Source: Haloarcula salinisoli
GTDB lineage: Archaea > Halobacteriota > Halobacteria > Halobacteriales > Haloarculaceae
NCBI RefSeq assembly: GCF_019599405.1
Contig: NZ_RKLQ01000003.1
Span: 62,001-126,000 of the forward strand
Reading direction: 5' to 3'
Length of the DNA stretch: 64,000 nucleotides
This document shows positions 1-64,000 of the stretch, in pieces. A model generated the notes under the pieces. The model was not told the DNA's origin. It saw only the letters and a program-made list of their open reading frames with translations, and searched no databases. A program made the translations under genes and the position numbers. Within the stretch, counting starts at the first letter, position 1. The number at the start of each line of letters is the position of its first letter.

Positions 1-40
1 ACCGACCACCGCGCACCTTCGGTGCGCGACGGGAGGTGAA

Positions 41-169
41 GCCGCGATTTTTCCCCAAGTTTTTGCCCCGGTTGCGGGCCATCGGCCCGCAACCGAACGA
101 CGTGGCGGCTACGCCGCCACGCAGAACGAGCGCGCCGCAGGCGCGCTCGTGACGGTGCAAAAAGTGGGC
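41..169 (-). repeat. Post-stop repeat element, copy 1 (downstream of rpl10e)
   Basis: Starts right next to the rpl10e stop codon. Read in the gene's direction it opens CCCACTTTTTGCACCGTC, passes through several short perfect hairpins (for example GAGCGCGCC/GGCGCGCTC and GTGGCGGC/GCCGCCAC), and closes with GGGCAAAAACTTGGGG followed by AAAAATCGCGG. The same two ends, with a different hairpin interior, occur directly after the pdxT stop (38667-38740). A T-rich tract just after a stop codon fits transcription termination or 3'-end formation. The conserved second end suggests a repeat family rather than a simple terminator. Confidence 0.7.
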
Positions 170-703
170 TCAGGAGATAAGGAGCTCTTCGCCCTTCTCT
201 ACCTTGATGCGGCAGGACGGTGTTATCTTGTTGTAGGCACGGCGGAACGCTTCCTTGACGTGCTCGGCGTCCTCGACGTTGCAGTAGGCGGTAAACAGCT
301 GCTCGCCGGCGTTCATCCGGGCGGCGGTGCCGACGATCTTCCCGAAGGCGGCCCGCATCCCGTCGGAGACACGGTCGGCGCCGGCGCCGGTCGCCTGCTT
401 GTTCTCTCGCAGGACCTGGTGGGGGAACTTCCTGAGGGTCATGCGGTAGTCGCCCTCCTCGCCGATGGTCTTGATGAGGTGGCGGTTCGCCGAAAGGCGC
501 GAGGCCTCCAGCGAGCCGTGTCGGAGCTGGACCTCTTCCTCGACGATGAGGCTTATCTGGACGGGGTACTCGTCCTTGTCTTTGGTCTTGCGACCCATCT
601 CGTGCTGTGCAATCTTCGAACCGGGGATGCCCGTGATGTACTCGCGCCGGGTGTACGATGGCTTGTCGATGTCCCGGTACATCGAGGCAGGTTTGTCGGA
701 CAT
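170..703 (-). CDS. rpl10e: 50S ribosomal protein L10e
   Basis: 177-residue ribosomal protein of the archaeal/eukaryotic L10e (uL16) family, a large-subunit component near the tRNA-binding face. The product starts [20 protein letters not shown]. It carries the family-typical segment E-Y-I-x-G-x-P-G-x-K-I near residues 21-31 and a G-A-D-R-V-S-D-G segment around 108-115. The length matches archaeal L10e. The ATG at 701-703 is chosen because the reading frame upstream translates into low-complexity sequence unlike the family. It is a single gene, divergent from the GST-like gene at 883. The post-stop repeat at 41-169 follows immediately. Confidence 0.95.
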
Positions 704-850
704 AGGTACTCTTGGTGGAGACGTGGCCGAGCGCCCCAATAAGGGCTTCGAAGGGCCCGCGTGCGGATGAGTCGGTGTGACACGCGCCGCGGCGACGCCC
801 CCCAGCGGCCGCGAACGGCCCGGTAACGTGCGTGTAACCTCGCTTGGGTG

Positions 851-856
851 TTTATA
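851..856 (+). promoter_or_regulatory. TATA-like box of the GST-like gene
   Basis: TTTATA lies 27-32 nt before the ATG at 883. This is the spacing expected for a leaderless haloarchaeal transcript, and it supports that start over the upstream in-frame start at 844. Confidence 0.5.
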
Positions 857-882
857 CCGGTCGACCGCCAACGGATAGTACC

Positions 883-1884
883 ATGAATATGCTCGTCGAC
901 GGCGAGTGGCGGACAGACGCGTATCAGAGTACGAACGAGGACGGTGAGTTCGACCGACAGGAGACCAGTTTCCGCGACAGAATCGAGGACGACCCGGACG
1001 CACGCTTCCAGCCAGAGGCCGGCCGCTACCACCTGTACGTCTCGCTGGCCTGTCCGTGGGCCCACCGCACACTACTGGTGCGGGCGCTGAAGGGGCTGGA
1101 CGACGCAATCAGCGTCGATATCGTCGACCCCTATCGGGACGAGGACGGCTGGCAGTTCACGCCCGAGAAGGACGGCTGCACCGAGGACTCCCTCTATGGC
1201 TCGGACTACCTCCGCGAGCTCTACGTCGAGGCCGACCCCGACATGACCGGCCGTGTCACCGTCCCCGTCCTCTGGGACAAACAGGAGGAGACTATCGTCA
1301 ACAACGAGTCCAAGGAGATTCTCCGGATGCTCGACACCGAGTTCGATTCGGTGGCCGAGTACGACGTGGACCTCTACCCCGAGGGCTACCGGGAAGACGT
1401 CGACCGCATCATCGAGGACATCTACGAGCCTATCAACAACGGCGTCTACCGCGCTGGCTTCGCAGACACGCAAAACGCATACGACAACGCCGTTTCCGAA
1501 CTCTTCGACGCGCTGGACCACTGGGACGAGCTGCTCGAAGAACAACGTTATCTCGCCGGTGACCGCCTGACGGAGGCGGATATCTGCATGTTCACGACCC
1601 TCGTTCGGTTCGACGAGGTGTACCACACCCACTTCCAGTGCAACCACAAGCTCATCCGGGAGTACGACAACCTCTGGCCGTATCTGCGGGACCTCTACCA
1701 GACGCCAGGCGTCGCAGCGACAGTCGACATGGACCACATCACCGAACACTACTACACCACGCACCCCGACGTGAGTCCGAAGGGGTTCGTCCCGATCGGT
1801 CCCGACCCCGACTTCGAGGCGGCCCACGACCGCGACGAACTCCCGGGCGACCTGCCCGAGGACCTGCTGGCGACGGCCCGGTAA
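883..1884 (+). CDS. Glutathione S-transferase family / glutathionyl-hydroquinone reductase-like protein
   Basis: 333 aa, cytoplasmic. An N-terminal thioredoxin-like region contains LACPWAHR, with the presumed catalytic cysteine at residue 57. This C-P-W-A motif marks the Xi-class (Ecm4/YqjG-type) glutathionyl-hydroquinone reductases. An all-helical C-terminal half contains [14 protein letters not shown] (about residues 225-240), a typical GST C-domain signature. The family reduces glutathionyl-hydroquinones. Haloarchaea generally use gamma-glutamylcysteine rather than glutathione, so the physiological thiol is probably different (inference). The ATG at 883 is preferred to an upstream in-frame start at 844 because of the TATA box at 851-856. 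No operon partner is visible: the next gene converges. Confidence 0.88.
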
Positions 1885-1893
1885 CGCCGCCGC

Positions 1894-2604
1894 TCAGCGT
1901 CCCAGTTTCTCCGCGACCCGTTCCCTGTCGGCCGGTTCGTTGACGTTGTGACACCACCCGTCGAGTTCGACCGTCTCGACGCGGTGACCGCGCTGCCGGA
2001 GGTCGTCGACGGCGTCGGTAATCTCGTACTCGCCGCGGGCGGAGGGCTCGATGCGGTCGAGTGCCGCCTCGACCTCCGGGCCGAAGGCGTAGAACCCGCG
2101 ATTGACGAGCGTCGACGGCGGATCGTCGGGTTTCTCGACCAGCCCCGTGACGCGGCCGTCGCCGTCGGTCGTAACGACCCCTGTCGTCCGGGCCTGCTCG
2201 CGGGAGACGGACTCGACCAGTAGCGTCGCCGCGGCGTCGGTCTCGCGGTGGCGTTCAACCACGCACTGGAGATTTGCCCGGCAGACGTTGTCGCCGTGCA
2301 GCACCACGAACGGTGCCCCGACGACCGGCACCGCCCGCTGGAGCGCGTGGGCGGTCCCCAGCTGCTCGGCCTGGTCCACGTATTCGATGGGAATCCCGCG
2401 GTAGCTGTCGCCGTAGTGGTCGAGGATATCGCGGCCGCGGTAGCCGACCACGACGACGAGTCGGGAAACGCCGAGCGACAGCAGGGCGTCGAAGCCATGG
2501 GCGAGGAGCGGTTGGCCGGCGACCGTGACGAGGGCTTTCGGTCGCGCGGCCGTCAGCGGTCCCATTCTGGTCCCTTTGCCGGCTGCCAGGACGACACCGT
2601 CCAT
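1894..2604 (-). CDS. Sugar nucleotidyltransferase (NTP transferase family)
   Basis: 236 aa, cytoplasmic. It opens with the nucleotidyltransferase signature A-A-G-K-G-T-R-M at residues 7-14 and a lysine at 23 (RPK), the nucleotide-binding loop of glucose-1-phosphate thymidylyl/uridylyltransferases. Other family features are LHGDN (metal-binding Asp in the middle), VEKPDDPPS (sugar-1-phosphate site), and a late GRGEYEITDAV-like segment. The length fits a stand-alone pyrophosphorylase domain with no C-terminal hexapeptide extension. It probably activates a sugar phosphate for surface glycan synthesis; the exact substrate cannot be read. The start at 2602-2604 is the only ATG just before the signature. 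It converges with the GST-like gene, 9 nt away. Confidence 0.88.
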   Translation of the reverse strand: MDGVVLAAGKGTRMGPLTAARPKALVTVAGQPLLAHGFDALLSLGVSRLVVVVGYRGRDILDHYGDSYRGIPIEYVDQAEQLGTAHALQRAVPVVGAPFVVLHGDNVCRANLQCVVERHRETDAAATLLVESVSREQARTTGVVTTDGDGRVTGLVEKPDDPPSTLVNRGFYAFGPEVEAALDRIEPSARGEYEITDAVDDLRQRGHRVETVELDGWCHNVNEPADRERVAEKLGR

Positions 2605-2679
2605 AGTGGGTCGTCGGCTCCCATCGTGAAAACCCCTGGCCGGGTCAGCTTTTTGCGCCCCCGTCACCCATAGCCGACG

Positions 2680-3420
2680 ATGGTCGAGGACCGCTACGTT
2701 GGGGTCGCGTACCGTGACGGGTCGTGGCTGGCAGTGACGTTCACCGGGGACGGCTACGAGGAGACGGCCGTCTTCGACGGTGTCGGCGACTGCTGGGCGG
2801 CCTACGAGGAGGAGGCCCGGCTGATTCTGGTCGACGTCCCTATCGGGCTCGTCGAGTCGGGCGACCCCGTCCGACGGTGTGACGCGCTCGCACGCGACGT
2901 GCTGGGCCCGCGCAGCGAGGCCCTCGTCGACCCGCCGGTCCGGGAAGCGACCCGGAAGCGGCGTTTCTCGACGGCCAACCGGGTCCACGAGCGCAAGGCC
3001 GGCGCGGCGCTCTCGGAGGCGGCCTTCGAGCGCAGCGACGCTATCGCGATGTGTGACGAACTGCTCCAGGAGGTGCCCGAGGCCGCCGCCGTTATCCGCA
3101 GTGCCCACCCCGAGCTCTGCTTTCGGGCCTTCGCGGGCGAGCCGCTGGCCGAGGACGCGACGGCCGCCGCGGGCTACGCCGAGCGGATGCGAACGCTCGC
3201 CCGGCAGGACCGCGACGCGCCGCCGGTCGTCCAGAAGGTGGCCGAGGCGACTGCCGGCCACGACGTGCCCGTGGCTGGGGCACTCGACGCTGTCGTGCTC
3301 GCCTACACGGCCGCCCCCGGTGGTGGGGAGCTACGGACGCTCCCCGCCGAGGTGCCGACCGACGCCAGCGGGCTCCCGATGGAACTGGTCTACCGGGCGG
3401 CCGCGCCGCTGGTCAGGTGA
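2680..3420 (+). CDS. DUF429 family protein
   Basis: 246 aa, soluble. It shows the DUF429 pattern: an N-terminal beta strand (YVGVAYRDGSWLAV), the acidic motif LILVDVPIGL (residues 47-56), a conserved R-x-C-D-x-x-A-R segment following it, and a C-terminal DALDAVVLAYTA-like acidic region (residues 204-214). The family is predicted to adopt an RNase H-like nuclease fold with these acidic residues as metal ligands. No reaction has been shown to my knowledge, so the nuclease role is a prediction. The gene is divergent from the nucleotidyltransferase, with 75 nt between start codons that must hold both promoters. Confidence 0.8.
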   Translation: MVEDRYVGVAYRDGSWLAVTFTGDGYEETAVFDGVGDCWAAYEEEARLILVDVPIGLVESGDPVRRCDALARDVLGPRSEALVDPPVREATRKRRFSTANRVHERKAGAALSEAAFERSDAIAMCDELLQEVPEAAAVIRSAHPELCFRAFAGEPLAEDATAAAGYAERMRTLARQDRDAPPVVQKVAEATAGHDVPVAGALDAVVLAYTAAPGGGELRTLPAEVPTDASGLPMELVYRAAAPLVR

Positions 3421-3489
3421 GGAGTACGACCGTGGTGACGGAACCGTCACCCGGGTGTGAATGTACGGGACTGCAGACAGAAAATCGTC

Positions 3490-3684
3490 TTACAGTCGCT
3501 CGAGGTTCTTCGCTCGCGGGCCCTTGTCGGCCTGCTCGATGTCGAACTCGACTTCCTGACCCTCTTCGAGGTCAGGGCCGCCGACATCTTCCATGTGGAA
3601 GAAGACGTCCTCGTCTTCCTCGTCGGTGTCGATGAAGCCGTAGCCGCCCGTGTCGTTGAAGAAATCGACTTTGCCTTTCGCCAT
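3490..3684 (-). CDS. cspA: Cold-shock domain protein, tandem copy 4 (promoter-distal)
   Basis: 64-residue single cold-shock domain (OB fold) that binds single-stranded RNA or DNA, a presumed RNA chaperone. RNP1 is GGYGFI at residues 13-18; RNP2 is VFFH at 27-30. It is the last of four head-to-tail copies on the minus strand. Its protein differs from copy 3 by one residue near the C terminus (RAKNLERL versus RATNLERL). Only two bases separate the stop of copy 3 (TAA) from this ATG, so the copies are almost certainly co-transcribed and translationally coupled. Confidence 0.95.
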   Translation of the reverse strand: MAKGKVDFFNDTGGYGFIDTDEEDEDVFFHMEDVGGPDLEEGQEVEFDIEQADKGPRAKNLERL

Positions 3685-3686
3685 CG

Positions 3687-3881
3687 TTAGAGACGCTCCA
3701 GGTTGGTCGCTCGCGGGCCCTTGTCGGCCTGCTCGATGTCGAACTCGACTTCCTGCCCCTCTTCGAGGTCAGGGCCGCCGACATCTTCCATGTGGAAGAA
3801 GACGTCCTCGTCTTCCTCGTCGGTGTCGATGAAGCCGTAGCCGCCCGTGTCGTTGAAGAAATCGACTTTGCCTTTCGCCAT
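3687..3881 (-). CDS. cspA: Cold-shock domain protein, tandem copy 3
   Basis: 64 aa, same architecture as its neighbours: RNP1 GGYGFI (13-18), RNP2 VFFH (27-30), acidic surface loops typical of a haloarchaeal protein. It is nearly identical to copy 4 at DNA as well as protein level, which points to recent duplication or ongoing gene conversion. Spacing to copies 2 and 4 is two bases (TAA-CG-ATG). Confidence 0.95.
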   Translation of the reverse strand: MAKGKVDFFNDTGGYGFIDTDEEDEDVFFHMEDVGGPDLEEGQEVEFDIEQADKGPRATNLERL

Positions 3882-3883
3882 CG

Positions 3884-4078
3884 TTAGAGACGCTCCAGGT
3901 TGGTCGCTCGCGGACCCTTGTCGGCCTGCTCGATGTCGAACTCGACTTCCTGACCCTCTTCGAGGTCCGGGCCGCCGACGTCTTCCATGTGGAAGAAGAC
4001 GTCCTCGTCCGCGTCCTCAGTGTCAATAAAGCCGTAGCCGCCAGTGTCGTTGAAGAAGTCGACCTTACCTTTCGCCAT
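3884..4078 (-). CDS. cspA: Cold-shock domain protein, tandem copy 2
   Basis: 64 aa with the same RNP1 and RNP2 motifs. It differs from copies 3 and 4 mainly in the loop after RNP1, where TEDADED replaces TDEEDED. That change is shared with copy 1, so copies 1-2 and copies 3-4 form two sub-pairs. Two-base spacing on both sides. Confidence 0.95.
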   Translation of the reverse strand: MAKGKVDFFNDTGGYGFIDTEDADEDVFFHMEDVGGPDLEEGQEVEFDIEQADKGPRATNLERL

Positions 4079-4080
4079 CG

Positions 4081-4275
4081 TTAGAGTCGCTCCACGTTGT
4101 TGGCTCGCGGACCCTTGTCCGCCTGCTCGATGTCGAATTCGAGCTCCTGTCCTTCCTCGAGGTCCGGGCCGCCGATGTCTTCCATGTGGAAGAAGACGTC
4201 CTCGTCCGCGTCCTCAGTATCGATGAAACCGTAACCGCCAGTGTCGTTGAAGAAATCAACCGTTCCTTTCGCCAT
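4081..4275 (-). CDS. cspA: Cold-shock domain protein, tandem copy 1 (promoter-proximal)
   Basis: 64 aa, first gene of the four-gene array and the most divergent: it starts MAKGTVDFFN and ends RANNVERL, with E in place of V in GQELEF. RNP1 and RNP2 are intact. The ATG at 4273-4275 is chosen over a longer in-frame extension that lacks cold-shock similarity. The array promoter must lie between 4276 and 4448, shared with the divergent membrane-protein gene. Confidence 0.95.
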   Translation of the reverse strand: MAKGTVDFFNDTGGYGFIDTEDADEDVFFHMEDIGGPDLEEGQELEFDIEQADKGPRANNVERL

Positions 4276-4448
4276 TGCAACCAAAGAGAGTCCGGGCCGA
4301 CGGATAACAGTGTCGGTACAGTGGCCACCGTCGAAACCGCTTAATCGCCCGACTACGGTCGTGTGGGGCGTGATATTACGTGTCAGCCCCCCGCCTAGCT
4401 GGGCTCGAAGCCACACCGCTCTTGTGCATCGGCGGTGACCGTAGGGGT

Positions 4449-4958
4449 ATGTTGCGCCGACTGCGCGAGAACGGCCCCGTCGTGCTCGTCCCGCTGGCCT
4501 GGACGTTCGCGACCGCAGCCCACCTGGACCTGCTTGCGCTACGGACCGTCCTCATCGCCCACCTGGTGATGGACGCCATCATCGCGGTCTTCACCGTCCT
4601 CTCCTGGCGGGAGATGTCGGAGGGTGTCCTGCTGGTGTGGCGGCGCGTCCTGGTGGTCGGACTCGGTGTCACGCTCGTCGGGACGGTCGCGTTGCTGGCC
4701 GACCCGCCCGTTGAGCCGCTGCTATCGGCCACTGTCGTCGGGTGGATGCTCGTCCCCGCGGCCGGGCTCGTCGCGACCGGTCAGCGCATCGACCGCCATC
4801 CGCGAGCCTACACGCTCGGCGGCGCGCTGAGTGCCGTCGGGGCTGTCAGCTACGTCGGCGGGGTCTTCGGGGCCGTCTCCGCGCTCGCCCTCGCGGGGCT
4901 GACCATGGCTAACGTCGGTCAGACCGCCGGAATCGTCGCCGCCGTCTACGACTACTAG
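4449..4958 (+). CDS. Hypothetical multi-pass membrane protein
   Basis: 169 aa with about five hydrophobic segments (roughly residues 9-28, 34-52, 62-84, 92-109 and 118-160), so an integral membrane protein. I recognise no family motif. The start at 4449 avoids an upstream in-frame extension (from 4380) that reads through the region where the csp promoter is expected. It is divergent from the cold-shock array and convergent with the small gene at 4968-5231, so it is probably monocistronic. Confidence 0.7.
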   Translation: MLRRLRENGPVVLVPLAWTFATAAHLDLLALRTVLIAHLVMDAIIAVFTVLSWREMSEGVLLVWRRVLVVGLGVTLVGTVALLADPPVEPLLSATVVGWMLVPAAGLVATGQRIDRHPRAYTLGGALSAVGAVSYVGGVFGAVSALALAGLTMANVGQTAGIVAAVYDY

Positions 4959-4967
4959 CCGTACGGT

Positions 4968-5231
4968 TCAGAACGAGGCCAGACCCTGCTTGAACTTCCG
5001 GATGATGTCTTTCTGCTGGAGGTAGCTCGCGGCCGCGAGCATCGTCGGCGCCCAGAGCCCGACGAAGATGCCGGTCTGTTTCTCGCCTCTGATGTAGAAG
5101 TTGTACCAGGCAAACAGCACCGAGGCAACCGCGGCGACCGCGATGGGGTCCCCGGCCGACATCGGTGTCCGCTCGGCCACCTCGTCGACCTTCTCCTTCG
5201 CGTTCGAGTCGTCTTGTTGTAACATTGACAT
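4968..5231 (-). CDS. Small membrane protein, hypothetical
   Basis: 87 aa. A charged, glutamate/lysine-rich N terminus (residues 1-25) precedes two predicted membrane segments (about 27-44 and 56-70) and a basic tail. No family is recognised. Two in-frame ATGs (5229-5231 and 5223-5225) are both plausible. A TATA-like ACTATAA read on the minus strand lies near 5286-5293. Confidence 0.6.
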   Translation of the reverse strand: MSMLQQDDSNAKEKVDEVAERTPMSAGDPIAVAAVASVLFAWYNFYIRGEKQTGIFVGLWAPTMLAAASYLQQKDIIRKFKQGLASF

Positions 5232-5576
5232 TGCGTTCGCACAAGGTGGGGCGGTCGCCTCGCCGTGGTGCTTGCACGTGCAGGTGGGTTATAGTACGCC
5301 CGACCCCCGGGCTCGCTCGGATTGCTGTCCCCTGTGGCGATACGGCGACCACGACCCGACCAGGTCTGCCCCGGGTCCGACGACAGTGCGCTCGCCTGCC
5401 ACCCCATGCCGGTTCGACGGTAACGGCGAGTTTCGAGGAGAAACCACCCCCATCTAGCCGTTCCAACCCGTTACTAACGGCCGCGAGCGGGCGACGACGG
5501 GCCCGTCGCCGATACGGTCGCCTTTCTCTCAGTCGCGTGTCGGTAACAAAGTCGGCGCTCGTACGAACTCGGTTCG
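5232..5576. other. Gene-free interval
   Basis: About 345 bases between two divergent starts. Apart from TATA-like sequence near 5286-5293 on the minus strand I see no gene, RNA or strong repeat. Reading frames here lack the acidic composition of neighbouring proteins. Confidence 0.5.
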
Positions 5577-6893
5577 ATGATGGACGATACGACACGCAGA
5601 CGGGTTATCCAGGCTGGGGGAATCATCGGTATCACAGGCGTCGTCGGCGGCGTCGTCGCCGGGCAGGAGTCCCCGACGCCGACCGAGGGTGAGACGGCGC
5701 TGCGGGTCACCCACGCGTCGCCGGACGCGCCGGCCGTGAACGTCAACCTCGACGACCAGACCGTCGTCGAGAATCTCGACTTCGGCAACGTCACCGACTA
5801 CCAGACGGTAGAGCCAGGGACCTACCAGCTCCAGATCGTCTCGGCCGAGGACGGCGGCGGATTCCTCGGTGGGGTACTGGGGGACCTCTTCGGCTCGAAC
5901 GAGCAGGGTGAGACGGTGCTGTACGAACAGGAGGTGACCGTCGAGGAGGGGGCGACCTACACCGCCGTCGCCTACGGCGAAGCCGGACAGGGGGCCGCCG
6001 AGACCCCGACTGCCGGCACCCCGACGCCCAACGAGACTGTGACACCCGACGGGGGCACGACGCCGACCGAGACTGCAACACCTGGTGGCGGCGCGACGCC
6101 GACGGAGACCCCGACGGTCGAACCGCTCCAGGCTGGCGGCGGCCAGGCCGGCCCGCTCGTTCAGGACCTCGCCTTCGGGGAGAGCGCCAGCGCGACCGTC
6201 CCGGCTGGCGACTACCGGCTCATGGTCCGGCCGGCCGACGACGGGGACGTGACCCCGACGCCCGGCGAGGAGACGACACCGACGCCGGACGGCGCGACCA
6301 CCCCTACTGGAGGGGGCACGCCCGAATCGGGGACCGAATTCCAGGTCGCAATCCTCGAAGACGACCTCTCCAGCCCGCCCGAAGGGGAGTCGCGCGCCCG
6401 CGTCTTCCACGCGGTGCCGGACGTCGGGCCGGTGACCGTCATCGCCACGCCACAGGGCGGTCAGGGTCAAGGGCAGGGCGGCGGACAAGGTCAGGGCGGC
6501 GGCCAGGGACAAGGACAGGGCGGCGGTCAGGGACAAGGACAGGGCGGCGGTCAGGGACAAGGACAGGGCGGCCCGGGACAAGGTCAGGGCGGCGGCCAGG
6601 GACAAGGACAGGGCGGCGGCCAGGGACAAGGACAGGGCCAGGGCCCACCGCTCAGTGCGAACGTCACGCTCGAAGCGAGTACCGTCTACAGCGGCTTCGC
6701 GGTCGGCTACGCGGACCCGGAAGCTGCAGCCGAGGAAACCCCGACGGACGGAACGCCTGCGGGAACACCGACGGACGGAACACCTGCCGGAACGCCGACG
6801 GACGGCGCCCCCACCGGGGAGCTCCCCGGCTTCGAACTGCTCGTCGCCGAGACGGCGACCGACGGCGAGCGGGTCGACGGTGGGGGCACGTAG
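5577..6893 (+). CDS. Exported DUF4397 protein with Gly-Gln repeat and Thr/Pro linkers
   Basis: 438 aa, predicted surface or secreted protein. The N terminus has a twin-arginine-like signal (RRRVIQAGG, residues 8-16, then a hydrophobic stretch ending in V-V-A-G-Q). DUF4397 features follow: V-T-H-A-S-P-D-A-P-A-V-N at 43-55, and a second domain starting at A-R-V-F-H-A-V-P-D near 278. The two are joined by Thr/Pro-rich linkers that look like O-glycosylation targets. Inside the second domain is a run of GQG/GGG repeats (about residues 294-358) encoded by a repetitive DNA block at 6460-6645. The C terminus has further PTDGTPAG repeats. Binding partner unknown. Start at 5577 or the adjacent ATG at 5580. 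Confidence 0.85.
   Translation: MMDDTTRRRVIQAGGIIGITGVVGGVVAGQESPTPTEGETALRVTHASPDAPAVNVNLDDQTVVENLDFGNVTDYQTVEPGTYQLQIVSAEDGGGFLGGVLGDLFGSNEQGETVLYEQEVTVEEGATYTAVAYGEAGQGAAETPTAGTPTPNETVTPDGGTTPTETATPGGGATPTETPTVEPLQAGGGQAGPLVQDLAFGESASATVPAGDYRLMVRPADDGDVTPTPGEETTPTPDGATTPTGGGTPESGTEFQVAILEDDLSSPPEGESRARVFHAVPDVGPVTVIATPQGGQGQGQGGGQGQGGGQGQGQGGGQGQGQGGGQGQGQGGPGQGQGGGQGQGQGGGQGQGQGQGPPLSANVTLEASTVYSGFAVGYADPEAAAEETPTDGTPAGTPTDGTPAGTPTDGAPTGELPGFELLVAETATDGERVDGGGT
6460..6645 (+). repeat. In-gene GQGQGGG-coding tandem repeat
   Basis: Imperfect tandem units of 18-24 bases, such as GGTCAGGGACAAGGACAGGG, repeat about eight times and encode Gly-Gln-Gly and Gly-Gly-Gly runs in the DUF4397 protein. 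Near-identity of adjacent units suggests length variation by slippage or recombination. Confidence 0.85.
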
Positions 6894-6908
6894 ACGCACA
6901 GCCACTCA

Positions 6909-9116
6909 TCACGCACCGTCGAACAGCGACGGCGTCGATAGGACCGCCAGCCGCTCGACCTCGACGGTGACGGCGTCCTCGCTGCGGGCGACGGCCACGT
7001 CCCGACCCGTGAACAGGTCCGTCGTGTCGACCACCGGCCGGAGGTCGACCCTGCGGGGGTCGGCGGCGAAGTTGACGACGACAATTCGCTTCGCATCGCC
7101 CGCGTTACGGCCGAAGACGAGCACGTCGTCGGGTGTTTCGGTCCGGTAGGCCGGGCGGACGAGGTCGGCGCTCGGGCCGAGGACGGGCGAGTCGTGGTAG
7201 AACGCGACGAGGCGCCGATAGAAATCGAGGTGGTCCTCGGGAAACTCCGCCCAGTTGACGAACGCCCGCTTGTACGGGTCGCGTTCGATGTCGTCGGCGC
7301 GGTCGTCGTCGTCGGCGTACGGAAACTCGCGGCGGGTCCCGTGTCTGGTAATGAGCCGCTCCTGGCCGTAGTAGAGCATCGGCACCCCAGGAAGCGTGAA
7401 CGCGGCAGCGGCTGCGGCGCGTGCGACCGCCGCCGGGTCCTCGCGGTGGCCGACGGCGGCCTCGTGGGCCAGCCGGGCCTCGTCGTGGTTCTCCGTGGCG
7501 TTCAGCAGGCGCGTATAGTCGGGAAAGCCGTCGCGCTCCCGGGCCTCGATGGCGTCGAGCAGGTCGCTGGGTGGCCGTTCGCCGCGGGCGACGGCGTGGG
7601 CCGTCTCGGTGAACCCGGTCGTGTCGAAGTGACAGTCGAACTCCGAGGCCGCGAAGGCGGGTGTCCGGGGGATGGCCTCGTCGAGCAGGAGGAAATCTGA
7701 GTCCATCGCACGCACGCGCTCGCGGACCTCCGCCCAGAAGCTGTGGGGCACTCCCCAGGCGATGTCACAGCGGAACCCGTCGACGCGCTCGGCCCAGAAC
7801 TCGACGGCGGCCAGCAGGTGTTCCCGCAGCGCGACGTTGCCGTGGTTGAGGTTTGGCTGGAGCCGCACGCCGAAGAAGCTGGTCTGGGCCGGCGCGGCGT
7901 CGTGGCGGCTCGCCCCCCGCTGGCGGTCGAACCAGTCGAAGTACGTCGAGGACGCGTCCCACGCCACGATATCTGGGAACTGGGCGGGCTCATCGGGATC
8001 GTCGCCGACTTGCGCGATGGTCTCCTGGAAGAACGGGTGAGTCCAGCCGCAGTGGTTGGCGACGAGGTCGAAGCAGACGCGGATGTCGTGGTCGTGACAC
8101 CGGTCGACGAACGCCTCGAACTCCGCGATGGTGCCCAGGTCCGGGGCCACGTCGAAGTAGTCTGCCGTGCTGTACCCGTGTGGGCCGCCCGGCGCGGTCT
8201 CGACGGTGGGACTCCAGGCCGGGACGATGGGTGTCAACCACACCACGTCGACGCCCAGCTCGTCTAAGTAGCTGACTCGGTCGGCCAGCACCTCGAAGGT
8301 GGTCTCGCCCGGCTCGCCGGCGAAAGAACGCGTGAATATCTCGTAGACGACGGCGTCGTCGAGCCAGTCGGGCGGTCGGTTCGGCAGGGAGACGGACTCG
8401 GACTCGGGGTCGAGCACAATCTCGTCACGAACGCCGACACGCTGGCCGTCGAACGGGGCTGCGTAGAGGCGCGTCGGCCCGTCCAGCGCGGCGGCGGGAA
8501 TACGCGCCGTAGTCCCATCGACCGCGATGTAGGTCGCGGCGAGACCGCTCGCGTCGTGGGGGAGGTACTCGACGACGAGGTCCGACTCGACGGCGTGGCT
8601 GTCCGACGCGAGTTCGGCCCCGGATTCGACGACGAACGACTCGGTGGCGGCGTCGTACCGGCCGTCGAGTTCGATGCGTGGCGGGCCACCGCAATCCCGC
8701 CGTCCGCTGGCGCCGACCCCGTCGGCGGCCGCCGCGTCGCCCTCGTCCCCGTCGAAGACCCGAACCGTCAGCTCGTGGGTCCCGTCGGGCGCGTCGAGTT
8801 CGAAGACGTAGGTCCCCGGCTCGTCGGGCTCGAACTCGGCGGTGTGTCCCAGGCCGTGGTCGTAGCGGTCGCGGTCGTCGTACGGCGTCGGCGCGTCCTC
8901 GAGGGTGGCGCTGCTTCCCGCCGGGCGAGACACGACCGACCACGAGAACGCGTCGGCGTCGTAGCTCTTCGGGTCCCGTTCGGGCGACCCCGCTATCGTC
9001 GGCGCGAGGTTGTCCCGGTCGAACCCGTGCTCTACGTCGACGAAGACGGGGTCGACGATGCGCTGGCCCACCTGCATGAACCGCGGCGGGCCGGGGTGGT
9101 GGCTGTCGAGTCCCAT
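6909..9116 (-). CDS. GH13 alpha-amylase family glycosidase
   Basis: 735 aa. Residues about 1-125 form an immunoglobulin/PKD-like beta domain, and about 145-245 a second beta-rich domain. The catalytic (beta/alpha)8 barrel starts near 250. GH13 regions are visible: D-L-V-A-N-H (350-355), G-F-R-C-D with the nucleophile Asp451, L-L-L-D-E with the acid/base Glu480, and E-N-H-D with Asp545. All three catalytic acids are present. A C-terminal beta domain follows. It likely hydrolyses alpha-glucans or maltodextrins; exact specificity cannot be read. No signal peptide is visible, so it is probably cytoplasmic, and stands alone with no transporter or trehalose genes nearby. The ATG at 9114-9116 gives the full N-terminal domain. 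Confidence 0.92.
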   Translation of the reverse strand: MGLDSHHPGPPRFMQVGQRIVDPVFVDVEHGFDRDNLAPTIAGSPERDPKSYDADAFSWSVVSRPAGSSATLEDAPTPYDDRDRYDHGLGHTAEFEPDEPGTYVFELDAPDGTHELTVRVFDGDEGDAAAADGVGASGRRDCGGPPRIELDGRYDAATESFVVESGAELASDSHAVESDLVVEYLPHDASGLAATYIAVDGTTARIPAAALDGPTRLYAAPFDGQRVGVRDEIVLDPESESVSLPNRPPDWLDDAVVYEIFTRSFAGEPGETTFEVLADRVSYLDELGVDVVWLTPIVPAWSPTVETAPGGPHGYSTADYFDVAPDLGTIAEFEAFVDRCHDHDIRVCFDLVANHCGWTHPFFQETIAQVGDDPDEPAQFPDIVAWDASSTYFDWFDRQRGASRHDAAPAQTSFFGVRLQPNLNHGNVALREHLLAAVEFWAERVDGFRCDIAWGVPHSFWAEVRERVRAMDSDFLLLDEAIPRTPAFAASEFDCHFDTTGFTETAHAVARGERPPSDLLDAIEARERDGFPDYTRLLNATENHDEARLAHEAAVGHREDPAAVARAAAAAAFTLPGVPMLYYGQERLITRHGTRREFPYADDDDRADDIERDPYKRAFVNWAEFPEDHLDFYRRLVAFYHDSPVLGPSADLVRPAYRTETPDDVLVFGRNAGDAKRIVVVNFAADPRRVDLRPVVDTTDLFTGRDVAVARSEDAVTVEVERLAVLSTPSLFDGA

Positions 9117-9230
9117 CGGCTGGTGGTATCTGGTACAGCCCCGGAGATGAGGGTTGCGGGCGAGGTCGCCTGCGTAGTCGTGGTGGAGATGGTGGTCCGC
9201 CGTGGAGGGCGATTCGCTTCCGGCACGCGC

Positions 9231-9620
9231 TCAGCAGACGATGACGCTGGCGCTGTACTGTCGGCCGTCGTACTCGACGACGTGTGGCGGGTCATCCCAC
9301 CGGTCGGGTAGTCTCTTGCCCAGCTCGACCGTGCCGTTTCTGACCCCGCGCCGGAACTCCCGCTGTGCCTGCGCGGAGAGATCCGAGTACTGTCGTGTCA
9401 TGTCGGCCTCAGAACCCCGCTCCTCGGAGACGACTTCGACGGTCAGGACGTACGGACAGTCGTAGTGCGATGCCGTCCTCGGTGTCGGTGTGGGTTCGGT
9501 AGGCGTCGCCGTGGCGGGCGGCGTCGGCGTGGTCGCCACCGGTGTCGTCTGTGTGGTCGCACAGCCACTTACGACTGCGAGCAGAGAGAGGCCGGCTAGC
9601 AGGAACGGCCTACGGTGCAT
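9231..9620 (-). CDS. Hypothetical lipoprotein
   Basis: 129 aa. The N-terminal signal (M-H-R-R-P-F-L-L-A-G-L) ends in a lipobox V-V-S-G-C with the lipid-acceptor Cys at residue 20. A Thr/Pro linker (about 22-48) and a small globular domain with two further cysteines (55 and 129) follow. Likely anchored to the outer face of the membrane. No family recognised. The ATG at 9618-9620 is chosen because it places the signal sequence at the N terminus; the longer frame upstream does not look coding. Confidence 0.8.
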   Translation of the reverse strand: MHRRPFLLAGLSLLAVVSGCATTQTTPVATTPTPPATATPTEPTPTPRTASHYDCPYVLTVEVVSEERGSEADMTRQYSDLSAQAQREFRRGVRNGTVELGKRLPDRWDDPPHVVEYDGRQYSASVIVC

Positions 9621-9844
9621 GGCGACGAAATCACATCCGTCTGATAAATACTTTGTCTGTGACCCCGCCACGCATCGATGGCCGACCCTCGCTGCTGGCC
9701 GGTGAGTCGAGCCAGTCCGGGCTGTGTGACCCCGTCGCCCGCTGGCGGACCCGGTAGCCATCGGGGTCGCGTGGGCGCCGACGCGGTGGCCCGAAATAGG
9801 AGTCTCATAACAATATCGCCGATATCGGTAGAGGCGGTAGGCAG

Positions 9845-10519
9845 ATGCCACACGCGGACTGGGCCGTACAGGACGGCGCCGTCGTCGAGCGGCCACGCGA
9901 CATCCAGCAGCATCCGCTGCTTTCGGCGATATACGACAGACACGACGAGCTCATCGCGGACCACCTGCCCGGGGGCGAGACGCTGGAACTCGCCTTCGGC
10001 CAGCATATCCACCCGCAGGCGGACGTCGGGACTGAGGCGTGGCGGTCGAACGCGGTCGGCGTCGGGCGGCCGGCGGTGCTGGGCGACGCGCGCTCGCTGC
10101 CGTTCGACGACGGCGTGTTCGACGCTATCATCGGTCGTCGGTTTCTCCACCACGTCCCCGACGGGGACCGGGCCGACATTCTGCAGGAGGTCCATCGCGT
10201 CCTGAGACCCAGTGGTCGGGTCGTCCTCGTGGAGGGGACACCGGGGCTGTACCGACGGCTGACGAAACGCACGGCGTTCAGCCTCGGCCTGCTCGACGAG
10301 GACAACGACCGCTACGGCCACTTATCGGAGGCGGCGGTCACCGGCCTCGTCAGCGCCCACTTCGAGGTCCGCACCAAACGGACGCTCGGCTCACCGTTCA
10401 TACTCGCGAGCATCGCAGAGAGCCGACTCGCCGCGTCGCTGTTCCCGCTCTACGAGCGGACACAGTGTATCAAGTGGTGGACGTTCATCGTCGGTCAGAA
10501 GCCGGAACCGCCAGACTGA
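9845..10519 (+). CDS. Class I SAM-dependent methyltransferase
   Basis: 224 aa. The Rossmann-fold methyltransferase pattern shows as E-L-A-F-G-Q motif I (about residue 45), L-P-F-D-D-G-V-F-D-A-I-I-G motif IV region (about 84-97), and the helix H-R-V-L-R-P-S-G-R-V-V-L-V (about 118-130), the Methyltransf_11 hallmark. The region GQHIHPQ is unusual compared with the normal G-x-G-x-G glycine motif. Substrate unknown; such enzymes often modify lipids, quinones or small molecules. It stands alone between genes of opposite orientation. Confidence 0.85.
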   Translation: MPHADWAVQDGAVVERPRDIQQHPLLSAIYDRHDELIADHLPGGETLELAFGQHIHPQADVGTEAWRSNAVGVGRPAVLGDARSLPFDDGVFDAIIGRRFLHHVPDGDRADILQEVHRVLRPSGRVVLVEGTPGLYRRLTKRTAFSLGLLDEDNDRYGHLSEAAVTGLVSAHFEVRTKRTLGSPFILASIAESRLAASLFPLYERTQCIKWWTFIVGQKPEPPD

Positions 10520-10555
10520 GGCCGCTCACGAGCACTGTCGCGGCCCACCGCAGTC

Positions 10556-10960
10556 TCACTCGTTGGCCAGGCCGACGTCCTCGACGAGGAGTCGAATGTC
10601 GTTGTCGCTGCCGTCCTCCGGCGCGAACGGAATCCCGCTTGCTTCTGCACAGTCGCCTTCGCCGACGTTCTGGGTCTCGAAGCCACCGAACAGGGTCGTC
10701 AGCTTCGCCGTCCCGGTGCCGTCGTCGATGATGACTTCGTTGTCTCCGATCGACTGGATCTCGCCCGTGATGCTTACGCTGTCGCCATCGCCTGTCGAGG
10801 CCTCCTCTGCGGTCGACGGTTCTTCGTTGTTTACATCCTCGGCCACGGTACCGATCTCGTCTTCCCCCGGTCCACAGCCGCCGAGTATGCCACTGCAGCC
10901 CGCCATAGACGCGGTAGCGCCCGCCGCGGCCATGATTTTCAATGTCTTCCGTCGCTTCAT
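10556..10960 (-). CDS. Lipoprotein with OB-fold-like domain
   Basis: 134 aa. N-terminal K-R-R-K-T-L-K followed by an Ala-rich hydrophobic stretch ends in a lipobox M-A-G-C (Cys22), resembling a haloarchaeal twin-arginine lipoprotein signal. After an acidic Glu/Asp/Thr linker (30-60), the C-terminal part V-S-I-T-G-E-I-Q-S-I-G-D-N-E-V-I-I-D-D-G-T-G has the strand pattern of a small OB fold. Ligand unknown. Likely attached to the cell surface. Confidence 0.75.
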   Translation of the reverse strand: MKRRKTLKIMAAAGATASMAGCSGILGGCGPGEDEIGTVAEDVNNEEPSTAEEASTGDGDSVSITGEIQSIGDNEVIIDDGTGTAKLTTLFGGFETQNVGEGDCAEASGIPFAPEDGSDNDIRLLVEDVGLANE

Positions 10961-11107
10961 TACGACGTATCAATCTATACTCCGATGAATAAAATTTTCC
11001 ATTAGCTAACTGGACGGTTCCGGGACACGGCGCCGGCGGCGTCCCACCCGACACCGAGTCCAGCCCAGTGACTACACTTATCCGGTGGGTGGACACAACT
11101 CGTCCGT

Positions 11108-12103
11108 ATGAGCGACGAGTCGTCCGACCACAAACAAAGCCGTCTGTTCACCACCGAGGACGGCGACTTCGACGAAGACCGGGCGAAGGCGGACGCGCTC
11201 CCCGTCGAGGACGGCGAGGTCGTCGACACCGGCGAGCTCGCGGACCACCAGCGCTACGTCGAGGAGCGGGGCATCTACGACGAGCGCAACCGGGTCAACG
11301 ACCTCACCGGCCGGGAGTGGAAGTTCGCGACCAAATCCGTCATCCCCGAGCAGTACCCGCCCGCCATCCAGCACGACCTGCGGAGCGAACACGGCGGCCA
11401 GAAACCCCCCAGACTCTGTCTGGCACTCATCCAGCGGTTCAGCAAGGCCGGCGACCTCGTGCTCGACCCCTTCGCCGGCGTCGGCGGCACGCTGCTTGGG
11501 GCCTCGCTGGCCGAGTACGAGGGCACCGGTCGCCGCGACGCCGTCGGCTTCGAACGCACCGAGCGCTGGATAGATATCTACGAGACGGTCCTCGAACGCG
11601 AGAACGCCGACCGCGAGGCCCGCGGCGAGGGACCGCTGGCCGCCCAGGAGCTGCGCCACGGGGACTGTGCCGACCTGGTCGAAGACGTCGAGACCGACGG
11701 CGTCGACTTTCTTCTCACCGACGTCCCCTACTGGGACATGGACAAGGTCGAACAGACCCGCAACGAGGTCGAGACCCGCGACAGCAAGCTGGGCGATTTC
11801 GACGACGACGACCGCCAGACGAAAGCCGACTGGCTCGACGAGATGGAAGCGAAGTTCGCGCAGTTCCGCCGTGTCGTCACGCCCGACGGCTACGTGGCGG
11901 TCTTCATCGGCGATATGTACCGCGAGCAGTCCTACAACATGCTCTCGGCGGAGCTCGCCGACCGCATCGAGGCCGCCGGCTACACGCTGAAGGCGAATCT
12001 CGTCTGGTACGACCCCTCGAAGGACCTCCACGTCTACGGCTATCCGTTCTCCTTTGTCCCCTCGATGGTCCACCAGAACATCCTGGTCTTTCGCAACGAC
12101 TGA
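11108..12103 (+). CDS. DNA (N4/N6) methyltransferase-like protein
   Basis: 331 aa. SAM-binding motif I is D-P-F-A-G-V-G-G-T (residues 120-128). The catalytic motif IV position reads T-D-V-P-Y-W (204-209), where amino-methyltransferases usually have (D/N/S)-P-P-(Y/F/W). The C-terminal segment H-Q-N-I-L-V-F-R is typical of N6_N4-type methylases. Motif order is I then IV, unlike the common beta class. No restriction gene is adjacent, so it may be an orphan DNA methylase; an RNA or tRNA substrate is also possible. Confidence 0.72.
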   Translation: MSDESSDHKQSRLFTTEDGDFDEDRAKADALPVEDGEVVDTGELADHQRYVEERGIYDERNRVNDLTGREWKFATKSVIPEQYPPAIQHDLRSEHGGQKPPRLCLALIQRFSKAGDLVLDPFAGVGGTLLGASLAEYEGTGRRDAVGFERTERWIDIYETVLERENADREARGEGPLAAQELRHGDCADLVEDVETDGVDFLLTDVPYWDMDKVEQTRNEVETRDSKLGDFDDDDRQTKADWLDEMEAKFAQFRRVVTPDGYVAVFIGDMYREQSYNMLSAELADRIEAAGYTLKANLVWYDPSKDLHVYGYPFSFVPSMVHQNILVFRND

Positions 12104-12152
12104 CACTGCCGGCTGTACGTTCGGAAAGATATTCGCCGTCGCGGGATGCCGA

Positions 12153-12290
12153 ATGACGTCCGTTCGTTACAGCCGGCAGTACGAGCCCGCAGACGGCGTT
12201 TGGACCGGCTTACCGACGCCGGGACAGTGGTACCTGGCCGCGGGCGCTCCCCCAGTCGACGGCGACGCCCAGCGGTGGCACGAGGAGTAA
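12153..12290 (+). CDS. Possible 45-aa small protein
   Basis: Short ORF starting MTSVRYSRQYEPADG and ending QRWHEE, with the acidic, Trp/Tyr-containing composition of a small haloarchaeal protein. It sits between the methyltransferase and the GNAT gene on the same strand. No family is recognised and the size makes the call uncertain. The longer in-frame ORF from 12054 overlaps the methyltransferase and is not favoured. Confidence 0.4.
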   Translation: MTSVRYSRQYEPADGVWTGLPTPGQWYLAAGAPPVDGDAQRWHEE

Positions 12291-12330
12291 CCGCAGAATT
12301 ACAAGGCAGAGACTGCCCGGGTGTGGGACC

Positions 12331-13440
12331 ATGGCTGGGGACGACTACCGGATTCGCCCGTACCGACCGCGGGACCGGGCGGGTTTTCTCTCGCTGTACG
12401 AGACGGTCTGGGGCCACCGGAAGAGCCGCGACTGGTTCGAGTGGCGATTTCAGTCGAACCCCTATAGCGACCGCGTGGAGATGGTCGTCGCCGAAACCGA
12501 CGACACTATGGTCGGCGTCGAACCGCTGTTGCCCTTTCGGCTCCGCGTCGGCGACCGACGCCTCGCCGCCTACCAGCCCGTCGACTGGCTCGTCCACCCT
12601 GACCACCGACGGCGGGGCCTGTTCACGCGGATGACCGAGCGGCTACTCGCACGGTACGCCGACGACGCGGCGCTCCTGTTCAACTTCCCGACCGACGCCT
12701 TGCTCTCCGGGCTCGAATCGTTCGACTGGCGCGTCGTCGGCGACCTTCCCACGAGCTACCGCGTCCAGAACCCCCGCCCGCTCGTGGCCGACGCCGTCGG
12801 TCCCAGGGCCGAAAAGGCACTCTCGCCTGCCATCCGGGTCGCCTCGGCGGCCACGAAACGCGGGCTCGCCCTCCTCGACCGCTACAACGTCCCCGCGACG
12901 GACTACACCGTCGAGGCCCACGACCGACTCCCGGTCGAGACAGTCGAACGGCTCTACGCTGGCACGGCACCGACCGCTATCCACGTCCCCCGGGACGAGC
13001 CCTACCTGGCCTGGCGGTTCGACAACCCCCACTGGGAGACGACGACCTACGTCGCCACCGCCGACGGCGACCCCGTCGGGAGCATCATCGCCGCGACCGA
13101 ACGGCGCGACGACTGCACGACGGCGATGGTACTGGACTGCCAGCCGATGTGTGACGACCGCGCCGACGTCATCGAACCCCTCCTCGTCCGGTTCGTCCGC
13201 GACAACCGCGACGCCGACGTGCTGAAAGCGCCCGGCTGGTACGCCCCGCGACTCCGCCGCCGCTACGGCTTCTGGCACGACAGCGCCCTCGCCGTCTCGC
13301 GGTTCCCCACCATCTCCCGGGCCACCGTCCGCCCGCTGGTCGAGGACCTCGACGACGCCGACGCCTGGCTGCTCGACGGGCGCCGTCTCACCGACCGCGC
13401 GAGCTGGCGACTCACGCTCGCCGACCTCGATATCGAGTGA
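12331..13440 (+). CDS. GNAT-type N-acyltransferase
   Basis: 369 aa. The N-terminal half matches a GNAT fold: the strand/turn W-L-V-H-P-D-H-R-R-R-G-L-F-T-R-M (about residues 85-100) is the acetyl-CoA pyrophosphate-binding motif A (R/Q-x-x-G-x-G/A). The C-terminal half repeats GNAT-like strands (D-P-V-G-S-I-I-A), as in two-domain acyltransferases. Acceptor substrate unknown. Arginine and aspartate content and GC are like the host genes. Confidence 0.82.
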   Translation: MAGDDYRIRPYRPRDRAGFLSLYETVWGHRKSRDWFEWRFQSNPYSDRVEMVVAETDDTMVGVEPLLPFRLRVGDRRLAAYQPVDWLVHPDHRRRGLFTRMTERLLARYADDAALLFNFPTDALLSGLESFDWRVVGDLPTSYRVQNPRPLVADAVGPRAEKALSPAIRVASAATKRGLALLDRYNVPATDYTVEAHDRLPVETVERLYAGTAPTAIHVPRDEPYLAWRFDNPHWETTTYVATADGDPVGSIIAATERRDDCTTAMVLDCQPMCDDRADVIEPLLVRFVRDNRDADVLKAPGWYAPRLRRRYGFWHDSALAVSRFPTISRATVRPLVEDLDDADAWLLDGRRLTDRASWRLTLADLDIE

Positions 13441-13584
13441 GGACCGCTCGGACGGTCGCCTGCACGACCACGCTCCCCGATGAGTGACACCAGATGCACA
13501 CAAGCGACTGAACTCGAAGGCAACCACGGGGCCTGCCACTCGCAAGCCCCCCGATTAACCCGTGAAAGCGACAGTATCCACTGA

Positions 13585-14427
13585 ATGCCCACACTCTCTA
13601 TCGAGGACGGACGGCTCTGGTACGACGACCACGGACGCGGGCCGCCGCTGGTCTGTATTCACGGTGGCTGGCTGAACACCCACTCCTGGGACGAGCAGGT
13701 CGAGCGATTCGCAGACGAGTACCGGGTGGTGCGGTTCGACCTCCGTGGGCACGGCCGGACCGGCCCGACCGGGACGCGAGACTATTCCATCGACCTGTTC
13801 GTGGACGACCTCGAACGCCTCCTCGACCACCTCGATATCCACCGCCCGATTCTCTGTGGCCTGTCCGTCGGCGGCATGATAGCACAGTCCTACCTCGATA
13901 GACACCCAGACCGGGCGCGAGGCGCCGTCGTCGGCGGGCCGCTGCAGTCGATGCCCCCGGTCGACATCCCGCCGATGATGAAGCCCTTCCTCTCGCCGCT
14001 CCCGGCGATAACGGGGATGGCGTCGACGTTCGGCTCGACCGCGACGTTTCAGTCGCTGCTGGCCTCTATCAGGGCGATAACTGGCCGGCGGTGGCTGACG
14101 CTCGACCCCGCAGTCCGCTCGAAAGCGCTCGATGCGCTCGACGACGTCTCACCGGACGAGTACCGGAAGATATTCCGTGCGCTCTACGAGTTCGAACCGC
14201 CGAATCTGTCCCACATCGCGACGCCCGTGCTCGTCCTCTACGGGGCCCAGGAAGCGCCCATGGTCAAGCGCCAGGGCGAGCAACTCGCGACGACCGTTCC
14301 CCAGGGGCAGTTACGCGAGATACCAGACTCGGGGCACCTCATCAATCAGGACAACCCGTTGGCGTTCAACGAGGCCTGTGCGGCGTTTTTCGGGACCCTG
14401 GCGCCGTCGGTCGCTCACCCTCCGTGA
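13585..14427 (+). CDS. Alpha/beta-hydrolase
   Basis: 280 aa. Oxyanion-hole motif H-G-G-W (26-29), the F-D-L-R-G-H-G-R strand (51-58), and nucleophile elbow G-L-S-V-G-G with Ser94. The catalytic His is probably in D-S-G-H-L-I-N near residue 253. Similar to 3-oxoadipate enol-lactonase and esterase-like hydrolases; substrate not determinable. A TATA-like GATTAAC lies about 30 nt before the ATG. This is the last host gene before the integrative element, ending 42 bases before the left attachment repeat. Confidence 0.88.
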   Translation: MPTLSIEDGRLWYDDHGRGPPLVCIHGGWLNTHSWDEQVERFADEYRVVRFDLRGHGRTGPTGTRDYSIDLFVDDLERLLDHLDIHRPILCGLSVGGMIAQSYLDRHPDRARGAVVGGPLQSMPPVDIPPMMKPFLSPLPAITGMASTFGSTATFQSLLASIRAITGRRWLTLDPAVRSKALDALDDVSPDEYRKIFRALYEFEPPNLSHIATPVLVLYGAQEAPMVKRQGEQLATTVPQGQLREIPDSGHLINQDNPLAFNEACAAFFGTLAPSVAHPP

Positions 14428-14469
14428 TTTTGGGGTGGCCGTGTGGCGACTGTGATTCGCGAAAAAGTA

Positions 14470-14486
14470 GTATGCCGCCTCCCGGA
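14470..14486 (+). other. Left attachment repeat (attL-like), copy of the tRNA-Phe 3' end
   Basis: 17 bases (GTATGCCGCCTCCCGGA) are identical to 29869-29885, the 3' acceptor and T-stem end of the tRNA-Phe gene. Identity stops after this core (CCTCAAC versus TTTGAACC), so the copy is not a functional tRNA. The integrase gene starts 46 bases to the right. Classical target-site duplication of an archaeal tRNA-integrating element. Confidence 0.85.
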
Positions 14487-14531
14487 CCTCAACTGGTGGT
14501 TTACATGCCGGTAACACAACCCCCCGTGTAG

Positions 14532-15779
14532 ATGACGAGAAACGCAGATCGTCGAATCGAGAATCTGCAGGACCGCATCGAGCGGGCCGAGGAGATGAGT
14601 GGAGACGACCAGGACGTGCTGCAGGCCTTCGACAATAGGCTGGCCCTGCTCGGGAGCCAGTACGGCAAGGAACGCCGTGAGAAGCTGCTCAGGCACTGTG
14701 TGCGCATCGCCGAGGAAGTCGGTGGACTGGCCGACGCCCTCGACGACAAGCGAGCTGCCGAGGACATCGTCCGCTGGATTCACGACACCTACGACAACGA
14801 GGAGTCCAACCGGGACTACCGGGTCGCGCTGCGGATGTTCGGGAAGCACGTCAGCGACGGCGACGAGATTCCCGATAGTATCGCGTGGGTCTCGGCGACC
14901 ACGTCGAAGGACTACAACCCGATGCCGAACCCGGCGAAGATGCTCTGGTGGGACGAGCACATCAAGCCCATGCTGAACGAGTGCCGACACGCCCGAGACA
15001 AGGCGCTCATCGCCGTCGCGTGGGACTCCGGGGCCCGGAGCGGGGAACTCCGAAACCTCACCGTCGGCGACGTTTCCGACCACAAATACGGTCTGCGTAT
15101 CTCCGTCGACGGGAAGAAGGGCGAGCGATCGGTCATCCTGACGACCGCCGTTCCCCAACTCCAGCAGTGGCTGAACGTCCATCCGGGGAAGGACCAGCCG
15201 GACGCCCCGCTCTGGTCGAAACTGAGCAAGCCCGAAGATATCAGCTACCAGATGAAGCTCAAAATCCTCAAGAAGCACGCCCGGAAGGCTGGCGTGAACC
15301 ACTGCGACGTGACTTTCACCCGGATGCGCAAGTCTTCCGCTTCCTATCTCGCTTCGGACGGCGTGAATCAGGCCCACATCGAGGACCATCATGGCTGGGA
15401 CCGGGGTTCTGACGTTGCTTCCCGTTATGTTGCTGTCTTCGGCGACGCCAACGACCGCGCTATCGCGCAGGCCCACGGCGTCGACGTGGAAGAGGACGAA
15501 TCCGACCCGATTGCTCCGGTCACCTGCCCCCGCTGCCGGAACGAGACGCCCCGCGACGAACCCACCTGTGTCTGGTGCAGTCAGGCGATGGACGCGGCGG
15601 CTGTCGAAGAACTGGAGCGGGAACAGGACGAGATTCGGTCGGAACTGCTGCAGATTGCCCACGACGACCCTGACTTCCTCGACAACCTCGACCGCGTCGA
15701 GCAATTCATCGAGCTCGGTGACGAGAACCCCGAACTCCTCCGTGAGGCCAGGGAGTTCGCCAGCCTCACCGAGAGCTGA
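14532..15779 (+). CDS. int: Tyrosine recombinase/integrase with C-terminal zinc ribbon
   Basis: 415 aa. An N-terminal helical core-binding region (1-150) precedes a catalytic domain with Arg169 (G-A-R-S-G-E-L), a Lys in the K-K-G beta hairpin (195-196), Arg266, His287 (D-H-H-G-W) and the nucleophile Tyr299 (S-R-Y-V). The usual HxxR box reads T-R-M-R (263-266), so its His is replaced by Thr. Then follows a zinc ribbon (C332-x2-C335, C346-x2-C349) and an acidic helical tail, as in haloarchaeal plasmid and virus integrases. It sits 46 bases from the left att repeat and should catalyse integration into and excision from tRNA-Phe. Confidence 0.92.
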   Translation: MTRNADRRIENLQDRIERAEEMSGDDQDVLQAFDNRLALLGSQYGKERREKLLRHCVRIAEEVGGLADALDDKRAAEDIVRWIHDTYDNEESNRDYRVALRMFGKHVSDGDEIPDSIAWVSATTSKDYNPMPNPAKMLWWDEHIKPMLNECRHARDKALIAVAWDSGARSGELRNLTVGDVSDHKYGLRISVDGKKGERSVILTTAVPQLQQWLNVHPGKDQPDAPLWSKLSKPEDISYQMKLKILKKHARKAGVNHCDVTFTRMRKSSASYLASDGVNQAHIEDHHGWDRGSDVASRYVAVFGDANDRAIAQAHGVDVEEDESDPIAPVTCPRCRNETPRDEPTCVWCSQAMDAAAVEELEREQDEIRSELLQIAHDDPDFLDNLDRVEQFIELGDENPELLREAREFASLTES

Positions 15780-15791
15780 AGCGGCCACCGG

Positions 15792-15980
15792 CTACACCTC
15801 CTCCTTCGCGCGCTCGATCTCGCTCTGTACGTCGTGTAGGGTCGGTTCGTCCCCGTATCGGATGAGTGCCCGCAGTGCCAGTGCGCGGACGAACTCGTCG
15901 TCCCCGTGCTTGATGATGCGGACGAGCGTGTCCCTGTTCTCCCGGACGAACTGGTCCCCGTCTGCGTTCTTCGCCGTCAT
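15792..15980 (-). CDS. Small helical protein, integrase-adjacent
   Basis: 62 aa, acidic, helix-rich (HEAT-like: VRALALRALIRYGDE). Its ATG overlaps the stop of the upstream zinc-finger gene as ATGA, so translation is coupled. It converges with the integrase, stops 12 bases apart. Function unknown; small ORFs next to integrases of haloarchaeal elements may influence excision (inference). Confidence 0.65.
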   Translation of the reverse strand: MTAKNADGDQFVRENRDTLVRIIKHGDDEFVRALALRALIRYGDEPTLHDVQSEIERAKEEV

Positions 15981-16123
15981 TGAATCACCCCCTTCGGCGA
16001 CAGTCCAAAATCAGTCGGCGTGTGGCTCTCGACGTGGAAGGAGACCTTCTTGTCCCGCAGGTCGCGCCCGCAGACCGGGCACTCGACGAGTCGAATCTTG
16101 TCGTGGCCGAACCGCTCGATCAT
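15977..16123 (-). CDS. 48-aa zinc-finger protein
   Basis: Product carries C-P-V-C-G at residues 16-20 and H-V-E-S-H, giving C-x2-C-x11-H-x3-H, a C2H2-type finger. Likely a DNA- or protein-binding regulator of the element. Coupled at both ends by ATGA overlaps: with the 29-aa ORF upstream (16120-16123) and the 62-aa gene downstream (15977-15980). A longer in-frame start at 16267 is possible but its extra residues look non-coding. Confidence 0.65.
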   Translation of the reverse strand: MIERFGHDKIRLVECPVCGRDLRDKKVSFHVESHTPTDFGLSPKGVIQ

Positions 16124-16209
16124 CGGCCGACACCTCGCTCGGTGGGGTCGATTCGAGACGGTTCCTGTCGGCCAGCCGCTACAATCAGTCCATCGTGGTT
16201 GTTTTCCAT
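16120..16209 (-). CDS. 29-aa micro-ORF in the coupled chain
   Basis: Starts MENNHDGLIVAAG and ends in TGA that overlaps the next ATG. The ATGA coupling is the main evidence for it; nothing is recognised in the peptide. It overlaps the 3' end of the 71-aa ORF at 16185-16400. Confidence 0.4.
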   Translation of the reverse strand: MENNHDGLIVAAGRQEPSRIDPTERGVGR

Positions 16210-16400
16210 AGTCCGGTGGAGAGCCGGTTAGGCCGGCGAAACCGGACCGGGAAGCCATCGTTCCCAAGCTCTAAGTATCTAGAGCTAGAAAGAACAGTTG
16301 GGAAGACACCTTCCCGGTCCACACACTTCAGAACGGACGGCCGAAGCTTGGTGAGCTTGATGCGGCCGTCCGTTCGCACTTTTCCACTTTCGAGAGTCAT
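16185..16400 (-). CDS. Possible 71-aa protein, head of the small-gene chain
   Basis: Basic 71-residue ORF (starts MTLESGKVRTDGRIKL). It lies first in the minus-strand chain and next to an AT-rich upstream region suited to a promoter. No family recognised. The sequence contains an internal dyad around 16269-16289 (AGCTCTAAGT.../TCTAGAGCT), so it may partly be regulatory DNA. Confidence 0.4.
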   Translation of the reverse strand: MTLESGKVRTDGRIKLTKLRPSVLKCVDREGVFPTVLSSSRYLELGNDGFPVRFRRPNRLSTGLWKTTTMD

Positions 16401-16429
16401 CTGTCTGAATCCTGTGAGTTGCTTGGGCG

Positions 16430-16631
16430 GTTTTTTCTGCGTGCTAGGTCCATATTCGGGGGTTTTACTTAGTACCTGTTGATTAATTAATAAGTTATTA
16501 ACCTAGTTAATTACTAGTCGCCCACCCACGTTTTCGGTCTGGTTTTGTGCTGCACGTGTAGCCCATACAGGCTGGTCCCACTTAGTATATATCAGTGAAT
16601 TGATGATTGATTCAATCATTGATTGACTAGG
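16430..16631. promoter_or_regulatory. AT-rich region with palindrome and repeated TGATTGA motif
   Basis: Markedly AT-rich for this genome (for example GATTAATTAATAAGTTATTAA). Near its right end is a perfect 7-1-7 palindrome TGATTGA-T-TCAATCA (16604-16618), followed by another TGATTGA (16620-16626). It lies between the divergent/convergent small genes of the element. It could be a promoter/operator or part of a replication origin; the sequence cannot decide between them. Confidence 0.5.
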
Positions 16632-16931
16632 TTATTCATGTCTCTCGTCGGGGTGTGTCTGGGCCTCCTGTCGGAGTCGAGAAAGGGCGCGTTCGAGCTT
16701 CGGGATCGCTTCCGTGCGGTCGTAGTCCGGCCGTGTCAGTGTCCGAAGGGCCGGTTGGACGTGTTCGGTAGCGACCTGTGCGGCGAAGTCGTCCGAGACG
16801 GAGGCCTGTGGGTCCGCTGGTGGGTCGACTGAGAGCGTCGCGGCCGCAGCTGCCGCGCCGAGAAACTGGCGTCGGCTTGGGTCCTTCGTCGAGGCGATGC
16901 TTTCATTCCCGCGTGTATCGTCGGTTGACAT
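16632..16931 (-). CDS. Small Tat-signal protein
   Basis: 99 aa from the ATG at 16929-16931. Residues 19-35 read S-R-R-Q-F-L-G followed by an Ala-rich hydrophobic stretch, a textbook twin-arginine signal. The remaining about 60 residues are acidic and helical, with no cofactor motif. Exported by the Tat route, probably to the cell surface. No family recognised. An exported small protein in an integrated plasmid is unusual and could be surface-acting cargo (inference). Confidence 0.65.
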   Translation of the reverse strand: MSTDDTRGNESIASTKDPSRRQFLGAAAAAATLSVDPPADPQASVSDDFAAQVATEHVQPALRTLTRPDYDRTEAIPKLERALSRLRQEAQTHPDERHE

Positions 16932-17112
16932 GGGTTCTGGTCCCCAGAACCCGGTCCGCCTGCCCTTACAGGCGGACACTTTCCTGATTCAGTGTCCTCA
17001 GGACCGGGCTCTGATACCATCTCCTACACTGTGTAATGGTGAAAAGCGTTTCCCCATCTCCTTCATAGGTGATGGCTAAAGTACTGGTCCGTATTCACTA
17101 TCTACATACGTG

Positions 17113-17376
17113 ATGTCTTCGAAAGTACGGACCGTGCCGGGGAAAGACCGCGATGAGGAGTCAGGTGAGTACACCACAAGCTATGCTGACTCCGACTTCC
17201 TCGCTGCCATCTCCAAGCTAGACGGAATGGCTGGAACATCCGAAATAGCTCAAGAAGTAGGCTGTACCCGGCGAACTGCTTATACCCGTCTTTCTTCAAT
17301 CGAGGAGAAGGGCGATGTGAGGAGTCGTCAGGTCGGAAACTCCCTCGTCTGGATTGTTGCCGATAATCTGGAGTAG
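17113..17376 (+). CDS. Winged helix-turn-helix regulator
   Basis: 87 aa. After a charged N terminus, residues about 28-80 form a wHTH: D-F-L-A-A-I-S-K-L, then the recognition helix region T-S-E-I-A-Q-E-V-G-C-T-R-R-T-A-Y-T-R-L and the wing G-D-V-R-S-R-Q-V-G-N-S-L-V-W. A GTG at 17110 is directly in front of the ATG at 17113. Its stop is one base from the stop of the convergent membrane-protein gene. Candidate regulator of the restriction-modification module. Confidence 0.78.
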   Translation: MSSKVRTVPGKDRDEESGEYTTSYADSDFLAAISKLDGMAGTSEIAQEVGCTRRTAYTRLSSIEEKGDVRSRQVGNSLVWIVADNLE

Positions 17377-17377
17377 A

Positions 17378-18091
17378 TTAGTTCCTACGAGGAGCAAAGC
17401 CACCTCGGTTGTATACCTCTTCAAATGTTATTTTATTAGGGTGCTGTTCGAACAGTCTCTTACCTTCTTCTGGGTCTATATCGATCCAACGCCCAGGTGT
17501 GAATAGTGGCTCCGTGATTGTCTCACCAAATTCGTCCTCACAGACAATCTCGACCCAGAAATTGAACTCATAATGTTCGTTTCTGAATGCCTCACCCACC
17601 CCTGAAGTGAAATCACCGTAGGCCTGTCCTTCTGGCGCAGGAAAAGGGGGTCGACCAGAAAATTCTACACCTCTCTCACCACCACTGATAGCCCTCTCTT
17701 GGATTTTCTCGCCATCTTCACATCTCTGTATACTATGCTCTATCGATCGCGTATTGATTCTATCAGGGTCACGATCGTCGGAGAGCAAGTTACGTTCATC
17801 ATCCTTTGGAAATTCTACCGTGGTACGCAAGCGCATATTCTTCGCTACGCCTTTGCCATAGTTTGACACATATGCGCTTATTTCATTACCATCTTTGTCA
17901 CAATCGCCGACTTCTATCAATGGCTCTTGTTCAAGCCTGAGAACTTTGTGCTGCTGATGATACAATCCAACCAGTAATGCGCTCAGAATCAGAGAACCTA
18001 TAGCGCCAATGACTTCTCCCCACTTTAGCAACCAACCGAAAATGTACCCCTGCAATAACATCGGTATCATACTAATTGGGACAAATTTCAC
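17378..18091 (-). CDS. Membrane-anchored protein coupled to the restriction-modification gene
   Basis: 237 aa. Two hydrophobic segments near the N terminus (about residues 5-20 and 27-46) precede a large soluble region rich in strands (L-I-E-V-G-D-C-D-K-D-G-N, then A-K-N-M-R-L-R-T-T-V-E-F), resembling a beta-sandwich. Its ATG overlaps the stop of the restriction-modification gene by four bases (ATGA at 18088-18091), so the two are translationally coupled. The gene is AT-rich compared with host genes. I recognise no family. The coupling suggests an accessory of that enzyme. Confidence 0.75.
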   Translation of the reverse strand: MKFVPISMIPMLLQGYIFGWLLKWGEVIGAIGSLILSALLVGLYHQQHKVLRLEQEPLIEVGDCDKDGNEISAYVSNYGKGVAKNMRLRTTVEFPKDDERNLLSDDRDPDRINTRSIEHSIQRCEDGEKIQERAISGGERGVEFSGRPPFPAPEGQAYGDFTSGVGEAFRNEHYEFNFWVEIVCEDEFGETITEPLFTPGRWIDIDPEEGKRLFEQHPNKITFEEVYNRGGFAPRRN

Positions 18092-21000
18092 TCCCCGATA
18101 GCTTCCTCTACAATCTCGATTTCCTCGTCGGTCAGCCCATACAGCTCGTAGACGATGTCGTCGATGAGGTCGTCCGTCCGCGCAATTTTCTCTTCAAGCT
18201 CTTCGGCCCGTTCCTTCGTTCCGACGTAACTCTCTAGCCCGTCCCGAACCTCGTCGACGGCGGGCAGCGTGAGCTTCCGCAGCCGGTCGACCAGCGAGTT
18301 CGTTTTCGTCGCGGTCTCGCGGAAGCCTGCGAACCCACCGGCCTCGTCGACGGCGACTGGGACGAACGCCTCGATCAGGTCGGCCTCCGTCTCGGTGAGA
18401 TCCGTAATCCGCAGTGCCGGCAGCGGGTCAGTCTCCGTGTATCCCCACTGGTCGGTCTCGTAGGCGTCCTCGTCGTCGGGCTTGTAGCGGGCTGTGAGTC
18501 GGATCTCGACGGTGGTACCTGATTCACGGATCACAGTGACCTCGCCGATACGGAGATTCGGTTTCTGTTCGGTGGTTTCTTGCAGGATGGAATCTGCCGA
18601 GCCTTCAGGGGGCTGGGTGAGACCGACATCGGCGAGTGTTGGGCCGTCGGAGTAGGTTCCGAGATGGTCACGCAAAGACAAGTTCAGTTCACCGAGCGAC
18701 TGTTTTCTAGATTTAATAGTTTCAGCTAAATAGATAAGTGAATGATATTGACCCTTCTCATCAGTAGGGACTTGTTCACTATTGGAGTCATATTCCGCCT
18801 GAGGGCTGTTTAGTGTATCTGAACTAATCTCTTTGACTGGAAGTTGGCGGATATCTTCCGGATACACATCAGTATAACTACCCTGTAGCGAACCAGTGGC
18901 TAGGAAATTACTGAAATAGTATCCCACGAGGGCAGAGTTAGCTATCGCATTAAGATACCGAATATCGTACTCATTTGCATCTTCAGTAGCTTCGTAATCA
19001 GCAGGTCCACGATGTTCTTCCATTTCTGGAGACCAATTAACTGCATGAGCAGCACGCTGTGCTGTGTAATACTTATCGTAGTCAAAGCACGAAATCAGCC
19101 TATTATTTTCCCCACTTATACGCCTGAAAATCACTTTTGGATTTTCAAATAACTCTGGATATTTCGGCCGATGGAAATGTGACTGTTTGGACTCATAATC
19201 AATGTATCTACCTTTCCACTCTAAGGCATATCGCTGGATATCCCCACCTTCCAAATATGGCTTAAAGCCGTCTCCCTCTTTCGAGTCATGCAGCACATCT
19301 TCTTTGTCAAAATCCAGTTCACTGTGACTTCCACTGTGAGCTACAACACCGGGATTAACACAACAAATAGATCCTAAAGAGACTGATATACGTTCTATTG
19401 CGTTTTTCAATTCAAGATCTTCTGGCGAAAGATTGACTCTGAATGCAGAATGCTTGTACTCAGTAAAAGTATCCTGATCCAATGCAAACAGCTGATTATA
19501 TGATAAATCCGAGTAGCCAACAATCTGAGTCTCTTCATCTGAGGTCGATTTCGAAACTGTGTAAATAACACACTGTCTGTCCACACCAGTAAATACTTCT
19601 AACTCCCCAAAATCTACTAATCTTACAATATGTGTGTTTTCTATGAAATAATTCCGGAGGGCACGAGCATATTTTTCAGTCTTTAGTGAGCTTGGGGTGA
19701 TGAATGAATGATTACCTCCATATCTGGTAAGCTCTGTTGCTCTGTAGCAGAAGAGAATGTACAGATCCCAGTGTCCCACAGCAGGCTCAGGATACATATT
19801 CTCGTATGTTCGCGGTGAAATGGAGTGGTTCTCTGTTAATTCCCAATTTGACACATACGGCGGATTCCCAACCACCGCATCAAACCCAGCCCCACCTAGT
19901 CGCTCCCCATCCTCTCCGAAGAACACTTCGGGAAACTCCAGTTCCCAGTGGAAGAAGTCCTCCTCGTCGGCCATCGCCTGCGCACTCGTGAACCAGTCTT
20001 CACCCTGTATCTCGGCCCACTCGTCGCTATCTTCGATAGCGCCGGCCATCTCCTCGTAGACGCCTTCGGGCACGTCCAGCCCGAACGCCTCGGCGGTGTG
20101 GACGTTGGCGATTTCGAAGAGCCGCTGATACAGCGGGTCCTCGCGTATCTCCTCGTATATCTCCTCCATCGACTTGATGTCCGCCAGGTCGTCGTTGTCG
20201 ATGGCCAGCAAGTCCTCCATGAGGTCCATCACGTGCTCCAGTGTCTGCTGGCGAGCGCGGGCGAACGCCTGCGTGAGCGTCAACTGACCACCGTTCTCCT
20301 CGGTATCGTCGCTCAGTACCTCCGAAATATCCGACCCCACCAGTGAGTTCCCGGCCTTCAGGTGGTGGTCAAGGAATGCCAGCGGCTTGTCCGCAGCCAG
20401 CGTCTCCAGCCACATCGACAGTTTCCCCAGCTCGACGGCCATGCCGTTGACGTCGACGCCGTAGATGCACTCTTTCGCTATTGTCCGGCGGAGTTCCTGC
20501 TCGTCGTAGGACTGTATCTCCTGCTCGCGGACGACTTCCATCACCTGCTCGGTTAGATACCCCGTCGCGCTGGTGAGGAAGTGTGCCGATCCCATCGCCG
20601 GGTCCAGAATCTTCAGGTCCAGCACTTCCTGCCAGAACCGACGGAAGTACTCGGTATCACTCGGTTCCAGGCCGTCGGCTTCCAGGTCGGCTTTGATGTC
20701 GTCTAGCAGCGGGTCGACTGTCTCCTCGACGATGTAGCTCACCACGTAGTCCGGGGTGTAGTACGCACCCGTGGCCTTCCGCTCGCCGTCGTCGTTGACG
20801 ACGTACAGTTCCCCTTTCTCGACCGTCTCGACGGCGTCGGCCACGCTCACCTCCGTCCCGGGCTTCCAGACCTGCCCTCCATCCTCGGCGACCGCGGCGT
20901 AGGGCTCCGACGCGATGCGGAATTCGTGTTCGAGCAGTCCCTCGTAGATGCTTCCAAGGTGGCGCGTGTCCAGGTCGGCGTAGTCGGCCAGCACTGGGTT

Positions 21001-22218
21001 CCCATCTTCCCCTTCGGTTGTTCCGAGGCGGTGGATTACCTCCGCGATGTAGCGGTCGGCTACTTCGTTCTCGGCCAGGAACTCGTGGGTCTCTTCGTCG
21101 AAGAGCCCGCCGTTGTAGGGCGGAATCCCCAGTTTCTCCTTCCCTTCGTCGACGAGCCCGAAGAGGTCCTCTAGCTGTCCCCAAATCTGGGTGGCGTAGC
21201 CGCTGTAGTCGTCGTAGGAATCGCCCGAGGTAATGTCCTCGTGAATCTCCAGCCGAATCTGGTCCAGGCTGAAGTGCTCCTCGAATTCAGCCTGTGCTTC
21301 TGGGTCATCGGGATGGATCAACCCTCGCGATTCGGCGTAGAGGACGAACATCAGCCGGTAGAGCAACACCAGCGACTGCTCTTTCAGCTCCTCGCGGGCG
21401 TCCTCGTCGTCCGGGTCGATGTCGAGGTCGTTGGTGTGGATGAACCCCTCGCCCAGTATTCGCAACGCGGTGAAGACGTTGTCCTGCAGGTCCTCACCGA
21501 GTTCCTGGGCTGCGGTCTCCGATTCGTTCCAGACCGTATCGAGGAACGACGTTCCCGCCACCTCGCGGAACGCTGCCGGTCGGAAGAACGTATAGAAGTA
21601 TTTGAACTGCTCCAAGTCGCCGGACTCCAACAGCTCGGGAAGGTCGACTTCGTAGTAAATCTCGGTCGCGTAGTCTTTGGTCCCATAGAGTCGCCACTTC
21701 TTCCCGTCGGTGAGAATCCCCCACTTCAGCCGCTCCGGTGTGTGCTCCAGATAGTACTTGATCTGGTGCGATGCGTCCCGATAGGACCGCTGTTCGTTGA
21801 ACCGCTTGGTGAAGTCGGCGTCCCACTGTTTCGCTTCCAGAACAGCCGACGCGAGCCCGTACATCGCTTCGGTCTCGCCGTCACGCTTCCGCTTGGCCGC
21901 ATCGCGGCGCTTCTCGTCCGATTCAAACAGGAGGCGGTCGTTGTATCCGCCACTGTCGGGCAGTGTCGTCTCCGATAGCGTACCGAACCCGAGAACATCG
22001 AGCACTTCGTCGATCCACGAATCGAGGAGTTCGTCCTCGTTGTAGGAGCTGACGAGTTCGCCTTCCAGGTCCCACAGGTGCTGCAGTGCCTCAAACGCTT
22101 CTTCGGCTTCGTCGTCACACTCCCACTCTTCCAGGTCGTCGATTCGTTCGTCGAGATAGTAGCCAGAGAAAAGGCTCGAATTGCGGTATGGTGTCGAGCT
22201 AAGAGTGGCCTGACTCAT
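18088..22218 (-). CDS. Single-chain restriction-modification enzyme (type IIG/Eco57I- or PglX-like)
   Basis: 1376 aa from the ATG at 22216-22218 (a TTG at 22237 would add seven). N-terminal region: D94, then E128-A-K130 (V-L-E-A-K-Q-W), fitting a PD-(D/E)xK nuclease core. Methyltransferase: A-Y-Y-T-P near 485, motif I D-P-A-M-G-S-A-H-F (539-547), acidic D-V-N (about 589) and motif IV N-P-P-Y (785-788), typical of N6-adenine methylation. The segment after NPPY (about 785-1185, DNA 18.65-19.87 kb) is strikingly AT-rich and corresponds to the target-recognition part, while both flanks are GC-rich. So the gene is mosaic. It cuts or marks DNA at one recognition site; without other BREX genes nearby a stand-alone system is likelier. 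Confidence 0.85.
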   Translation of the reverse strand: MSQATLSSTPYRNSSLFSGYYLDERIDDLEEWECDDEAEEAFEALQHLWDLEGELVSSYNEDELLDSWIDEVLDVLGFGTLSETTLPDSGGYNDRLLFESDEKRRDAAKRKRDGETEAMYGLASAVLEAKQWDADFTKRFNEQRSYRDASHQIKYYLEHTPERLKWGILTDGKKWRLYGTKDYATEIYYEVDLPELLESGDLEQFKYFYTFFRPAAFREVAGTSFLDTVWNESETAAQELGEDLQDNVFTALRILGEGFIHTNDLDIDPDDEDAREELKEQSLVLLYRLMFVLYAESRGLIHPDDPEAQAEFEEHFSLDQIRLEIHEDITSGDSYDDYSGYATQIWGQLEDLFGLVDEGKEKLGIPPYNGGLFDEETHEFLAENEVADRYIAEVIHRLGTTEGEDGNPVLADYADLDTRHLGSIYEGLLEHEFRIASEPYAAVAEDGGQVWKPGTEVSVADAVETVEKGELYVVNDDGERKATGAYYTPDYVVSYIVEETVDPLLDDIKADLEADGLEPSDTEYFRRFWQEVLDLKILDPAMGSAHFLTSATGYLTEQVMEVVREQEIQSYDEQELRRTIAKECIYGVDVNGMAVELGKLSMWLETLAADKPLAFLDHHLKAGNSLVGSDISEVLSDDTEENGGQLTLTQAFARARQQTLEHVMDLMEDLLAIDNDDLADIKSMEEIYEEIREDPLYQRLFEIANVHTAEAFGLDVPEGVYEEMAGAIEDSDEWAEIQGEDWFTSAQAMADEEDFFHWELEFPEVFFGEDGERLGGAGFDAVVGNPPYVSNWELTENHSISPRTYENMYPEPAVGHWDLYILFCYRATELTRYGGNHSFITPSSLKTEKYARALRNYFIENTHIVRLVDFGELEVFTGVDRQCVIYTVSKSTSDEETQIVGYSDLSYNQLFALDQDTFTEYKHSAFRVNLSPEDLELKNAIERISVSLGSICCVNPGVVAHSGSHSELDFDKEDVLHDSKEGDGFKPYLEGGDIQRYALEWKGRYIDYESKQSHFHRPKYPELFENPKVIFRRISGENNRLISCFDYDKYYTAQRAAHAVNWSPEMEEHRGPADYEATEDANEYDIRYLNAIANSALVGYYFSNFLATGSLQGSYTDVYPEDIRQLPVKEISSDTLNSPQAEYDSNSEQVPTDEKGQYHSLIYLAETIKSRKQSLGELNLSLRDHLGTYSDGPTLADVGLTQPPEGSADSILQETTEQKPNLRIGEVTVIRESGTTVEIRLTARYKPDDEDAYETDQWGYTETDPLPALRITDLTETEADLIEAFVPVAVDEAGGFAGFRETATKTNSLVDRLRKLTLPAVDEVRDGLESYVGTKERAEELEEKIARTDDLIDDIVYELYGLTDEEIEIVEEAIGE

Positions 22219-22928
22219 AATGAAGTGGTAACTAGACAAATTGATGCGGTAATTAATCTAGGGGGTATCTCAGCGGAGTCTGCTGGTCTCTGTCCCCTCG
22301 TTTTGATACGACCAACGCCGACCCCCTCTCAAGGCCCCCTTCACCCCTTGCTCTTATCCCCTGATTAGCGCTGCTTGAGGCCCCTCTATCCCCTCATATT
22401 GCTGGTCGTCGACCCCGTACCACTGCAAGCGGAGAAAAGCCCCGCTTCTTGCCACTGCTCTAAAGCGAAGATTTTCGCTGCTTGAGGGCCTTGAAGCGCT
22501 CTTCCCGCTGGTCGTGAAAGCCGTTGCATGGAAGCAAGGGGGTAAGCAGGGGGTCGAAAGGCCCCTTCGAGCTAGGTCGTCCCCTTGCTCTCCTGGCTCG
22601 TACGGAAACGACCACCGCTTGAGGCGTCCTCGACCACCGCTAGCTTCTGTACTTGAGCGCTGCTTGAGGGTCCTCAAGCGATAGAATTGGGTCGTCAGCG
22701 AACGACCAGCGGTTACCACCCCCTCAAAGGGCCCTTTTTGCTGGCTCTTTCTGTCGCTTGAGTACTGCTTCTGGGCCCTCTACTGCTGCTTTTGGCTGGT
22801 CGTAAACAACGGGGCAAGAAAGCAAGGGGGTGAACGGGGGTCTTGCCCCCGGTCGAGGTGCTTTGTAGTGCTCTCAGGGTGGACATCCTAACCTGTGGAT
22901 TACAGGCTCGCTTACCTACCTTGCACAT
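22219..22928. repeat. Repeat-rich non-coding region, candidate replication origin
   Basis: About 700 bases without a convincing gene. The 12-mer CGCTGCTTGAGG occurs exactly three times (22369-22380, 22486-22497, 22658-22669) with shorter variants (CGCTTGAGG at 22616-22624). GCTGGTCGT occurs three times (22401-22409, 22507-22515, 22795-22803), and AAGCAAGGGGGT twice (22532-22543, 22820-22831). Runs of CCCCTT/AAGGGG are scattered between. Dense short direct repeats in an integrated plasmid next to a DNA-binding protein gene suggest iterons; a structured RNA is the alternative. Confidence 0.6.
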
Positions 22929-23465
22929 ATGGTTCAGTTTCCCGACAGCGCTCCCTCTGATGACTCGGATTCCGCTTCCCGCTCGACCCCAGCGGAATCT
23001 GAGTCTGTCGAGCGCCAGATTGGCGAGCTGGTGATGCGGTATCTCCGCCAGTCTCCCGCCGTCCGAGTGTGGTACGATGGAGAGCGTATCAGAGCCGAGC
23101 AAAGCACGGCTCAGAACGAACAGGAGCGAACGCTGACATCGTCCACTACTACCAGCGACGCGAATAGCGAACGAACAGAGCAAAACCGACAGACGGCATC
23201 GCCCTCTCTATCAGAGACGCAGAGCGCTAACAGAGATAGCGCTCTCTCTACGGATAGCGAGACAGCGGGTCACGAATTGAACGGCATTTCGAACGTTCAA
23301 AATCTCACAGAGAAACAGGCCAAAGCGTACCTCCTCTTGGAACAGACCGGTGGGGACATATCCATCAGTGAGCTGGCCGAGCGGGCGGGCTATTCGAGCA
23401 AGGGTGGTGCTCACAGCGCAAAGGAGAAATGGGTTGATACTCGTGGTTCAGATAGGCCCCTATGA
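22929..23465 (+). CDS. HTH protein with long disordered N-terminal region
   Basis: 178 aa. Residues 1-120 are Ser/Thr/Glu-rich and likely disordered. The C terminus (about 127-170) is a wHTH: L-T-E-K-Q-A-K-A-Y-L-L-L, then I-S-I-S-E-L-A-E-R-A-G-Y-S-S-K-G-G-A-H. It lies directly downstream of the repeat region, so it may bind those repeats (inference). It converges with the second recombinase and overlaps its end by six bases. Confidence 0.65.
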   Translation: MVQFPDSAPSDDSDSASRSTPAESESVERQIGELVMRYLRQSPAVRVWYDGERIRAEQSTAQNEQERTLTSSTTTSDANSERTEQNRQTASPSLSETQSANRDSALSTDSETAGHELNGISNVQNLTEKQAKAYLLLEQTGGDISISELAERAGYSSKGGAHSAKEKWVDTRGSDRPL

Positions 23466-24059
23466 GAAGGTCGCGCCCTCGAACTCCCGGTTCACCACTT
23501 CGGCCGTAGGCGCGTTCAGGTACGGCTCGACCGCGGAGAACGACGACCACCCACCGACTTCCATCACTACTCTGGGGTTCATCCGCTCACGCACCAGGAG
23601 CGTCTGCGCGTAGTACCGCCGAAGATCGTGACTCGACAGCTTCTGCCAGTCGGCGTCACCGGTCTCCTCCGCGACTCGCTCGGCGGTGGCCTTGACCCGG
23701 CGCTGTACCGACCGCTCGCTCAGGTCGACGATCGGCTCGTCGCGGTCGATGTCCTCGACGTTGGCGTAGCGGAGTAGTTCGCTCTCGATTTGCTCGGGGA
23801 GGTAAGCGTCGCGAGGTTTCCCGCCGCTCCCCTCAGTGTCCTTCCCCTGGGGAACGCGAAGCCGGGCGTGGCCGTCGACGTGCTTGATGTGTTCCGGGTG
23901 TATCTGGGGTATCTCGAAAGACCGAAGCCCGACTTCCCCGCCGAGCTGGATGATGAGGGAGTCCCGGTAGCTACCCGCGCTCTGCTTGAGGGTCTTGTAC
24001 TCGTCCGGCGTCAGCCAGCAGCGGTACGAATGGTGGTTCTCGTTTCGCTCGATGCGCAT
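23460..24059 (-). CDS. Small catalytic-domain tyrosine recombinase
   Basis: 199 aa, with a catalytic domain and almost no separate core-binding domain. Arg is in G-L-R-S-F-E-I (about 45-51), a Lys in the K-D-T segment (73), then H-D-L-R-R (143-147), G-G-W (168-170) and the likely nucleophile Tyr in V-E-P-Y-L-N (about 178). All catalytic positions are present, including the HxxR that the larger integrase lacks. The role is unclear: dimer resolution of the plasmid form, inversion of cargo, or a remnant of another integration. Confidence 0.85.
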   Translation of the reverse strand: MRIERNENHHSYRCWLTPDEYKTLKQSAGSYRDSLIIQLGGEVGLRSFEIPQIHPEHIKHVDGHARLRVPQGKDTEGSGGKPRDAYLPEQIESELLRYANVEDIDRDEPIVDLSERSVQRRVKATAERVAEETGDADWQKLSSHDLRRYYAQTLLVRERMNPRVVMEVGGWSSFSAVEPYLNAPTAEVVNREFEGATFS

Positions 24060-24145
24060 GGATACTTCTCAATGACAAGTCCGACATGATAAACCACAGT
24101 TTGGGCGGGAGTGGTCGGCTATAGCTCTATATCGCGGGTTCCGTG

Positions 24146-24186
24146 TCGTAGTTCTTCAAGAACTCCGTGATATCAGGCTCACTCCC
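24146..24186 (-). repeat. Remnant repeat left of the HEPN-like gene
   Basis: TCGTAGTTCTTCAAGAACT and the following bases match TCATAGTTCTTCAACAACT at 25331-25366 at about 19 of 22 positions. On the minus strand both translate to an E/S-F/L-L-K-N-Y-D tail. The pair brackets the gene at 24293-25258. Confidence 0.5.
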
Positions 24187-24292
24187 GACCGTCGGGTTCA
24201 TTCGGTCGTAGTTGCACCGAACAATGGGAATAGGGTCTGATTCTATTCAGTACAAATACTATAGTCCACGTTTGTAATCGAAATCACAGAGA

Positions 24293-25258
24293 ATGGACGA
24301 GACGCCAGCGTTTGAGTTCGATCCACAGGAGTCGATGATTTATATCGACCACGAAGGTAGCCGTATCAACTTCTACTCAGAAGCCACTCGAAAAGAGTAT
24401 GCCGTCGTATCCGACATCGATGAGCTTGCGAACGACGGATCGAGGCTATCCCGTGATATTGCGCAATTGCTCATGGAGCGACAGCAACTCTCCTCCGCCA
24501 ACCAATCAGGCGACCGCTTACAGCGCCTCCAACAACGAGTGGGCAAGCAGTACGAGCAGTGCCAACGCTTCCAAGAAATCGCTCAAACTGGTCGCTCAAA
24601 GATTGTCGAGGAACAACTGCCGATTCTATACAAGCACGAAAAGCTGATCAAACACGCTCTCCGACAACTCGCAGCGGCGCAGAGTCTAGGATTCTCGGTA
24701 CAGATGCTGGTAACCTATCTCGACAGCAGAGAGGTGGGATACTGCTATGGCTTCATACGGAATGTGTGTTCAACGGTCGAGTATCTCGGTAAGCATCTCG
24801 AAGGACGAGCAGGGGCTGGTGACCTCAGCACTGACGAGCACGACTCTTTCAAAACGGTATATCAGACACTCGTTGAGCAGAAAATCCCTACTAATTACGT
24901 TGAGGACGAGCAGGTGGTGTTACCACCAGAAAGTACAACAATCCCACTAAGCGAAGTGCCTCTCAACGACGCAGAAATAGATTGGCTCCGGAAACGGCGC
25001 AACCAAATTGTCCATCACTGTCCACTCATCGTTAGCGAAGCGACACTCTCAACACTCAATGATGCTGTGCGCTCAACGACGCTAATTACGGAGTCTGAAC
25101 GCGATCGCGCTCTCAAGCTTGCCGCCCGGCTTCACCTCCATACGACGACTATGCTCCTGAATTTCATGGAGACGTATGAGCAGGACCTCATTGAGGCGAC
25201 GATTGATGTCTGGTATAATGATGCTTCTGAGATTGGAACTGACGACGATAACGATTAG
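24293..25258 (+). CDS. HEPN-like protein (candidate RNase), hypothetical
   Basis: 321 aa, mostly helical. A coiled-coil-like stretch spans about 50-100 (Q-Q-L/R-L-Q-R-L-Q-Q-R). Residues 236-241 read R-N-Q-I-V-H, matching the HEPN catalytic signature R-(polar)-x3-H, followed by another His. It lies in a helical context (W-L-R-K-R-R-N-Q-I-V-H-H) as in Cthe2314/APEA-type HEPN proteins. HEPN RNases often act in toxin or anti-virus systems. Overall similarity is not otherwise recognised, so the RNase role is an inference. It is monocistronic, intermediate in GC, and flanked by a short repeat pair. Confidence 0.6.
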   Translation: MDETPAFEFDPQESMIYIDHEGSRINFYSEATRKEYAVVSDIDELANDGSRLSRDIAQLLMERQQLSSANQSGDRLQRLQQRVGKQYEQCQRFQEIAQTGRSKIVEEQLPILYKHEKLIKHALRQLAAAQSLGFSVQMLVTYLDSREVGYCYGFIRNVCSTVEYLGKHLEGRAGAGDLSTDEHDSFKTVYQTLVEQKIPTNYVEDEQVVLPPESTTIPLSEVPLNDAEIDWLRKRRNQIVHHCPLIVSEATLSTLNDAVRSTTLITESERDRALKLAARLHLHTTTMLLNFMETYEQDLIEATIDVWYNDASEIGTDDDND

Positions 25259-25691
25259 AGGAGTAGTACAGCTACCCAAAGACTACACAGACACCCAGTA
25301 ACGTCATTGGATTTTCCTCAAGAAGTTAGTCATAGTTCTTCAACAACTTCGATATTATCTCTCCCCTAACTTATCCTCTGCTTAAAATCTAATCTAGCTC
25401 CTAACGGCCCGTTACGATAGTCCAAAGGCTCACACAGCCGCTTATTCGATTACATACAGTAAGTAACGGTAAACAGTGTGTTTTCTGTAATCAAATGTTG
25501 TAACTGGCCCGTAAGTATATAAACACGCGGCATAAATTCTGGGGTAAGGCGGTCAGTGTAGAATCATCAAGTGAAAGCGAGTTACAAACACGTTACCCTA
25601 CGCTCATGGAAAATAACTAAGTCCCTGCAGTACGGGTAGAAACACGTTGAGAACACATAATAACGTGTGACGATGGGCTAAATAAACCACA
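25259..25691. promoter_or_regulatory. AT-rich intergenic region with TATA and inverted repeats
   Basis: 433 bases without a gene. It contains the right remnant repeat (25331-25366), a strong TATA-like AGTATATAAAC (25514-25524) far from any start, and an inverted repeat ACACGTT/AACGTGT (25642-25648, 25662-25668) around ACATAATAA about 30 nt before the ATG at 25692. The inverted repeat is a candidate operator for the protease pair. The early TATA may drive a leader or small RNA. Confidence 0.5.
25331..25366 (-). repeat. Remnant repeat right of the HEPN-like gene
   Basis: Partner of 24146-24186; on the minus strand it encodes S-K-L-L-K-N-Y-D followed by a stop. May mark the edge of an inserted cargo block. 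Confidence 0.45.
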
Positions 25692-25985
25692 ATGCCACTT
25701 AAGAAGATCAACGAAAGCAAGCTAGAAGACATCGCGGGAGAAGCAATCCAACTCAGCAAGAAGAACCAGAAGTATTTCCATGAGAATGCTGAGGAGATTC
25801 GCGATGAGTACCGTGGACACACAATTGCTATTGTTGATGAAGAAGTTGTCGAGGCAGTTGACGGTAAAAGTGACCACCTCACAACGAGGCTCGTTAACAA
25901 ACTCCGCCACGATTACAGTAAGAAACAGATTGCAGAATCCTATATCACATACGTCTCTGAGGAAGACGATATACTGATTCTATAG
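25692..25985 (+). CDS. DUF5678-like small protein paired with a retropepsin
   Basis: 97 aa. A basic/acidic helical first half (to about 35) is followed by Y-R-G-H-T-I-A-I-V-D-E-E-V-V-E-A-V (residues 40-56), the strand-turn-strand pattern seen in DUF5678-type proteins, and a helical C terminus. Five bases separate it from the protease gene, so the two are co-transcribed. Low GC marks it as foreign. It may be the substrate, inhibitor or partner of the protease (inference from pairing). Confidence 0.6.
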   Translation: MPLKKINESKLEDIAGEAIQLSKKNQKYFHENAEEIRDEYRGHTIAIVDEEVVEAVDGKSDHLTTRLVNKLRHDYSKKQIAESYITYVSEEDDILIL

Positions 25986-25990
25986 ATCGT

Positions 25991-26470
25991 ATGTGCCAAG
26001 GGTATTTTACAACGACTGACGGTCAGCGACGGCCTCGCTTATCTTCGACTGCGTTCCTAGCCACGGATGTTAACAATGACCTTTCGTTCAAATCGGGCAG
26101 TAATGTTGATTTCTTAGTTGATACCGGAGCTGACACAACATGTTTCACCCGGGCCACGGCGGAAAAACTCGGTCTCTCCATCGGCAGCAGAGAGCCAACA
26201 GCCGATGTGAGCGGTGTTGGACCAGACACGGTCCCACTGTATATAATAGAGGAACCCTTCGTACTAGTTTTTGATGAGCGTGATGAAGAAACGCCAAATG
26301 ACTTCCACTATGAATATTTCAATGAAATGCATGTTCTCCCGTCGTTGGATGGTGATATTTTGGGGAGAGATTTCCTTAGCCGATTTGAGATCGATTGGTC
26401 TGATTATCATGACAGAATAAATATGGCAAGAATAGATGACGCTGAGGGCGATTACGACGTAATCGGCTAA
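25991..26470 (+). CDS. Retropepsin-like aspartic protease
   Basis: 159 aa. Residues 39-48 read V-D-F-L-V-D-T-G-A-D, the D-T-G-A catalytic motif of clan AA retroviral-type proteases (catalytic Asp44), followed by T-T-C-F. The flap-like region G-V-G-P-D-T-V and the C-terminal D-G-D-I-L-G-R-D-F-L (about 120-129) match the family's I-L-G-x-D-F-L signature. One catalytic Asp per chain implies a homodimer. No signal peptide, so cytoplasmic. AT-rich, as is its partner. Confidence 0.82.
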   Translation: MCQGYFTTTDGQRRPRLSSTAFLATDVNNDLSFKSGSNVDFLVDTGADTTCFTRATAEKLGLSIGSREPTADVSGVGPDTVPLYIIEEPFVLVFDERDEETPNDFHYEYFNEMHVLPSLDGDILGRDFLSRFEIDWSDYHDRINMARIDDAEGDYDVIG

Positions 26471-26480
26471 GTCAAGTACC

Positions 26481-26660
26481 CTACTTAATCATCCGCAACC
26501 CGAGTATCAAGGCGGGGACTGCTACGGTTAATGCTGTTCCGTATCTTATTTCAGCCATGTATTCTATTTGCTTATCTTTTGAATCCAGATACCAAAGAGT
26601 CGAAGATATAATCGAAGCTATCGGACCCCACACTGCTACATATATCGAAAGTAAGTCCAT
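26481..26660 (-). CDS. 59-aa membrane protein
   Basis: Translates from the ATG at 26658-26660 as M-D-L-L-S-I-Y-V-A-V-W-G, with two hydrophobic segments (about 3-22 and 42-56) separated by a charged loop (D-S-K-D-K-Q-I-E-Y). Its ATG directly follows the TAA of the upstream gene, with no base between, so it is probably coupled to it. AT-rich. No family recognised. Confidence 0.55.
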   Translation of the reverse strand: MDLLSIYVAVWGPIASIISSTLWYLDSKDKQIEYMAEIRYGTALTVAVPALILGLRMIK

Positions 26661-26918
26661 TTAGAACCACCACAGAAGCACAGCTACGACTTGGAGTGTG
26701 AGGGCAATCATATAACCAATTGGTACCAACTTTTCTGGATCGCTAATTTTGTCTGACCAGCTATTCTGATCTTGCGGAGAATCTTCTACCGCTAATTCCC
26801 CAACAACATAATCTGCCTCGGAACTCTGGTCGTGAGAAGTACCACGTTCAAAATAGTAGTCCAACGAGGCAGTAAGCAGCAAAACTACTCCACCCAGGAC
26901 AGCAAACAACTCGAACAC
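26661..26918 (-). CDS. 85-aa membrane protein
   Basis: Two membrane segments at residues 1-18 and about 66-84 bracket an acidic loop (D-Q-S-S-E-A-D-Y-V-V-G-E-L). First gene of a two-gene minus-strand operon with the 59-aa protein; together they give four membrane passes. AT-rich cargo between the protease pair and MCM. Function unknown. Confidence 0.6.
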   Translation of the reverse strand: MFELFAVLGGVVLLLTASLDYYFERGTSHDQSSEADYVVGELAVEDSPQDQNSWSDKISDPEKLVPIGYMIALTLQVVAVLLWWF

Positions 26919-26975
26919 CTTAATCTGTCTCTTACTAGTACCTGGTTTTTATTCAGTGTGACGAAGTCACCCCAG

Positions 26976-29021
26976 TCAAGCTACCTGAAGTTCGCCTTCT
27001 AACTCGTAAACCCGGCCTGTCTCTTTCAAATGTTCAATATCGTGCTCAATTGAGTCCTGATTAGCATTGACTGTCTCTTCTATTTTTTCTACCGTGGTCC
27101 CCCCGAGCTTTTTGATGGTTTGGATAATTACCCTTCGCCGTTGTTTCTGACTTTTCGCCTGTTCCGTTTCGATTATGTCCGCATCAAATTTGCCACTCTC
27201 AGGATCATAGCCCACTTGCTTCATCGACTTCGTCACGAGTTCAATTGCTCGTTCAACATCCTCAATCTCCACAGTATCCGAAAGACGAACCCGCGCACTC
27301 GACTCTGCCAGCCGCTGTATCGCCTCGACCTTGCGGAACGTCACGGGAATCGGCGAGTCGTCATCTTGCTCGCCAGCTCCAGCTCGGAACTCGACGAAGA
27401 ACTGTTTCAGTCGCTCCGCTACTTCGTCGTCCTCAATAATTGGACGACAGGTCTGCTTGGCGTGAGCGACGTAGGCCCGCATCACCGACCGATCTATCGC
27501 GGGCTCGACCCGCTGCTGTTCCTCGTCACTCAGCTCCTCTCCCCTAGTGTGACGGCCTGCAGCCTGCCGGCTCTGGACCATGTGCTCGACAACATCCGCG
27601 TCGTCCTCCCGGTCTGGCTCGTCGGACACCATGAACATCAGGTCGAACCGGGAGAGGAGCGTCGGGCCCATGTCGATCTGCTCGCCCTTCGGACGGTACC
27701 GCTCGAAGCGCCCGTCCTTCGGATTCCCCGCTGCAAGCAACGAAGTCCGAGCGTTCAGCGTAGCGTTGATACCGGCTTTGTTGACGTGGACCTGCTGGCT
27801 TTCCAGGGCGTCGTGCATCGAGGACACAGCGTCGGACTGCATCTTATCGATCTCGTCGACGCAGGCGATACCTCCGTCGGCCAACACCAGCGCACCAGCT
27901 TCCAGCCCCCATTCGGTATCTCCGAAGTCGTCAGATACAGCCGCTGCCGTCATTCCCGCCGCCGTCGCACCCTTCCCCGAGGCGTACGTCGACCGTGGCG
28001 CAATCTGGTCGACGTAACGGAGGAAGGTAGACTTCCCACAGCCGGGGTCACCGAGGAGGAGCATGTGCCAGTCGCCGCGGTCGCGGCTCCCGTCCGGGTA
28101 CTCGTGGGCCCAGCCGCCGAAGAGCTGCAGCGCGACGGCCAGCTTGACGTGTTCGTCGCCCCGGTGTTTCGGGTTGATCGAGTCGACGAGTAGCTGATAC
28201 GGGTCACCGCGTACCCCGTTGGCGATGGCTTCGATCTCCTCCAGGTGCTCGTCGACGTCGACATCGTCGTAATCGCTCTCCTCTTTCACGACTGAACGCG
28301 CGTCGAGGTTCGTGTCGAAGTCGAGCCCCTGGTCAGCTCCGGGCTCTTCGATGTCGAGAATCCCGGTCAGAACCACCCTGTCACCAGCGTCGAAGCCTTC
28401 TATCAGGTCGTCTTCGAGGTGCGCGTCGACGCTCTGTGCTTCTCCACCGTTCGTTTTCTCAGGCGGTTGCTGGATACGGGCGTACTGGTGGTCTATCCAG
28501 CTACTGGCGCTCGCGTCGAGCGAGAAGGGGCCCTGTCGTTCACACCCCTGGCACTCGTGCGGTTCTTGGAGACTCTCGCCATGCTGTGGAATCTCGGTCT
28601 GGGTCCCACACCGTTGGCACTCCCATACTGCTTCTGTGAGGCGCGGCTTCACGTCCGATACCTTCTGCACCTGTCCGCGGATATCGAGCAACTGGCCGAT
28701 GTTCTCGTGACGGGAGACAGCGGAGGGGTCGAAGACGTGCGTCTCCGGGAGGTTGTAGATGCGGACGTGAGCGTCGTCGAGTTCGACCGCGACCGGCAGG
28801 TCGTAGAGGCGGAGCGCTTCCTCCAGGTGCTCCTGCAGTTGCTTCGGATGGTTCCGCACATCGTCTGCGACATCCGGACTGAACCGGTACAGGTCGTCAT
28901 AGTCGACGTGGAGTGATTTCTCCTCTCGGGGGTAGCGTTGAGCGAGCTGTGCGATCTCTTCCGAGTAGTAGTCCCGGAAGAATTGTATCAGTTCTTCGGT
29001 GAGTTCGTGGTTTTCGGGCAT
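26976..29021 (-). CDS. mcm: MCM replicative helicase (element-borne)
   Basis: 681 aa from the ATG at 29019-29021 (a GTG at 29043-29045 would add eight). The N domain has a zinc-binding C135-x2-C138 and C157-x2-C160 and an OB-fold region. The AAA+ domain has Walker A G-D-P-G-C-G-K-S-T (324-332), Walker B G-G-I-A-C-V-D-E-I-D-K-M, and the arginine finger S-R-F-D. A C-terminal wHTH ends the chain. It forms a hexamer that unwinds DNA ahead of the fork. Its place inside a tRNA-bounded element suggests a plasmid replication protein, not the host MCM, though this cannot be proved from one window. An operator-like dyad lies right before the start. Confidence 0.9.
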   Translation of the reverse strand: MPENHELTEELIQFFRDYYSEEIAQLAQRYPREEKSLHVDYDDLYRFSPDVADDVRNHPKQLQEHLEEALRLYDLPVAVELDDAHVRIYNLPETHVFDPSAVSRHENIGQLLDIRGQVQKVSDVKPRLTEAVWECQRCGTQTEIPQHGESLQEPHECQGCERQGPFSLDASASSWIDHQYARIQQPPEKTNGGEAQSVDAHLEDDLIEGFDAGDRVVLTGILDIEEPGADQGLDFDTNLDARSVVKEESDYDDVDVDEHLEEIEAIANGVRGDPYQLLVDSINPKHRGDEHVKLAVALQLFGGWAHEYPDGSRDRGDWHMLLLGDPGCGKSTFLRYVDQIAPRSTYASGKGATAAGMTAAAVSDDFGDTEWGLEAGALVLADGGIACVDEIDKMQSDAVSSMHDALESQQVHVNKAGINATLNARTSLLAAGNPKDGRFERYRPKGEQIDMGPTLLSRFDLMFMVSDEPDREDDADVVEHMVQSRQAAGRHTRGEELSDEEQQRVEPAIDRSVMRAYVAHAKQTCRPIIEDDEVAERLKQFFVEFRAGAGEQDDDSPIPVTFRKVEAIQRLAESSARVRLSDTVEIEDVERAIELVTKSMKQVGYDPESGKFDADIIETEQAKSQKQRRRVIIQTIKKLGGTTVEKIEETVNANQDSIEHDIEHLKETGRVYELEGELQVA

Positions 29022-29031
29022 CGTGTGAATC

Positions 29032-29046
29032 TGTGAAGTCTTCACA
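29032..29046. promoter_or_regulatory. 15-bp palindrome before mcm
   Basis: TGTGAAG-T-CTTCACA, a perfect 7-1-7 dyad 11 bases before the mcm ATG. A near copy sits at 29223-29237. Likely an operator. Confidence 0.6.
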
Positions 29047-29222
29047 ACAGCCGCGGAGGCTGTTGATTCGCGATTACTGCGAGCGGTGCGAGCGGTTTGC
29101 GAGCGTACTAACAGCTACCGAACACTTGTTTACACAACCGTCCTACCCTGCAAATTCTAAGGTTTCAGACGGTTTCGCTCAGAGTGGACCAATCCGGTGG
29201 GGGCTTCCCCCGTTGCATCTGT

Positions 29223-29237
29223 TGTGAGGACTTCACA
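29223..29237. promoter_or_regulatory. Second copy of the mcm operator-like palindrome
   Basis: TGTGAGG-A-CTTCACA, one mismatch from a perfect dyad. It overlaps the stop of the coiled-coil/wHTH gene and lies about 200 bases before mcm. Confidence 0.55.
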
Positions 29238-29811
29238 GATTCTCGCCCTCCTGGTCAGCCGTGTACTTCCGGGGGAGAGTCCCAGCGTCGAGATCGAGCC
29301 GGAGCTCTCCGTTCGTGTACTGCAGGGCGCTCCCGTCGATGAGCCGGGCGGCACGCTCCATGTCCCGGTAGATGGTCGTCCGGTCGATGTTCGGGTAGTG
29401 GAGTGCCTCCTCGGCTTCGTCGCGGTCGACGGTCGCTGCAGGCGGCTCGTCGCGGCGCTCACGCGCTTTCGCCGCTCTGTGAAGGTGCTGGACAAGCGTC
29501 ACCGCGCGCTGCTTGCCAGTCATCTTGTCGGCGTTCTCGATGACTTCCAGGATATCGGTGCGCGCATCCAGGCGCGCAACCTCCGTCTCCAGTTCGTCGA
29601 TGCGCTCTTCACGCGCTGCCAGCTCGTCCTCTAGCTCCTCACGTTCCTCGCGCTCGTCGTGAAGCTCCTCACGGAGTCCGGAGACCTGCTTCGAGAGGGC
29701 TCCGAGTCGCGCTTCCAGCGCCTGAACGGTGGTTTCGAGGCTCTCGTCCCCGGGGTTCGCGTCGGGAGCAGTGCCCTCGCCGTCGGGGCCGGTGTCGGTC
29801 ACGCCGACCAC
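29233..29811 (-). CDS. Coiled-coil and wHTH protein
   Basis: 192 aa. Residues about 25-85 form an acidic coiled coil (L-E-A-R-L-G-A-L-S-K, then E-R-E-E-L-E-D-E-L), then a conserved-looking M-T-G-K-Q-R-A-V-T-L-V-Q-H-L segment (about 95-108), and a wHTH-like region (Y-P-N-I-D-R-T-T-I-Y-R-D-M) near 140-152. This architecture is common in haloarchaeal plasmids as a DNA-binding protein. It lies directly upstream of mcm on the same strand and is the likely binder of the TGTGAAG dyads (inference). Confidence 0.72.
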   Translation of the reverse strand: MVGVTDTGPDGEGTAPDANPGDESLETTVQALEARLGALSKQVSGLREELHDEREEREELEDELAAREERIDELETEVARLDARTDILEVIENADKMTGKQRAVTLVQHLHRAAKARERRDEPPAATVDRDEAEEALHYPNIDRTTIYRDMERAARLIDGSALQYTNGELRLDLDAGTLPRKYTADQEGENL

Positions 29812-29868
29812 CCCCTGACAGACCCCCGGCTATGGGGGGTTGTCGTTCGGGCATCTAAACCGAGAAGG

Positions 29869-29885
29869 GTATGCCGCCTCCCGGA
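29869..29885 (-). other. Right attachment repeat (attR-like) within tRNA-Phe
   Basis: Identical to 14470-14486 and covers the acceptor and part of the T stem of the tRNA-Phe gene, which stays intact on this side. Confidence 0.85.
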
Positions 29886-29945
29886 TTTGAACCGGGGACA
29901 GCTCGATCTTCAGTCGAGTGCTCTCCCAGTCTGAGCTAAGGCGGC
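29872..29945 (-). tRNA. tRNA-Phe (GAA)
   Basis: 74 nt. The acceptor GCCGCCT pairs with AGGCGGC with discriminator A. The D arm is TAGCTCAGACTGGGAGAGC, the anticodon loop CTGAAGA gives GAA, and the T arm is GGTTCAAATCC. No intron; CCA not encoded. Target of the 15.4-kb element. Confidence 0.95.
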
Positions 29946-29997
29946 GCATATCGAGCGACGGTGAGGGTAGAAAAAAGGATTTCGATACCCCGCTGCC

Positions 29998-30117
29998 CTA
30001 GGGCAGAAAGAGGTCCGCGCTGTCGAAGGCCTCGCCACAGTCGTCACAGGTGTATTTCGTCCCGTCGTCCGTCGAGACGTGCCCTGCACAGTTGGGACAC
30101 GTCGACCCGTCTATCAT
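29998..30117 (-). CDS. 39-aa zinc-ribbon protein
   Basis: Translates as M-I-D-G-S-T-C-P-N-C-A-G-H, then Y-T-C-D-D-C-G-E-A-F. Two C-x2-C knuckles (7/10 and 24/27) form a complete zinc ribbon. Many haloarchaea carry such tiny CPxCG-type proteins. Just outside the element, host-like GC. Confidence 0.75.
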   Translation of the reverse strand: MIDGSTCPNCAGHVSTDDGTKYTCDDCGEAFDSADLFLP

Positions 30118-30698
30118 GTATGGTGGTACCGCCACACTGACTAAGTCGTTTTCGGCAGGTGACAGCGGGCTGGCGGATTCGCATCCGTCGGTTCGGCTGA
30201 CCGACGGTTAGAGGGGCGGATTCGAACCGGAGAGAGACTCACTTCGCTCGTCTTTCAGGGCTCGAATCCTCGTTGACCACACAGACGCCGCTGGCTCCTC
30301 GATTGCCTCACGGCTTCGCCGTTCGACTTTTCGTGTCGCTTCGCGCCACGCCTCGCTCGTCGCAGTCGCCCTCAGAAGTGGGTCGGGGCGGAACATCTTC
30401 TCACTCACGTTCGATACCGTCCCTGTGTAGTAGTGCCCAGCCAACGATTTTGGCTCCCGTACCGTCCCACTCGTGAAACGGTGGAATAGGACTCAGTATT
30501 CGAAGCCAGGTTCTTCGTCTCCAATCACTGAACCAGGCTGATCTGGACAGTTTCCCGCACTGTAGTTTGAGACAATGCAGTGACCGCTGGGAGAAACCAT
30601 TTGCAGCCTTTCACAGTGTGCTCCGCTTTGGCACCCCTCCATCTCAACTAAAACGGTGGAATTAGATAGAGTAGAAACAAGAATCATCCTATACAATC
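30118..30698. other. Non-coding interval with tRNA-Val-type T-arm units
   Basis: Contains a short fragment GGCGGATTCGCATCCG (30172-30187) and a complete unit at 30213-30271: GGGGCGGATTCGAACC, an inner hairpin AGACTC...CGTCT, and CTCGAATCC. The rest looks hairpin-rich (GCTTCGCCGTTCGAC). A 64-aa Cys-containing ORF (30493-30687, minus) is listed separately as doubtful. Confidence 0.6.
30493..30687 (-). CDS. Doubtful small Cys-containing ORF
   Basis: 64 aa, with C-Q-S-G-A-H-C-E-R-L and G-H-C-I-V-S and N-C-P, four cysteines. The start is 11 bases from the divergent membrane-protein start, leaving no room for two promoters, so at least one start is wrong or this is a remnant. Confidence 0.3.
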   Translation of the reverse strand: MILVSTLSNSTVLVEMEGCQSGAHCERLQMVSPSGHCIVSNYSAGNCPDQPGSVIGDEEPGFEY

Positions 30699-31307
30699 AT
30701 GGTAGGTGTTCCGCTTAGACTAAACGATATAGAGAACATAATTCGAGAAGATAGGCCAGGCCTCGCTTTCATTTCTGCTGCAGTTTACGCATTCTTCGCC
30801 GTTGAAAACCCATCAATTGACAACACTGTACGTGCGCTGAAAATCTTTGGATACAATCCACCGTCTATCGGTGTGATAGATCCTCAATCAGGATTTCTAC
30901 TGCTTTCTATACTAACTACCGCAACAGGCACGATTGGATACGTCTCGAAAGACGTGTATTTCGTGGAGTATGAGCCTGGCGAATTTGAAAGGGCTAAAAA
31001 GATTACTTACTCGTTGAGTGTATCCCTAAGACTATTACTAATTTTTGCCGCTTTCGGCTTGATCTTTTCACATTCTATTGTTGGAACTACAGATTTATCC
31101 TATCCTTTCGCAGGGTTGGTTATCCTCCAAACCATCGCTGTATTCGCTTATTCCAGACAATTGGGCGTAATGGCATTCATTGCAGCTATATTGGGCCTTC
31201 TATTCCTATCAGCAGCACTAATCGAGTGGCTGCTTGGAAACTTCTCATTTCCAATAGCGGTTATTTTATTGGCGATTTTTCTACTCTTGTATATAAGAGA
31301 TAGGTGA
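30699..31307 (+). CDS. AT-rich multi-pass membrane protein
   Basis: 202 aa with five to six hydrophobic segments (about 22-36, 63-80, 107-127, 134-150, 158-176, 182-198). Codons are far more AT-rich than host genes (Ile ATA, Leu TTA). It lies between tRNA-Val-derived units at 30213-30271 and 31397 onward, so it is probably imported cargo. No family recognised. Confidence 0.65.
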   Translation: MVGVPLRLNDIENIIREDRPGLAFISAAVYAFFAVENPSIDNTVRALKIFGYNPPSIGVIDPQSGFLLLSILTTATGTIGYVSKDVYFVEYEPGEFERAKKITYSLSVSLRLLLIFAAFGLIFSHSIVGTTDLSYPFAGLVILQTIAVFAYSRQLGVMAFIAAILGLLFLSAALIEWLLGNFSFPIAVILLAIFLLLYIRDR

Positions 31308-31396
31308 TGTTATCATCCTATAGCTGCAGGACATGATTTTCCCGGTGTCTCGTCCGAGCGCCGCGAGTCCGAGGAACAGCAGAGCTTTGCTCTGCT

Positions 31397-31725
31397 GGCG
31401 GATTCGAACCACGGTCACTCCGCTCCGCTTCGTTCCCTGGTTCGCATCCGCCGGCCGCTTCACACACGCGCCGCTCATGAGTGAGCGCCGCGAGAAGTTC
31501 AGTGGGTCCGGGCGGATTCGAACCACGCCGAGACGTGCTCGCGTCGCTGCGCGCGTCTCGTCTGCTTCGCATCCGCCGGATTTCACTCTTCGTTCCTCAC
31601 GTCCGTTCGTCACAGAAGAGTGGGTCCGGGCGGATTCGAACCGGAGGAAGACTCACTGCGTTCGTCTTCCAGGGTGTCGAATCCGTCCTCCGTCACGATT
31701 CTGTCGCTCGCGGATTGCTCGCGAC
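31397..31725 (-). repeat. Tandem tRNA-Val-derived palindromic units
   Basis: Three units lie downstream of tRNA-Val. They begin at 31397 (GGCGGATTCGAACC), 31504 and 31621 (both GGGTCCGGGCGGATTCGAACC, the complement of the tRNA-Val T arm and acceptor end). Each continues into an inner hairpin (for example GAAGACTC...CGTCTTC) and ends in an inverted T-arm-like TCGAATCC or TTCGCATCC. Period about 107-117 bases, ending with the true tRNA at 31734. Confidence 0.8.
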
Positions 31726-31733
31726 AGGAATAG

Positions 31734-31807
31734 TGGGTCCGGGCGGATTCGAACCACCGACCTCGGCCTTGTAAAGGCCACGTCATAACCGACTAGACCA
31801 CGGACCC
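31734..31807 (-). tRNA. tRNA-Val (UAC)
   Basis: 74 nt. The acceptor GGGTCCG pairs with CGGACCC, discriminator A. The anticodon stem is TGGCC/GGCCG with loop TTTACAA, anticodon TAC. The T arm is GGTGG-TTCGAAT-CCGCC. No intron, CCA not encoded. Confidence 0.93.
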
Positions 31808-31891
31808 GCACTACCGATTTTTCCACCGGCAGGAATAACGCTTTCTCTCTGGGGCGGAACGCTTAGGCATCACCTGGCCCACGGGACACGT

Positions 31892-32491
31892 ATGGCACGT
31901 CGTGCAGTCGTCGCGCTCGTGGGGGTCATCGTCGCACTCGCAGTCGCCGTCCTCGCGCTCCAGACCGGCCTGTGGGTGGACGTCGTCGGCGTCGGCGAGT
32001 ACGACCGGGGCACCGTCACGGTCACCGACAGCGACAACTCGACGCCCTGTTGTACGACAACGCCGACCGAGACGACGACAGCGGCGCCGTGTACGGTGCC
32101 GCCGAACCGGACCGCCGTCGCGACCTGTGAGGGTTCGCGGGCGCTGGGGACAGTGGACGTTCGAATCGCTGACACACCCAGGCAGCGCAGACTCGGCCTC
32201 AGCGACACCGAATCCCTGGGCCCGAACGAGGGGATGCTCTTCGTCCACGACGAGGAGGGCGAGTACGGCTACGTCATGCGGGATATGGACTTCGACATAG
32301 ACATCATCTTCATCGACGCCAACAGGACCATCACGACCATCCACCACGCGTCCAAGCCGCCAGAGGGCGAGTCCTACAGCCAGCAGTATTCCGGCCGGGG
32401 CAAGTACGTCCTCGAAGTGAACCGTGGCTGGGCCAACCGGACCGGTACGAGCGTCGGCGACACTGTAGAGCTGCCTGCTGGGGTCGACTGA
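31892..32491 (+). CDS. Membrane-anchored DUF192 protein
   Basis: 199 aa. A single N-terminal membrane segment (4-24), a Thr/Cys-rich linker (50-80), then the DUF192 domain: A-D-T-P-R-Q-R-R-L-G-L-S-D-T (about 104-117), N-E-G-M-L-F-V (about 123-129), V-M-R-D-M-D-F-D-I-D-I-I-F-I-D (about 138-152) and a final G-D-T-V-E-L. Such proteins face the outside; their biochemical role is not established. The ATG is 24 bases after a CACCTGG-rich start region; no operon partner. Confidence 0.85.
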   Translation: MARRAVVALVGVIVALAVAVLALQTGLWVDVVGVGEYDRGTVTVTDSDNSTPCCTTTPTETTTAAPCTVPPNRTAVATCEGSRALGTVDVRIADTPRQRRLGLSDTESLGPNEGMLFVHDEEGEYGYVMRDMDFDIDIIFIDANRTITTIHHASKPPEGESYSQQYSGRGKYVLEVNRGWANRTGTSVGDTVELPAGVD

Positions 32492-32521
32492 ACTACTTCC
32501 GAGGCTGCTGGTCGACACGGC

Positions 32522-32859
32522 ACTGCAAACAGCCAGAAAGCCCCGGCCGGCTACACTCGGGAGGCTCGCTGCGCGCTTCACTCACTCCGTTCGTTCCAGT
32601 GCTTGCTTCGCCTGCCTTCGTGTAGCCGGCCGCCCCTTTCAGTCCCCGGAGACGCTGCGCGTCTCCTGACCCTCGCGGAGCCGCTGGCTCCGCTCAGTCC
32701 CGCCCGTAGCCGGTTGGCCGGCCGCATGGGTGGGACTGAAAGGGGCCGCGTTCTCAGCGAACCCGGACGACGTAAGGACCGCAGGGAACACAGTGACCGA
32801 GGACCGCAACAAGTCCCGGGTCGCTGAGAACGCGGGGGCTTTCTGGTTGTTCACAGTGC
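32522..32859. repeat. Head-to-head palindromic element, copy A
   Basis: Ends are inverted: ACAGCCAGAAAGCCCC (32529-32544) and its near-complement near 32835-32850, extending outward to GCACTG. Inside are two units, each a long hairpin. Unit 1 has stem GGCCGGCTACAC/GTGTAGCCGGCC and ends CCCCTTTCAGTCCC. Unit 2 is inverted, begins GGGACTGAAAGGGG and has stem CCGCGTTCTCAGCGA/TCGCTGAGAACGCGG. Between the units are smaller hairpins such as GGAGACGC/GCGTCTCC. No ORF of note. It fills most of the gap between the DUF192 and ABC transporter genes. Confidence 0.8.
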
Positions 32860-32981
32860 AGTCGATGCGGACTGTTAGGTGGGCTTTCTCGCCGTCCACA
32901 TCGTCACTCGATGCACTACATACGAGCGTTCCTGCAGCGGAGCCCGACGCGTATTTGGGTCTCGACGCGTAACCGTAGCCA

Positions 32982-34901
<1,920 letters not shown>

Positions 34902-35025
34902 CTGACTGAGGGCCGCGAAGCGTGCCCGAAGTGCGAATCGTCAGCGGTTTGCGGACGATTGAAGCGGTGGAACCCCTGCCCTGTCCGTGGCTGGCTGTTA
35001 AGCCACTGGAGCCCCACTAACCGGT

Positions 35026-35934
35026 ATGCGAGTCCTCGTCACCGGTGCCTCCGGCTTCGTCGGGAGCCATCTCGTCCCCGAGCTCGTCGAGCGGGGCCAC
35101 GACGTCGTCGCGCTGACGCGGGACCCGGCGAGTTACGTCGCGCCCGCGGGCGTCGACGTGGTCGAGGGCGACGTGCTGGACCCCGACCTGTCGCTCCCCG
35201 ATGTCGACGCCGCCTACTACCTCGTCCACTCGATGGAGGCCGGCGAGGACTTCGAGGAGCGGGACCGCCGCGCCGCCCGGAACTTCCGGGAGGCCGTCGA
35301 CGCCGCCGGTATCGAGCGCATCGTCTATCTGGGTGGGCTGGGCAACGAGGACGAGGGGCTCTCCGAGCACCTGCAATCGCGACGCGAGGTCGAACGGCTG
35401 CTCGGGGATGGCGCGGCCGACCTGACCGCGTTGCGGGCCGCCATCGTCATCGGCGATGGGTCGGCGAGCTTCCAGATAATCCGCCAGCTCGCCGCCCGCC
35501 TGCCGGTGATGGTCACTCCCTCGTGGGTCCGGACGGAGTGTCAGCCAATCTACGTCGACGACGTGGTGACCTATCTCGTCGGCGTCCTCGAGGCCCCAGA
35601 GACAGCCGGCGAGACCTACGACATCGGCGGCCCCGACGTGCTCACGTATCAGGAGATACTGACGACGACGGCCCGGATTCTGGTCGGGCGCCGGCCGCTC
35701 ATCGTCCCCGTCCCGGTCCTCTCGCCGGGGCTGTCGGCCCGCTGGCTCGGGCTGGTGACCGACGTCGACGTGAGCGTCGCCGTCCCGCTCGTCGACGGCC
35801 TGCGAAATCGGGTGGTCGTCACCGACGACCGCATCGACGAGTTCGTCCAGCCCGACCTGACCGGGTTCGAGGAGAGTGTTCGGCTAGCGCTCGGAAAGGA
35901 GCCTGCTGTGGAATCAAAAGCCGTTGAGGCTTGA
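35026..35934 (+). CDS. NAD(P)-binding epimerase/NmrA-like protein
   Basis: 302 aa atypical short-chain dehydrogenase. Rossmann motif V-T-G-A-S-G-F-V-G (residues 5-13), with acidic D/R turn at about 33 for cofactor choice. No Y-x3-K catalytic pair is evident (Y-L-V-H-S-M instead). C-terminal part resembles NDUFA9-like/NmrA proteins. It may sense or use NAD(P)H, for example in quinone or lipid metabolism; substrate unknown. Confidence 0.85.
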   Translation: MRVLVTGASGFVGSHLVPELVERGHDVVALTRDPASYVAPAGVDVVEGDVLDPDLSLPDVDAAYYLVHSMEAGEDFEERDRRAARNFREAVDAAGIERIVYLGGLGNEDEGLSEHLQSRREVERLLGDGAADLTALRAAIVIGDGSASFQIIRQLAARLPVMVTPSWVRTECQPIYVDDVVTYLVGVLEAPETAGETYDIGGPDVLTYQEILTTTARILVGRRPLIVPVPVLSPGLSARWLGLVTDVDVSVAVPLVDGLRNRVVVTDDRIDEFVQPDLTGFEESVRLALGKEPAVESKAVEA

Positions 35935-35968
35935 AACAGCGGTCTTTCTACTGGGGCAGCTACCGCTA

Positions 35969-36271
35969 ACAGCCAGAAAGCCCCGGCCTGCTACACTCGG
36001 GGGGTTCGCTGCGCGCTTCCTTCGCTTCGCTCAGTCCAGTGCTTACTTCGCCCGCCTTCGTGTAGCAGGCCGCCCCTTTCAGTCCCATCCATGACGGCTG
36101 ACTAACTGTCTACGGGTGGGACTGAAAGGGGCCGTGCGCTCGACGAAGCACGGCGAAGCAAGCACCGAGCGAAGCGAGGCGCGCAGCGAGCCGCGCGAGT
36201 CGAGCGCACGGGGGCTTTCTGGCTGTCTACAATACTGCCGACGCGGATTGTGAGCAGGGCTTTCTGGCTGT
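35969..36271. repeat. Head-to-head palindromic element, copy B
   Basis: ACAGCCAGAAAGCCCC (35969-35984) and the exact complement GGGGCTTTCTGGCTGT (36211-36226) form the ends. Unit 1 has stem GGCCTGCTACAC/GTGTAGCAGGCC and ends CCCCTTTCAGTCCC (about 36073-36086). Unit 2 starts GGGACTGAAAGGGG and has stem CCGTGCGCTCGAC/GTCGAGCGCACGG. A further half-end GGGCTTTCTGGCTGTCC lies at 36257-36273. Against copy A, the unit 1 stem differs by a compensatory pair (G-C becomes T-A). Confidence 0.8.
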
Positions 36272-36348
36272 CCTGACTCTTACTACAGTTGACCTCGACA
36301 TCACCGGAGAGCCAAACCCCTATGGCTGGCAGTTCCCTACCGGCGGGT

Positions 36349-36927
36349 ATGTTCACCGGCATCGTGGAGGCCACGGGTGAGGTACTGGCAGTGACGGACG
36401 ACGAGGGCGGCCGGCGAATCCGCGTCGGGACGCCGTTTGCGGACCTCTCATACGGCCAGTCCATCAGCATCAGCGGGGCCTGTCTGACCGTCGAGGAGTA
36501 CGCCGACGGGGAGTGGGCCGAGTTCTTCCTCGCGCGGGAGACGCTGGCGAAGACCTTCTTCGACGGTCTGCAGGAAGGTGACCGCGTCAACCTGGAGCGG
36601 GCGATGCCGGCCGACGGGCGCTTCGACGGCCACATCGTCCAGGGCCACGTCGATGCGACGGCCGAAGTTGTGGATATCGAGCAAGAAGGAGACGACTGGA
36701 CGTTTTCGTTTTCGCTACCCGAGAACCAGCGCGACTACCTCGTCGAGAAGGGGTCGATAACCGTGGACGGCATCAGCCTCACTGTCGCCGCTCGTCACGA
36801 CGACCGCTTCGACGTGGCCATCATCCCGACGACCTACGACGAGACGACCCTCTCGGAGAAGTCCGTGGGCGACCTCGTCCACCTGGAGGTCGACGTGGTC
36901 GCGAAGTACGTCGAACAGCTCTGCTAG
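36349..36927 (+). CDS. ribE: Riboflavin synthase (alpha-type)
   Basis: 192 aa. Two lumazine-binding repeats: the first opens M-F-T-G-I-V-E-A-T-G, the second is marked by G-H-I-V-Q-G-H-V-D-A-T-A (about 88-99). It converts two 6,7-dimethyl-8-ribityllumazine molecules to riboflavin plus a pyrimidine, as a trimer. Start: ATG 36349 fits the family N terminus exactly; the longer frame from 36289 does not. Its stop codon overlaps that of prsW (CTAG shared by both strands). Confidence 0.95.
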   Translation: MFTGIVEATGEVLAVTDDEGGRRIRVGTPFADLSYGQSISISGACLTVEEYADGEWAEFFLARETLAKTFFDGLQEGDRVNLERAMPADGRFDGHIVQGHVDATAEVVDIEQEGDDWTFSFSLPENQRDYLVEKGSITVDGISLTVAARHDDRFDVAIIPTTYDETTLSEKSVGDLVHLEVDVVAKYVEQLC

Positions 36928-37955
36928 GACTCGAAGTCGGGGACGCCGGGCTCGCTCTGTGGCTCGTCGCTGCGCTGGGCCCGCTTGTACGCCTGCCGGT
37001 AGGCGTCGACTTTCCGCAACAGGAGCAGGATGAAGATGCCGTCGTAGACGACGACGAACGCGATGAACGCGACGAACTGGTTGACGCCGTACACCGCAGA
37101 TAGCACGCCGATTGCGATGCCCGACAGCGAGTTATAGCCCGCGTGGATGACCGCCGCGATGAGCAGCCCCTTCAGGACGATGGGGCCGGCGTTGTCGGGG
37201 TTGAACTTCGCGAGCCCGAGGTAGTAGCCCGCGAAGGCCGAGTAGATGACGTGGCCCGGGCCGGCCAGGGCGCGCACCGCCGCGATGCCGCTCCCCTCGT
37301 TGATGGCCTGGACGGTCCCGGTGACCATCTCGGTGTTCTGGACGATGTACAGCGCGTTCTCGATGGTGGCAAAGCCCAGCCCCGCCATCGCGCCGTAAAC
37401 GGCGCCGTCGATGACCGCGTCGAACCGGTCGTCACGGAAAGCGTACAGCCGGACCGCGAGCAGTTTCACGCTCTCTTCGACGGGCCCGACGATGATGAAA
37501 AAGAAGGCCAGTTGCCCGAGGAACGGCAGGAGACCGCCCACCGAGCCGATGGTCTGGACCGGCCCACGCAACACCGTGTTCAAGATTGCGGCGAAGCCGG
37601 CAAACAGCACGCCGAGCATGAACGTACCGACCAGCAGCGTCAGGGGCTCCTGGGTCGTTACGTCGGCGTAGTAGATGTAGCCCGCGAGCACCAGCGCCGG
37701 AATCGCCGACATCGCCGCGAGCACGCCAAAGAGGGGCTGTGCCCCCAGCGCGCCGAGGCCCCCGAAGGCTATCTGGACCGCGAGAATCGCGACGGCCAGG
37801 AGGATAACCAGCCCGCGCAGCGCCCACTGCCCGGCGTAGTACAGGAAATACACCACCCGGTCGAACACCGACCGGACCTCCCAGTCGGCGATTTCATAGA
37901 GGTCCGCCGACCGGTCGGAGTTTCGCTCCACCGGGTCCCGCTGTCGTTCAGCCAT
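36924..37955 (-). CDS. prsW: PrsW-family intramembrane protease
   Basis: 343 aa with about eight membrane helices. Catalytic-type motifs: E160-E161-x2-K164 (G-P-V-E-E-S-V-K), F195-x3-E199 (F-A-T-I-E-N), H235 (G-H-V-I-Y-S-A-F-A-G-Y-Y), H271 (I-H-A-G-Y-N). These are the conserved glutamates and histidines of PrsW/CPBP-type metalloproteases. In bacteria, PrsW cuts an anti-sigma factor; the archaeal substrate is unknown. ATG at 37953-37955; upstream frame lacks family sequence. Confidence 0.9.
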   Translation of the reverse strand: MAERQRDPVERNSDRSADLYEIADWEVRSVFDRVVYFLYYAGQWALRGLVILLAVAILAVQIAFGGLGALGAQPLFGVLAAMSAIPALVLAGYIYYADVTTQEPLTLLVGTFMLGVLFAGFAAILNTVLRGPVQTIGSVGGLLPFLGQLAFFFIIVGPVEESVKLLAVRLYAFRDDRFDAVIDGAVYGAMAGLGFATIENALYIVQNTEMVTGTVQAINEGSGIAAVRALAGPGHVIYSAFAGYYLGLAKFNPDNAGPIVLKGLLIAAVIHAGYNSLSGIAIGVLSAVYGVNQFVAFIAFVVVYDGIFILLLLRKVDAYRQAYKRAQRSDEPQSEPGVPDFES

Positions 37956-38069
37956 ATGGTCGATGGTCGGGGGCCCGCCACCTAACGGTTTGGCCCGAGC
38001 TACTGGGCTCGCGGTGACAACACTTCGCGGAGACGAGAAGGTTTTGACGTTCACGGTCGTAGCCCGGAT

Positions 38070-38663
38070 ATGAGTCTACGGGCAGGTGTCCTCGCCGTCC
38101 AGGGTGACGTCTCCGAACACGCGAGGGCTATCGAGCGGGCCGCGACGGCCCACGACGAGTCGGCCGAAGTCGTCGAGATACGCGAATCCGGCCTCGTCCC
38201 CGACTGTGACGTACTGCTGATGCCCGGCGGTGAGTCGACTACCATCTCCCGGCTTATCCATCGGGAGGGTATCGCCGGCGAGATAGAGACACACGTCGCC
38301 GAGGGCAACCCGGTGCTTGCGACGTGTGCCGGGCTCATCGTCGCCGCCAGCGACGCCCACGACGACCGGGTCGAGACCCTGAACATCGTCGACGCCACCG
38401 TCGAGCGCAACGCCTTCGGTCGCCAGAAAGACAGCTTCGAGGCGCCCCTCGACGTGGCCGGCTTCGAGGACCCGTTCCCGGCCGTGTTCATCCGCGCGCC
38501 GGTCATCGACTACGTCGGCAGCGACGTCGAGGTGCTGGCCTCCTGGGACGACCGCCCCGTCGCTATCCGGGACGGTCCCGTCGTCGGCACCTCTTTCCAC
38601 CCCGAACTGACCGAGGACCCCCGAATCCACGACCTGGCCTTCTTCGACAGCGTCGAATCATAG
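38070..38663 (+). CDS. pdxT: Pyridoxal 5'-phosphate synthase glutaminase subunit
   Basis: 197 aa class I glutaminase. Nucleophile Cys86 in L-A-T-C-A-G-L-I, plus His177 and Glu179 in S-F-H-P-E-L. G-G-E-S-T-T-I-S (53-60) is the PdxT signature. It supplies ammonia to PdxS, forming vitamin B6 (PLP) from ribose-5-phosphate and glyceraldehyde-3-phosphate. PdxS is not in the window. The post-stop repeat follows 4 bases after the stop. Confidence 0.95.
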   Translation: MSLRAGVLAVQGDVSEHARAIERAATAHDESAEVVEIRESGLVPDCDVLLMPGGESTTISRLIHREGIAGEIETHVAEGNPVLATCAGLIVAASDAHDDRVETLNIVDATVERNAFGRQKDSFEAPLDVAGFEDPFPAVFIRAPVIDYVGSDVEVLASWDDRPVAIRDGPVVGTSFHPELTEDPRIHDLAFFDSVES

Positions 38664-38666
38664 GCA

Positions 38667-38740
38667 CCCACTTTTTGCACCGTCGCTCGCGCGCCATCGG
38701 CGCGCTCACTTGGGCAAAAACTTGGGGAAAAATCGCGGCG
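38667..38740 (+). repeat. Post-stop repeat element, copy 2 (downstream of pdxT)
   Basis: CCCACTTTTTGCACCGTCG (38668-38686), one short hairpin GCGCGCC/GGCGCGC, and GGGCAAAAACTTGGGG followed by AAAAATCGCGG. Same ends and same orientation relative to the upstream gene as copy 1 after rpl10e, but a shorter interior. More GC-rich hairpins follow to about 38830. Confidence 0.7.
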
Positions 38741-38907
38741 TGCTCCTTTCGTGCCTTCGGCACTCCAGTCCGCGCGCCGCGGTGGAACCGCGGCCGTCGG
38801 CCGCGGACGCTACCCCCGCGCCTGCGTACGACGTTCCCCCTGGAATTGGTGTACCTCTGCCACTTGCGTAACGACGCGCTGAAGGGCGCCCCCGCCGACG
38901 TGTGGGT

Positions 38908-39201
38908 ATGAGCGACGACGCCGACGTCATCGACGATGTGTTCGCGGTCATCGAAGACCGCAAGGAGAACCTCCCCGAGGGCTCCTACACGACCTCGCTG
39001 TTCACCCACGAGAAAGGGGAAAACGCCGTCCTGGAGAAGCTCGGCGAGGAGACGACGGAGCTGATTCTGGCCGCGAAAGACGACGACCGCGAGGAACTGG
39101 CCCACGAGTCGGCCGATATCGTCTATCACCTGCTGGTTCTGCTGTCGATGAAGGAGATGGACGTCGACGACCTGCGCGAAGAACTCGCCGAGCGGCGGTA
39201 G
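38908..39201 (+). CDS. hisE: Phosphoribosyl-ATP pyrophosphatase
   Basis: 97 aa, all-alpha NTP-PPase fold. Typical S-Y-T-T-S-L-F (26-32), the metal-binding helices K-L-G-E-E-T-T-E-L (about 44-52) and E-S-A-D-I-V-Y-H-L (about 66-74). It hydrolyses phosphoribosyl-ATP to phosphoribosyl-AMP in histidine synthesis. It stands alone here without other his genes. ATG at 38908 preferred; the ORF also has an upstream in-frame start at 38902. Confidence 0.95.
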   Translation: MSDDADVIDDVFAVIEDRKENLPEGSYTTSLFTHEKGENAVLEKLGEETTELILAAKDDDREELAHESADIVYHLLVLLSMKEMDVDDLREELAERR

Positions 39202-39225
39202 CTGGCGTCGGCGACCCCAGTCTGT

Positions 39226-39375
39226 CTACTCCTCGTCGCGGTTCTCGGACATATGTTCCCAGATTTCGGTGCAGCCACAGCCGTCCTCGACGTCCTGCAG
39301 GTGTGCTCGGTCGGTATCGTCCGCCTTCGACCGTGTCGTCTGTTGCTGCTGAGTCTGTTCCATTGTAGTTACCAT
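39226..39375 (-). CDS. Small acidic protein with CGC motif
   Basis: 49 aa: Gln-rich N terminus, then E-D-G-C-G-C-T-E-I-W-E-H-M-S. Cysteines in C-G-C next to a Trp resemble small haloarchaeal metal- or redox-related proteins; no family recognised. Two starts possible (39375 or 39363). Converges with hisE. Confidence 0.6.
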   Translation of the reverse strand: MVTTMEQTQQQQTTRSKADDTDRAHLQDVEDGCGCTEIWEHMSENRDEE

Positions 39376-39497
39376 ACGTAACTCGTACTGATAAGGGTTC
39401 TCTGAGACGACCACACACGGTCGAGGGACGTGCAAGTTCGTTGCTGGCCGCCGTCCGGCAGCGCGGCAGGCCCTTCAGGGGCTGAAACCACGAGTAG

Positions 39498-39504
39498 TTT
39501 TATT
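39498..39504 (+). promoter_or_regulatory. TATA-like box of the membrane protein gene at 39531
   Basis: TTTTATT about 27-33 nt upstream of the ATG, fitting a leaderless transcript. Confidence 0.5.
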
Positions 39505-39530
39505 GCCCGTGACACTCGTCTCCACGCCGT

Positions 39531-40283
39531 ATGAGTGCGTCTACCGTGCGTGGCACCATCGCGGGGATGGGCCAGCGGGCGAACCCGGCCTTCGCCGTCG
39601 GCGTCGTCGCCGTCGCCCTGGCGGCGCTGGCCTACGCGACGACGATGGCCTCGATACAGCACCACACCTACGTCCACGTCATGGCTGGGGTCCTCTGGAC
39701 GGGCACCGACCTGTTCATCGGCGTCATCCTGGGGCCGGTCATCGGCGGGCTCGACGAGGAGGCAAGTGCCGCGGTGTTCGAGCGGCTCACGCCCAAGACC
39801 GCCTTCTTCCTGCCGTCGATGGCGTTTCTGACCATCGCCACGGGTATCCCGCTCGCCCTTCGACTGGGCGTCTTTCCCAATGCCGGCCCGTGGCTCGCGC
39901 TCTTTACCCTGTTCAACGTCGTCCCTATCCTCCTGCTGCTTGGCTGGCGGCTGAACGCCTTCGACGACTGGCGCTGGCAGGTCCCTTTCGCCGTCGGCAC
40001 CGTCGGCTCGCTGGTCTGGGTCGGACTGACTATCGGCACCTTCCAGATGATCGAGCCCGCCCTCGCCGTCGCGCTCGTGCTGGTGACGCTGCTGTCGGTC
40101 CAGGGGTTTGGCTTCCTGATGCCCGGCGAAATCCGCATCTACAAACAGATGGTCTCGCCCGCGCCGGACGCGAGTGTCATCTCGGCCATCGGGCAGCAGA
40201 ACGCCAAACTCGGCGGCCTGCAGGGGCTCGTGCAACTGGTACTCATAGCCGACATGGTGTATCTCCGCTACGGCGGGTTCTGA
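39531..40283 (+). CDS. Multi-pass membrane protein (DUF2269/CopD-like)
   Basis: 250 aa with about seven hydrophobic segments. H-V-M-A-G-V-L-W-T-G-T-D-L (about 49-61) and the long helices around it resemble CopD/DUF2269-type proteins where a histidine near the G-x-L-W turn is conserved. It might bind heme or transport an ion, but the specificity cannot be read. Precedes the convergent oxidoreductase. Confidence 0.7.
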   Translation: MSASTVRGTIAGMGQRANPAFAVGVVAVALAALAYATTMASIQHHTYVHVMAGVLWTGTDLFIGVILGPVIGGLDEEASAAVFERLTPKTAFFLPSMAFLTIATGIPLALRLGVFPNAGPWLALFTLFNVVPILLLLGWRLNAFDDWRWQVPFAVGTVGSLVWVGLTIGTFQMIEPALAVALVLVTLLSVQGFGFLMPGEIRIYKQMVSPAPDASVISAIGQQNAKLGGLQGLVQLVLIADMVYLRYGGF

Positions 40284-40319
40284 GCCACACCGTCTTCAGG
40301 GATGGCGGTGGGTGGAACG

Positions 40320-41414
40320 TCACCCAAAGCCTTCGAACTGGGTGTGTTCTGGCGGGACGCCGAGTTGTTCGGCCGCTTCGACGAGACTGGACACCATCGC
40401 ATTGAGACCACATGCGTAGACTTCGAGCTGCGATGGGTCGAGACGGGCATCGATCGGATACCGGGGTGGGGTGTTCCGATGGTGCTCGAATTCCGGGGGT
40501 AGCGACTGCCCATCGCCCACACCGTCCTCGAGATATTTTGCGAGTGTGTGCTGGACGTAGGCCGTCTCCCCCGTCCACTCCGTCAGGTACGACTCACGGC
40601 TTACCGTCGGCACGAAGTGGAAGTTGTCGCGCTCGTCGGCGTACGACTGGAACGCCACACGGTACGGGAGGGTGTCTTTCCATCCTCCACCGAGAACGAG
40701 CCAGATATCTCGTACGGTATCCTCGTACCTGTCTCGTCCCGTATCGAAGAGATAATCGATCATACTCTTCAGCGGGGCGGCACCCGTGCCGGTCGCAAGA
40801 AAAACGATATCTCTCGGCGACGGTTCTTCGAGGAGGAGCTCCCCGTACGGCCCGCGGAGCGTCACCGTGTCGCCAGCCTCGAGGTCCACCGCCAGCTCGG
40901 ACGTCATCTGGCCGCCCGGAACACGTCCGACACAGAATTCGAGTTCGTCACGCGTCGGCGAGCTCGCGATGGAATACACTCTCGTCGTGTCCTGGTAGCG
41001 CAAGGAGAGGTACTGTCCGGCGGCGAACTCGACCGGGTCGTCCGTCTCGACCGTGATTCGCAGGAGCGACGGATAGGGCTGGAGATACCGCTCCTGGAGC
41101 GCTGTGAGTTTCTCGCCGACGGAACCGGTCTGGTCGTCCTCGGAGACGTATCGAGTGAGCGGCGTTCCACCGTCGAGATGATCGACTTCGTCGAGTTGCG
41201 ACCGGAGCCAGTCCTCGCAGGCCTCGTCAGTGGTCGGACGGTCTCGTCGCCACGCGTCCGTTCCGTGTTCGTCTAGCGTCGCCCGGAGCTCGGTCAGAAC
41301 CTCGTCAGTCCGGTTCCGGTCCATCGCCGAGACGTCCGTCACGACGGCGGACTCGGTCACCAACGGGAGCTCCTCGGCTGTCTCGTGCTGCGAGAGATGT
41401 CGGCGAATCCGCAT
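40320..41414 (-). CDS. FAD/NAD-binding oxidoreductase (ferredoxin-NADP reductase type)
   Basis: 364 aa. An N-terminal helical part (1-90), then FAD domain with R-V-Y-S-I-A-S-S-P (about 143-151), the FNR signature R-x-Y-S, and NAD domain with L-A-T-G-T-G-A-A-P (about 206-214). The C terminus has Y-A-C-G-L-N-A-M-V (about 331-339). No 2Fe-2S cysteine cluster is present. It moves electrons between NAD(P)H and a carrier protein or acts like a flavin reductase. Start at 41412-41414; ATGs further inside are alternatives. Confidence 0.85.
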   Translation of the reverse strand: MRIRRHLSQHETAEELPLVTESAVVTDVSAMDRNRTDEVLTELRATLDEHGTDAWRRDRPTTDEACEDWLRSQLDEVDHLDGGTPLTRYVSEDDQTGSVGEKLTALQERYLQPYPSLLRITVETDDPVEFAAGQYLSLRYQDTTRVYSIASSPTRDELEFCVGRVPGGQMTSELAVDLEAGDTVTLRGPYGELLLEEPSPRDIVFLATGTGAAPLKSMIDYLFDTGRDRYEDTVRDIWLVLGGGWKDTLPYRVAFQSYADERDNFHFVPTVSRESYLTEWTGETAYVQHTLAKYLEDGVGDGQSLPPEFEHHRNTPPRYPIDARLDPSQLEVYACGLNAMVSSLVEAAEQLGVPPEHTQFEGFG

Positions 41415-41596
41415 TCCCGCGGACCTATTTCTCGCTCGATAGTATAGTTTCCCCTCCGCGGCGCACTCGGCGCCTTCCTACTCGTCCGCCGGCTCGAACC
41501 GCCGAGAGACTTCGTCTCTCGTGCTCCGAAGTCGTTCGCTACTCGCTCACGACTTCGAACCGCCGGGCGACGACGTCGCCCGTGCTTCGAGCCGGC

Positions 41597-41917
41597 TCAC
41601 TCGGCGTTCGCCGGTTCGAACCGATGCCGGACGACTTCGCTGTCGTCGTTCCACTCGAAGCTGTCGTGGACGCGGTTCAGTCGCTCGCGGTAGGCCTCGA
41701 GGTCCTCGGACCCCTCCTTTCGCGCGTCTTCGTCGGTAAGGTCGCCCAGCGTCCGGTGAGTCACGTCGGTCACTTCGAAGGTCTGGCCGTCGATGTCGAA
41801 GGTGTCGCCCTCGTCGGCGTACTCGTGACCGCGGTGCATCTGTGTAATCTCGCCCTCGGCGGCCATCTGCTGGACGTGGCCGTTCGGCAGTATCTCGTCG
41901 GCGTCGATGTGTGCCAT
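41597..41917 (-). CDS. ASCH-domain protein
   Basis: 106 aa. ASCH fold (PUA-like) with a central G-D-T-F-D-I-D-G-Q-T-F-E-V-T-D-V segment (about 37-52). ASCH proteins bind RNA and often accompany translation or helicase genes. Acidic N terminus and length are standard for haloarchaeal copies. Divergent from the GTPase gene. Confidence 0.8.
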   Translation of the reverse strand: MAHIDADEILPNGHVQQMAAEGEITQMHRGHEYADEGDTFDIDGQTFEVTDVTHRTLGDLTDEDARKEGSEDLEAYRERLNRVHDSFEWNDDSEVVRHRFEPANAE

Positions 41918-41979
41918 ATCGGCCCTGGGGACCCGACGGACAAAAACGTGGCTCGGCCTCGAACTGCGATTGAACGACC

Positions 41980-41985
41980 TTTTAC
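41980..41985 (+). promoter_or_regulatory. TATA-like box of the NOG1-type GTPase gene
   Basis: TTTTAC ends 25 nt before the ATG at 42010, supporting that start. Confidence 0.5.
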
Positions 41986-42009
41986 CCTGTGACGGTCAAA
42001 GACAGGGCA

Positions 42010-43008
42010 ATGAGCCATCCTTTCGAGAATCTCCCGACCACGCCCCGGGCCGAGGAGATACTGGACAAAGCGTTCTCGCGGGCGACGCGGGCCTCCGGGT
42101 CCAAGACCGGTATCGAGGCCCAGCAGTCGATGCTGATGACCGCCTCGAACATCATCTCGGACAACTTAGAGAACGTCGCCACGCAGTGGCCGACCATCGA
42201 CGAGCTGGACCCGTTCTACGTGGAGCTTGCCGACGCCGTCGTCAGCGAGACCGACCCCGCCGACGACGACCCCGGTATCGACGCGCTGAAACAGCACCTC
42301 TCGAACATCTCCTGGGCCGGCCGCAAGGCCAAGGAGATCCGCCAGGAATACGAGGGCCGCGTGGTCCGAAGCGACGTCGACACGTCCCGCAAACTGCGCA
42401 AGCAGGCCTTCGCCCGCATGGCCGACATCACCGAGCAGGTCGCCGAAGACCTCGAAGCCGTCTCGAAGGCCCGCGACGCGCTGAAGGGGCTGCCCGACAT
42501 CCGCCCGGACGAGCCCGTCATCGTCGTCGCCGGCTACCCCAACGTCGGCAAGTCCTCCTTCGTCAACAGGGTGACCCGCGCGGACAACGAGATCGCCTCT
42601 TACCCCTTCACCACGACGCAGATTCGCGTCGGCCACGTCGAGGCCGACCGCATCCGCTACCAGCTCGTCGACACGCCGGGACTGCTCGACCGCCCGCCGG
42701 AGGAGCGCAACGAGATCGAATCCCAGGCTATCAGCGCCCTCGAACATCTCGCAGACACCGTGCTCGTGCTGGTCGACCCCAGCGGCGAGTGTGGCTACCC
42801 GCTGGCCCAACAGCTCGAACTCCGCGACGACATCGAGTCGCTGTTCGACGCGCCGGTGCTGACCATCGGGAACAAGAGTGACCGCTCGACCGACGTCGAG
42901 GCCGACCACTTCATGAGCGTCACCGAGGGCGACAACGTCCAGGAGGTCCTCGACGCGGCCATCGAGGCCGTCGACTGGGAGATAGAACTCCCCTTCAGCG
43001 ACGAGTAA
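42010..43008 (+). CDS. NOG1-type GTPase
   Basis: 332 aa. N-terminal helical bundle (1-165), then G1 G-Y-P-N-V-G-K-S-S (175-183), G3 D-T-P-G, and G4 N-K-S-D. The helical N-domain followed by an Obg-class G domain is the NOG1 design, linked to large ribosomal subunit assembly in eukaryotes and archaea. Truncated after the G domain compared with eukaryotic NOG1, as usual in archaea. Confidence 0.9.
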   Translation: MSHPFENLPTTPRAEEILDKAFSRATRASGSKTGIEAQQSMLMTASNIISDNLENVATQWPTIDELDPFYVELADAVVSETDPADDDPGIDALKQHLSNISWAGRKAKEIRQEYEGRVVRSDVDTSRKLRKQAFARMADITEQVAEDLEAVSKARDALKGLPDIRPDEPVIVVAGYPNVGKSSFVNRVTRADNEIASYPFTTTQIRVGHVEADRIRYQLVDTPGLLDRPPEERNEIESQAISALEHLADTVLVLVDPSGECGYPLAQQLELRDDIESLFDAPVLTIGNKSDRSTDVEADHFMSVTEGDNVQEVLDAAIEAVDWEIELPFSDE

Positions 43009-43028
43009 GGCCCGCTCGCGGTTCTCCG

Positions 43029-43763
43029 TCACTCTAGTTCGTAGGTGACGTGCACGCTCACCTCGACGGTGACCGGACCCGGTGAGATGTTCGTCTGGCC
43101 GCCGCCGTCGGCTGCGGTCGCGTACTCCGCCCGGACCACCGGCTGGCCGCCGTCGTTCGTCTGGATGGTCACGGCGTCACCGACACTGCGGTCCTCGGCG
43201 GTCGCGAGCGTGGTCGCATCACCGCGGGCCCGATCCATCGCCGTCGTGAGTGCTTGCTCGCGGGCGTCGGACCGCGTCTCGTCGCTCAAACTGTACGTGA
43301 TGCCCTGGACACGGTCGGCGCCGCTGTCGACGGTGGTGTCGACGAGTGTCCCGACCCTGTCGACGTCCGTCGTCTCGGCCTCGATAGTGTGGACGGCGAC
43401 GTAGCCGACCAGTTCGCGGCCGTCCTGGCTATAGTCGTACTCCGGTCTGACGCTGAACCGCGAGGACGTGACGGTCGCGCCCTCGTCTTCGAGTGCGCTC
43501 CGTATCGCGTCCGCGTCGCCGCTTACGTTCGTCCGGGCCGCGGCTGCCGTCTCGCCCCGACCGACGGCGGCGACTGTGACTGTCGCTTCGTCGGGGGCCC
43601 GTTCGACTGTCGCGTCGGCGCCGACGCTGACGGTGGCGTTCTCCGCTGTCGGTTCCGCCGCGGTCGCTGACGGCGCGCCGCCGGTGTCAGCCACGACGTA
43701 GCCGACACCGCCGGCCAGCAGGAGCGCGACGACGCCGATTACTGCGAGTGGTTGTGTCTCCAT
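43029..43763 (-). CDS. SIMPL-domain (DUF541) exported protein
   Basis: 244 aa from the ATG at 43761-43763 (a GTG at 43776 would add five). Signal-anchor (5-24), then the SIMPL/DUF541 domain with V-S-V-G-A-D-A-T-V-E-R-A-P-D-E-A (about 43-58) and V-Q-G-I-T-Y-S-L-S-D. Likely outside the cell, function unknown. Converges with the GTPase, 20 bases apart. Confidence 0.85.
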   Translation of the reverse strand: METQPLAVIGVVALLLAGGVGYVVADTGGAPSATAAEPTAENATVSVGADATVERAPDEATVTVAAVGRGETAAAARTNVSGDADAIRSALEDEGATVTSSRFSVRPEYDYSQDGRELVGYVAVHTIEAETTDVDRVGTLVDTTVDSGADRVQGITYSLSDETRSDAREQALTTAMDRARGDATTLATAEDRSVGDAVTIQTNDGGQPVVRAEYATAADGGGQTNISPGPVTVEVSVHVTYELE

Positions 43764-43826
43764 ACGACCCGGATGCACCGCGGTCGTATTTATTGCAGCG
43801 AACGCTCAAATGCGGATTTGAGCGTT

Positions 43827-45104
43827 CTACCCACGTTCGACGGTGATGTAGCGGACGGAGACGTCGACGTCCTGTCCGGCCGCATCGTCGACCACGGTGT
43901 CGAGTCGGCCGGCCAGTCCCGGCGGGTCGGAACCCGGCGGGACACCGACGGTGACGACGACGTGGCGGGGCTCCTGGAAGAGGACTGTGTTGCTGTGCTC
44001 GACCTCGACGCTGATGACCTGTCGGGGCGGTTCGATAGCGGATTCGACGCGCTCCTGTATCGCCTCTTCCGTGGTCGCTTGCTGGTACGTATCCAGCGTG
44101 ACGCCGCCCAGAAACGCCGAGAGGACGAGAATCGAGACGACGAGCACGCCGATGCGTTTCACCGTCGCCGACCGGGCGTCGCTCTCGCGGAACCAGTACT
44201 CCGGCCGGTACCCCTGGTACCAGAGGCCGACCAGAACCGCGAGGTTGATAGAGAGGATGTTCACGAGCACGAGCACGCCCGAGCCCAGCGAGACGAGCGG
44301 CTGGCCCCACGCGATGCCGATGCCGACCGTCGCCGCCGGCGGGATGAGCGCGACGGCTATCATCACGCCCACCAGCGCCGTCGACACCCCGGAGGTCAGA
44401 CTCAACACGCCCGCCGCGCCGGCCCCCAGCGCCACGACGAGCGAGAGGAAGTCGGGGGCGACCCGCTCGCGGACCTGCTGGACGCTCGTCACGTCCGCTA
44501 TCGGTGGGACGACGTTCGCTGTCCGCACAATGAAGGCAAAGGCGGTGGCGCTGACGATAGCGAGCAGGATGCCCAGTGTCTGTAGTTTGACCCCCCGGAC
44601 GAACAGCTCGTGGTCGTCGACGACGGTGCCGACGTTGGCCGTCATCGCCGGGCCGATGAGCGGTGCGATGACCATCGAGCCGACGACGACCGCCGGGGAG
44701 TTGAGCAGGAGTCCGGCCGTCGCGATGACCGCGCTGATGACGGTCATGATGACGTACGTCGACAGCGCCGGCGCCATCGACTCCGCCTTCGAGGTCAGCT
44801 CCTCGCGGGCGATGCGGTCCTCGTCTTTCTCCTCGGCGTAGCGCTCCTCCAGCGCCTCGAAGTCCCGGGAGAGGACGGTGTTTGCCTCGGTGATGACCGT
44901 ATACGTGTCGTCGTTGAGCCCCACGTCGCGCAGCGATTCCAGCACCGGCTCGACCGCGTTCGTGGGAAGGGGAAAGGTCACGACCGCCCCGATGTCTCTC
45001 CCGCTGGACTCCTCGTTGACCACGTAGTCGATACCCTCTTCGTCGAGGACCCCGAGCGTCGCCTCGAGCTTCCCCTGCGGGACCGAAATCTGTACGAGCC
45101 GCAC
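43827..45104 (-). CDS. DUF389/TIGR00341 membrane protein
   Basis: 425 aa. An N-terminal soluble domain (1-110, M-R-L-V-Q-I-S-V-P-Q-G), about six helices between about 125 and 320 with G-S-M-V-I-A-P-L-I-G-P (about 166-176), the DUF389 hallmark, and a C-terminal soluble tail. Starts with GTG (45102-45104). Role in transport has been suggested for the family but remains unproved. Confidence 0.88.
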   Translation of the reverse strand: MRLVQISVPQGKLEATLGVLDEEGIDYVVNEESSGRDIGAVVTFPLPTNAVEPVLESLRDVGLNDDTYTVITEANTVLSRDFEALEERYAEEKDEDRIAREELTSKAESMAPALSTYVIMTVISAVIATAGLLLNSPAVVVGSMVIAPLIGPAMTANVGTVVDDHELFVRGVKLQTLGILLAIVSATAFAFIVRTANVVPPIADVTSVQQVRERVAPDFLSLVVALGAGAAGVLSLTSGVSTALVGVMIAVALIPPAATVGIGIAWGQPLVSLGSGVLVLVNILSINLAVLVGLWYQGYRPEYWFRESDARSATVKRIGVLVVSILVLSAFLGGVTLDTYQQATTEEAIQERVESAIEPPRQVISVEVEHSNTVLFQEPRHVVVTVGVPPGSDPPGLAGRLDTVVDDAAGQDVDVSVRYITVERG

Positions 45105-45196
45105 GGCTACGCGTGTGGTGGCTGTGGGTAAAAACCCGGGTGGTCGGTCCAGACGGAAACTGACGCGTTTTTCCCCGTCGGTGCAGTATCGGGCCT

Positions 45197-45814
45197 ATGT
45201 TCGACGCACGTCCCGACCGGAGCGCCGAAGTGGTGCTCGTCGGCCGCTCCAACGTCGGCAAGTCGACGCTGATGCGGGAGCTGACCGGCCACACGTTCGA
45301 CACCGGCCAACGGCCCGGCGTCACCCGCAGCCCCAACCACTACGACTGGACCGGTCCCGACTTCGTCCTGACCGACCTGCCCGGCTTCGGCTTCATGAAG
45401 GGCGTCCCCGACGAAGTCCGCGAGCAGATAAAGACCGACGTGGTCCGCTACGTCGAGGACAACGCCGAGAAGATTCTGGTCGGAATTCTGGTCGTCGACG
45501 GCAAGAGCGTCATCGACATCATCGACCGCCACTCCGGGCCCGACGAGATTCCCCACGACGTCGAGATGTTCCACTTCCTCCGGGACGTCGGCGTCGAACC
45601 CGTCGTCGCCGTCAACAAGATGGACAAGGTCGACGACGAGGACGAGCGCCTGAACGAGCTGTGTGACCGCCTCGGACTCTATCCCCCCTGGAAACAGTGG
45701 CAGGAGACCATCTCCCCAATCAGCGCCAAACGGGGGAACATCTCCGCACTGAACGAGGCCGTCCGGCACCACCTGCACGAGGCCGAACGGGACGACCTGT
45801 TCCAGTTCTTCTGA
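45197..45814 (+). CDS. engB: EngB-type GTP-binding protein
   Basis: 205 aa. G1 G-R-S-N-V-G-K-S-T (16-24), G2 T, G3 D-L-P-G-F-G (about 59-64), G4 N-K-M-D (about 139-142). This is the TrmE-Era-EngA-EngB-Septin family single-domain GTPase that assists ribosome assembly. Divergent from DUF389 with 92 bases between starts. Confidence 0.92.
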
Positions 45815-46059
45815 GACCACCTTTTTCGTCGTCGCCTTTCCTCACTCACTTCGTTCGTTGCGGGAAGGCTCCTCGAAAAACGTGGGCGAAAAAGGCCGGA
45901 CACTCACTCCGTTCGTGTCCGGTGAAACCGCTCGCCGTCGGCGAGCGGCATACGCACTGTCACAACCCTGCCTTTCCCCGTCAGCGCTCGGGGTCGGCGG
46001 GAGACCCGCCGACCCACTCGCGCCCGGCCACAGCGACCGCCGGGGGCCTTCTGTCCGAC
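45815..46059. other. Hairpin-rich intergenic region
   Basis: Contains short palindromes such as CCGGACAC/GTGTCCGG (45897-45921) and CTCGCCGTCGGCGAG. No gene seen. Resembles the repetitive intergenic hairpins elsewhere in the window. Confidence 0.45.
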
Positions 46060-46602
46060 TCAGTTCCCCTCGACCGCTCGCTCGTGGATGTGCCCGCTGA
46101 GGGCACCGACCGGGAGCGTTATCCAGAACGTGGTCAGGAACCCGAACATGCCAAACAGCATCGTCAGGCGGGGAAGGTTACCGGACATCGTCCACTCCGG
46201 GTGCAGGAGCGTAATCACGTACCAGCCGCTGACGCTCAGTGGCGCCCCGATACCGTAGGTAAGCACCGTTGCGGCGATGCCGCCGGCTACACCCCAGTAG
46301 CGGGCCGACGCCGGTCGCTGCGCCCAGGTGAACGCGCCCGCGAGGAACGCGGACGGCACGACGAACGGAATCGCGTACACCCCGAACATGTAGATACCGC
46401 CGTGGGCCGGGCCGAAGGCCCCGAGGCCGTACTTGGTGATCGGTTCGAACCCCGCCGCGACGACGAACACGGTGGCCGCCGACAGCGCAGCGGTCGCGAA
46501 GGCATAGCCCGCGCCGATATCGCGGTTGTCCGCCCCGGGCAGGCGTCCTGGCCCGAAGCGTTTGCAGAGCACTTCCGCCGTCTGGGCAGTCGTCGCGCTC
46601 AT
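46060..46602 (-). CDS. Hypothetical membrane protein, four helices
   Basis: 180 aa with hydrophobic segments about 28-50, 68-90, 101-125 and 145-168. Contains G-P-A-H-G-G-I-Y-M-F-G-V-Y-A (about 64-77). No family recognised. ATG at 46600-46602, followed upstream by AT-rich promoter-like sequence (TATATTATAATTC) shared with the divergent protease gene. Confidence 0.7.
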   Translation of the reverse strand: MSATTAQTAEVLCKRFGPGRLPGADNRDIGAGYAFATAALSAATVFVVAAGFEPITKYGLGAFGPAHGGIYMFGVYAIPFVVPSAFLAGAFTWAQRPASARYWGVAGGIAATVLTYGIGAPLSVSGWYVITLLHPEWTMSGNLPRLTMLFGMFGFLTTFWITLPVGALSGHIHERAVEGN

Positions 46603-46742
46603 ATATTATAATTCTTTGAATACCCTTATATTTTCTTCGGACCGAGTGGAAACAGTTGCTATCCCACGTGTGGCTCCGGCGCTGCTGTCGCCACCGCGCC
46701 TGGCGAAACACAGTTGTATCCGGCCAGTGTGCCTTCGACAAC

Positions 46743-47675
46743 ATGACTGGGTTGGCTGGGCCGATCCGCGGCCTCCGCGACCGCGTCGAGGCCGTCGAGG
46801 ACCGTATCAACGCTCGTCTTCCGCCGTCGCTGAAAATCGGGCTGGGCGTGCTGTACTGGTTCTCGACGCGCACGTCGACGCGGTTCGACGCGTTCGCCGA
46901 CCGGCCCGCTGTCCGTCGGTGGTCGGACCTCGCCATCGCGACCCTGTTCGTCCTGCAGGTCGGGACGCTGGTACTGGTCACCGTGGCCGCGGGCAACGCC
47001 CTGGGCCGGGAACCCACCGCACTCAACGACCCGGTCAACACCATCGCGATTCCGGGCGTCAACGAGTTCATGCCGCTGGCCTCGACGCCCTACATCGTCC
47101 TCGGACTCGTCGTCGCGACCGTCGTCCACGAGGGCGGTCACGCGTTGGCCTGCCGGGCCGAGGGTGTCTCCGTCGAGGAGTGGGGCGTCGCACTCCTGGG
47201 CGGCGTCGTCCCGCTCGCGGGCTACGTCCTGCCCGACGACACGCTCGACGAGGCCGACGCCCGGACCCGGATGCGCGTGTTCGCGCTCGGGGTCCTGCAC
47301 AACCTCGTCGTCACCGTCCTCGCTGGCGCAGTCCTGGTGAGCTCGCTGACAGCCACACCCACCGAAGCCTTCCTCACCTACTTCGGCTGGGCGGCGACGG
47401 GCGGGCAGGCCCCGACGGCCGCCGCCGTGGCCGCGCTCGGTCCGCTCACGAACGCCTGCTTCTGGCTCGTCCTGCTGAACGCCAACGTCGGGCTTCTGAA
47501 CGCCCTGCCCATCGGCCCGCTGGACGGCGGCCGGGTCCTCGCCGAGAGTATCGACGCGGCCGACGACCGGCTCGACGACGCTGTTCCGGCCTGGCTCAAA
47601 CGAGTGGCCGTCTACGGGACCAGCGGCTTCGTCGTCGGGTTGCTCGCTGTCGCCATCCTCGGCCCGTATCTGTGA
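46743..47675 (+). CDS. Site-2 protease family zinc metalloprotease (M50)
   Basis: 310 aa. Membrane protease with H-E-G-G-H (129-133; zinc ligands and catalytic Glu130) and the third ligand region N-A-L-P-I-G-P-L-D-G-G (253-263). About six helices. Site-2 proteases cut membrane-bound regulators. ATG 46743 is used because the longer ORF from 46656 adds Cys/Arg-rich sequence unlike the family. Confidence 0.9.
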   Translation: MTGLAGPIRGLRDRVEAVEDRINARLPPSLKIGLGVLYWFSTRTSTRFDAFADRPAVRRWSDLAIATLFVLQVGTLVLVTVAAGNALGREPTALNDPVNTIAIPGVNEFMPLASTPYIVLGLVVATVVHEGGHALACRAEGVSVEEWGVALLGGVVPLAGYVLPDDTLDEADARTRMRVFALGVLHNLVVTVLAGAVLVSSLTATPTEAFLTYFGWAATGGQAPTAAAVAALGPLTNACFWLVLLNANVGLLNALPIGPLDGGRVLAESIDAADDRLDDAVPAWLKRVAVYGTSGFVVGLLAVAILGPYL

Positions 47676-47765
47676 GAGGGCTGGCGCTGATTACTGGCCA
47701 CCAGCAGCAAAAACCGACGCTGCAGGCACTTACCGCGCGCTATACGTCCGAACGAACGCGGGAAA

Positions 47766-48086
<321 letters not shown>

Positions 48087-48113
48087 TTAAACACTGTCGG
48101 GGGAAAGCCCGGC

Positions 48114-50327
48114 TTACCGTTCGGCGACGATTTCGTCGGCGATTTCGATTGCGTCCGCGGCCGCCGCCTCGGAAACAGCCCCGCCGTACCGGAGCTGTTC
48201 GCGCAGTCCGGCCAGCCGCCGGACGTCGTCGTCGGCGTCGACGGCGTCGAGATACGCCCGGACCGTCTCGCCCGGCCGGCGCTCGCGGTGTCGCTCGCCC
48301 AGGACGTACATCGCTCGCTGGAACGCCGTCTCTACGTCCTCGGCGGGCGACTCGGGCGACTGATAGCGCAGCCATAGCTCCCGCGAGACGCGCTCGGGGA
48401 CGCCCGCGCGGCGGAGCCCGGCCGCAGTGCCCAGGAGGGCAATGGCACCGAGGGTTGTCTCCTCGCGCGAGGGGAGTTCGGGCAACTGACTCCCCCCGTC
48501 GTCGTCATCTGCTCCGGTCTGCGTCGTCGTATGGCCGGGGGTCCGTGTCTCGCCCGGAGCCCGAGTGCGGGTCGGTGTCGGCGTCGGCGTCCGGGTTCGT
48601 CCCGGCTCCGGTGTCTCGGTCGGCGTCGGCGTTGGCGTCGGCGTGGTTTCGGTCTCGGTCGGCGTCTCCCGGTCGTCCTCGCCGCCGTCGGTGTCGTCGT
48701 CCTCCTCGAGGCGCTGTTGCTCTGCCGCCTGGCGGGGGCCGGCCGGCGTCGGGTCGAACTGCACCCAGCCCCAGTCCTCGACGTACATCTCGACCCACGC
48801 GTGGGAGTGGAGCCCGCGGACCTCCCAGCGGTTCGGCCCCGCCGACTCCCCCGGGGTGTAGCCGACGGTCATCCTGGCGGGGATGTCCTGCGTGCGCAGC
48901 ATGACGGCCATCGTCGTCGCGAAGTAGGTGCAGTACCCCTCTGTCATCGCGTGGAGGAACCGGTCGGCGACGTTGCGACGGGGCCGGGAGACGGAAAGCG
49001 AGTAGTCACGGTTCTCTTTCAGCCACCGCTCGATGACCAGCGCGGTCTGGTAGGGCGTCTCGGCGTTCTCGGTCAGCGTCGCGGTCGTCTCGGCGACCCG
49101 GTCGGGGGTGCTCTCGGGGAGCTGGACGTACGTTCCCTCGACCTCGTCGGGATAGTCGTCACCGGCGTCCCGCAGCTCCACCTCGTCGGCCGCGATGACC
49201 TCGCTTTCGACCCGATAGCTGTCGCCGGTCTCCAGTCCGTCCTCGGGCTGGAACCCGTCGTGGCGGGTCACCTGCACGTCGGCGTCGCCCTCGTAGCGCG
49301 TCGGTTTCCACGCCGCGGGGACGGTTCCGATGTCTGACTCGACCTCGTAGGTCTGGACGACCTCACGCGTTCGGTCCGCCGGCTGACGCTCGAGAAGGTC
49401 ACCCTCGTCGTACGCCTCGAGGCTCCCCGTCCGGACCCAGCCGTCGCCGGTGTAGCGGTCGTAGGTTCCGACGCGCCAGTATCTGGCTTCGCTGGCCTCG
49501 ACGGTGAAACGCAGGGTCGAACTCAGCGACAGCGACCCCTGGACCGTCAGCGAGTCGCCGGCGTTGACCAGGCTCCCCTCGACGGTCCCGCCGGACCCAC
49601 CCAGCAAGGAGAGGGCCGTTCCCTCGACCCCGGGGATGCGCGAGACGACCGTCGGCAGGACGATGATAGCGGCGAGCTGGGACAGCACGGACCGCCGCCC
49701 GGCGTCGATACCGTCGGTCGCGTCGGTGACCGTCCCCGACGGGCCCGCGCTACTCGTCGTCGCCGTCCCCTCGCTTGCGACCGAATCGAGCGTCCCGAAC
49801 CCGAGTGCGGCGACGCCGCCGACGACACCCAGCAGCGTCGTCACGACGCCGGCGTCGGTCGTCAGGACGAAAAACGAGAGGGCGAGGCTGGCGCTGAAGA
49901 CGGCCGTCACGTACCACCGCCGGAGCGCGAAGTAGGTCGTCAGGAACACCGGCGCCGCGGCGAAGGAGGTCACCCAGAGCCGGACGTTCGCAATCTGGAG
50001 CAGTCGGCGCCCCGTCAGGAGTTTGACCGTGTCGGCGAGCAACACGTCGACGGTCGGGTTCGTCGCCAGGTTCGTGACGTACCAGAACAGGCCGAGCACG
50101 AACAACCCCGCGCCGAGGACGAGCGCGATGACCGGATGGAGTACCCGCGCCAGCAGGGCCGCGAGCAGCAACGCGGCGCCGACCACGAGCAGGAACTGTG
50201 TCGGCGAGCCGACGACGTCGATGAGGTGGTACATGGTTCGCAGCGGCGCCCCCAGCGCCAGCGCGACCGAAAGCAGGGCCAGCGTGCGGGGCTGTGACCA
50301 CGGCAGTCGGCCGGCGAGACGGCTCAC
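48114..50327 (-). CDS. Transglutaminase-like membrane protein (TgpA type)
   Basis: 737 aa. About six to seven membrane helices in residues 15-220, then an extracellular-type beta region, then the transglutaminase core: Cys in E-G-Y-C-T-Y-F, His in H-S-H-A-W-V-E, Asp in F-D-P-T-P. A Thr/Pro-rich linker (about 555-620) precedes a final membrane helix (near 645-660) and a C-terminal tail like DUF4129. Its ATG overlaps the stop of the DUF58 gene (ATGA, 50324-50327). Operon with DUF58 and MoxR. Confidence 0.9.
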   Translation of the reverse strand: MSRLAGRLPWSQPRTLALLSVALALGAPLRTMYHLIDVVGSPTQFLLVVGAALLLAALLARVLHPVIALVLGAGLFVLGLFWYVTNLATNPTVDVLLADTVKLLTGRRLLQIANVRLWVTSFAAAPVFLTTYFALRRWYVTAVFSASLALSFFVLTTDAGVVTTLLGVVGGVAALGFGTLDSVASEGTATTSSAGPSGTVTDATDGIDAGRRSVLSQLAAIIVLPTVVSRIPGVEGTALSLLGGSGGTVEGSLVNAGDSLTVQGSLSLSSTLRFTVEASEARYWRVGTYDRYTGDGWVRTGSLEAYDEGDLLERQPADRTREVVQTYEVESDIGTVPAAWKPTRYEGDADVQVTRHDGFQPEDGLETGDSYRVESEVIAADEVELRDAGDDYPDEVEGTYVQLPESTPDRVAETTATLTENAETPYQTALVIERWLKENRDYSLSVSRPRRNVADRFLHAMTEGYCTYFATTMAVMLRTQDIPARMTVGYTPGESAGPNRWEVRGLHSHAWVEMYVEDWGWVQFDPTPAGPRQAAEQQRLEEDDDTDGGEDDRETPTETETTPTPTPTPTETPEPGRTRTPTPTPTRTRAPGETRTPGHTTTQTGADDDDGGSQLPELPSREETTLGAIALLGTAAGLRRAGVPERVSRELWLRYQSPESPAEDVETAFQRAMYVLGERHRERRPGETVRAYLDAVDADDDVRRLAGLREQLRYGGAVSEAAAADAIEIADEIVAER

Positions 50328-51298
50328 GCGCCCACCCCCGAGACCAGCGGGTTCTCCCGACTCACGGTCAGCTCGTCGAAGGGCTCGGTCCGGTCGCCGA
50401 CCGCGACCGTGACGCCGTCGTCGGTGGCGCTGACGAGGACGTCGGCCGCTCCATCGCGGTCGCTCTCTCCCTCGCCGGTGCCGGCCAGCGCTTCGAGCAG
50501 CCGGGTCTGGTGGCGCTCGCCGAAGCCCGCGGGCACGGTCTCGTCGGGTGTCGCCAGCTCGACGGCGAAGCCGCTATGGAGCGCGCCGACGGCGACCGTC
50601 GCCGCGGCGGCCGCCATCGCGTCGCCGTGGCCTGCCGTCGCCCGCGCGGCGACGACTAGCTCGCGGTCCTCGCTGTCGTCGTCGAACTCCGTGACCAGAA
50701 GGTCGTCGCGCTTGGCGCTCGATTTCCAGTGGATGTCCCGCAACGAGTCCCCCGGCGTGTACTCGCGAAGCCGGTCGAACGTCTCTCGCTCTTCCGCGTC
50801 GGGGGTGAGGGTCCGGACGAAGGCGTCGGGCCCGCCGAGCCGGTACACCGGCGGGAACACCAGCACTTCGTCGGTCGCGTCGACGGTGCCGCTGGTGACG
50901 ACCAGCCCGAGCGAGTCGGTGACTTTCGCTTCGACGGGGCCGAGATACTGCTCACCGCGGCGCTCGTACGGTACCTCGAAACTGAGCGTCGCCGGCAGCG
51001 AACACCGCGCCGTCACGTCACCGCCGATTCCGTCGGCGCGGCGGTCGGTGAGTCGGGCGATGGCGCTGCCCTCGGCGGTGAGTTCCAGGGTCCGGCTCTC
51101 GCCGGCGAACCCCCGGCGGAGCGTCGACCGTTCGATGTCCGGGAGGCCGCTCAGGTACACCTGGACCGTCGCACCCACCAGCGCGACCAGCAGCGGCGCG
51201 GCGATAGCGGCCAGCCCCGGCTGGCCGAACTGTCCACCGACGACGGTCGCGCCGACGGCGACCACCAGCACGCCGACACCCCGGAGGGTCGGGCGCAT
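50324..51298 (-). CDS. DUF58 domain protein
   Basis: 324 aa. Two N-terminal helices (5-48), then a beta domain and the DUF58 core: R-E-Y-T-P-G-D-S-L-R-D-I-H-W-K-S-S-A-K (about 178-196), the conserved hallmark. Starts directly after moxR (no gap), ends overlapping the transglutaminase gene. Probably works with MoxR and the transglutaminase in a membrane complex. Confidence 0.92.
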   Translation of the reverse strand: MRPTLRGVGVLVVAVGATVVGGQFGQPGLAAIAAPLLVALVGATVQVYLSGLPDIERSTLRRGFAGESRTLELTAEGSAIARLTDRRADGIGGDVTARCSLPATLSFEVPYERRGEQYLGPVEAKVTDSLGLVVTSGTVDATDEVLVFPPVYRLGGPDAFVRTLTPDAEERETFDRLREYTPGDSLRDIHWKSSAKRDDLLVTEFDDDSEDRELVVAARATAGHGDAMAAAAATVAVGALHSGFAVELATPDETVPAGFGERHQTRLLEALAGTGEGESDRDGAADVLVSATDDGVTVAVGDRTEPFDELTVSRENPLVSGVGA

Positions 51299-52252
51299 TC
51301 ACTCGACGGCGACCCGGTCGAGGGCCGCCGTGACGAGCTGCTCGGCGGTCTGGTCGCTGCTGTCGGTCCGGATGCGGTGGGGGAGCACGACCGGGGCCTC
51401 GGTCTGGACGTCGTCCGGCACCACGTAATCCCGCCCGTCGAGGACGGCCCGTCCCTGGGCGGCCCGCAGGAGGTTGATGCTCCCGCGCGGACTCACGCCG
51501 AGGCGGGCGTGCTCGCGGGTGTAGGCCGCGAGCCGAGTCGCGTAGGCCCGAATCGGCTCCTCGACGGTGACTCCCGCCACGGCCTCGCGGGCCGCCTGCA
51601 GCTCCTCGAGCGTCGCGACGGGCTCCAGCGCCTCGATTGGGTGGTTCCCGACGACCTCGCCCAGCATCGCCGTCTCCTCGTCGGCCTCGGGGTAGCCCAG
51701 TCGCAGCTTCGTCATGAACCGGTCGAGTTCGGCCATCGGGAGGTCGTAGGCCTTGTGCTGCTCGACGGTGTTCTGGGTCGCGATGACGGTAAAGGGCTGG
51801 GGAATCTCGCGGGTCGTCCCGTCGGCCGAGACCTGCCCCTCCTCCATCGCCTCCAGCAGCGCCGACTGGGTCTTGGGCGGCGCCCGATTGATCTCGTCGC
51901 CCAGCACGACGTTCGCGAAGATGGGGCCCGGACGGAACTCGAACTCCTGTGTCTTCTGGTTGTAGACGTTGACGCCGGTGACGTCGGTCGGGAGCAGGTC
52001 CGGCGTGAACTGCACGCGCTTGAACTCGCCGTCGACGCTCGCGGCGACCGACCTGGCCACCATCGTCTTGCCGACGCCGGGGACGTCCTCCAGTAAGACG
52101 TGCCCGCGGCCCAGCAGTGCCGTGACGATGTGCTCGATGGCCTCGTGGTGGCCGACGATGACCTCCTCGACGTTCTCGATGACTCCGGTCGCGAGACGGC
52201 TCGCGTCCCGAAGCGCGCTGTCCGACTGTTGACTGGCTGTCGTATCTGTCAT
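51299..52252 (-). CDS. moxR: MoxR-family AAA+ ATPase
   Basis: 317 aa. Walker A D-V-P-G-V-G-K-T-M (56-64), Walker B L-G-D-E-I-N-R-A (near 115), and sensor motif region with T-Q-N-T-V-E. MoxR ATPases act as chaperones for complex assembly. First gene of the moxR-DUF58-transglutaminase operon; junctions are zero-base or overlapping, so expression is tightly linked. Confidence 0.94.
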   Translation of the reverse strand: MTDTTASQQSDSALRDASRLATGVIENVEEVIVGHHEAIEHIVTALLGRGHVLLEDVPGVGKTMVARSVAASVDGEFKRVQFTPDLLPTDVTGVNVYNQKTQEFEFRPGPIFANVVLGDEINRAPPKTQSALLEAMEEGQVSADGTTREIPQPFTVIATQNTVEQHKAYDLPMAELDRFMTKLRLGYPEADEETAMLGEVVGNHPIEALEPVATLEELQAAREAVAGVTVEEPIRAYATRLAAYTREHARLGVSPRGSINLLRAAQGRAVLDGRDYVVPDDVQTEAPVVLPHRIRTDSSDQTAEQLVTAALDRVAVE

Positions 52253-52411
52253 GGATAGTGACGATTGGGGAGTATCAGGCCGGAACCGCCGAGCGGTCCG
52301 TATCAGGGCGCATGGTTCCAGTTACCTGCCTCTTCGGAACGGCAATATGTAACTCTGCTGGAGGGCTCTGACAAACGGCATATCGCTCTCCCTGACAAAC
52401 GTAACCAGGTT

Positions 52412-52708
52412 CTACGCCCGCTCCCAGTCCTTGCACTCGATACAGACCAGGCCGCCCTCCTGCTGCCAGCGCCGCTCGATTGTCTCGCCACAGGCCTCGC
52501 AAGTCGCCCCCTCGTCGTTCCAAGCGTAGGTCGTTCTGGCCGGTTCGACGTCGGTCGCGTCCGTCTCTGGCTCGTCGGCGTCCGCCGGTTCTCCCTCACC
52601 GGCTGGCTCCACTTCCGTCTCGTCCGCTGGCTCCACAGCGTCCGTCGCCTCGGACTGCTCGCTCGACTCACCGCCGAGGAACTCGTCCAGCGAGGCGTCT
52701 TCGCCCAT
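52412..52708 (-). CDS. Haloarchaeal zinc-finger protein with acidic N terminus
   Basis: 98 aa from the ATG at 52706-52708 (GTG at 52715 possible). Residues 1-60 are Glu/Ala/Pro-rich and disordered. The C terminus has C-E-A-C-G-E-T (about 70-76) and C-I-E-C-K (about 88-92), a treble-clef/zinc-ribbon. Function unknown. Confidence 0.75.
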   Translation of the reverse strand: MGEDASLDEFLGGESSEQSEATDAVEPADETEVEPAGEGEPADADEPETDATDVEPARTTYAWNDEGATCEACGETIERRWQQEGGLVCIECKDWERA

Positions 52709-52845
52709 GGCCGTCACTGCGTCCGCACGCGGGAAATAGCTGTCTGCTCTCCGGGAGTGATTTGATCAGTGGCGTGCTGGAGCGCTGGCACAGCCCGGTG
52801 TGGCCGGCCACGTATCCCCGTCACCATCTCCGCGTTCGGTGTCGG

Positions 52846-53349
52846 TCAGGCTGTTGCCGACCGTATCGCTTCGATGTGGCCGAGCAGGTCATCGACCGAC
52901 GGTCGGTCTCCGGGAGTCTTGCCGCGGTGGACGTGGGCCACGCTCGGCCCGCTCCCGGTCGTGTCGACCACCACTGCTTCCGGCATCCGACCCACCATGT
53001 CGTGGAGTGCGCCCAGCGCCCCGAACCGCACCGGCTGGTCGTACTCTTCACTCGCGGTTTTCGACTCGTCAGCCAGCAGTGGGAACGGCAGCGCGACCTC
53101 GTCGTTCCAGTCGCGTGTCTTTCCGAGTGGCTCGGGGAGAATCGCGACCACGTCGGCGTCCAGCGCCTCGAAATCGTCGTAGTTCTCGGCGATAGTTGCG
53201 ACCTGCTCTTTGCATTTTGGACAGTGATAGTCCCGCAAGAACAGCAACACGACAGCGTCCCGGTCTGGGTCGCTGGCGTACTCGCTCAGCACGAACGGGT
53301 CGGGACCTGCCGCCGCGTTTCGCAATTCGAAGTCGGTGAGTTCCGTCAT
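52846..53349 (-). CDS. Peroxiredoxin-like (AhpC/TSA) protein
   Basis: 167 aa thioredoxin-fold. L-F-L-R-D-Y-H-C-P-K-C (36-46) has the redox pair C43-x2-C46 instead of the classical P-x3-T/S-x2-C of peroxiredoxins. Further V-V-A-I-L-P-E (66-72) and F-P-L-L-A-D-E (88-94). Suggests a thiol reductase or AhpC/TSA-family member acting on peroxides. It follows an HxlR regulator whose binding site probably lies in between. Confidence 0.83.
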   Translation of the reverse strand: MTELTDFELRNAAAGPDPFVLSEYASDPDRDAVVLLFLRDYHCPKCKEQVATIAENYDDFEALDADVVAILPEPLGKTRDWNDEVALPFPLLADESKTASEEYDQPVRFGALGALHDMVGRMPEAVVVDTTGSGPSVAHVHRGKTPGDRPSVDDLLGHIEAIRSATA

Positions 53350-53387
53350 AGCTACGGTAGTTCGTTCGGGCTCGGCGCGGATTAATT

Positions 53388-53416
53388 GTAACGTAACTAA
53401 TACGTTTTCACGTTAC
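53388..53416. promoter_or_regulatory. Inverted repeat upstream of the peroxiredoxin gene
   Basis: GTAACGT (53388-53394) and ACGTTAC (53410-53416) with a 15-base spacer lie 39-67 nt before the start, just upstream of a TATA-like CAATTAATC on the minus strand. Good candidate for the neighbouring HxlR protein. Confidence 0.55.
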
Positions 53417-53440
53417 CCGGTCGTAACTGTCCGGCGCGGG

Positions 53441-53827
53441 CTATCGGGGAAAGTCGTCGGGGAGGGTCACCATTTCGACGCCCTCGGGCGGTTCGAGGTG
53501 TTCCATTCCCCATTCGGCCATCGCCAGAATTACCGGTGCGAGCGAGTCACCGAACTCCGTCAGCGAGTACTCGACTCGAACCGGCTTTTCGTTGGCTATC
53601 TCCCGGTCGACGAACCCCTTCTCTTCGAGGTCTTCTAACGTATCCGACAGGACTTTGTTCGAGATACCGCCGACGGCCCGCTGGAGGTCGTTGAATCCCA
53701 GGGTCTCGACCTGGCACAGCTCGAGGATGACTACTGGATGCCACTTTCGACCGATGAGCTTGGCCGTCGCGGTCACCGGACACCACTTTTCCCCCGCGCA
53801 GGTGACTTTCATCTTTTCACTGCTCAT
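53441..53827 (-). CDS. HxlR-family wHTH regulator
   Basis: 128 aa. C-P-V-T-A-T-A-K-L-I-G-R-K-W (16-29), L-G-F-N-D-L-Q-R-A-V-G-G-I-S-N-K-V-L-S-D-T-L (43-64) and E-Y-S-L-T-E-F-G-D-S-L (86-96) are the HxlR family signature, with two Cys (10, 16) that could sense redox state. Start ATG at 53825-53827. Same strand as the peroxiredoxin, 91 bases upstream. Confidence 0.9.
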   Translation of the reverse strand: MSSEKMKVTCAGEKWCPVTATAKLIGRKWHPVVILELCQVETLGFNDLQRAVGGISNKVLSDTLEDLEEKGFVDREIANEKPVRVEYSLTEFGDSLAPVILAMAEWGMEHLEPPEGVEMVTLPDDFPR

Positions 53828-54094
53828 GTGTGATTCTGGTATCTGTGTCGATTTCCGGTTACCTATTAAAATCAGGTGGTGTTTCGTACTGTAGTTACTC
53901 TTTGTCCGTTCACGCTCGGTGAGAGCGAGACGCAGCCCCGTTGTTCGAGCGTCTCCACTGACTCTGACAGCGTTCCGTCGGTGATTCGTGTCCGTCTTTA
54001 CGACTGAAAGAGCGGTGATTCCGCGGTCTATACCCCGTCGCGAAGAGACCCAGCGAGCGGAAGCACAAAGTAGGCCCACTCCAAACGGCCGGGT

Positions 54095-54316
54095 ATGCAA
54101 AGTCTCCCCACGCAGTTGCTCCAGAGTATCCTCGACATGCCCGGGAAGTTCATCGACATCGCGCTGTTCGACCCCCTCTCCGCCGTTCTCATCCTCATCG
54201 GCGCCCTGCTGGTCGGCGCTGCCTCGGCGGTCTTTGGCTACCTCTCGCTGGGTGCAGCGGCCTCCCTCGTCGTCAGGCCGGGAAGCGGTCGGTCGCCGCC
54301 CCCAGAAGCGAAATAG
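54095..54316 (+). CDS. Small membrane protein
   Basis: 73 aa: an amphipathic N terminus and one long hydrophobic segment (about 28-60). Its 3' end overlaps the convergent mer gene by 44 bases. No family recognised; starts M-Q-S-L-P-T-Q-L-L-Q. Confidence 0.6.
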   Translation: MQSLPTQLLQSILDMPGKFIDIALFDPLSAVLILIGALLVGAASAVFGYLSLGAAASLVVRPGSGRSPPPEAK

Positions 54317-55247
54317 CGTCCTCGATATCGGGCCCCAGCGGCGAGGCGAAGACGACGCTGTCGGCGTGTTCTCGCAGTGCTTCGACCCGCTCGGCCACGT
54401 CTTCGGGCGTACCGGCGATACAGAACGCATCGAGCATCGGCTCCGTGACAAGGCCGAAGGCCTCCTCGAAGTCCCCCGCCGAGATAGCGTCGCCGATATC
54501 GCTCGCGACGTCCTGGTCGATGCCGTGGCGGCCAAGCACCGGCGGCGGTGAGCCGGCGGCGACGAACGCGACAGGGGGCCGGGCGGCCTCGCGGGCAGCG
54601 TCGGCGTCCTCGGCGACGCTGACGCTGGCGTAGGCCGCGAGGTCGAACTCGGTGTCGGCGACGCGATCCTCGCGCATCGAGTCGACCTGGTCGCGGGCCC
54701 AGGCGAGGTCCTTCGGATGCGAGCCGTTGTACAGCGCGCCGTCGGCGTGCTTGGCGGCCATCTTCGTCATGTGGGGGCCCTGTGCGCCGACGTAGACCGG
54801 AATCTCGCCGACCTCGTAGTTCAGCCCGGCGTCGTCGGCCTCGAAGGTGCCGTCGTGGTCCACGCGCTCGCCGTCCCAGAGCTGCTGGGCGACTTTGAAC
54901 GTCTCCAGGACGCGCCGGAGGGCGTCGTCGTGGTCGAAGCCGAGGTTCCGAATCGTGGACTTATCGCCCGGCCCGATTCCGAACAGGGCGCGGCCGTCGC
55001 TCAGTTCGTCGAGCGTCGCGACCCGCGAGGCCAGTGTCACGGGATGGGTCTCGTAGGGGTTGGCGATACCCGGCCCCAGAGACACCTCCTCGGTCGCTTG
55101 CGCCATCGACGACAGCGCCATGAACTGGTCGCGGTTGTTGTAGTGATGACTCGCGAAGACCGCGTCGAAGCCTGCCTCCTCTGCTGAGACGGCGAAGTCG
55201 GTGAGCTGTGCCACTGGATGTTCCGGTGTGAGTTCAATCGCGTACAT
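54273..55247 (-). CDS. mer: F420-dependent methylenetetrahydromethanopterin reductase-like (LLM class)
   Basis: 324 aa TIM-barrel. M-Y-A-I-E-L-T-P-E-H start, F-D-A-V-F-A-S-H-H-Y-N-N (27-38), G-P-G-I-A-N-P-Y (about 58-65), G-I-G-P-G-D (90-95). In the bacterial luciferase-like family, closest in pattern to Mer, which reduces a pterin-bound C1 unit with F420H2. Overlaps the end of cofE by 14 bases, so the F420 synthesis and use genes are coupled. Confidence 0.85.
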   Translation of the reverse strand: MYAIELTPEHPVAQLTDFAVSAEEAGFDAVFASHHYNNRDQFMALSSMAQATEEVSLGPGIANPYETHPVTLASRVATLDELSDGRALFGIGPGDKSTIRNLGFDHDDALRRVLETFKVAQQLWDGERVDHDGTFEADDAGLNYEVGEIPVYVGAQGPHMTKMAAKHADGALYNGSHPKDLAWARDQVDSMREDRVADTEFDLAAYASVSVAEDADAAREAARPPVAFVAAGSPPPVLGRHGIDQDVASDIGDAISAGDFEEAFGLVTEPMLDAFCIAGTPEDVAERVEALREHADSVVFASPLGPDIEDAISLLGAATDRFPA

Positions 55248-56007
55248 GAGACCACTCTCTGAGTGCGTCACGGACCACGTCTTTGTCTTCGGGTCGGTAG
55301 AGTTCGTCACTGCCTGCGTGGTCGCCGAAGTCGAACCCTCGCACGACGGCGACCGGCGTGCCGCCCGCCCCCTCGCCGGTGACGAGGTTGCCCGCGGCGG
55401 CGAGTTCGTCGACGACCGCCTGGACCGTGGCGCCGAGTTCCCGGCCCTCGCGGTCCGACTCCCCCCGCCAGTCGCGGGCTGCCGGTATCCCGGCCCAGCC
55501 CAGCGCGACGCCGCGCTGGCCCAGGCGGAAGGGCCGTCCCGAGGTGTCGGTGACGATGACCGCCACGTCCACGCCGAGGTGTTCCGCCAGCCCGGCCCGG
55601 ATGCGCTCGGCGCAGTCGGTCGGGTCCTCGGGGAGCAAGAGCAGGTCGGCGCCGGGAACGTTCGAGCGGTCGATGCCCGCGTTGACCGTGATGTGGCCGA
55701 AGCGGGTCACGGCGAGGATAAAGGGCGCCTCGGTCAGTATCTCCTCGCTTGCCTCGATGACGGCCTGTGCGAAGCGGGGGTCCTTCTCCTCGCCGGCGAT
55801 GTCGGCGATGCCGTCGGCGATGCGCTCGGCGCGCTCGCTCGCCGGGAAGTCGGCGAGGTCGGCCTGCCGGCCCGCGGCCTTCGAGACGATGGTACTTGCC
55901 ACACAGACGACGTCGCCGTCCTGCAGGTCCGCCCGCTCGGCGACGAGCTCGGCGACCGAATCGCCGCGGCGAACCTCCGGCAGCCCCTCGACCGCGAAGA
56001 CCTCCAT
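55234..56007 (-). CDS. cofE: Coenzyme F420:L-glutamate ligase
   Basis: 257 aa. GTP-dependent addition of glutamates to F420-0. Family features: M-E-V-F-A-V-E-G-L-P-E (1-11), V-A-S-T-I-V-S-K-A-A-G-R (36-47), V-T-D-T-S-G-R-P-F-R-L-G-Q-R-G-V-A-L-G (153-171). Full length, with no C-terminal FMN reductase fusion. First gene of the cofE-mer pair. Confidence 0.94.
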   Translation of the reverse strand: MEVFAVEGLPEVRRGDSVAELVAERADLQDGDVVCVASTIVSKAAGRQADLADFPASERAERIADGIADIAGEEKDPRFAQAVIEASEEILTEAPFILAVTRFGHITVNAGIDRSNVPGADLLLLPEDPTDCAERIRAGLAEHLGVDVAVIVTDTSGRPFRLGQRGVALGWAGIPAARDWRGESDREGRELGATVQAVVDELAAAGNLVTGEGAGGTPVAVVRGFDFGDHAGSDELYRPEDKDVVRDALREWSHVRD

Positions 56008-56100
56008 ACCCGCCCTGAGGCCTCCGCGGGAAAAAGGACGCCGTTAGTCGCAAGGCCCGCGAACAGTGGCAACGGCTGCCGGTGTCAGTGACGTGGGAGA

Positions 56101-56589
56101 CTACTCCGAGTGCAGTTCGACGTCCAGCTCCCCGTCGCTCACCGTCGCGGTCATCATCGTCGCCCGCTCGGCCGGCGCCGCACCCGTCGCGCTCCCCGGG
56201 TTCAGCAGCCGGACGCCGCCGTGGGTCGTGTCCATGACCGCGTGGGTGTGGCCGGACACGCCGACGGCCTGTTCCTCGGCTTCCTCCCGGACGATGTTCG
56301 CCACGCGGTCCTCGTACCCGCGCTTCGACCCGGTGCCGTGGGTCACGACGAAGGTCACGCCGCCCAGCTCGACCGTCGCGCGGTCGGGCAAGCCGATTCG
56401 GGGGTCCATGTTCCCGCCGACGGCCGTCAGTCGCGCGGCCAGCGCACGGACGTTCGACAGCGACCCTTCGCTGTCGAAATCGCCGGCGTGAATCACGTGG
56501 TTGGCGGCCTCGATGCGGTCGCGGAAGTCCTCGGGCACGTGGCTCGCCCGCGAGGGGATATGCGTGTCGCTGATGAGTGCGACGTCCAT
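56101..56589 (-). CDS. YfcE/MJ0936-type metallophosphoesterase
   Basis: 162 aa. Metal ligands D8 and H10 (S-D-T-H), D37 (H-A-G-D-F-D), N60 (G-G-N-M-D), H in T-H-G-T-G, and S-G-H-T-H. Small calcineurin-like phosphodiesterase; the natural substrate is unknown. Confidence 0.92.
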   Translation of the reverse strand: MDVALISDTHIPSRASHVPEDFRDRIEAANHVIHAGDFDSEGSLSNVRALAARLTAVGGNMDPRIGLPDRATVELGGVTFVVTHGTGSKRGYEDRVANIVREEAEEQAVGVSGHTHAVMDTTHGGVRLLNPGSATGAAPAERATMMTATVSDGELDVELHSE

Positions 56590-56641
56590 ACCCGGGATAG
56601 CGTCCCCCGCCGCAAAACAGTTCCTCGGGTCCGCGCGTCAG

Positions 56642-56953
56642 TCACTCCGCCGCCTCGGCGGCCGGGATGGCCGCCTCCAGCTCTTCGAGCCGCCCGATGA
56701 GCCGGTCCAGCCCGGCGTTGATGTCCGCGACACGGTCCTCGATGTCGTCGACCGGTACCGCCCCCTGCGGGGTCGGCTCGACGAGCCCGTCGTCTTCCAG
56801 CATCCGCAGCGAGTACCGCACTTTGTGTTCGGGAATCCCGGTCTCCTCGGCCAGCCGCACGATACCGATGGGCCCGTCGTCGATGACGGCCCCGAGTATC
56901 GAGAGGTCCCGGCTCTCCTTCTCGACCTGATCGCGTAATCGCTCCATGCCCAT
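56642..56953 (-). CDS. wHTH transcription regulator
   Basis: 103 aa. L-S-I-L-G-A-V-I-D-D-G (17-27), a helix-turn-helix region V-R-L-A-E-E-T-G-I-P-E-H-K-V-R-Y-S-L-R-M-L (32-52) and a wing D-D-G-L-V-E-P-T. The C terminus is a coiled coil. Two starts (56953 and 56947). Resembles haloarchaeal stand-alone MarR/ArsR-like regulators. The TATA-like TATATAAACG before the start (RC of 56979-56988) marks the promoter. Confidence 0.82.
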   Translation of the reverse strand: MGMERLRDQVEKESRDLSILGAVIDDGPIGIVRLAEETGIPEHKVRYSLRMLEDDGLVEPTPQGAVPVDDIEDRVADINAGLDRLIGRLEELEAAIPAAEAAE

Positions 56954-57417
56954 TCGTATCTATGGCTATCGGGTGACGGTATATAAACGCGGTCCTCTGG
57001 TGGGAGGCGCGCGAGCGACGCGAGGGCGCCTCCATGCGAAGCGGCGACCGAAGGGAGCCGCAGAGCGGTGGTGAGCGAGGGCCCGAACGGAGTGAGGGAC
57101 CTCGAAGTGGAACGGCGAGCGAAGCGAGGCGTGGAACAGTGTGGGAAGGCGCGCGAGCATAGCGAGGCGTGAGTGGAACGAACGCCTCGAAAGCGAACGG
57201 TGAAACCGTGAGCGACGCGAGGGCGCCTCCGTACTCACGGCTCCCTGCGGTCGCCGTTCGTTTGTAACGAGGCGAGTCGCTACGCTCCTCGCCTCGCTAC
57301 TCCTCGCGGGTCACTTCGTTCACGGCTTCGCCGTTCACTATCGAGGTGGTCACTTCGTTCCCACCTTGCTTTCCCCGCTCGCTCGTTCGGAGACACCTCC
57401 CGCTGGTCGGTGTCTCC
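56954..57417. repeat. Hairpin-rich non-coding interval
   Basis: Repetitive GC-rich hairpins, for example GGAGGCGC/GCGCCTCC (57002 and 57023 region), GCGAGCGAAGCGAGGC and CGAACGGAGTGAGGG motifs repeated with changes. No ORF of normal composition. Such runs of GAGCGAAGCGAG and its complement recur in several intergenic regions of this window. Confidence 0.6.
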
Positions 57418-58068
57418 CTACTCCTCTACGGGTTTGCGCCGCAACTCGTCGAGTTGGTCGCGCAGCTTCGACAGCTCCGTCTCCAGCTCCTCCCGGCGGT
57501 CGATGAGCGTCGACAGCTCCTCGGTGTTGACAGAGAAGTCGTTCTCGAGCGCGACGTCCAGCGCGTCGGTGGTCGCGGCCGCCAGGTCCGTCGACACCCG
57601 CAGTACTTCGCTCGGGGTCCCCCGGGACTCGTAGAGCTCCTGGTCGCCCGACAGCGGGCTGTAGGTTATCATCGGCGACTCGACGCTGTGGTGGTAGGTG
57701 ACGGTGTAGCTCGTATCCGTGACGGGGTTCAGCCGGTCGTCCGCCCGCTCGGTGCGGACGATGTTGAACGGTTCCGCCAGCGTCGGGTAGGTCTCGGCGA
57801 GGTCCCGCAGCCGGTCGGCGGCGGTCACGTCGAGCTGGGCCTCCACGTCGCCGAAGAACTGCCGCGAGTTGGTCAGGGAGAAGGCCACCGTGTAGAAGAC
57901 GGACTCGTCGCTGTCGGCGAGGTTCCGGAGCCGCTCGCGGACCGCCTCGTGGCGCCCCTCGATGGTGAGCTTCTCCAGCTCCTCCAGCAGCGCCCGGACG
58001 CCTTCCTCCCGTTCGAGGAACGCCTCGACGATGGCGCCCGGCATCTCCTCGCCCTCGATATCGTCCAT
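57418..58068 (-). CDS. Hypothetical coiled-coil protein
   Basis: 216 aa. Acidic, mostly helical with a C-terminal coiled coil (L-I-D-R-R-E-E-L-E-T-E-L-S-K-L-R-D-Q-L, about 186-204). The ATG at 58066-58068 is chosen; the long in-frame extension upstream runs through tRNA repeats. No family recognised. Confidence 0.65.
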   Translation of the reverse strand: MDDIEGEEMPGAIVEAFLEREEGVRALLEELEKLTIEGRHEAVRERLRNLADSDESVFYTVAFSLTNSRQFFGDVEAQLDVTAADRLRDLAETYPTLAEPFNIVRTERADDRLNPVTDTSYTVTYHHSVESPMITYSPLSGDQELYESRGTPSEVLRVSTDLAAATTDALDVALENDFSVNTEELSTLIDRREELETELSKLRDQLDELRRKPVEE

Positions 58069-58275
58069 GTCTTGCCATGGAACGCCGCGAGTAAACAGTC
58101 TGTCGGCGGGCACAAGAGCTATACCGGGATGTGTTGATGTACCACACGTCCACCCCGAGGTGGACCTATGACAGGGGCGGGGGCATTTGCCCCCGTACAG
58201 TGCTACGCTCCGAGCCGTCGCTCCCGACCGAACGTGACAGCCAGTAACTTGTTCGTCGACTGCGTCCCACCAGAT

Positions 58276-58803
58276 ATGTCCGCCCTCCAGCGGTCCCGAC
58301 GCGGTGTCTCCCGGCGCGATGTCGGTGCTGGCCTCGTCGCCGGCGTCGCCGCACTGCTCGCGAACGTCCTGTTCCACGCCGCCATGATGGCGCGGGTGTT
58401 CATCTCTGACCCCGCAACTGTGTTGGCCGACCCCGACATCGTGTTGTCCATAGTCCAGTTGGGGCCCCTCACCGCGCTCCCGCTGGTCGTCGCGCCCGTC
58501 GCTGCCCTCGTCGTCGGTACTGTCGTCTGGCGAATCGGCATGCCCGACGAGCCGGCACCACGCCGCGGTGCCGGCGCCGGCGTCGTGACGGCGTTTGGCT
58601 CGCTGGTAGTGCTCGCGCTCGTCTTCGGTGTCATCGCCGGGCTGTCCGCCATCTCCACTGCGCCGTTCGACGCCGTCGGCGAGTTCTTCGTCATCACGAT
58701 GGTCGTCTTCGTCTTCGGGACCGTCATCACCGCCTCCGTCATCGCCCCGGTCGGTGCGCTCGTGGGCTACGGCTACGAGTGGTCGCTGGCCCGGCGGGAG
58801 TAG
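58276..58803 (+). CDS. Hypothetical membrane protein
   Basis: 175 aa, four membrane segments (about 16-38, 58-82, 94-120, 135-160) after a basic N terminus (Q-R-S-R-R-G-V-S-R-R). No family recognised. Start 58276 is preferred to the in-frame 58168, whose added residues look random. Confidence 0.65.
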   Translation: MSALQRSRRGVSRRDVGAGLVAGVAALLANVLFHAAMMARVFISDPATVLADPDIVLSIVQLGPLTALPLVVAPVAALVVGTVVWRIGMPDEPAPRRGAGAGVVTAFGSLVVLALVFGVIAGLSAISTAPFDAVGEFFVITMVVFVFGTVITASVIAPVGALVGYGYEWSLARRE

Positions 58804-58848
58804 CGTCGTCAGCGAGACGGCTCGCTGTGGAGTTACGTTAGAGAGAAA

Positions 58849-59360
58849 GCGCCCGGAGCGGGATTTGAACCCGGGCAAACGCTCGCTAACGCTCGCGTTT
58901 GCGTGATTCAAATCCCTCACAGCCGCACAGCGAAAGCAGAACGCGGCGCGATGAAACGCGCCGCTTGCCAATTTGAGTTCGAAGAAGCGCCCGGAGCGGG
59001 ATTTGAACCGGAGCCAGACGTGCTCGCTCCCTTCGGTCGCTGTGCGCGACTGGCAGGGTTCAAATCCCTCGTAGTCGTTCACAGATTCGAGCGGTTGCGA
59101 CGCGATGAAACGCGTCGCTTGGTAGTTTGAAATTGAAGAACGCCCGGAGCGGGATTTGAACCGAAAGAAGACTCGCTGACGCTCGTCTTCTAGGGTTCAA
59201 ATCCGCTCATTTCCGTTTCAACTGCTCACGGAGACGAGCACACGCTACGCGGTGCTCGCCGATTTGTTCGCAGTAGAAGACGCCCGGAGCGGGATTTGAA
59301 CCGGAACCAGACGTGCTCGCTCCCTTCGGTCGCTGTGCGCGACTGGCAGGGTTCAAATCC
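58849..59360 (-). repeat. Tandem tRNA-Asp-derived palindromic units
   Basis: Four units begin at 58849, 58988, 59141 and 59281. Each opens (G)CGCCCGGAGCGGGATTTGAACC, the exact complement of the tRNA-Asp T arm and acceptor end, continues into an inner hairpin (for example GAAGACTCG...CGTCTTC) and closes with the inverted T-arm GGTTCAAATCC. Period 139-157 bases, ending at the true tRNA (59437). Units 1 and the tRNA also share about 40 bases of downstream flank. Confidence 0.85.
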
Positions 59361-59436
59361 ACTCATCCGCGTTACCTCGAACTCGCTGTCGCTCGGCGAC
59401 GAGACGCCTCGCTGGGGAGTTAAGTTAGAGAGAAAG

Positions 59437-59509
59437 CGCCCGGAGCGGGATTTGAACCCGCGTCACAACCGTGACAGGGTTGTATGATGGGCCACTACAC
59501 CATCCGGGC
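59437..59509 (-). tRNA. tRNA-Asp (GUC)
   Basis: 73 nt. The acceptor GCCCGGA pairs with TCCGGGC, discriminator G. The anticodon loop CTGTCAC gives GTC and the T arm is GGGTTCAAATCCC. No intron. Confidence 0.95.
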
Positions 59510-59662
59510 ACGCTGCCTTGCTGCACTCAATCGTATCCCGGTCGTGGTATTAAGGCTTTCCAAAGGACGGCGCCCTGCCATGGGTCCACTTGACAGTAGC
59601 GAGCGGAAGCCCACCACTTTAGCGGTGGGTCCAAGCGACAGCAGGCACACACAGTCCACATG

Positions 59663-59806
59663 CTACGTCTCGTCTAGATTTTCTACCGCTTCCAACCCGG
59701 CTTCGATTATCTCTTCATAGGCTTCTGTGAGGCCCATATCCTGCTGTTCAGCGTAATCTTTCACTCGTCCATTCAGCGTGTGCGAAACGTCGATATTCGG
59801 TCGCAT
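59663..59806 (-). CDS. Small ribbon-helix-helix-like protein of the IS element
   Basis: 47 aa from the ATG at 59804-59806. The N-terminal strand [10 protein letters not shown] (2-11) followed by two helices ([19 protein letters not shown]) matches a minimal RHH fold. Divergent from tnpB with 38 bases between starts; likely a repressor of the element. Confidence 0.65.
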
Positions 59807-59844
59807 TGTGGCTGTCCAAAAGACATTTAGACATAGAATTACTA

Positions 59845-61158
59845 ATGTCTGTTGTCGTGAGGCGAACCAACACGTTTGTGGTACGTCCACTTTCCGACGA
59901 CGACGAGCGGATACTGCGAGACCTGTTGGACGCCTCTGCGAGCCTGTGGAACGAACTCAATCACGAGCGCCGCCAGCAGTTCTTCGATGGTGAAAGCGTC
60001 TGGGACACCGCCGACTACCGCAAACAGTACGTCGGTGTTCTCGGCTCTGCCACCGCACAGCAAGTGATTCGAAAGAACAAGTCAGCGTGGCAGTCGTTCT
60101 TCGCCGCCAGCGAGAACGCCGAGAATACTGCTCCGCCGGGCTACTGGGGCAACGAGGAAGAAGGCCGCGAGCTACGCACCTTCATCCGCAACGACTCCTA
60201 CACGCCGGAAACCGGTGAGCGGTCGCGGCTGGAAATTCCAGTCGGCCAAGACCTGAAAGACGAACACGGCCTTGGCTACCACGACCGCCTTCGCCTCGAA
60301 GTGCGTGGCACCCCGAAGTGGGAGGGAGAACAGGGCCGTTTGGAGATACAGTACGACGAGACAGACGACACGCTCAGGGCCTTTCAGCCTGTCACTGTAC
60401 CTAATTCTCGGCAGGATTCACCATTGACTTCTCACGAAGCCGCGCTGGACGTGGGCGCAAACAATCTCGTCGCCTGTACCACCACGACTGGCCAGCAGTA
60501 TCTCTACGAAGGCCGAGACCTGTTCGACCGCTTCCGCGAGACGACCGAGGAAATCGCCCGTCTCCAGTCCAAACTTCGTGACGGGCGGTACAGCAGTCAG
60601 CGGATACGACGGCTGTACCGCAAACGGACTCGGCGGCGCGACCACGCACAGGATGCACTGGTACGGGATTTGATGGAACGACTGTACGCCGAAGGTGTCG
60701 CTACAGTGTACGTGGGCGACCTCACCGACGTTCTCTTGACGCACTGGTGCGCCGAGGTGAACGCAAAGACCAACCAGTTTTGGGCGTTCCGGGCGTTCAT
60801 CGACCGATTAGGGTGTACCGCTGAGGAGTATGGCATCTCGGTCGAAGTGCGGTCGGAAGCAAACACAACCCAAACGTGCCCAGTGTGTGGCGAGCAGGAC
60901 GACACCGACCGGGACGGCGATGTGTTCCGGTGTCCGTGCGGTCACGAAGCTCATGCCGACCTGTGCGCGTCTCGGACGTTCCTCGAACAGCAGGCTGGCG
61001 AACCCGAAGTCGGGTCGATGGCTCGGCCCGTGCGTCTCACGTGGGACGACCACCGTTGGTCGGAGCTACCATACTCTCCCGAGAGCGAAAGTCCCAACGA
61101 GAAGCGCACAAACCGGAGTACCGGCGACGGGAAACTTGCCTCGGTGGGGACAGCATAG
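59845..61158 (+). CDS. tnpB: TnpB (RNA-guided nuclease family) of the IS1341 type
   Basis: 437 aa. RuvC-I Asp202 in A-L-D-V-G-A, RuvC-III Asp372 in H-A-D-L, and zinc finger C345-x2-C348 with C363-x-C365. The RuvC-II region reads [12 protein letters not shown]: no glutamate is present where related haloarchaeal proteins, as I remember them, have D-V-L-E-T-H-W. So the nuclease may be inactive. TnpB normally binds an omegaRNA made from the 3' end of its gene. ATG at 59845 chosen by position of the family start M-S-V-V-V-R-R. Confidence 0.88.
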
Positions 61159-61180
61159 CCAACATCCCCACCGGAGGAAT

Positions 61181-61200
61181 CCCACGGTTGAAGCCGTGGG
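61181..61200 (+). ncRNA. Right-end hairpin, probable 3' part of an omegaRNA
   Basis: CCCACGGTT...AACCGTGGG-type stem 23 bases after tnpB. In IS605-family elements the RNA guide spans the tnpB 3' end and this hairpin, followed by the guide. Exact ends cannot be read. Confidence 0.5.
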
Positions 61201-61404
61201 AGGAAGTCAAGGGACCCAAACGTCTATATCTCATCTGCTCCAACGTCGTTGTATCGCAAGCCGTTCTCCTCCGCAGCGGGGCGGGGGTCCAGTAGCTACT
61301 GCAGGCCAAGTTGGTAAGTGTTATTAGGGTCCCGACTATAGCGACCTGTAGTATCTCGTGACAGCCACCTTCTCCAGCCACAGGCCCCACGCACGCACAC
61401 ACAC

Positions 61405-61632
61405 ATGGTAGATGTAAGTCAACACGACCTCGTTCCCGACCACAGCGTCGTCGACGAGGCTGACCTCGAAGCAGTGCTCGATGAGTACGACATCAAGAAG
61501 ACCGACCTCCCGAAGATAAAACGCGCCGACCCCGGACTGCCGGACGACGCGGAGGTCGGCGATGTCATCCGTATCGAACGCGACTCGCGAACCACCGATA
61601 CCGCCGTCGTCTATCGGCTGGTGGTCGAATAA
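61405..61632 (+). CDS. rpoH: RNA polymerase subunit H (Rpo5)
   Basis: 75 aa. [13 protein letters not shown] (1-13) and L-P-K-I-K-R-A-D-P (35-43) with G-D-V-I-R-I (52-57) are the H/Rpb5-C signature. First gene of the operon rpoH-rpoB''-rpoB'. Its stop overlaps the next ATG (61632) by one base. The roughly 190 bases upstream, after the IS element, must hold the promoter. Confidence 0.97.
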
Positions 61633-63197
61633 TGAACACACAGGACCGACGCGCTATATCGCGTGAGTACTTCGCGAAGGAACGGCTCGCCGAACACCAC
61701 TTCCGCTCGTTCAACGCCTTCCTCGACCGAGGGATGCAGCAGGTGGTCGACGAGAAAGAGACCATCGACACCGACATCGGCGACAAGGAAGGCCAGGAGC
61801 CGGTGTGGGTCGAACTGGGCGACGTCCGCGTCGTCACGCCCCGCGTCCGAGAGGCCGACGGGAGCGAGGAACTGCTGTACCCACAGGAGGCTCGCCTCCG
61901 GAACATCACCTACTCCGCGCCGGTGTTCATGGAGATGGCCATCGTGCGGGGCGGCGAAGAGGAACCCGAGGAAGTCGTCGACCGCACCGAGACCAAGATC
62001 GGCCGGATGCCCATCATGGTCGGGTCGAACAAGTGTAACATCGCCGGCTTCACGCGCGAAGAGCTCATCGACATCGGCGAGGACCCGGCCGACCCCGGCG
62101 GCTACTTCTGTGTCAACGGCTCCGAGCGCGTCCTGATGACGAGCGAGGACCTGGCACCGAACAAGATTCTGGCCGAGTACGACACCAAGTACGGCGACGA
62201 GGTCCAGGTCGCCAAGACCTTCTCCCAGCGACGGGGGTATCGTGCCCTCGTCCTCTGTGAGCGGACCCGCGACGGGCTGCTGGAAGTATCCTTCCCCTCC
62301 GTCTCGGGCTCTATCGACTTCGTGACCCTCGTTCGCGCGCTGGGTCTGGAATCCGACGAGGAGATCGTCCACCGCGTCTCCGAGGACCCGGAGATCGTGA
62401 AGTTCATGCTCGAGAATCTGGAGGAAGCGGAAGTCCAGACGACCGAGGAGGCCATCGAGACGCTGGGTCAGCGCGTCGCCTCCGGCCAGGGCAAGAACTA
62501 CCAGCTCAAGCGGGCCAACTACGTCATCGACCGCTACCTCCTGCCACACCTCCACGAGGAGGGCGTCGACGAGGAAGAGGTCCGAATCAACAAGGCCTAT
62601 TACCTCTGCCGGATGGCCGAGGCGTGTTTCGAGCTCGCCCTGGAACGCCGCGAGGCCGACGACAAGGACCACTACGCGAACAAGCGCCTGAAGGTCAGCG
62701 GCGACCTGATGACCGACCTGTTCCGGACCGCGCTGAACAAACTGGCCCGGGACGTGAAGTACCAGCTCGAACGTGCGAATATGCGAAATCGGCAGCTTTC
62801 GGTCTCTACTGTGGTTCGCTCGGACGTGCTGACCGAGCGGCTCGAACACCCCATCGCGACGGGGAACTGGGTCGGCGGCCGCTCTGGGGTGTCCCAGCTG
62901 GTCGACCGGACCGACTTCATGGGGGTTCTCTCCCACCTGCGCCGCCTGCGCTCGCCGCTCTCGCGGTCCCAACCTCACTTCGAGGCGCGGGACCTGCACG
63001 CGACCCAGTGGGGTCGTATCTGTCCCTCCGAGACGCCGGAAGGGCCCAACTGCGGGCTCGTGAAGAACTTCGCACAGGCGATGGAGCTGTCACAGGACGT
63101 GGCGGACGCACAGGACCTCAAACAGGAACTTTCGGACATGGGGGTCCAGGGCATCCCCGGTATCGAATCGATCGAACAGCAGCCCGCGGACGACTAA
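61632..63197 (+). CDS. rpoB2: RNA polymerase subunit B'' (Rpo2 N-terminal part)
   Basis: 521 aa, the N-terminal half of the split beta-like subunit, with fork and lobe domains. Contains S-G-D-L-M-T-D-L-F (about 356-364), R-N-R-Q-L-S (near 385) and W-G-R-I-C-P-S-E-T-P-E-G-P-N-C-G (about 461-476), the highly conserved region. Split B as in most Halobacteria. Confidence 0.96.
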   Translation: MNTQDRRAISREYFAKERLAEHHFRSFNAFLDRGMQQVVDEKETIDTDIGDKEGQEPVWVELGDVRVVTPRVREADGSEELLYPQEARLRNITYSAPVFMEMAIVRGGEEEPEEVVDRTETKIGRMPIMVGSNKCNIAGFTREELIDIGEDPADPGGYFCVNGSERVLMTSEDLAPNKILAEYDTKYGDEVQVAKTFSQRRGYRALVLCERTRDGLLEVSFPSVSGSIDFVTLVRALGLESDEEIVHRVSEDPEIVKFMLENLEEAEVQTTEEAIETLGQRVASGQGKNYQLKRANYVIDRYLLPHLHEEGVDEEEVRINKAYYLCRMAEACFELALERREADDKDHYANKRLKVSGDLMTDLFRTALNKLARDVKYQLERANMRNRQLSVSTVVRSDVLTERLEHPIATGNWVGGRSGVSQLVDRTDFMGVLSHLRRLRSPLSRSQPHFEARDLHATQWGRICPSETPEGPNCGLVKNFAQAMELSQDVADAQDLKQELSDMGVQGIPGIESIEQQPADD

Positions 63198-63198
63198 T

Positions 63199-64000
63199 AT
63201 GAGTCAGAGCCGAGAAGCCAAGGTATACGTCAACGGTAGTTTGGTCGGGACACATCCCGACCCCGAACAGCTCGCAGAACAGGTGCGACAGGCCCGCCGT
63301 CGGGGAGACGTCTCCCAGATGGTCAACGTCTCGGTCAAGGGCCGCACCGACGAGGTCATCATCAACGCCGACGCGGGACGGGCCCGGCGCCCGCTGCTCG
63401 TGGTCGAGAACGGCGAGCCGCTGATGACCGACGAACAGGTCGAGGCCGTCAAGAACGGCGACCTGGAGTTCGAGGAGCTCGTCGAGCGCGGCCTCGTCGA
63501 GTTCATCGACGCCGAGGAAGAGGAGGACATCCTCGTCGGCGTCGACGAGGACGAACTCACCGACAACCACACCCACCTGGAAGTCGACCCACAGCTGATG
63601 TTCGGTATCGGCGCGGGGATGATTCCGTACCCCGAACACAACGCCAGCCCGCGGATTACGATGGGGTCGGGGATGATCAAGCAGTCGCTGGGGCTGCCGA
63701 GTGCGAACTACCGAATCCGGCCCGACACCCGCCAGCACCTGCTGCACTACCCGCAGCTCTCGATGGTCAAGACCCAGACGACCGAACAGATCGGCTACGA
63801 CGACCGCCCGGCCGCACAGAACTTCGTCGTCGCCGTGATGAGCTACGAGGGGTTCAACATCGAAGACGCACTCGTCATGAACAAGGGGTCGGTCGACCGG
63901 GCCCTGGCGCGCTCGCATTTCTTCCGGACCTACGAGGGCGAGGAACGTCGCTACCCCGGCGGTCAGGAAGACCGCTTCGAGATGCCCGACGAGGACGTCC
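63199..64000 (+). CDS. rpoB1: RNA polymerase subunit B' (Rpo2 C-terminal part), truncated by window end
   Basis: First 267 residues of the C-terminal half: M-S-Q-S-R-E-A-K-V-Y-V-N-G start, then G-A-G-M-I-P-Y-P-E-H-N-A-S-P-R-I-T (about 138-153) and Y-E-G-F-N-I-E-D-A-L-V-M-N-K-G (near 217-231), both typical of Rpb2. One base separates it from the B'' stop. Reading frame is open at the window edge. Confidence 0.97.
   Translation, partial: MSQSREAKVYVNGSLVGTHPDPEQLAEQVRQARRRGDVSQMVNVSVKGRTDEVIINADAGRARRPLLVVENGEPLMTDEQVEAVKNGDLEFEELVERGLVEFIDAEEEEDILVGVDEDELTDNHTHLEVDPQLMFGIGAGMIPYPEHNASPRITMGSGMIKQSLGLPSANYRIRPDTRQHLLHYPQLSMVKTQTTEQIGYDDRPAAQNFVVAVMSYEGFNIEDALVMNKGSVDRALARSHFFRTYEGEERRYPGGQEDRFEMPDEDV

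What the first reader, a model, noticed from the sequence alone, without database searches (positions are those of the whole stretch)
18650..19870. Restriction-modification gene has an AT-rich target-recognition block inside a GC-rich frame
Within one 1376-aa ORF the segment immediately after the NPPY motif, roughly residues 785-1185, switches to AT-rich codons, while the nuclease/methylase part and the 3' end remain GC-rich. The switch coincides with the expected specificity domain, as if a foreign recognition domain had been swapped in.
Basis: partly seen in the sequence, partly recalled or inferred. Interest (0 to 1): 0.7.

Follow-up and report, generated by a model that had tools for sequence, protein, structure and literature searches.

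The report
Swappable AT-rich target-recognition cassette
This haloarchaeal restriction enzyme has a GC-rich conserved body and an AT-rich middle segment that chooses its DNA target; relatives swap that segment between otherwise near-identical copies, and it is AT-rich in almost all of them, so the base composition marks an exchangeable part and not one recent foreign insert.

Summary
In the 1376-aa ORF on the minus strand (18088-22218), third-position GC falls from 0.80 to 0.35 over window 18703-19902 and recovers to 0.75. The gene is a stand-alone Type IIG restriction-methylase of a family common in haloarchaea. The AT-rich part is the second half of the methylase, from just after NPPY, plus a TaqI/HsdS-like target-recognition domain. 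It is an exchangeable cassette: relatives with 90-96% identical frames carry blocks only 19-23% identical, including two copies in one genome. One breakpoint lies directly after NPPY, the other mostly near residues 1182-1206. Block and frame trees conflict massively.

'A foreign domain swapped in' is only half right. The AT-rich dip is present in 81 of 83 full-length haloarchaeal homologues, is unrelated to frame GC, recurs in haloarchaeal HsdS recognition domains and most bacterial relatives, and persists in block lineages whose synonymous sites are nearly saturated. It is absent from a conserved CTAG-type orphan methylase. So low GC is a standing property of exchangeable recognition segments, not a mark of a recent low-GC donor. 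Why it is maintained (absence of GC-restoring recombination, or turnover through an AT-rich halophile pool) is open.

The parts
18091..22218 (-). Type IIG restriction-modification ORF, 1376 aa from M8 (coding part, without stop)
   Evidence: Pfam Eco57I 3.5e-34, TaqI_C 1.7e-12; PADLOC REase_MTase_IIG 1.1e-52, DrmMI 5.6e-99; M8 invariant
19867..22218 (-). Conserved GC-rich front frame, residues 8-791: nuclease region, helical spacer, front half of methylase
   Evidence: GC3 0.80; 40-89% identity to homologues in the two front segments
21829..21939 (-). PD-(D/E)XK-type motif D101...E135-A-K137
   Evidence: D101, E135, A136, K137 invariant in 25 homologues; predicted strands around it; weak fold match to DrdV and HsdR; same EAK as HVO_A0006 (PMC4389544)
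20587..20604 (-). AdoMet-binding motif I, DPAMGS (residues 546-551)
   Evidence: invariant in 55 homologues
19855..19866 (-). Catalytic motif IV NPPY (residues 792-795); left edge of the exchange unit
   Evidence: breakpoint at residue 793-798 in 15 of 17 pairs
18670..19854 (-). Exchangeable AT-rich cassette, residues 796 to about 1190 (right edge varies, mostly 1182-1206)
   Evidence: GC3; breakpoints; discordance; 36 block classes against 1 front-frame class
19423..19854 (-). Back half of the methyltransferase fold (about 796-939) within the cassette
   Evidence: structure match to CamA, M.TaqI and HsdM chains
18685..19404 (-). TaqI/HsdS-like target-recognition domain with terminal helix (about 946-1185)
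   Evidence: Pfam TaqI_C at 993-1135; CamA Z 23, M.TaqI Z 21, S subunit 1yf2 Z 12
18091..18669 (-). Conserved GC-rich C-terminal domain (strands, then long helices), residues 1191-1383
   Evidence: GC3 0.75; mostly 50-89% identity; model

Best explanation
The gene encodes a single-chain Type IIG restriction-modification enzyme: PD-(D/E)XK-type nuclease region, gamma-type adenine methylase, one target-recognition domain and a conserved C-terminal domain. Everything from just after NPPY to the end of the recognition domain's last helix is exchanged as one cassette by recombination between the conserved sequences on both sides, which would change the recognised site while restriction and modification stay matched, since both use the same recognition domain (exchange shown by comparison; specificity change inferred). 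The AT-rich composition is a standing property of these exchangeable segments, not evidence that this copy recently came from a low-GC organism (shown by comparison). Most likely the conserved frame is kept GC-rich because it still recombines with homologues, while the unalignable cassettes are outside that process and follow the underlying AT-biased mutation (inferred, much less certain; the confidence below is for the enzyme, the exchange and the standing composition, not for this last step).
For: Domain content. Exchange: frame 96/90% but block 23/19% between L037 and L010, two copies in one genome; frame 51% but block 74% between L087 and L060; pairwise identity of front and C frame correlates (rho 0.54), front and block not (0.05). 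Breakpoint directly after NPPY in nearly all pairs. Block data reject frame trees by over 9,000 log units, against 730-1,340 between the two halves of the front frame. 36 block classes versus one front-frame class at 40% identity. Copies on many haloarchaeal plasmids. Standing AT-richness: block GC3 0.44-0.46 in 83 homologues whatever the frame GC3 (rho -0.1), observed 0.43 against 0.80 expected. Same-block pairs at 74-79% amino-acid identity have fourfold sites only 35-38% identical, yet GC3 0.43-0.50 beside front frames of 0.82-0.95. Same dip in HsdS (28 of 29). Flat GC3 of 0.70-0.81 in a conserved orphan CTAG-type methylase. GC3 hardly depends on column conservation inside block or front frame.
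Against: No strain-level series shows a swap happening; one genome per species was searched. Recognition sites were not measured. The deepest block alignments are unreliable, which inflates the topology test. The two halves of the front frame also differ in tree, so the frame recombines or is transferred too. Blocks of relatives outside haloarchaea track host GC with a smaller offset, so the effect is strongest in haloarchaea. The cause of the low GC is inferred only. The HsdS comparison used the first ~500 bases from each match start as the recognition domain.
Confidence: 0.85

Rival explanations
1. Recent single import: this copy received its recognition domain from a low-GC organism and has not yet ameliorated.
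For: Sharp GC3 change; near frames L005, L006 and L008 carry blocks with only 18-33% identity to ours.
Against: The dip is near-universal in the family; no close donor found; haloarchaeal blocks carry a halophile signature (D+E 0.14-0.18, K 0.05, against 0.12 and 0.09 in relatives outside haloarchaea); near-saturated synonymous divergence at stable low GC3.
Confidence: 0.07
2. Circulating pool: cassettes turn over continually through an AT-rich reservoir inside halophiles (plasmids, islands, viruses) and never stay long enough to gain GC. This competes with the last step of the best explanation, not with the exchange itself.
For: Copies on plasmids; rare accessory ORFs nearby have GC3 0.38-0.57.
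Against: Frames on the same plasmids stay GC-rich (L010: 0.84-0.86 in front, 0.70 at the end); block hits among 391 haloarchaeal genomes at E<=1e-20 appear to lie in this gene family or fragments of it; near-saturated divergence without GC gain.
Confidence: 0.3
3. The recognition domain needs AT-rich codons for its own function or expression (for example weak mRNA structure or slow translation during folding).
For: The dip recurs in unrelated hosts and in HsdS.
Against: A conserved methylase with its own recognition region shows no dip; GC3 changes close to the exchange edges and not at the start of the recognition domain.
Confidence: 0.12

Closest known systems
Type IIG restriction-modification enzymes (Eco57I, BpuSI, MmeI, DrdV)
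   Same: Single chain with predicted nuclease region, N6-adenine methylase and recognition domain; structural match of the methylase-recognition part to BpuSI and MmeI (Z about 12)
   Different: Long haloarchaeal form with an extra conserved ~190-aa C-terminal domain; exchange unit includes the back half of the methylase
DOMO / recognition-domain movement in HsdS and Type IIG S subunits (Furuta et al. 2011, PMC3077401)
   Same: Recognition domains replaced as units by recombination at conserved flanks
   Different: Those are separate S subunits with two domains and DNA repeats; here the unit lies inside a fused enzyme, begins at catalytic motif IV, and differs in base composition from its frame
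HVO_A0006 / HVO_A0237 of Haloferax volcanii (PMC4389544, PMC5867850)
   Same: Described as fragments of a haloarchaeal Type IIG gene; HVO_A0006 carries the same EAK nuclease motif
   Different: Split and partial there; intact here. Homology to this exact family is taken from the papers, not aligned here
BREX PglX and DISARM DrmMI
   Same: Related methylases; best PADLOC model is DrmMI; structure match to PglX/BrxX
   Different: No partner genes found beside it; PglX model scores far below cut-off

Membership tests
Type IIG restriction-modification enzyme | N6-adenine methylase motifs I and IV in one chain with a recognition domain | tested here: met
   DPAMGS and NPP(Y) conserved; Eco57I and TaqI_C Pfam hits; CamA/M.TaqI/BpuSI folds
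Type IIG restriction-modification enzyme | nuclease domain in the same chain | tested here: inconclusive
   D101...E135-A-K137 invariant in 25 homologues with predicted strands, but the fold match to DrdV/HsdR is weak (E 0.015-0.06)
Type IIG restriction-modification enzyme | cleaves and methylates DNA at one site | not testable with these tools
   needs expression or methylome
Exchangeable recognition domain (domain movement) | unrelated recognition segments between near-identical flanks | tested here: met
Exchangeable recognition domain (domain movement) | the same recognition segment found in divergent frames | tested here: met
   L087/L060: front frame 51%, block 74%
Exchangeable recognition domain (domain movement) | the swap changes the methylated motif | not testable with these tools
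   needs SMRT or nanopore methylomes
DISARM DrmMI | partner genes (helicase, DUF1998 protein, phospholipase D-like protein) nearby | tested here: not met
   Pfam scan of nine neighbouring ORFs between 14.5 and 31.3 kb found none
BREX PglX | NCBIfam PglX model above its curated cut-off | tested here: not met
   80.6 bits against a cut-off of 500

The most novel reading that the evidence does not exclude
Within one gene, the GC content of GC-rich haloarchaea is kept up by homologous recombination (GC-biased conversion or recombination-aided selection): the alignable frame stays at GC3 0.8 while cassettes that cannot pair with their neighbours sit at about 0.44, close to the mutational equilibrium. 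Exchangeable recognition domains would then be a built-in control experiment for what sets genomic GC.
Probability: 0.3. Interest if true: 0.75.

Novelty: new variant of a known kind. Interest (0 to 1): 0.5.

Why it matters
Recognition-domain exchange is known, but here it runs through one of the commonest restriction enzymes of a whole archaeal class (matches to the query protein in 305 of 391 genomes, which include related methylases), with a fixed edge at the catalytic motif and a composition mark visible in raw sequence. Two practical consequences: low GC inside such genes should not be read as recent import, and the mark can be used to find exchangeable modules. It also offers a within-gene comparison for the open question of why GC-rich genomes stay GC-rich.

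Tried and rejected
Single recent import: rejected because the dip is family-wide. Amino-acid composition: rejected by the codon-usage control. Fast evolution as such: rejected, since variable front-frame columns are GC-rich (0.79-0.81) and conserved block columns AT-rich (0.43-0.46). A general property of DNA-recognition segments: not supported, a conserved orphan methylase is flat. Phage collection: only distant matches at 24-27%. Block GC3 rises weakly with identity to the nearest block (rho 0.34, p 0.002); too weak to separate the pool and recombination readings. Direction of substitution could not be polarised: same-block pairs are too diverged. First topology-test scripts failed for technical reasons. 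No paper in the held library was found that reports AT-rich recognition domains as a general feature; the searches used a few phrasings only.

Full report
Observation. The ORF runs from 22239 (TTG; functional start most likely M8 at 22218) to 18088 on the minus strand. GC3 is 0.80 up to about codon 780, 0.35 over codons 780-1179 and 0.745 after that; the gain in log-likelihood is more than ten times the largest of 100 shuffles. Re-weighting for amino-acid content does not remove it: 0.34 observed against 0.79 expected.

What the gene is. Pfam finds an Eco57I methylase domain and a TaqI_C specificity domain at residues 993-1135; PADLOC finds Type IIG and DrmMI models. D101, E135 and K137 are invariant in 25 homologues, in the pattern of a PD-(D/E)XK nuclease, the motif type reported for HVO_A0006 of Haloferax volcanii (PMC4389544); the predicted fold around it is plausible but matches known nucleases only weakly. 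The predicted structure of residues 440-1383 (mean pLDDT 75, above 80 in most of the block) matches CamA (Z 23), M.TaqI (Z 21), BpuSI and MmeI (Z about 12) over residues 779-1185, and S subunits over about 943-1185. So the AT-rich block is the back half of the methylase plus the recognition domain. No BREX or DISARM partner genes were found nearby.

The family. The protein has matches in 305 of 391 haloarchaeal genomes (the count includes related methylases and partial hits), related genes at about 40% in sister classes, and 51 plasmid records, 28 of them covering at least 80% of the query.

Exchange. I fetched 90 homologues and compared segments. Around our gene, frames at 74-89% identity surround blocks at 15-48%. 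Between other pairs it is starker: front frame 96% and C frame 90%, with block halves at 23% and 19%, for L037 and L010, which lie in the same genome G297. Its contig of 240,419 bases equals in length Halobaculum roseum plasmid NZ_CP082287.1, where one search finds a copy at the matching position. Conversely L087 and L060 share a block at 74% in front frames at 51%. Breakpoints fitted on codon alignments fall at residues 793-798 on the left in 15 of 17 pairs, directly after NPPY, and mostly at 1182-1209 on the right, with a few later. Front and C frame identities correlate across pairs (rho 0.54), front and block do not (0.05). Block data reject the frame trees by about 9,400-9,600 log units; the two halves of the front frame reject each other by 730-1,340, the frame's own background of recombination or transfer. 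At 40% identity there are 36 block classes and one front-frame class.

Where the composition comes from. In 83 full-length homologues, GC3 averages 0.81 (front), 0.46 and 0.44 (two parts of the block) and 0.74 (C part). Block GC3 does not follow front-frame GC3 (rho -0.10 and -0.12) and is lower than it in 81 of 83. The family-mean profile falls over about 20 codons before NPPY and rises over about 60 codons after residue 1180. The same dip is seen in haloarchaeal HsdS (about 0.51 against 0.74 in the upstream neighbour gene, lower in 28 of 29) and in relatives outside haloarchaea (0.365 against 0.49, lower in 60 of 66), including the AT-rich hosts (0.24 against 0.33), which a random import model would not predict. 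It is absent from 14 orthologues of a conserved orphan methylase of the CTAG type, flat at 0.70-0.81 (the CTAG assignment rests on its motif, from my own knowledge, and on published conservation, PMC10609329). Within block and within front frame, GC3 hardly depends on column conservation.

Age. Block pairs at 74-79% amino-acid identity have fourfold sites only 35-38% identical, close to saturation, yet both copies sit at GC3 0.43-0.50. The blocks are more acidic and poorer in lysine than relatives from outside haloarchaea, and the nearest relatives of our block are haloarchaeal members of this family at 44-47%. These facts fit long residence in halophiles without GC gain.

Mechanism, shown and inferred. 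Shown by comparison: a cassette with a fixed left edge at motif IV is exchanged between conserved frames. Inferred: recombination acts in the conserved flanks, and the swap changes the recognised site. A reason for the left edge is that NPPY is the last strictly conserved stretch before the variable part, so it is where homology ends. For the low GC, two readings remain: loss of GC-restoring recombination inside unalignable segments, or turnover in an AT-rich halophile pool. The first is favoured because frames with the same plasmid history remain GC-rich and rare accessory ORFs beside the gene have the same low GC3 (0.38-0.57), but that is not decisive; the weak rise of block GC3 with availability of relatives fits both.

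Prior knowledge. Domain movement in S subunits is established (PMC3077401); haloarchaeal surveys describe patchy restriction genes (PMC6471742) and more than one Type IIG system per genome (PMC10609329). In the passages searched I found no report of this cassette or of its family-wide composition.

Noticed in passing
17378-18091 (-): 237-aa protein with an N-terminal hydrophobic segment, start overlapping the stop of the restriction gene; GC3 0.43; no Pfam, NCBIfam or PADLOC family, and no homologue in the other genomes' fetched loci.
   Followed up: partly
14532-15779 (+) and 23460-24059 (-): Two tyrosine recombinases flank the restriction gene at high GC3 (0.82, 0.84), while rare ORFs between and beyond are AT-rich.
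   Followed up: partly
26976-31807: An MCM-type helicase gene near tRNA-Phe (29872-29945) and tRNA-Val (31733-31807), perhaps part of an integrated element.
   Followed up: no
25991-26470 (+): Small ORF with a retroviral-type aspartyl protease domain (PF13975) in an AT-rich stretch.
   Followed up: no
L043: Relative whose C-terminal domain is also replaced: 28% identity and GC3 0.36 there, suggesting that the exchange unit sometimes runs to the gene end.
   Followed up: partly
L034, L009, L080, L063: Some family members are reported with internal stop codons (G068, G349, G205, G220), probably decaying copies.
   Followed up: no

Follow-up and report, generated by a model that had tools for sequence, protein, structure and literature searches.

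The question raised by this locus is what the short units that follow one another behind a tRNA gene are, given that their ends match that tRNA and their interiors match units at other tRNAs. In the window, by which we mean the whole stretch of 64,000 nucleotides of Haloarcula salinisoli DNA analysed here, the tRNA-Val(tac) gene occupies 31733-31807 on the minus strand, and its own T54-N73 segment, which reads TGGGTCCGGGCGGATTCGAA... on the plus strand from 31734, provides the template for the tails of the units. All elements of the array lie on the same minus strand. An S module, S4 (31687-31733), separates the gene from unit V3 (31630-31686; 60.7 bits), which consists of a left arm, the H hairpin (GGAAGAC...GTCTTCC) and a right arm and is closed by a complete copy of the tRNA-Val 3' end, G52-N73 (31621-31642). 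An S module of the CTGTGACGAACGGACGTGAGGAACG type (31577-31620) separates V3 from V2 (31512-31576; 63.3 bits), which is closed by another complete 3' end copy (31503-31524), and S3 (31452-31502) separates V2 from V1 (31398-31451; 44.7 bits), where a hairpin stands in place of the acceptor part of the tail. Then follow an AT-rich gene and, at the distal end of the array, V0 (30216-30271; 63.1 bits), preceded by a partial S1 module. The three units that the earlier note had read from 31397, 31504 and 31621 are thus recovered as V1, V2 and V3, and the related unit that it had placed beyond an AT-rich membrane-protein gene, at 30213-30271, is V0. Its statement that the T-arm ends are specific to tRNA-Val also stands, whereas a full tail cannot be claimed for the units at 31397 and 30213, from which the acceptor part is missing; the entire tail is found only in the tRNA-proximal V2 and V3. 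A gapped inverted T-loop pattern matches the window three times, against none expected from 100 dinucleotide shuffles.

The second array of the window follows tRNA-Asp(gtc) (59437-59509, minus strand) with four units on that strand, D4 (59290-59362), D3 (59150-59206), D2 (58997-59069) and D1 (58859-58917). In both arrays tRNA-specific T-arm ends enclose shared interiors, bearing out the suggestion that tRNA-Val and tRNA-Asp units have their inner hairpins in common. A search of the window with Rfam 15 at gathering score returned three tRNAs only, and the units belong to no Rfam family. One window match, at 41489-41535 (27.3 bits), looks spurious. A TnpB-type gene (OrfB_IS605, Cas12f1-like TNB; window 59857-61000) is situated about 350 bp away from the tRNA-Asp 5' end.

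The full cassette, non-coding and about 100-150 bp long, is arranged in the order spacer hairpin S, inverted half-T-arm, inner hairpin H and a copy of T54-N73 of its own tRNA, the 20-nt tail with which it closes. The combination of tRNA-matched ends with a common interior, which the earlier note had claimed for two different tRNAs, extends to 27 kinds of tRNA within the examined set. Tails were compared in 116 units whose locus includes a tRNA, taken from 134 distinct units in 96 loci; the 18 left out were eight whose locus had no same-strand tRNA upstream and ten whose right arm was not read by the pattern. At every position from T54 to N73 the tails show an identity of 0.79-1.00 to the own tRNA, compared with about 0.28-0.44 to other tRNAs at the positions that discriminate among tRNAs. 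Past N73 the match to the own tRNA is 0.50 against 0.43 for others, and further out it is at background level. Because identity is high over T54-N73 and falls at N73+1, we take the copied segment to be T54-N73, and no CCA was seen in the tail copies of the unit sequences inspected. The left arm (GGATTYGAAC in the alignment, facing a right arm GGTTCRAATCC) tracks the own tRNA at base 57, with R57 at 0.97 versus 0.46 for other tRNAs; otherwise it is only partly tRNA-matched, the stem being weak and the next stem positions reaching 0.59 and 0.49, and it could not be read in 24 of the 116 units. Between different tRNAs and families, the identity of H modules reaches 98% over 41 nt, so that a lack of homology among unit interiors, which would have refuted the shared design, is not what we found.

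How widely such units occur was judged with a covariance model built from 28 units. The whole genome (4.03 Mb in 10 contigs, with 44 tRNAs, namely 42 by Rfam plus Trp and Gln-ctg) gave 34 matches at E below 1e-6, all 3' of a tRNA: four each at Asp and Val-tac, two each at Gly-gcc, Leu-gag, Lys-ttt, Lys-ctt and Glu-ttc, and one at each of sixteen others. Units thus stand at 23 of the 44 tRNA genes, and the model finds none at the other 21. Three units that seemed to lie far from tRNAs in fact follow tRNA-Trp (with an intron), tRNA-Gln and tRNA-Met, the last of which is separated from its unit by a 7-kb island, and the unit at C1:1109023 is preceded by a tRNA-like end at an Rfam tRNA match. Reading of the flanks showed same-strand copies of the own 3' end about 100-600 bp downstream of 17 ARAGORN-reported tRNAs, with Gly-tcc resting on a weak, 3-mismatch match. 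Among relatives, 56 of 60 genomes (own included) and 23 of 26 genera have units. In a sample of 294 genomes of the phylum, 52 have matches, all from the order of the window; the model matched nothing outside the order in this sample, and the order itself has at least one genome (G094) without a match. An exact H pattern searched in one genome per species (84,980 species) matched 18 places, all in records that are haloarchaea by name except one uncultured archaeon. Fifteen of these have a same-strand tRNA within 1.5 kb upstream; of the remaining three, one is at a contig edge and two are behind apparent bare tRNA 3'-end copies (L203 and L207, the latter, from Haloarcula pellucida, being the same array as L094 of the genus of the window). 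The cassette family is non-coding and confined to one haloarchaeal order. Two arrangements were noticed on the way: tandem tRNA-Asp gene pairs about 50-1460 bp apart with units behind them (L166, L072 and L087), and a unit array behind the 3' half of a tRNA-Gly (L144:13085-13145), which seems to mark the distal end of an element by which this tRNA was split near its anticodon.

The structure of H bears on what the units might be. RNAalifold on a MAFFT alignment yielded just four pairs, owing to the variable inner lengths, and the structure was then assigned by hand from single folds, so that counts on the alignment called A2 lean to that structure. We therefore give counts for A4, a relatives-only alignment of 110 rows, 108 of them distinct (L115 and L120, on the plus strand, are reverse-strand duplicates of units already included), which contains no model-building sequence, yet was fitted to the model. 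Paired cells amount to 88.5% compared with 77.5% after shuffling, and cells with double changes to 261 compared with 94.6 among the 108 distinct units. Covariation is observed at all seven pairs of the inner helix, and the base-57 pair is UA in 54 units, CG in 53 and UG in one, never unpaired. A conserved asymmetric internal loop of the 'CT/TCC' type divides the two helices, and a common T.T mismatch site is unpaired in 69 of 108. Of 116 units, 89 have the apical loop NC-GNA-GN' on the tRNA-sense strand only, two on the other strand only and 25 on neither. As integron sites do, the units present a folded palindrome with conserved unpaired features on one strand. GNA loops form extraordinarily stable DNA mini-hairpins (PMC4686876).

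Such covariation fits RNA as well as DNA, and the units might be structured RNA made from the pre-tRNA transcript: transcription from the tRNA promoter would run on through tails and hairpins, and the processed products would serve as trailer, terminator or small RNAs. Their position on the tRNA strand, 3' of the tRNA, would suit this, as would the strong covariation, the sense-strand loops and a G-U share of 5.8% among paired cells of the outer helix 1, comparable to tRNA stems (4.2%, 85 tRNAs). The inner helix 2, in contrast, is nearly without G-U (1.0%, 6 of 590 paired cells, T.T site left out). This scarcity makes us lean towards folding as DNA rather than RNA, an inference that falls short of proof because related sequences are not independent. 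An RNA function would also have to accommodate the 21 of 44 tRNA genes at which no unit was found, the absence of any Rfam family, and two observations considered next, namely a traceless absence at tRNA-Ile in five sisters and a turnover of composition at one tRNA between close species that is unusual for functional RNA. On balance, we consider a transcript-derived RNA family unlikely.

At tRNA-Ile of G006 one unit is present with two 22-nt tail copies 147 bp apart, followed by TACCGAGTTC. In five of the 12 genomes searched (G011, G018, G021, G028 and G031) we observe the exact empty site, the tRNA being followed directly by TACCGAGTTC. Elsewhere G023 has a related S-H, G015 an S-like start, and G005, G009, G019 and G027 other sequence; G003 was not read, and whether the difference reflects gain or loss is unresolved. 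Exchange of modules is observed at tRNA-Val, where the arrays of G006 and G011 are identical at 166 of 173 and 416 of 432 positions in the flanks and at only 20 of 32 in H, with the switch falling between GGGCGGTTCGAA and GGTTCGAATCC and the arms intact. Val arrays of the genus are mosaics, and the make-up of the array at a given tRNA turns over from one close species to the next. Over 519 same-tRNA pairs (Val and others), 16 have the same H with a different S, two the same S with a different H, and 27 share both. Between G006 and G011, eight arrays show essentially no change close to the tRNA (Gly-gcc, Val-gac, Ser-cga, Ser-gga, Leu-gag, Leu-tag, Gly-ccc and the first unit of Leu-taa) and five are changed (Val-tac, Arg-cct, Gln-ctg, Lys-ttt and Lys-ctt); Arg-ccg, Ser-tga, Phe and Val-cac were excluded, since the tRNAs were unmatched or the flanks differed. 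H is exactly inverted between its arms at tRNA-Phe of G060, and a hybrid inverted H is suspected in L119; these are the only two inversions noticed.

These observations point to units being gained, lost and swapped between species by an undescribed genetic shuffling system. Let us consider, however, that the units are scars of integrative elements: viruses or plasmids integrating at the T-loop would leave their ends, S by the tRNA and H before the displaced tail, after deletion of the body, and general recombination between tails would afterwards reshape the arrays. The insert is bracketed by direct repeats of the tRNA 3' end, just as haloarchaeal proviruses are by tRNA duplications of 22 and 43 nt (PMC3119063), and the presence/absence at tRNA-Ile could be loss between the 22-bp repeats. 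One change of unit number, a length change at tRNA-Gln between G006 and G011, breaks inside a 17-bp repeat in H, which implies that ordinary, general repeat recombination also acts. What this account does not readily provide is one structural family at 27 tRNA kinds throughout the order, for unrelated integrases would leave unrelated ends; nor is the covariation of H, by which we judge H to be maintained, expected of a scar.

The DNA between V1 and V0 adds a further aspect. This cargo region (30272-31397, no strand assigned) contains, on the plus strand at 30699-31307, an ORF for a membrane protein of 202 aa with several hydrophobic segments, having a GC content of 44% against 63% for the window and no Pfam match. 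The 30.27-31.40 kb cargo is present in the own genome only and lacking at 25 sister loci; the gap between tRNA-Val and tRNA-Phe is 1787 nt here versus 332-760 nt in the 25 other members of the genus where the pair is retained in one locus, four further sister loci without one or both of these tRNAs being outside the 25. Over 293 genomes of the order, own included, the sole relative of the ORF is one weak 27% match. Conservation of the membrane gene in sisters without units would have spoken against the earlier note, and that match, alone in 292 other genomes of the order, is not such conservation. The layout (unit tail, cargo, partial S, unit) fits the idea of cargo trapped between units; by what route the cargo entered has not been shown.

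Islands do occur at unit-bearing tRNAs, as the scar account would have it. At tRNA-Phe of G077, from another genus, two near-identical S-H-tail units enclose a 3.7-kb island that encodes an archaeal ATPase (ATPase_2/DUF234) and a GTPase; in G032 a 75% identical stretch spanning the gene for this ATPase follows a tRNA-Glu array, and no clean empty site for the island was found in G101. At tRNA-Met of the own genome (G000, L128:1500-8200), the 7-kb island, which carries AbiEii/AbiEi and an AAA helicase, lies between the intron-bearing tRNA and the array, its end being a copy, 13-14 nt long, of the tRNA 3' end. This copy resembles the 13-14-bp site of SNJ2 (PMC8371274). Since islands of the tRNA-Met type entered between tRNA and array at such a 3'-end copy, not every island uses units. 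In the window itself, two tyrosine-recombinase domains (PF00589) are found at 14970-15437 and 23511-24017 (G000:C3:76970-77437 and 85511-86017), where an island near tRNA-Phe is possible. An MCM-like ORF of 689 aa (26976-29045), so labelled from its own sequence without a homology search, is on the 3' side of tRNA-Phe (29872-29945, minus strand), with AT-rich DNA beyond.

We propose that the units are recombination cassettes, with the T-loop/tail sequence as the exchange site and H as the recognised structure, a reading in which our belief and our doubt are about evenly matched. Cassettes would enter, leave and exchange at the T-loop/tail sequence 3' of a tRNA gene, and because every tail equals the 3' end of the tRNA itself, the tRNA would stay intact whichever copy recombined. 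On the tRNA-sense strand, H forms an imperfect hairpin with a conserved asymmetric internal loop, a common T.T mismatch and a GNA apical loop, and it is probably recognised by a recombinase as a folded single DNA strand. Occasionally gene-bearing DNA might land between a tail and the S-H that follows it, the tRNA-Val array being an example. The anatomy, the tRNA-matched tails, the covariation, the distribution, the exact presence and absence and the exchange of modules are shown by the data; that recombination is site-specific and not general, that the folded form is DNA and not RNA, and that a dedicated enzyme exists are inferences. The enzyme has not been identified: integrases are present elsewhere in the genome, and counts of tyrosine recombinases neither separate unit-bearing from unit-less genomes nor single out a candidate. 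No circular or free form of a unit was seen, nor were free copies found in viral, phage and plasmid collections, whose haloarchaeal share was not counted; blastn against phages and plasmids returned no unit. A strict pattern scan of viral contigs gave no match, and two looser scans of 2.9 million viral contigs gave one and two matches; these three comprise a place with neither tRNA nor unit, a plain tRNA-Thr, and a unit beside a host tRNA-Glu. That these scans gave a single unit, adjoining a host tRNA, is also difficult to reconcile with scars of viruses, and together with the maintenance of H leaves that account doubtful, if still worth keeping in view.

Being palindromic, strand-polar and non-coding, the units could perhaps instead be non-autonomous hairpin elements moved by a Y1/HUH transposase (REP, PATE or IS200/IS605-like) and inserting only behind tRNA genes. 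The TnpB gene some 350 bp from tRNA-Asp might be taken in this sense. REP, MITE and PATE repeats are likewise short, non-coding, palindromic and multi-copy, and they are not confined to tRNA genes; in the own genome, 34 of 34 units are behind tRNAs. PATEs are common in Haloquadratum, and PATEs and other IS200-IS605 derivatives have near-terminal palindromes (PMC3119063). PATE and IS605 elements make no target duplication (PMC3119063), unlike full units with their 20-nt tRNA-matched tail. We regard transposition of this kind as very unlikely.

Among the closest known systems are integron cassette arrays, with their attC sites and IntI: both they and the units have imperfect palindromes, conserved unpaired positions, strand polarity, head-to-tail arrangement, occasional genes between sites and a GTT...AAC pair at the outer ends. 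The attC R box has the consensus GTTRRRY / RYYYAAC, whereas the outer box of the units is GTTCRAAT, with C as the fourth base. Moreover, successive units, about 100-150 bp apart, are mostly without an intervening gene (the tRNA-Val array has one ORF-bearing interval), and the site is tied to host tRNA sequence at half of the tRNA genes rather than to one platform. The integron integrase TIGR02249 scored above its 265-bit cut-off in none of 41 genomes, the own genome giving no match. Membership among integrons or CALINs thus fails on integrase, outer box and the gene between most sites. That the units are an archaeal counterpart of integrons, an undescribed site-specific system of independent origin with tRNA T-loops as landing sites and folded single-strand hairpins as cassette sites, spread over many tRNA genes, is possible, and we offer it only tentatively.

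Haloarchaeal proviruses and elements of the SNJ2 type also come to lie with the intact tRNA on one side and a duplicate of its 3' end on the other; unlike them, the insert of a unit measures about 100-150 bp, carries neither a gene nor an integrase, forms arrays and, as one structural family, occurs at 27 tRNA kinds. The 178-bp repeats of E. coli tyrT (rtT RNA) are reportedly tandem repeats behind a single tRNA locus, in which every repeat opens with the 3' end of that tRNA. The units share this start and the position downstream of the tRNA, and differ in occurring at many tRNAs throughout an order with a shared hairpin interior. In a literature search on tRNA-linked sites and repeats of haloarchaea that left out most subscription journals, we found no description of the family in titles or the openings of abstracts, and an earlier description is possible. 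We know of no described repeat designed with ends that name the host gene around a universally shared interior. A recombination system, if that is what the units represent, would explain the changeability of haloarchaeal tRNA flanks, offer a natural tool for T-loop-targeted integration and constitute a second, independent case of folded-strand cassette recombination; an RNA family would be a large, unannotated one beside the best-studied genes of an archaeal order. For annotation, the mapping of islands can be misled by tail copies that pass for att sites or tRNA pseudogenes.

Lastly, two variations of the modules were observed. A second module type, T2, consists of two hairpins with GACCCTCGCGAA...TTCGCTCGGTC and was seen in L036, L121, L122 and L009 (second Lys-ctt unit); it sits within the tail copies of several tRNAs, separating T-stem from acceptor, and one and the same T2 recurs in successive units. 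At tRNA-Phe of G093 (L152), a palindromic insert of about 80-90 nt (CTATAGTAGC...GTTACTATAG) lies within the H hairpin itself.

What the first reader, a model, noticed from the sequence alone, without database searches (positions are those of the whole stretch)
58849..59509. Tandem palindromic units built from the tRNA-Asp 3' end
Four repeats of 139-157 bases follow tRNA-Asp. Each starts with the complement of its T arm and acceptor, contains a hairpin, and ends with an inverted T arm, so each unit is bounded by inverted tRNA T arms. This is not a plain integration scar, which would leave only one-directional copies. It may be a tRNA-derived amplifying element, an integration decoy, or a 3'-processing signal.
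Basis: partly seen in the sequence, partly recalled or inferred. Interest (0 to 1): 0.78.

Follow-up and report, generated by a model that had tools for sequence, protein, structure and literature searches.

The report
Hairpin cassettes trailing haloarchaeal tRNA genes
Salt-loving archaea carry, right behind about half of their tRNA genes, short gene-less DNA cassettes that copy the tail of that very tRNA around a hairpin and that are gained, lost and reshuffled between species, a widespread feature that I could not match to any described repeat or mobile element.

Summary
Four tandem units lie 3' of tRNA-Asp, which is on the minus strand. On the tRNA strand each unit is: spacer, 11-nt inverted T-loop arm, inner hairpin, exact copy of the tRNA's T-arm and acceptor 3' end. 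A second array of three units follows tRNA-Val at 31.4-31.7 kb. It is a genome-wide trait: 20 of 42 tRNAs have such units, built from their own 3' end; no upstream flank does. In a phylum sample, 58 of 72 genomes of the same order have exact modules and 0 of 224 others. The inverted arm accompanies 129 of 134 direct copies. The tRNA strand folds better than its complement (92:25), with covarying stems and a polar internal loop. Congeners differ in unit number at 12 of 26 orthologous tRNAs; filled and empty sites show precise cassettes; spacers and inner hairpins reassort at the inverted arm. Two true integrative elements use other att blocks inside the tRNA, so scar and decoy readings are disfavoured. 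Best reading: non-autonomous hairpin cassettes exchanged at T-loop sequences; enzyme unknown. Side finding: all 31 haloarchaeal PDDEXK_5 nuclease genes inspected lie beside or within a tRNA gene. No description was found in the open-access library.

The parts
59436..59509 (-). tRNA-Asp(GTC), the source of the unit arms
   Evidence: ARAGORN and Rfam RF00005
59361..59435 (-). spacer 1 between tRNA and unit 1 (own hairpin)
59281..59360 (-). unit 1 palindromic module: inverted T-loop arm (59350-59360), inner hairpin family C, T-arm/acceptor copy (59281-59302)
59205..59280 (-). spacer 2
59141..59204 (-). unit 2 module: inverted arm 59194-59204, inner hairpin family D, T-arm/acceptor copy 59141-59162
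59068..59140 (-). spacer 3
58988..59067 (-). unit 3 module: inverted arm 59057-59067, inner hairpin family C (99% identical to unit 1), T-arm/acceptor copy 58988-59009
58916..58987 (-). spacer 4
58850..58915 (-). unit 4 module: inverted arm 58905-58915 (G.U variant), inner hairpin family B, T-arm/acceptor copy 58850-58871
58806..58849 (-). terminal spacer copy after the last unit, part of the 91% repeat with the flank of the tRNA
   Evidence: D3
31733..31807 (-). tRNA-Val(TAC), which carries a second array in the same window
31621..31684 (-). tRNA-Val unit 1 module
31503..31574 (-). tRNA-Val unit 2 module
31400..31449 (-). tRNA-Val unit 3 module (T-loop core kept, acceptor replaced); homologous to the only unit of the congener G001

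Best explanation
The units are non-autonomous, gene-less hairpin cassettes that live at the 3' ends of haloarchaeal tRNA genes. Each is a spacer hairpin, an 11-nt inverted copy of the tRNA's T loop, an inner hairpin that recurs at different tRNAs, and a direct copy of the tRNA's T arm plus acceptor. Shown here: arms match the local tRNA, inner hairpins are shared between tRNAs, cassettes are present or absent as precise blocks ending at the tRNA 3' end, spacers and inner hairpins reassort with a breakpoint at the inverted arm, and the tRNA strand is the one that folds best. Inferred: T-loop sequences, direct and inverted, are the exchange points of a DNA breakage/recombination process that acts on a folded single strand at the tRNA 3' end. 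A new cassette enters between tRNA and flank and restores the tRNA 3' end, as a gene cassette does at an integron attI or a spacer at a CRISPR leader. The inverted arms are then kept alike by template copying across the hairpin. The enzyme is unknown.
For: Genome-wide at tRNAs: 20/42 own and 17/30 in a congener, 0/42 upstream. 58/72 sampled genomes of the order against 0/224 other genomes of the phylum. In the scan of 84,980 genomes 72 of the 80 listed loci are haloarchaeal, and where a tRNA is found the module lies 32-353 nt (median 48) behind it. 129/134 direct copies have the inverted arm (<=2 mismatches) against 1/134 for the reversed-core null. Filled/empty pairs: the tRNA-Ser flank follows the unit in G000 and follows the tRNA directly in G001; tRNA-Val has 3 units against 1 (own distal one, 90%); one tRNA has the same inner part but a wholly different spacer, breakpoint at the inverted arm. 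12 spacer x inner combinations at tRNA-Asp, including all combinations of s1-s3 with i1 and i3. 14 of 22 multi-member inner clusters span different tRNAs, 11 of them different T-loop cores. T-loop A/G type matched in 111/117 modules. Internal loop longer on the 3' side 66:3.
Against: No mobilising enzyme is identified. Gain and loss cannot be polarised with two genomes, so deletion between direct repeats explains filled/empty pairs equally. Strand bias and covariation would also follow from a selected RNA hairpin. Spacer clusters are single-linkage, so reassortment counts are approximate. No excised or circular form was seen. Flanking repeats of 21-24 nt could recombine by ordinary slippage.
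Confidence: 0.5

Rival explanations
1. Functional RNA: the units are transcribed with the tRNA as 3' trailers, and the hairpin (inverted T loop paired with the T-loop copy) is a selected signal for termination, 3' processing or protection.
For: tRNA strand folds better (92:25 modules, p about 1e-12; spacers 77:29); arm mismatches are G.U rather than A.C on the tRNA strand, 67:11, although 43 come from one position shared by whole families; covariation in 8 of 22 pairs, 25 cells, 0/500 shuffles; T-rich tract after each copy as after the tRNA.
Against: About half of the tRNAs lack units; number varies from 0 to 4 at tRNA-Asp among relatives and at 12/26 orthologous tRNAs between congeners; spacers are swapped outright; terminal loops are GNA (55) and GNYA (14) rather than GNRA (2), not the usual RNA preference (the preference is general knowledge); no transcript data.
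Confidence: 0.24
2. Mutational origin without a dedicated element: fold-back template switching and slippage at the tRNA 3' end, helped by the palindromic T arm, create and homogenise inverted arms and tandem copies.
For: Template switching between short inverted repeats homogenises arms and inverts the segment between them (abstract of PMC8604942); arms match the local tRNA; direct repeats of 21-24 nt allow precise loss.
Against: Does not explain inner hairpins of recognisably the same sequence at different tRNAs and genera, restriction to one order in the phylum sample, or strand and loop polarity.
Confidence: 0.16
3. Remnants or decoys of integrase-driven elements (attR scars or tandem att sites).
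For: tRNA 3' ends are standard att sites in archaea (PMC8371274); direct copies restore the tRNA 3' end.
Against: With up to 20 kb of flank searched behind 42 tRNAs, only one far exact copy exists: an 11.2-kb element with an integrase-like gene beside the far att copy, whose att block extends 10 nt further 5' than the 22-nt probe and which has no inverted arm or hairpin. A second element, at the tRNA C2:662485, ends with a roughly 13-nt acceptor repeat and leaves the old unit beyond it. Unit identity blocks start at GG|TTC.
Confidence: 0.06
4. By-products of homing by the tRNA-linked PDDEXK_5 nuclease: it cuts tRNA 3' regions and repair leaves T-arm/acceptor duplications and palindromes.
For: All 31 nuclease loci inspected are at tRNA genes: 29 downstream on the same strand, one inside a tRNA-Lys, one directly before a tRNA-Arg; one is followed directly by a T-arm/acceptor copy; a decayed copy sits behind tRNA-Pro in the congener.
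Against: Found in 50/117 genomes only; most arrays inspected have no nuclease gene, and co-occurrence was not tested.
Confidence: 0.04

Closest known systems
attR scars of tRNA-targeting tyrosine integrases (for example SNJ2-type in haloarchaea)
   Same: Copies of the tRNA 3' end downstream of an intact tRNA.
   Different: Identity block starts at the T loop, inverted arm and hairpin in nearly every unit, 110-160 nt period; the two true elements seen here look different.
Integron gene-cassette arrays (attI/attC)
   Same: Layout: fixed site, then repeated [site - cargo - inverted half site - hairpin - half site]; polar internal loop; one strand folds better; array content turns over.
   Different: No genes in the cassettes, no integron integrase identified, a tRNA gene as fixed site, arms copied from each host tRNA. 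Analogy only.
CRISPR arrays and casposon target duplication
   Same: Repeat duplicated at each step beside a fixed leader; casposons use tRNA 3' ends (general knowledge).
   Different: Spacers are hairpins that recur between species, and the repeat is a tRNA end; no Cas1 link was looked for.
Haloarchaeal MITEs, PATEs and small mobile repeats (PMC3119063)
   Same: Short palindromic non-coding repeats in the same class of archaea.
   Different: Units occur at tRNA 3' ends and have arms that change with the host tRNA; comparison with IS200/IS605 ends was not run.
REP/BIME palindromes
   Same: Short intergenic palindromes in clusters.
   Different: tRNA-bound, host-derived arms; a RAYT was not looked for.

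Membership tests
Integrase attR scar | Identity block equal to the att core of an integrase element, reaching to the tRNA 3' end | tested here: not met
   Unit copies share GG|TTC to the acceptor end; the true element shares 10 nt more on the 5' side
Integrase attR scar | Only same-orientation copies, element body or remnant between them | tested here: not met
   129/134 copies have an inverted arm 25-130 nt upstream; no gene body between units in the arrays printed
Integron cassette array | intI integrase next to attI | not tested
   No dedicated integrase search was run around the arrays
Integron cassette array | Imperfect hairpin recombination site with conserved arms, variable inner part and strand polarity | tested here: met
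   Structure only; that it is a recombination site is inferred
Integron cassette array | Arrays that differ as precise cassettes | tested here: met
   (between species; direction of change not polarised)
MITE or IS-derived repeat | Terminal inverted repeats shared with an autonomous transposon, insertion independent of a fixed locus | tested here: inconclusive
   Arms follow the host tRNA's own T-loop type (111/117) and modules occur at tRNAs; comparison with transposon ends was not run
Rfam RNA families | Match above gathering score | tested here: not met
   Only the three tRNAs match in the window
Selected RNA hairpin | Transcription of the unit | not testable with these tools
   No RNA-seq
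Selected RNA hairpin | Covariation and sense-strand wobble bias | tested here: met
   also expected for a folded DNA strand

The most novel reading that the evidence does not exclude
A widespread haloarchaeal recombination system in which the tRNA gene is the fixed site and T-loop sequences in both orientations are the exchange points, with folded single-strand hairpin cassettes entering, leaving and swapping parts at tRNA 3' ends: an integron-like array without genes, grown on tRNA genes.
Probability: 0.35. Interest if true: 0.88.

Novelty: categorically new. Interest (0 to 1): 0.76.

Why it matters
A structured, fast-changing repeat sits behind about half of the tRNA genes in the two haloarchaeal genomes surveyed in full, and I found no description of it in the open-access literature searched. 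It means the 3' flanks of haloarchaeal tRNA genes are an active recombination landscape, and it bears on why integrative elements and homing nucleases favour tRNA 3' ends. If the hairpins are recombination sites, a recombinase or nuclease acting on folded strands remains to be found; if they are RNA, a new layer of tRNA 3'-end biology. Both are testable in laboratory haloarchaea: modules were seen in several Haloferax species.

Tried and rejected
Integration scars: rejected on att block and on the missing arm in two true elements. Decoy for integrases: both elements used the tRNA. Plasmid or viral carriage: phage records gave no match and the four plasmid matches are short; of nine viral-contig hits only one (L320) is a haloarchaeal-type unit, the others are palindromic bacterial tRNA halves or a chance hit inside a tRNA cluster. 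An inverted arm that reaches through the acceptor (suggested by tRNA-Lys): not general, identity falls to background after 11 nt. The opposite order (T, gap, inverted T) as an independent element: it marks the spacer between two units. Alignment A1 held a typing slip in one row; A2 corrects it with the same result. Rfam gave nothing beyond tRNAs. Literature: ten searches in the open-access library found no report of such units; subscription papers were not searchable.

Full report
OBSERVATION. The window is haloarchaeal (G000, contig C3:62001-126000). tRNA-Asp(GTC) is on the minus strand at 59436-59509, so the four units lie downstream of it. Read on the tRNA strand, each unit is a spacer (72-76 nt), an 11-nt inverted T-loop arm (GGATTTGAACC or GGATTTGAATC), an inner hairpin, and a direct copy GGTTCAAATCC-CGCTCCGGGCG of the tRNA's T loop, 3' T stem and acceptor. 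All four copies are exact over 22 nt, and all four fold into the same shape with no shuffle as stable. A second array of three units follows tRNA-Val in the same window.

GENOME-WIDE. The same architecture follows tRNAs for Glu, Pro, Lys, Arg, Gly, Leu, Ser, Cys and others, each with that tRNA's own sequence. Own 22-mers recur within 600 nt downstream at 16 of 42 tRNAs, against 1 of 1676 comparisons with other tRNAs' 22-mers; upstream flanks have none. With the looser rule, 20 of 42 own tRNAs and 17 of 30 in a congener carry units.

DISTRIBUTION. The exact palindromic pattern is in 58 of 72 genomes of the same order and 0 of 224 other genomes in a phylum sample; the backwards control is 0 everywhere. 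The opposite order appears in 11 genomes and marks the spacer between two units. Where a tRNA is found, the module lies 32-353 nt (median 48) behind it; the six haloarchaeal cases without one are mostly at the end of the fetched stretch or contig.

ANATOMY. Across 167 tRNAs and 134 direct copies, 129 copies have an inverted arm with at most 2 mismatches in 11, against 1 for a reversed-core null. Direct copies match their tRNA at 87-100% per position; the inverted arm matches over 11 nt and then falls to background. T-loop type (A or G) agrees between arm and tRNA in 111 of 117 modules. The tRNA strand folds better than its complement in 92 of 117 modules (68 clusters: 52 against 16) and in 77 spacers against 29; with DNA parameters the bias is weaker, 74:43. 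Arm mismatches are G.U on the tRNA strand 67 times against A.C 11 times, though 43 stem from one position shared by whole families. Terminal GNA triloops occur 55 times on this strand against 3 on the other. The internal loop next to the arm is longer on its 3' side in 66 modules and shorter in 3. In one family 8 of 22 pairs show changes on both sides, 25 cells, 0 of 500 shuffles (alignment A2, which corrects a typing slip in one row of A1).

DYNAMICS. Inner hairpins form families shared by different tRNAs: 14 of 22 multi-member clusters, 11 of them across different T-loop cores; spacers do so in 1 of 18. Among relatives the tRNA-Asp arrays hold 0 to 4 units, and spacer and inner families combine freely (12 combinations). 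Between two congeners 12 of 26 orthologous tRNAs differ in unit number. Filled and empty sites show blocks that end at the tRNA 3' end, and one tRNA kept its inner part while its spacer was replaced with the breakpoint at the inverted arm. The direction of change was not polarised.

WHAT IT IS NOT. Two true integrative elements in G000 were met on the way. One, 11.2 kb at a tRNA-Ala-like gene, has an integrase-like gene beside the far att copy, an att block that reaches 10 nt further 5' than the 22-nt probe, and no hairpin module (the protein was judged by eye, not searched). The other, at the tRNA C2:662485, ends in a roughly 13-nt acceptor repeat with the old unit beyond it. So scar and decoy readings are disfavoured.

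A NUCLEASE IN THE SAME NICHE. PDDEXK_5 (PF11645) genes occur in 50 of 117 genomes of the order. In all 31 loci inspected the gene is beside or within a tRNA gene: in 29 it is downstream on the same strand, within about 500 nt; in L155 it interrupts a tRNA-Lys as an intron would; in L161 it directly precedes a tRNA-Arg. Several lie between two tRNA copies, and in L163 the gene is followed at once by a T-arm/acceptor copy. This suggests a homing-type gene of tRNA ends; a link to the units is not shown.

MECHANISM. Shown: local arms, shared inner hairpins, precise blocks, reassortment at the inverted arm, one better-folding strand. Inferred: T-loop sequences are exchange points of a process that acts on a folded strand, so that a cassette enters at the tRNA 3' end and restores it. 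Template copying across the hairpin (PMC8604942) would keep the arms alike. A selected RNA hairpin remains the main rival, since wobble bias and covariation fit it; its weak points are turnover and patchy presence.

NOVELTY. Ten searches of an open-access library found no description. Subscription literature was not available, so 'categorically new' is a judgement from features: tRNA-bound location, host-derived inverted arms and modular turnover fit no family that I could test.

Noticed in passing
L134-L164 (G000:C2:334100-334492 and 30 other haloarchaeal loci): PDDEXK_5 (PF11645) nuclease genes: all 31 inspected lie at a tRNA gene (Asp, Pro, Lys, Gly, Arg, Asn), 29 of them downstream; L155 has it inside a tRNA-Lys. 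Looks like a homing gene of haloarchaeal tRNA ends.
   Followed up: partly
G000:C3:151252, element to +11.2 kb: Integrative element at a tRNA with a 32-nt att repeat and an integrase-like gene beside the far copy.
   Followed up: partly
G000:C2:662485 to about 669690 (L009): About 7-kb element with a roughly 13-nt acceptor repeat at a tRNA; a palindromic unit lies beyond its far end.
   Followed up: partly
window 59806-61158 (+): OrfB_IS605/TnpB-like gene (PF01385, Cas12f1-like TNB domain) close to the 5' side of tRNA-Asp.
   Followed up: partly
L222, L225, L321-L325, L327, L328, L221: Bifidobacterium contigs, viral contigs and a Verrucomicrobia contig carry near-perfect palindromes of a tRNA-Met-like 3' half, with the anticodon-stem side included in the arms; possibly invertible phage attachment sites.
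   Followed up: no
G000 and G001 downstream of tRNA-Ser, tRNA-Gly and the tRNA of L050: A shared T-rich flank (like CCACCTTTTTCTTCGTCGGGT) follows several different tRNAs after the last unit.
   Followed up: no
L326 (viral contig): Viral contig with a dense cluster of more than 20 tRNA genes.
   Followed up: no
L093, Haloarcula halophila plasmid: Plasmid region with a long stretch without listed genes that holds a tRNA-end match, between a type B DNA polymerase and a TROVE-domain (Ro60-like) gene.
   Followed up: no
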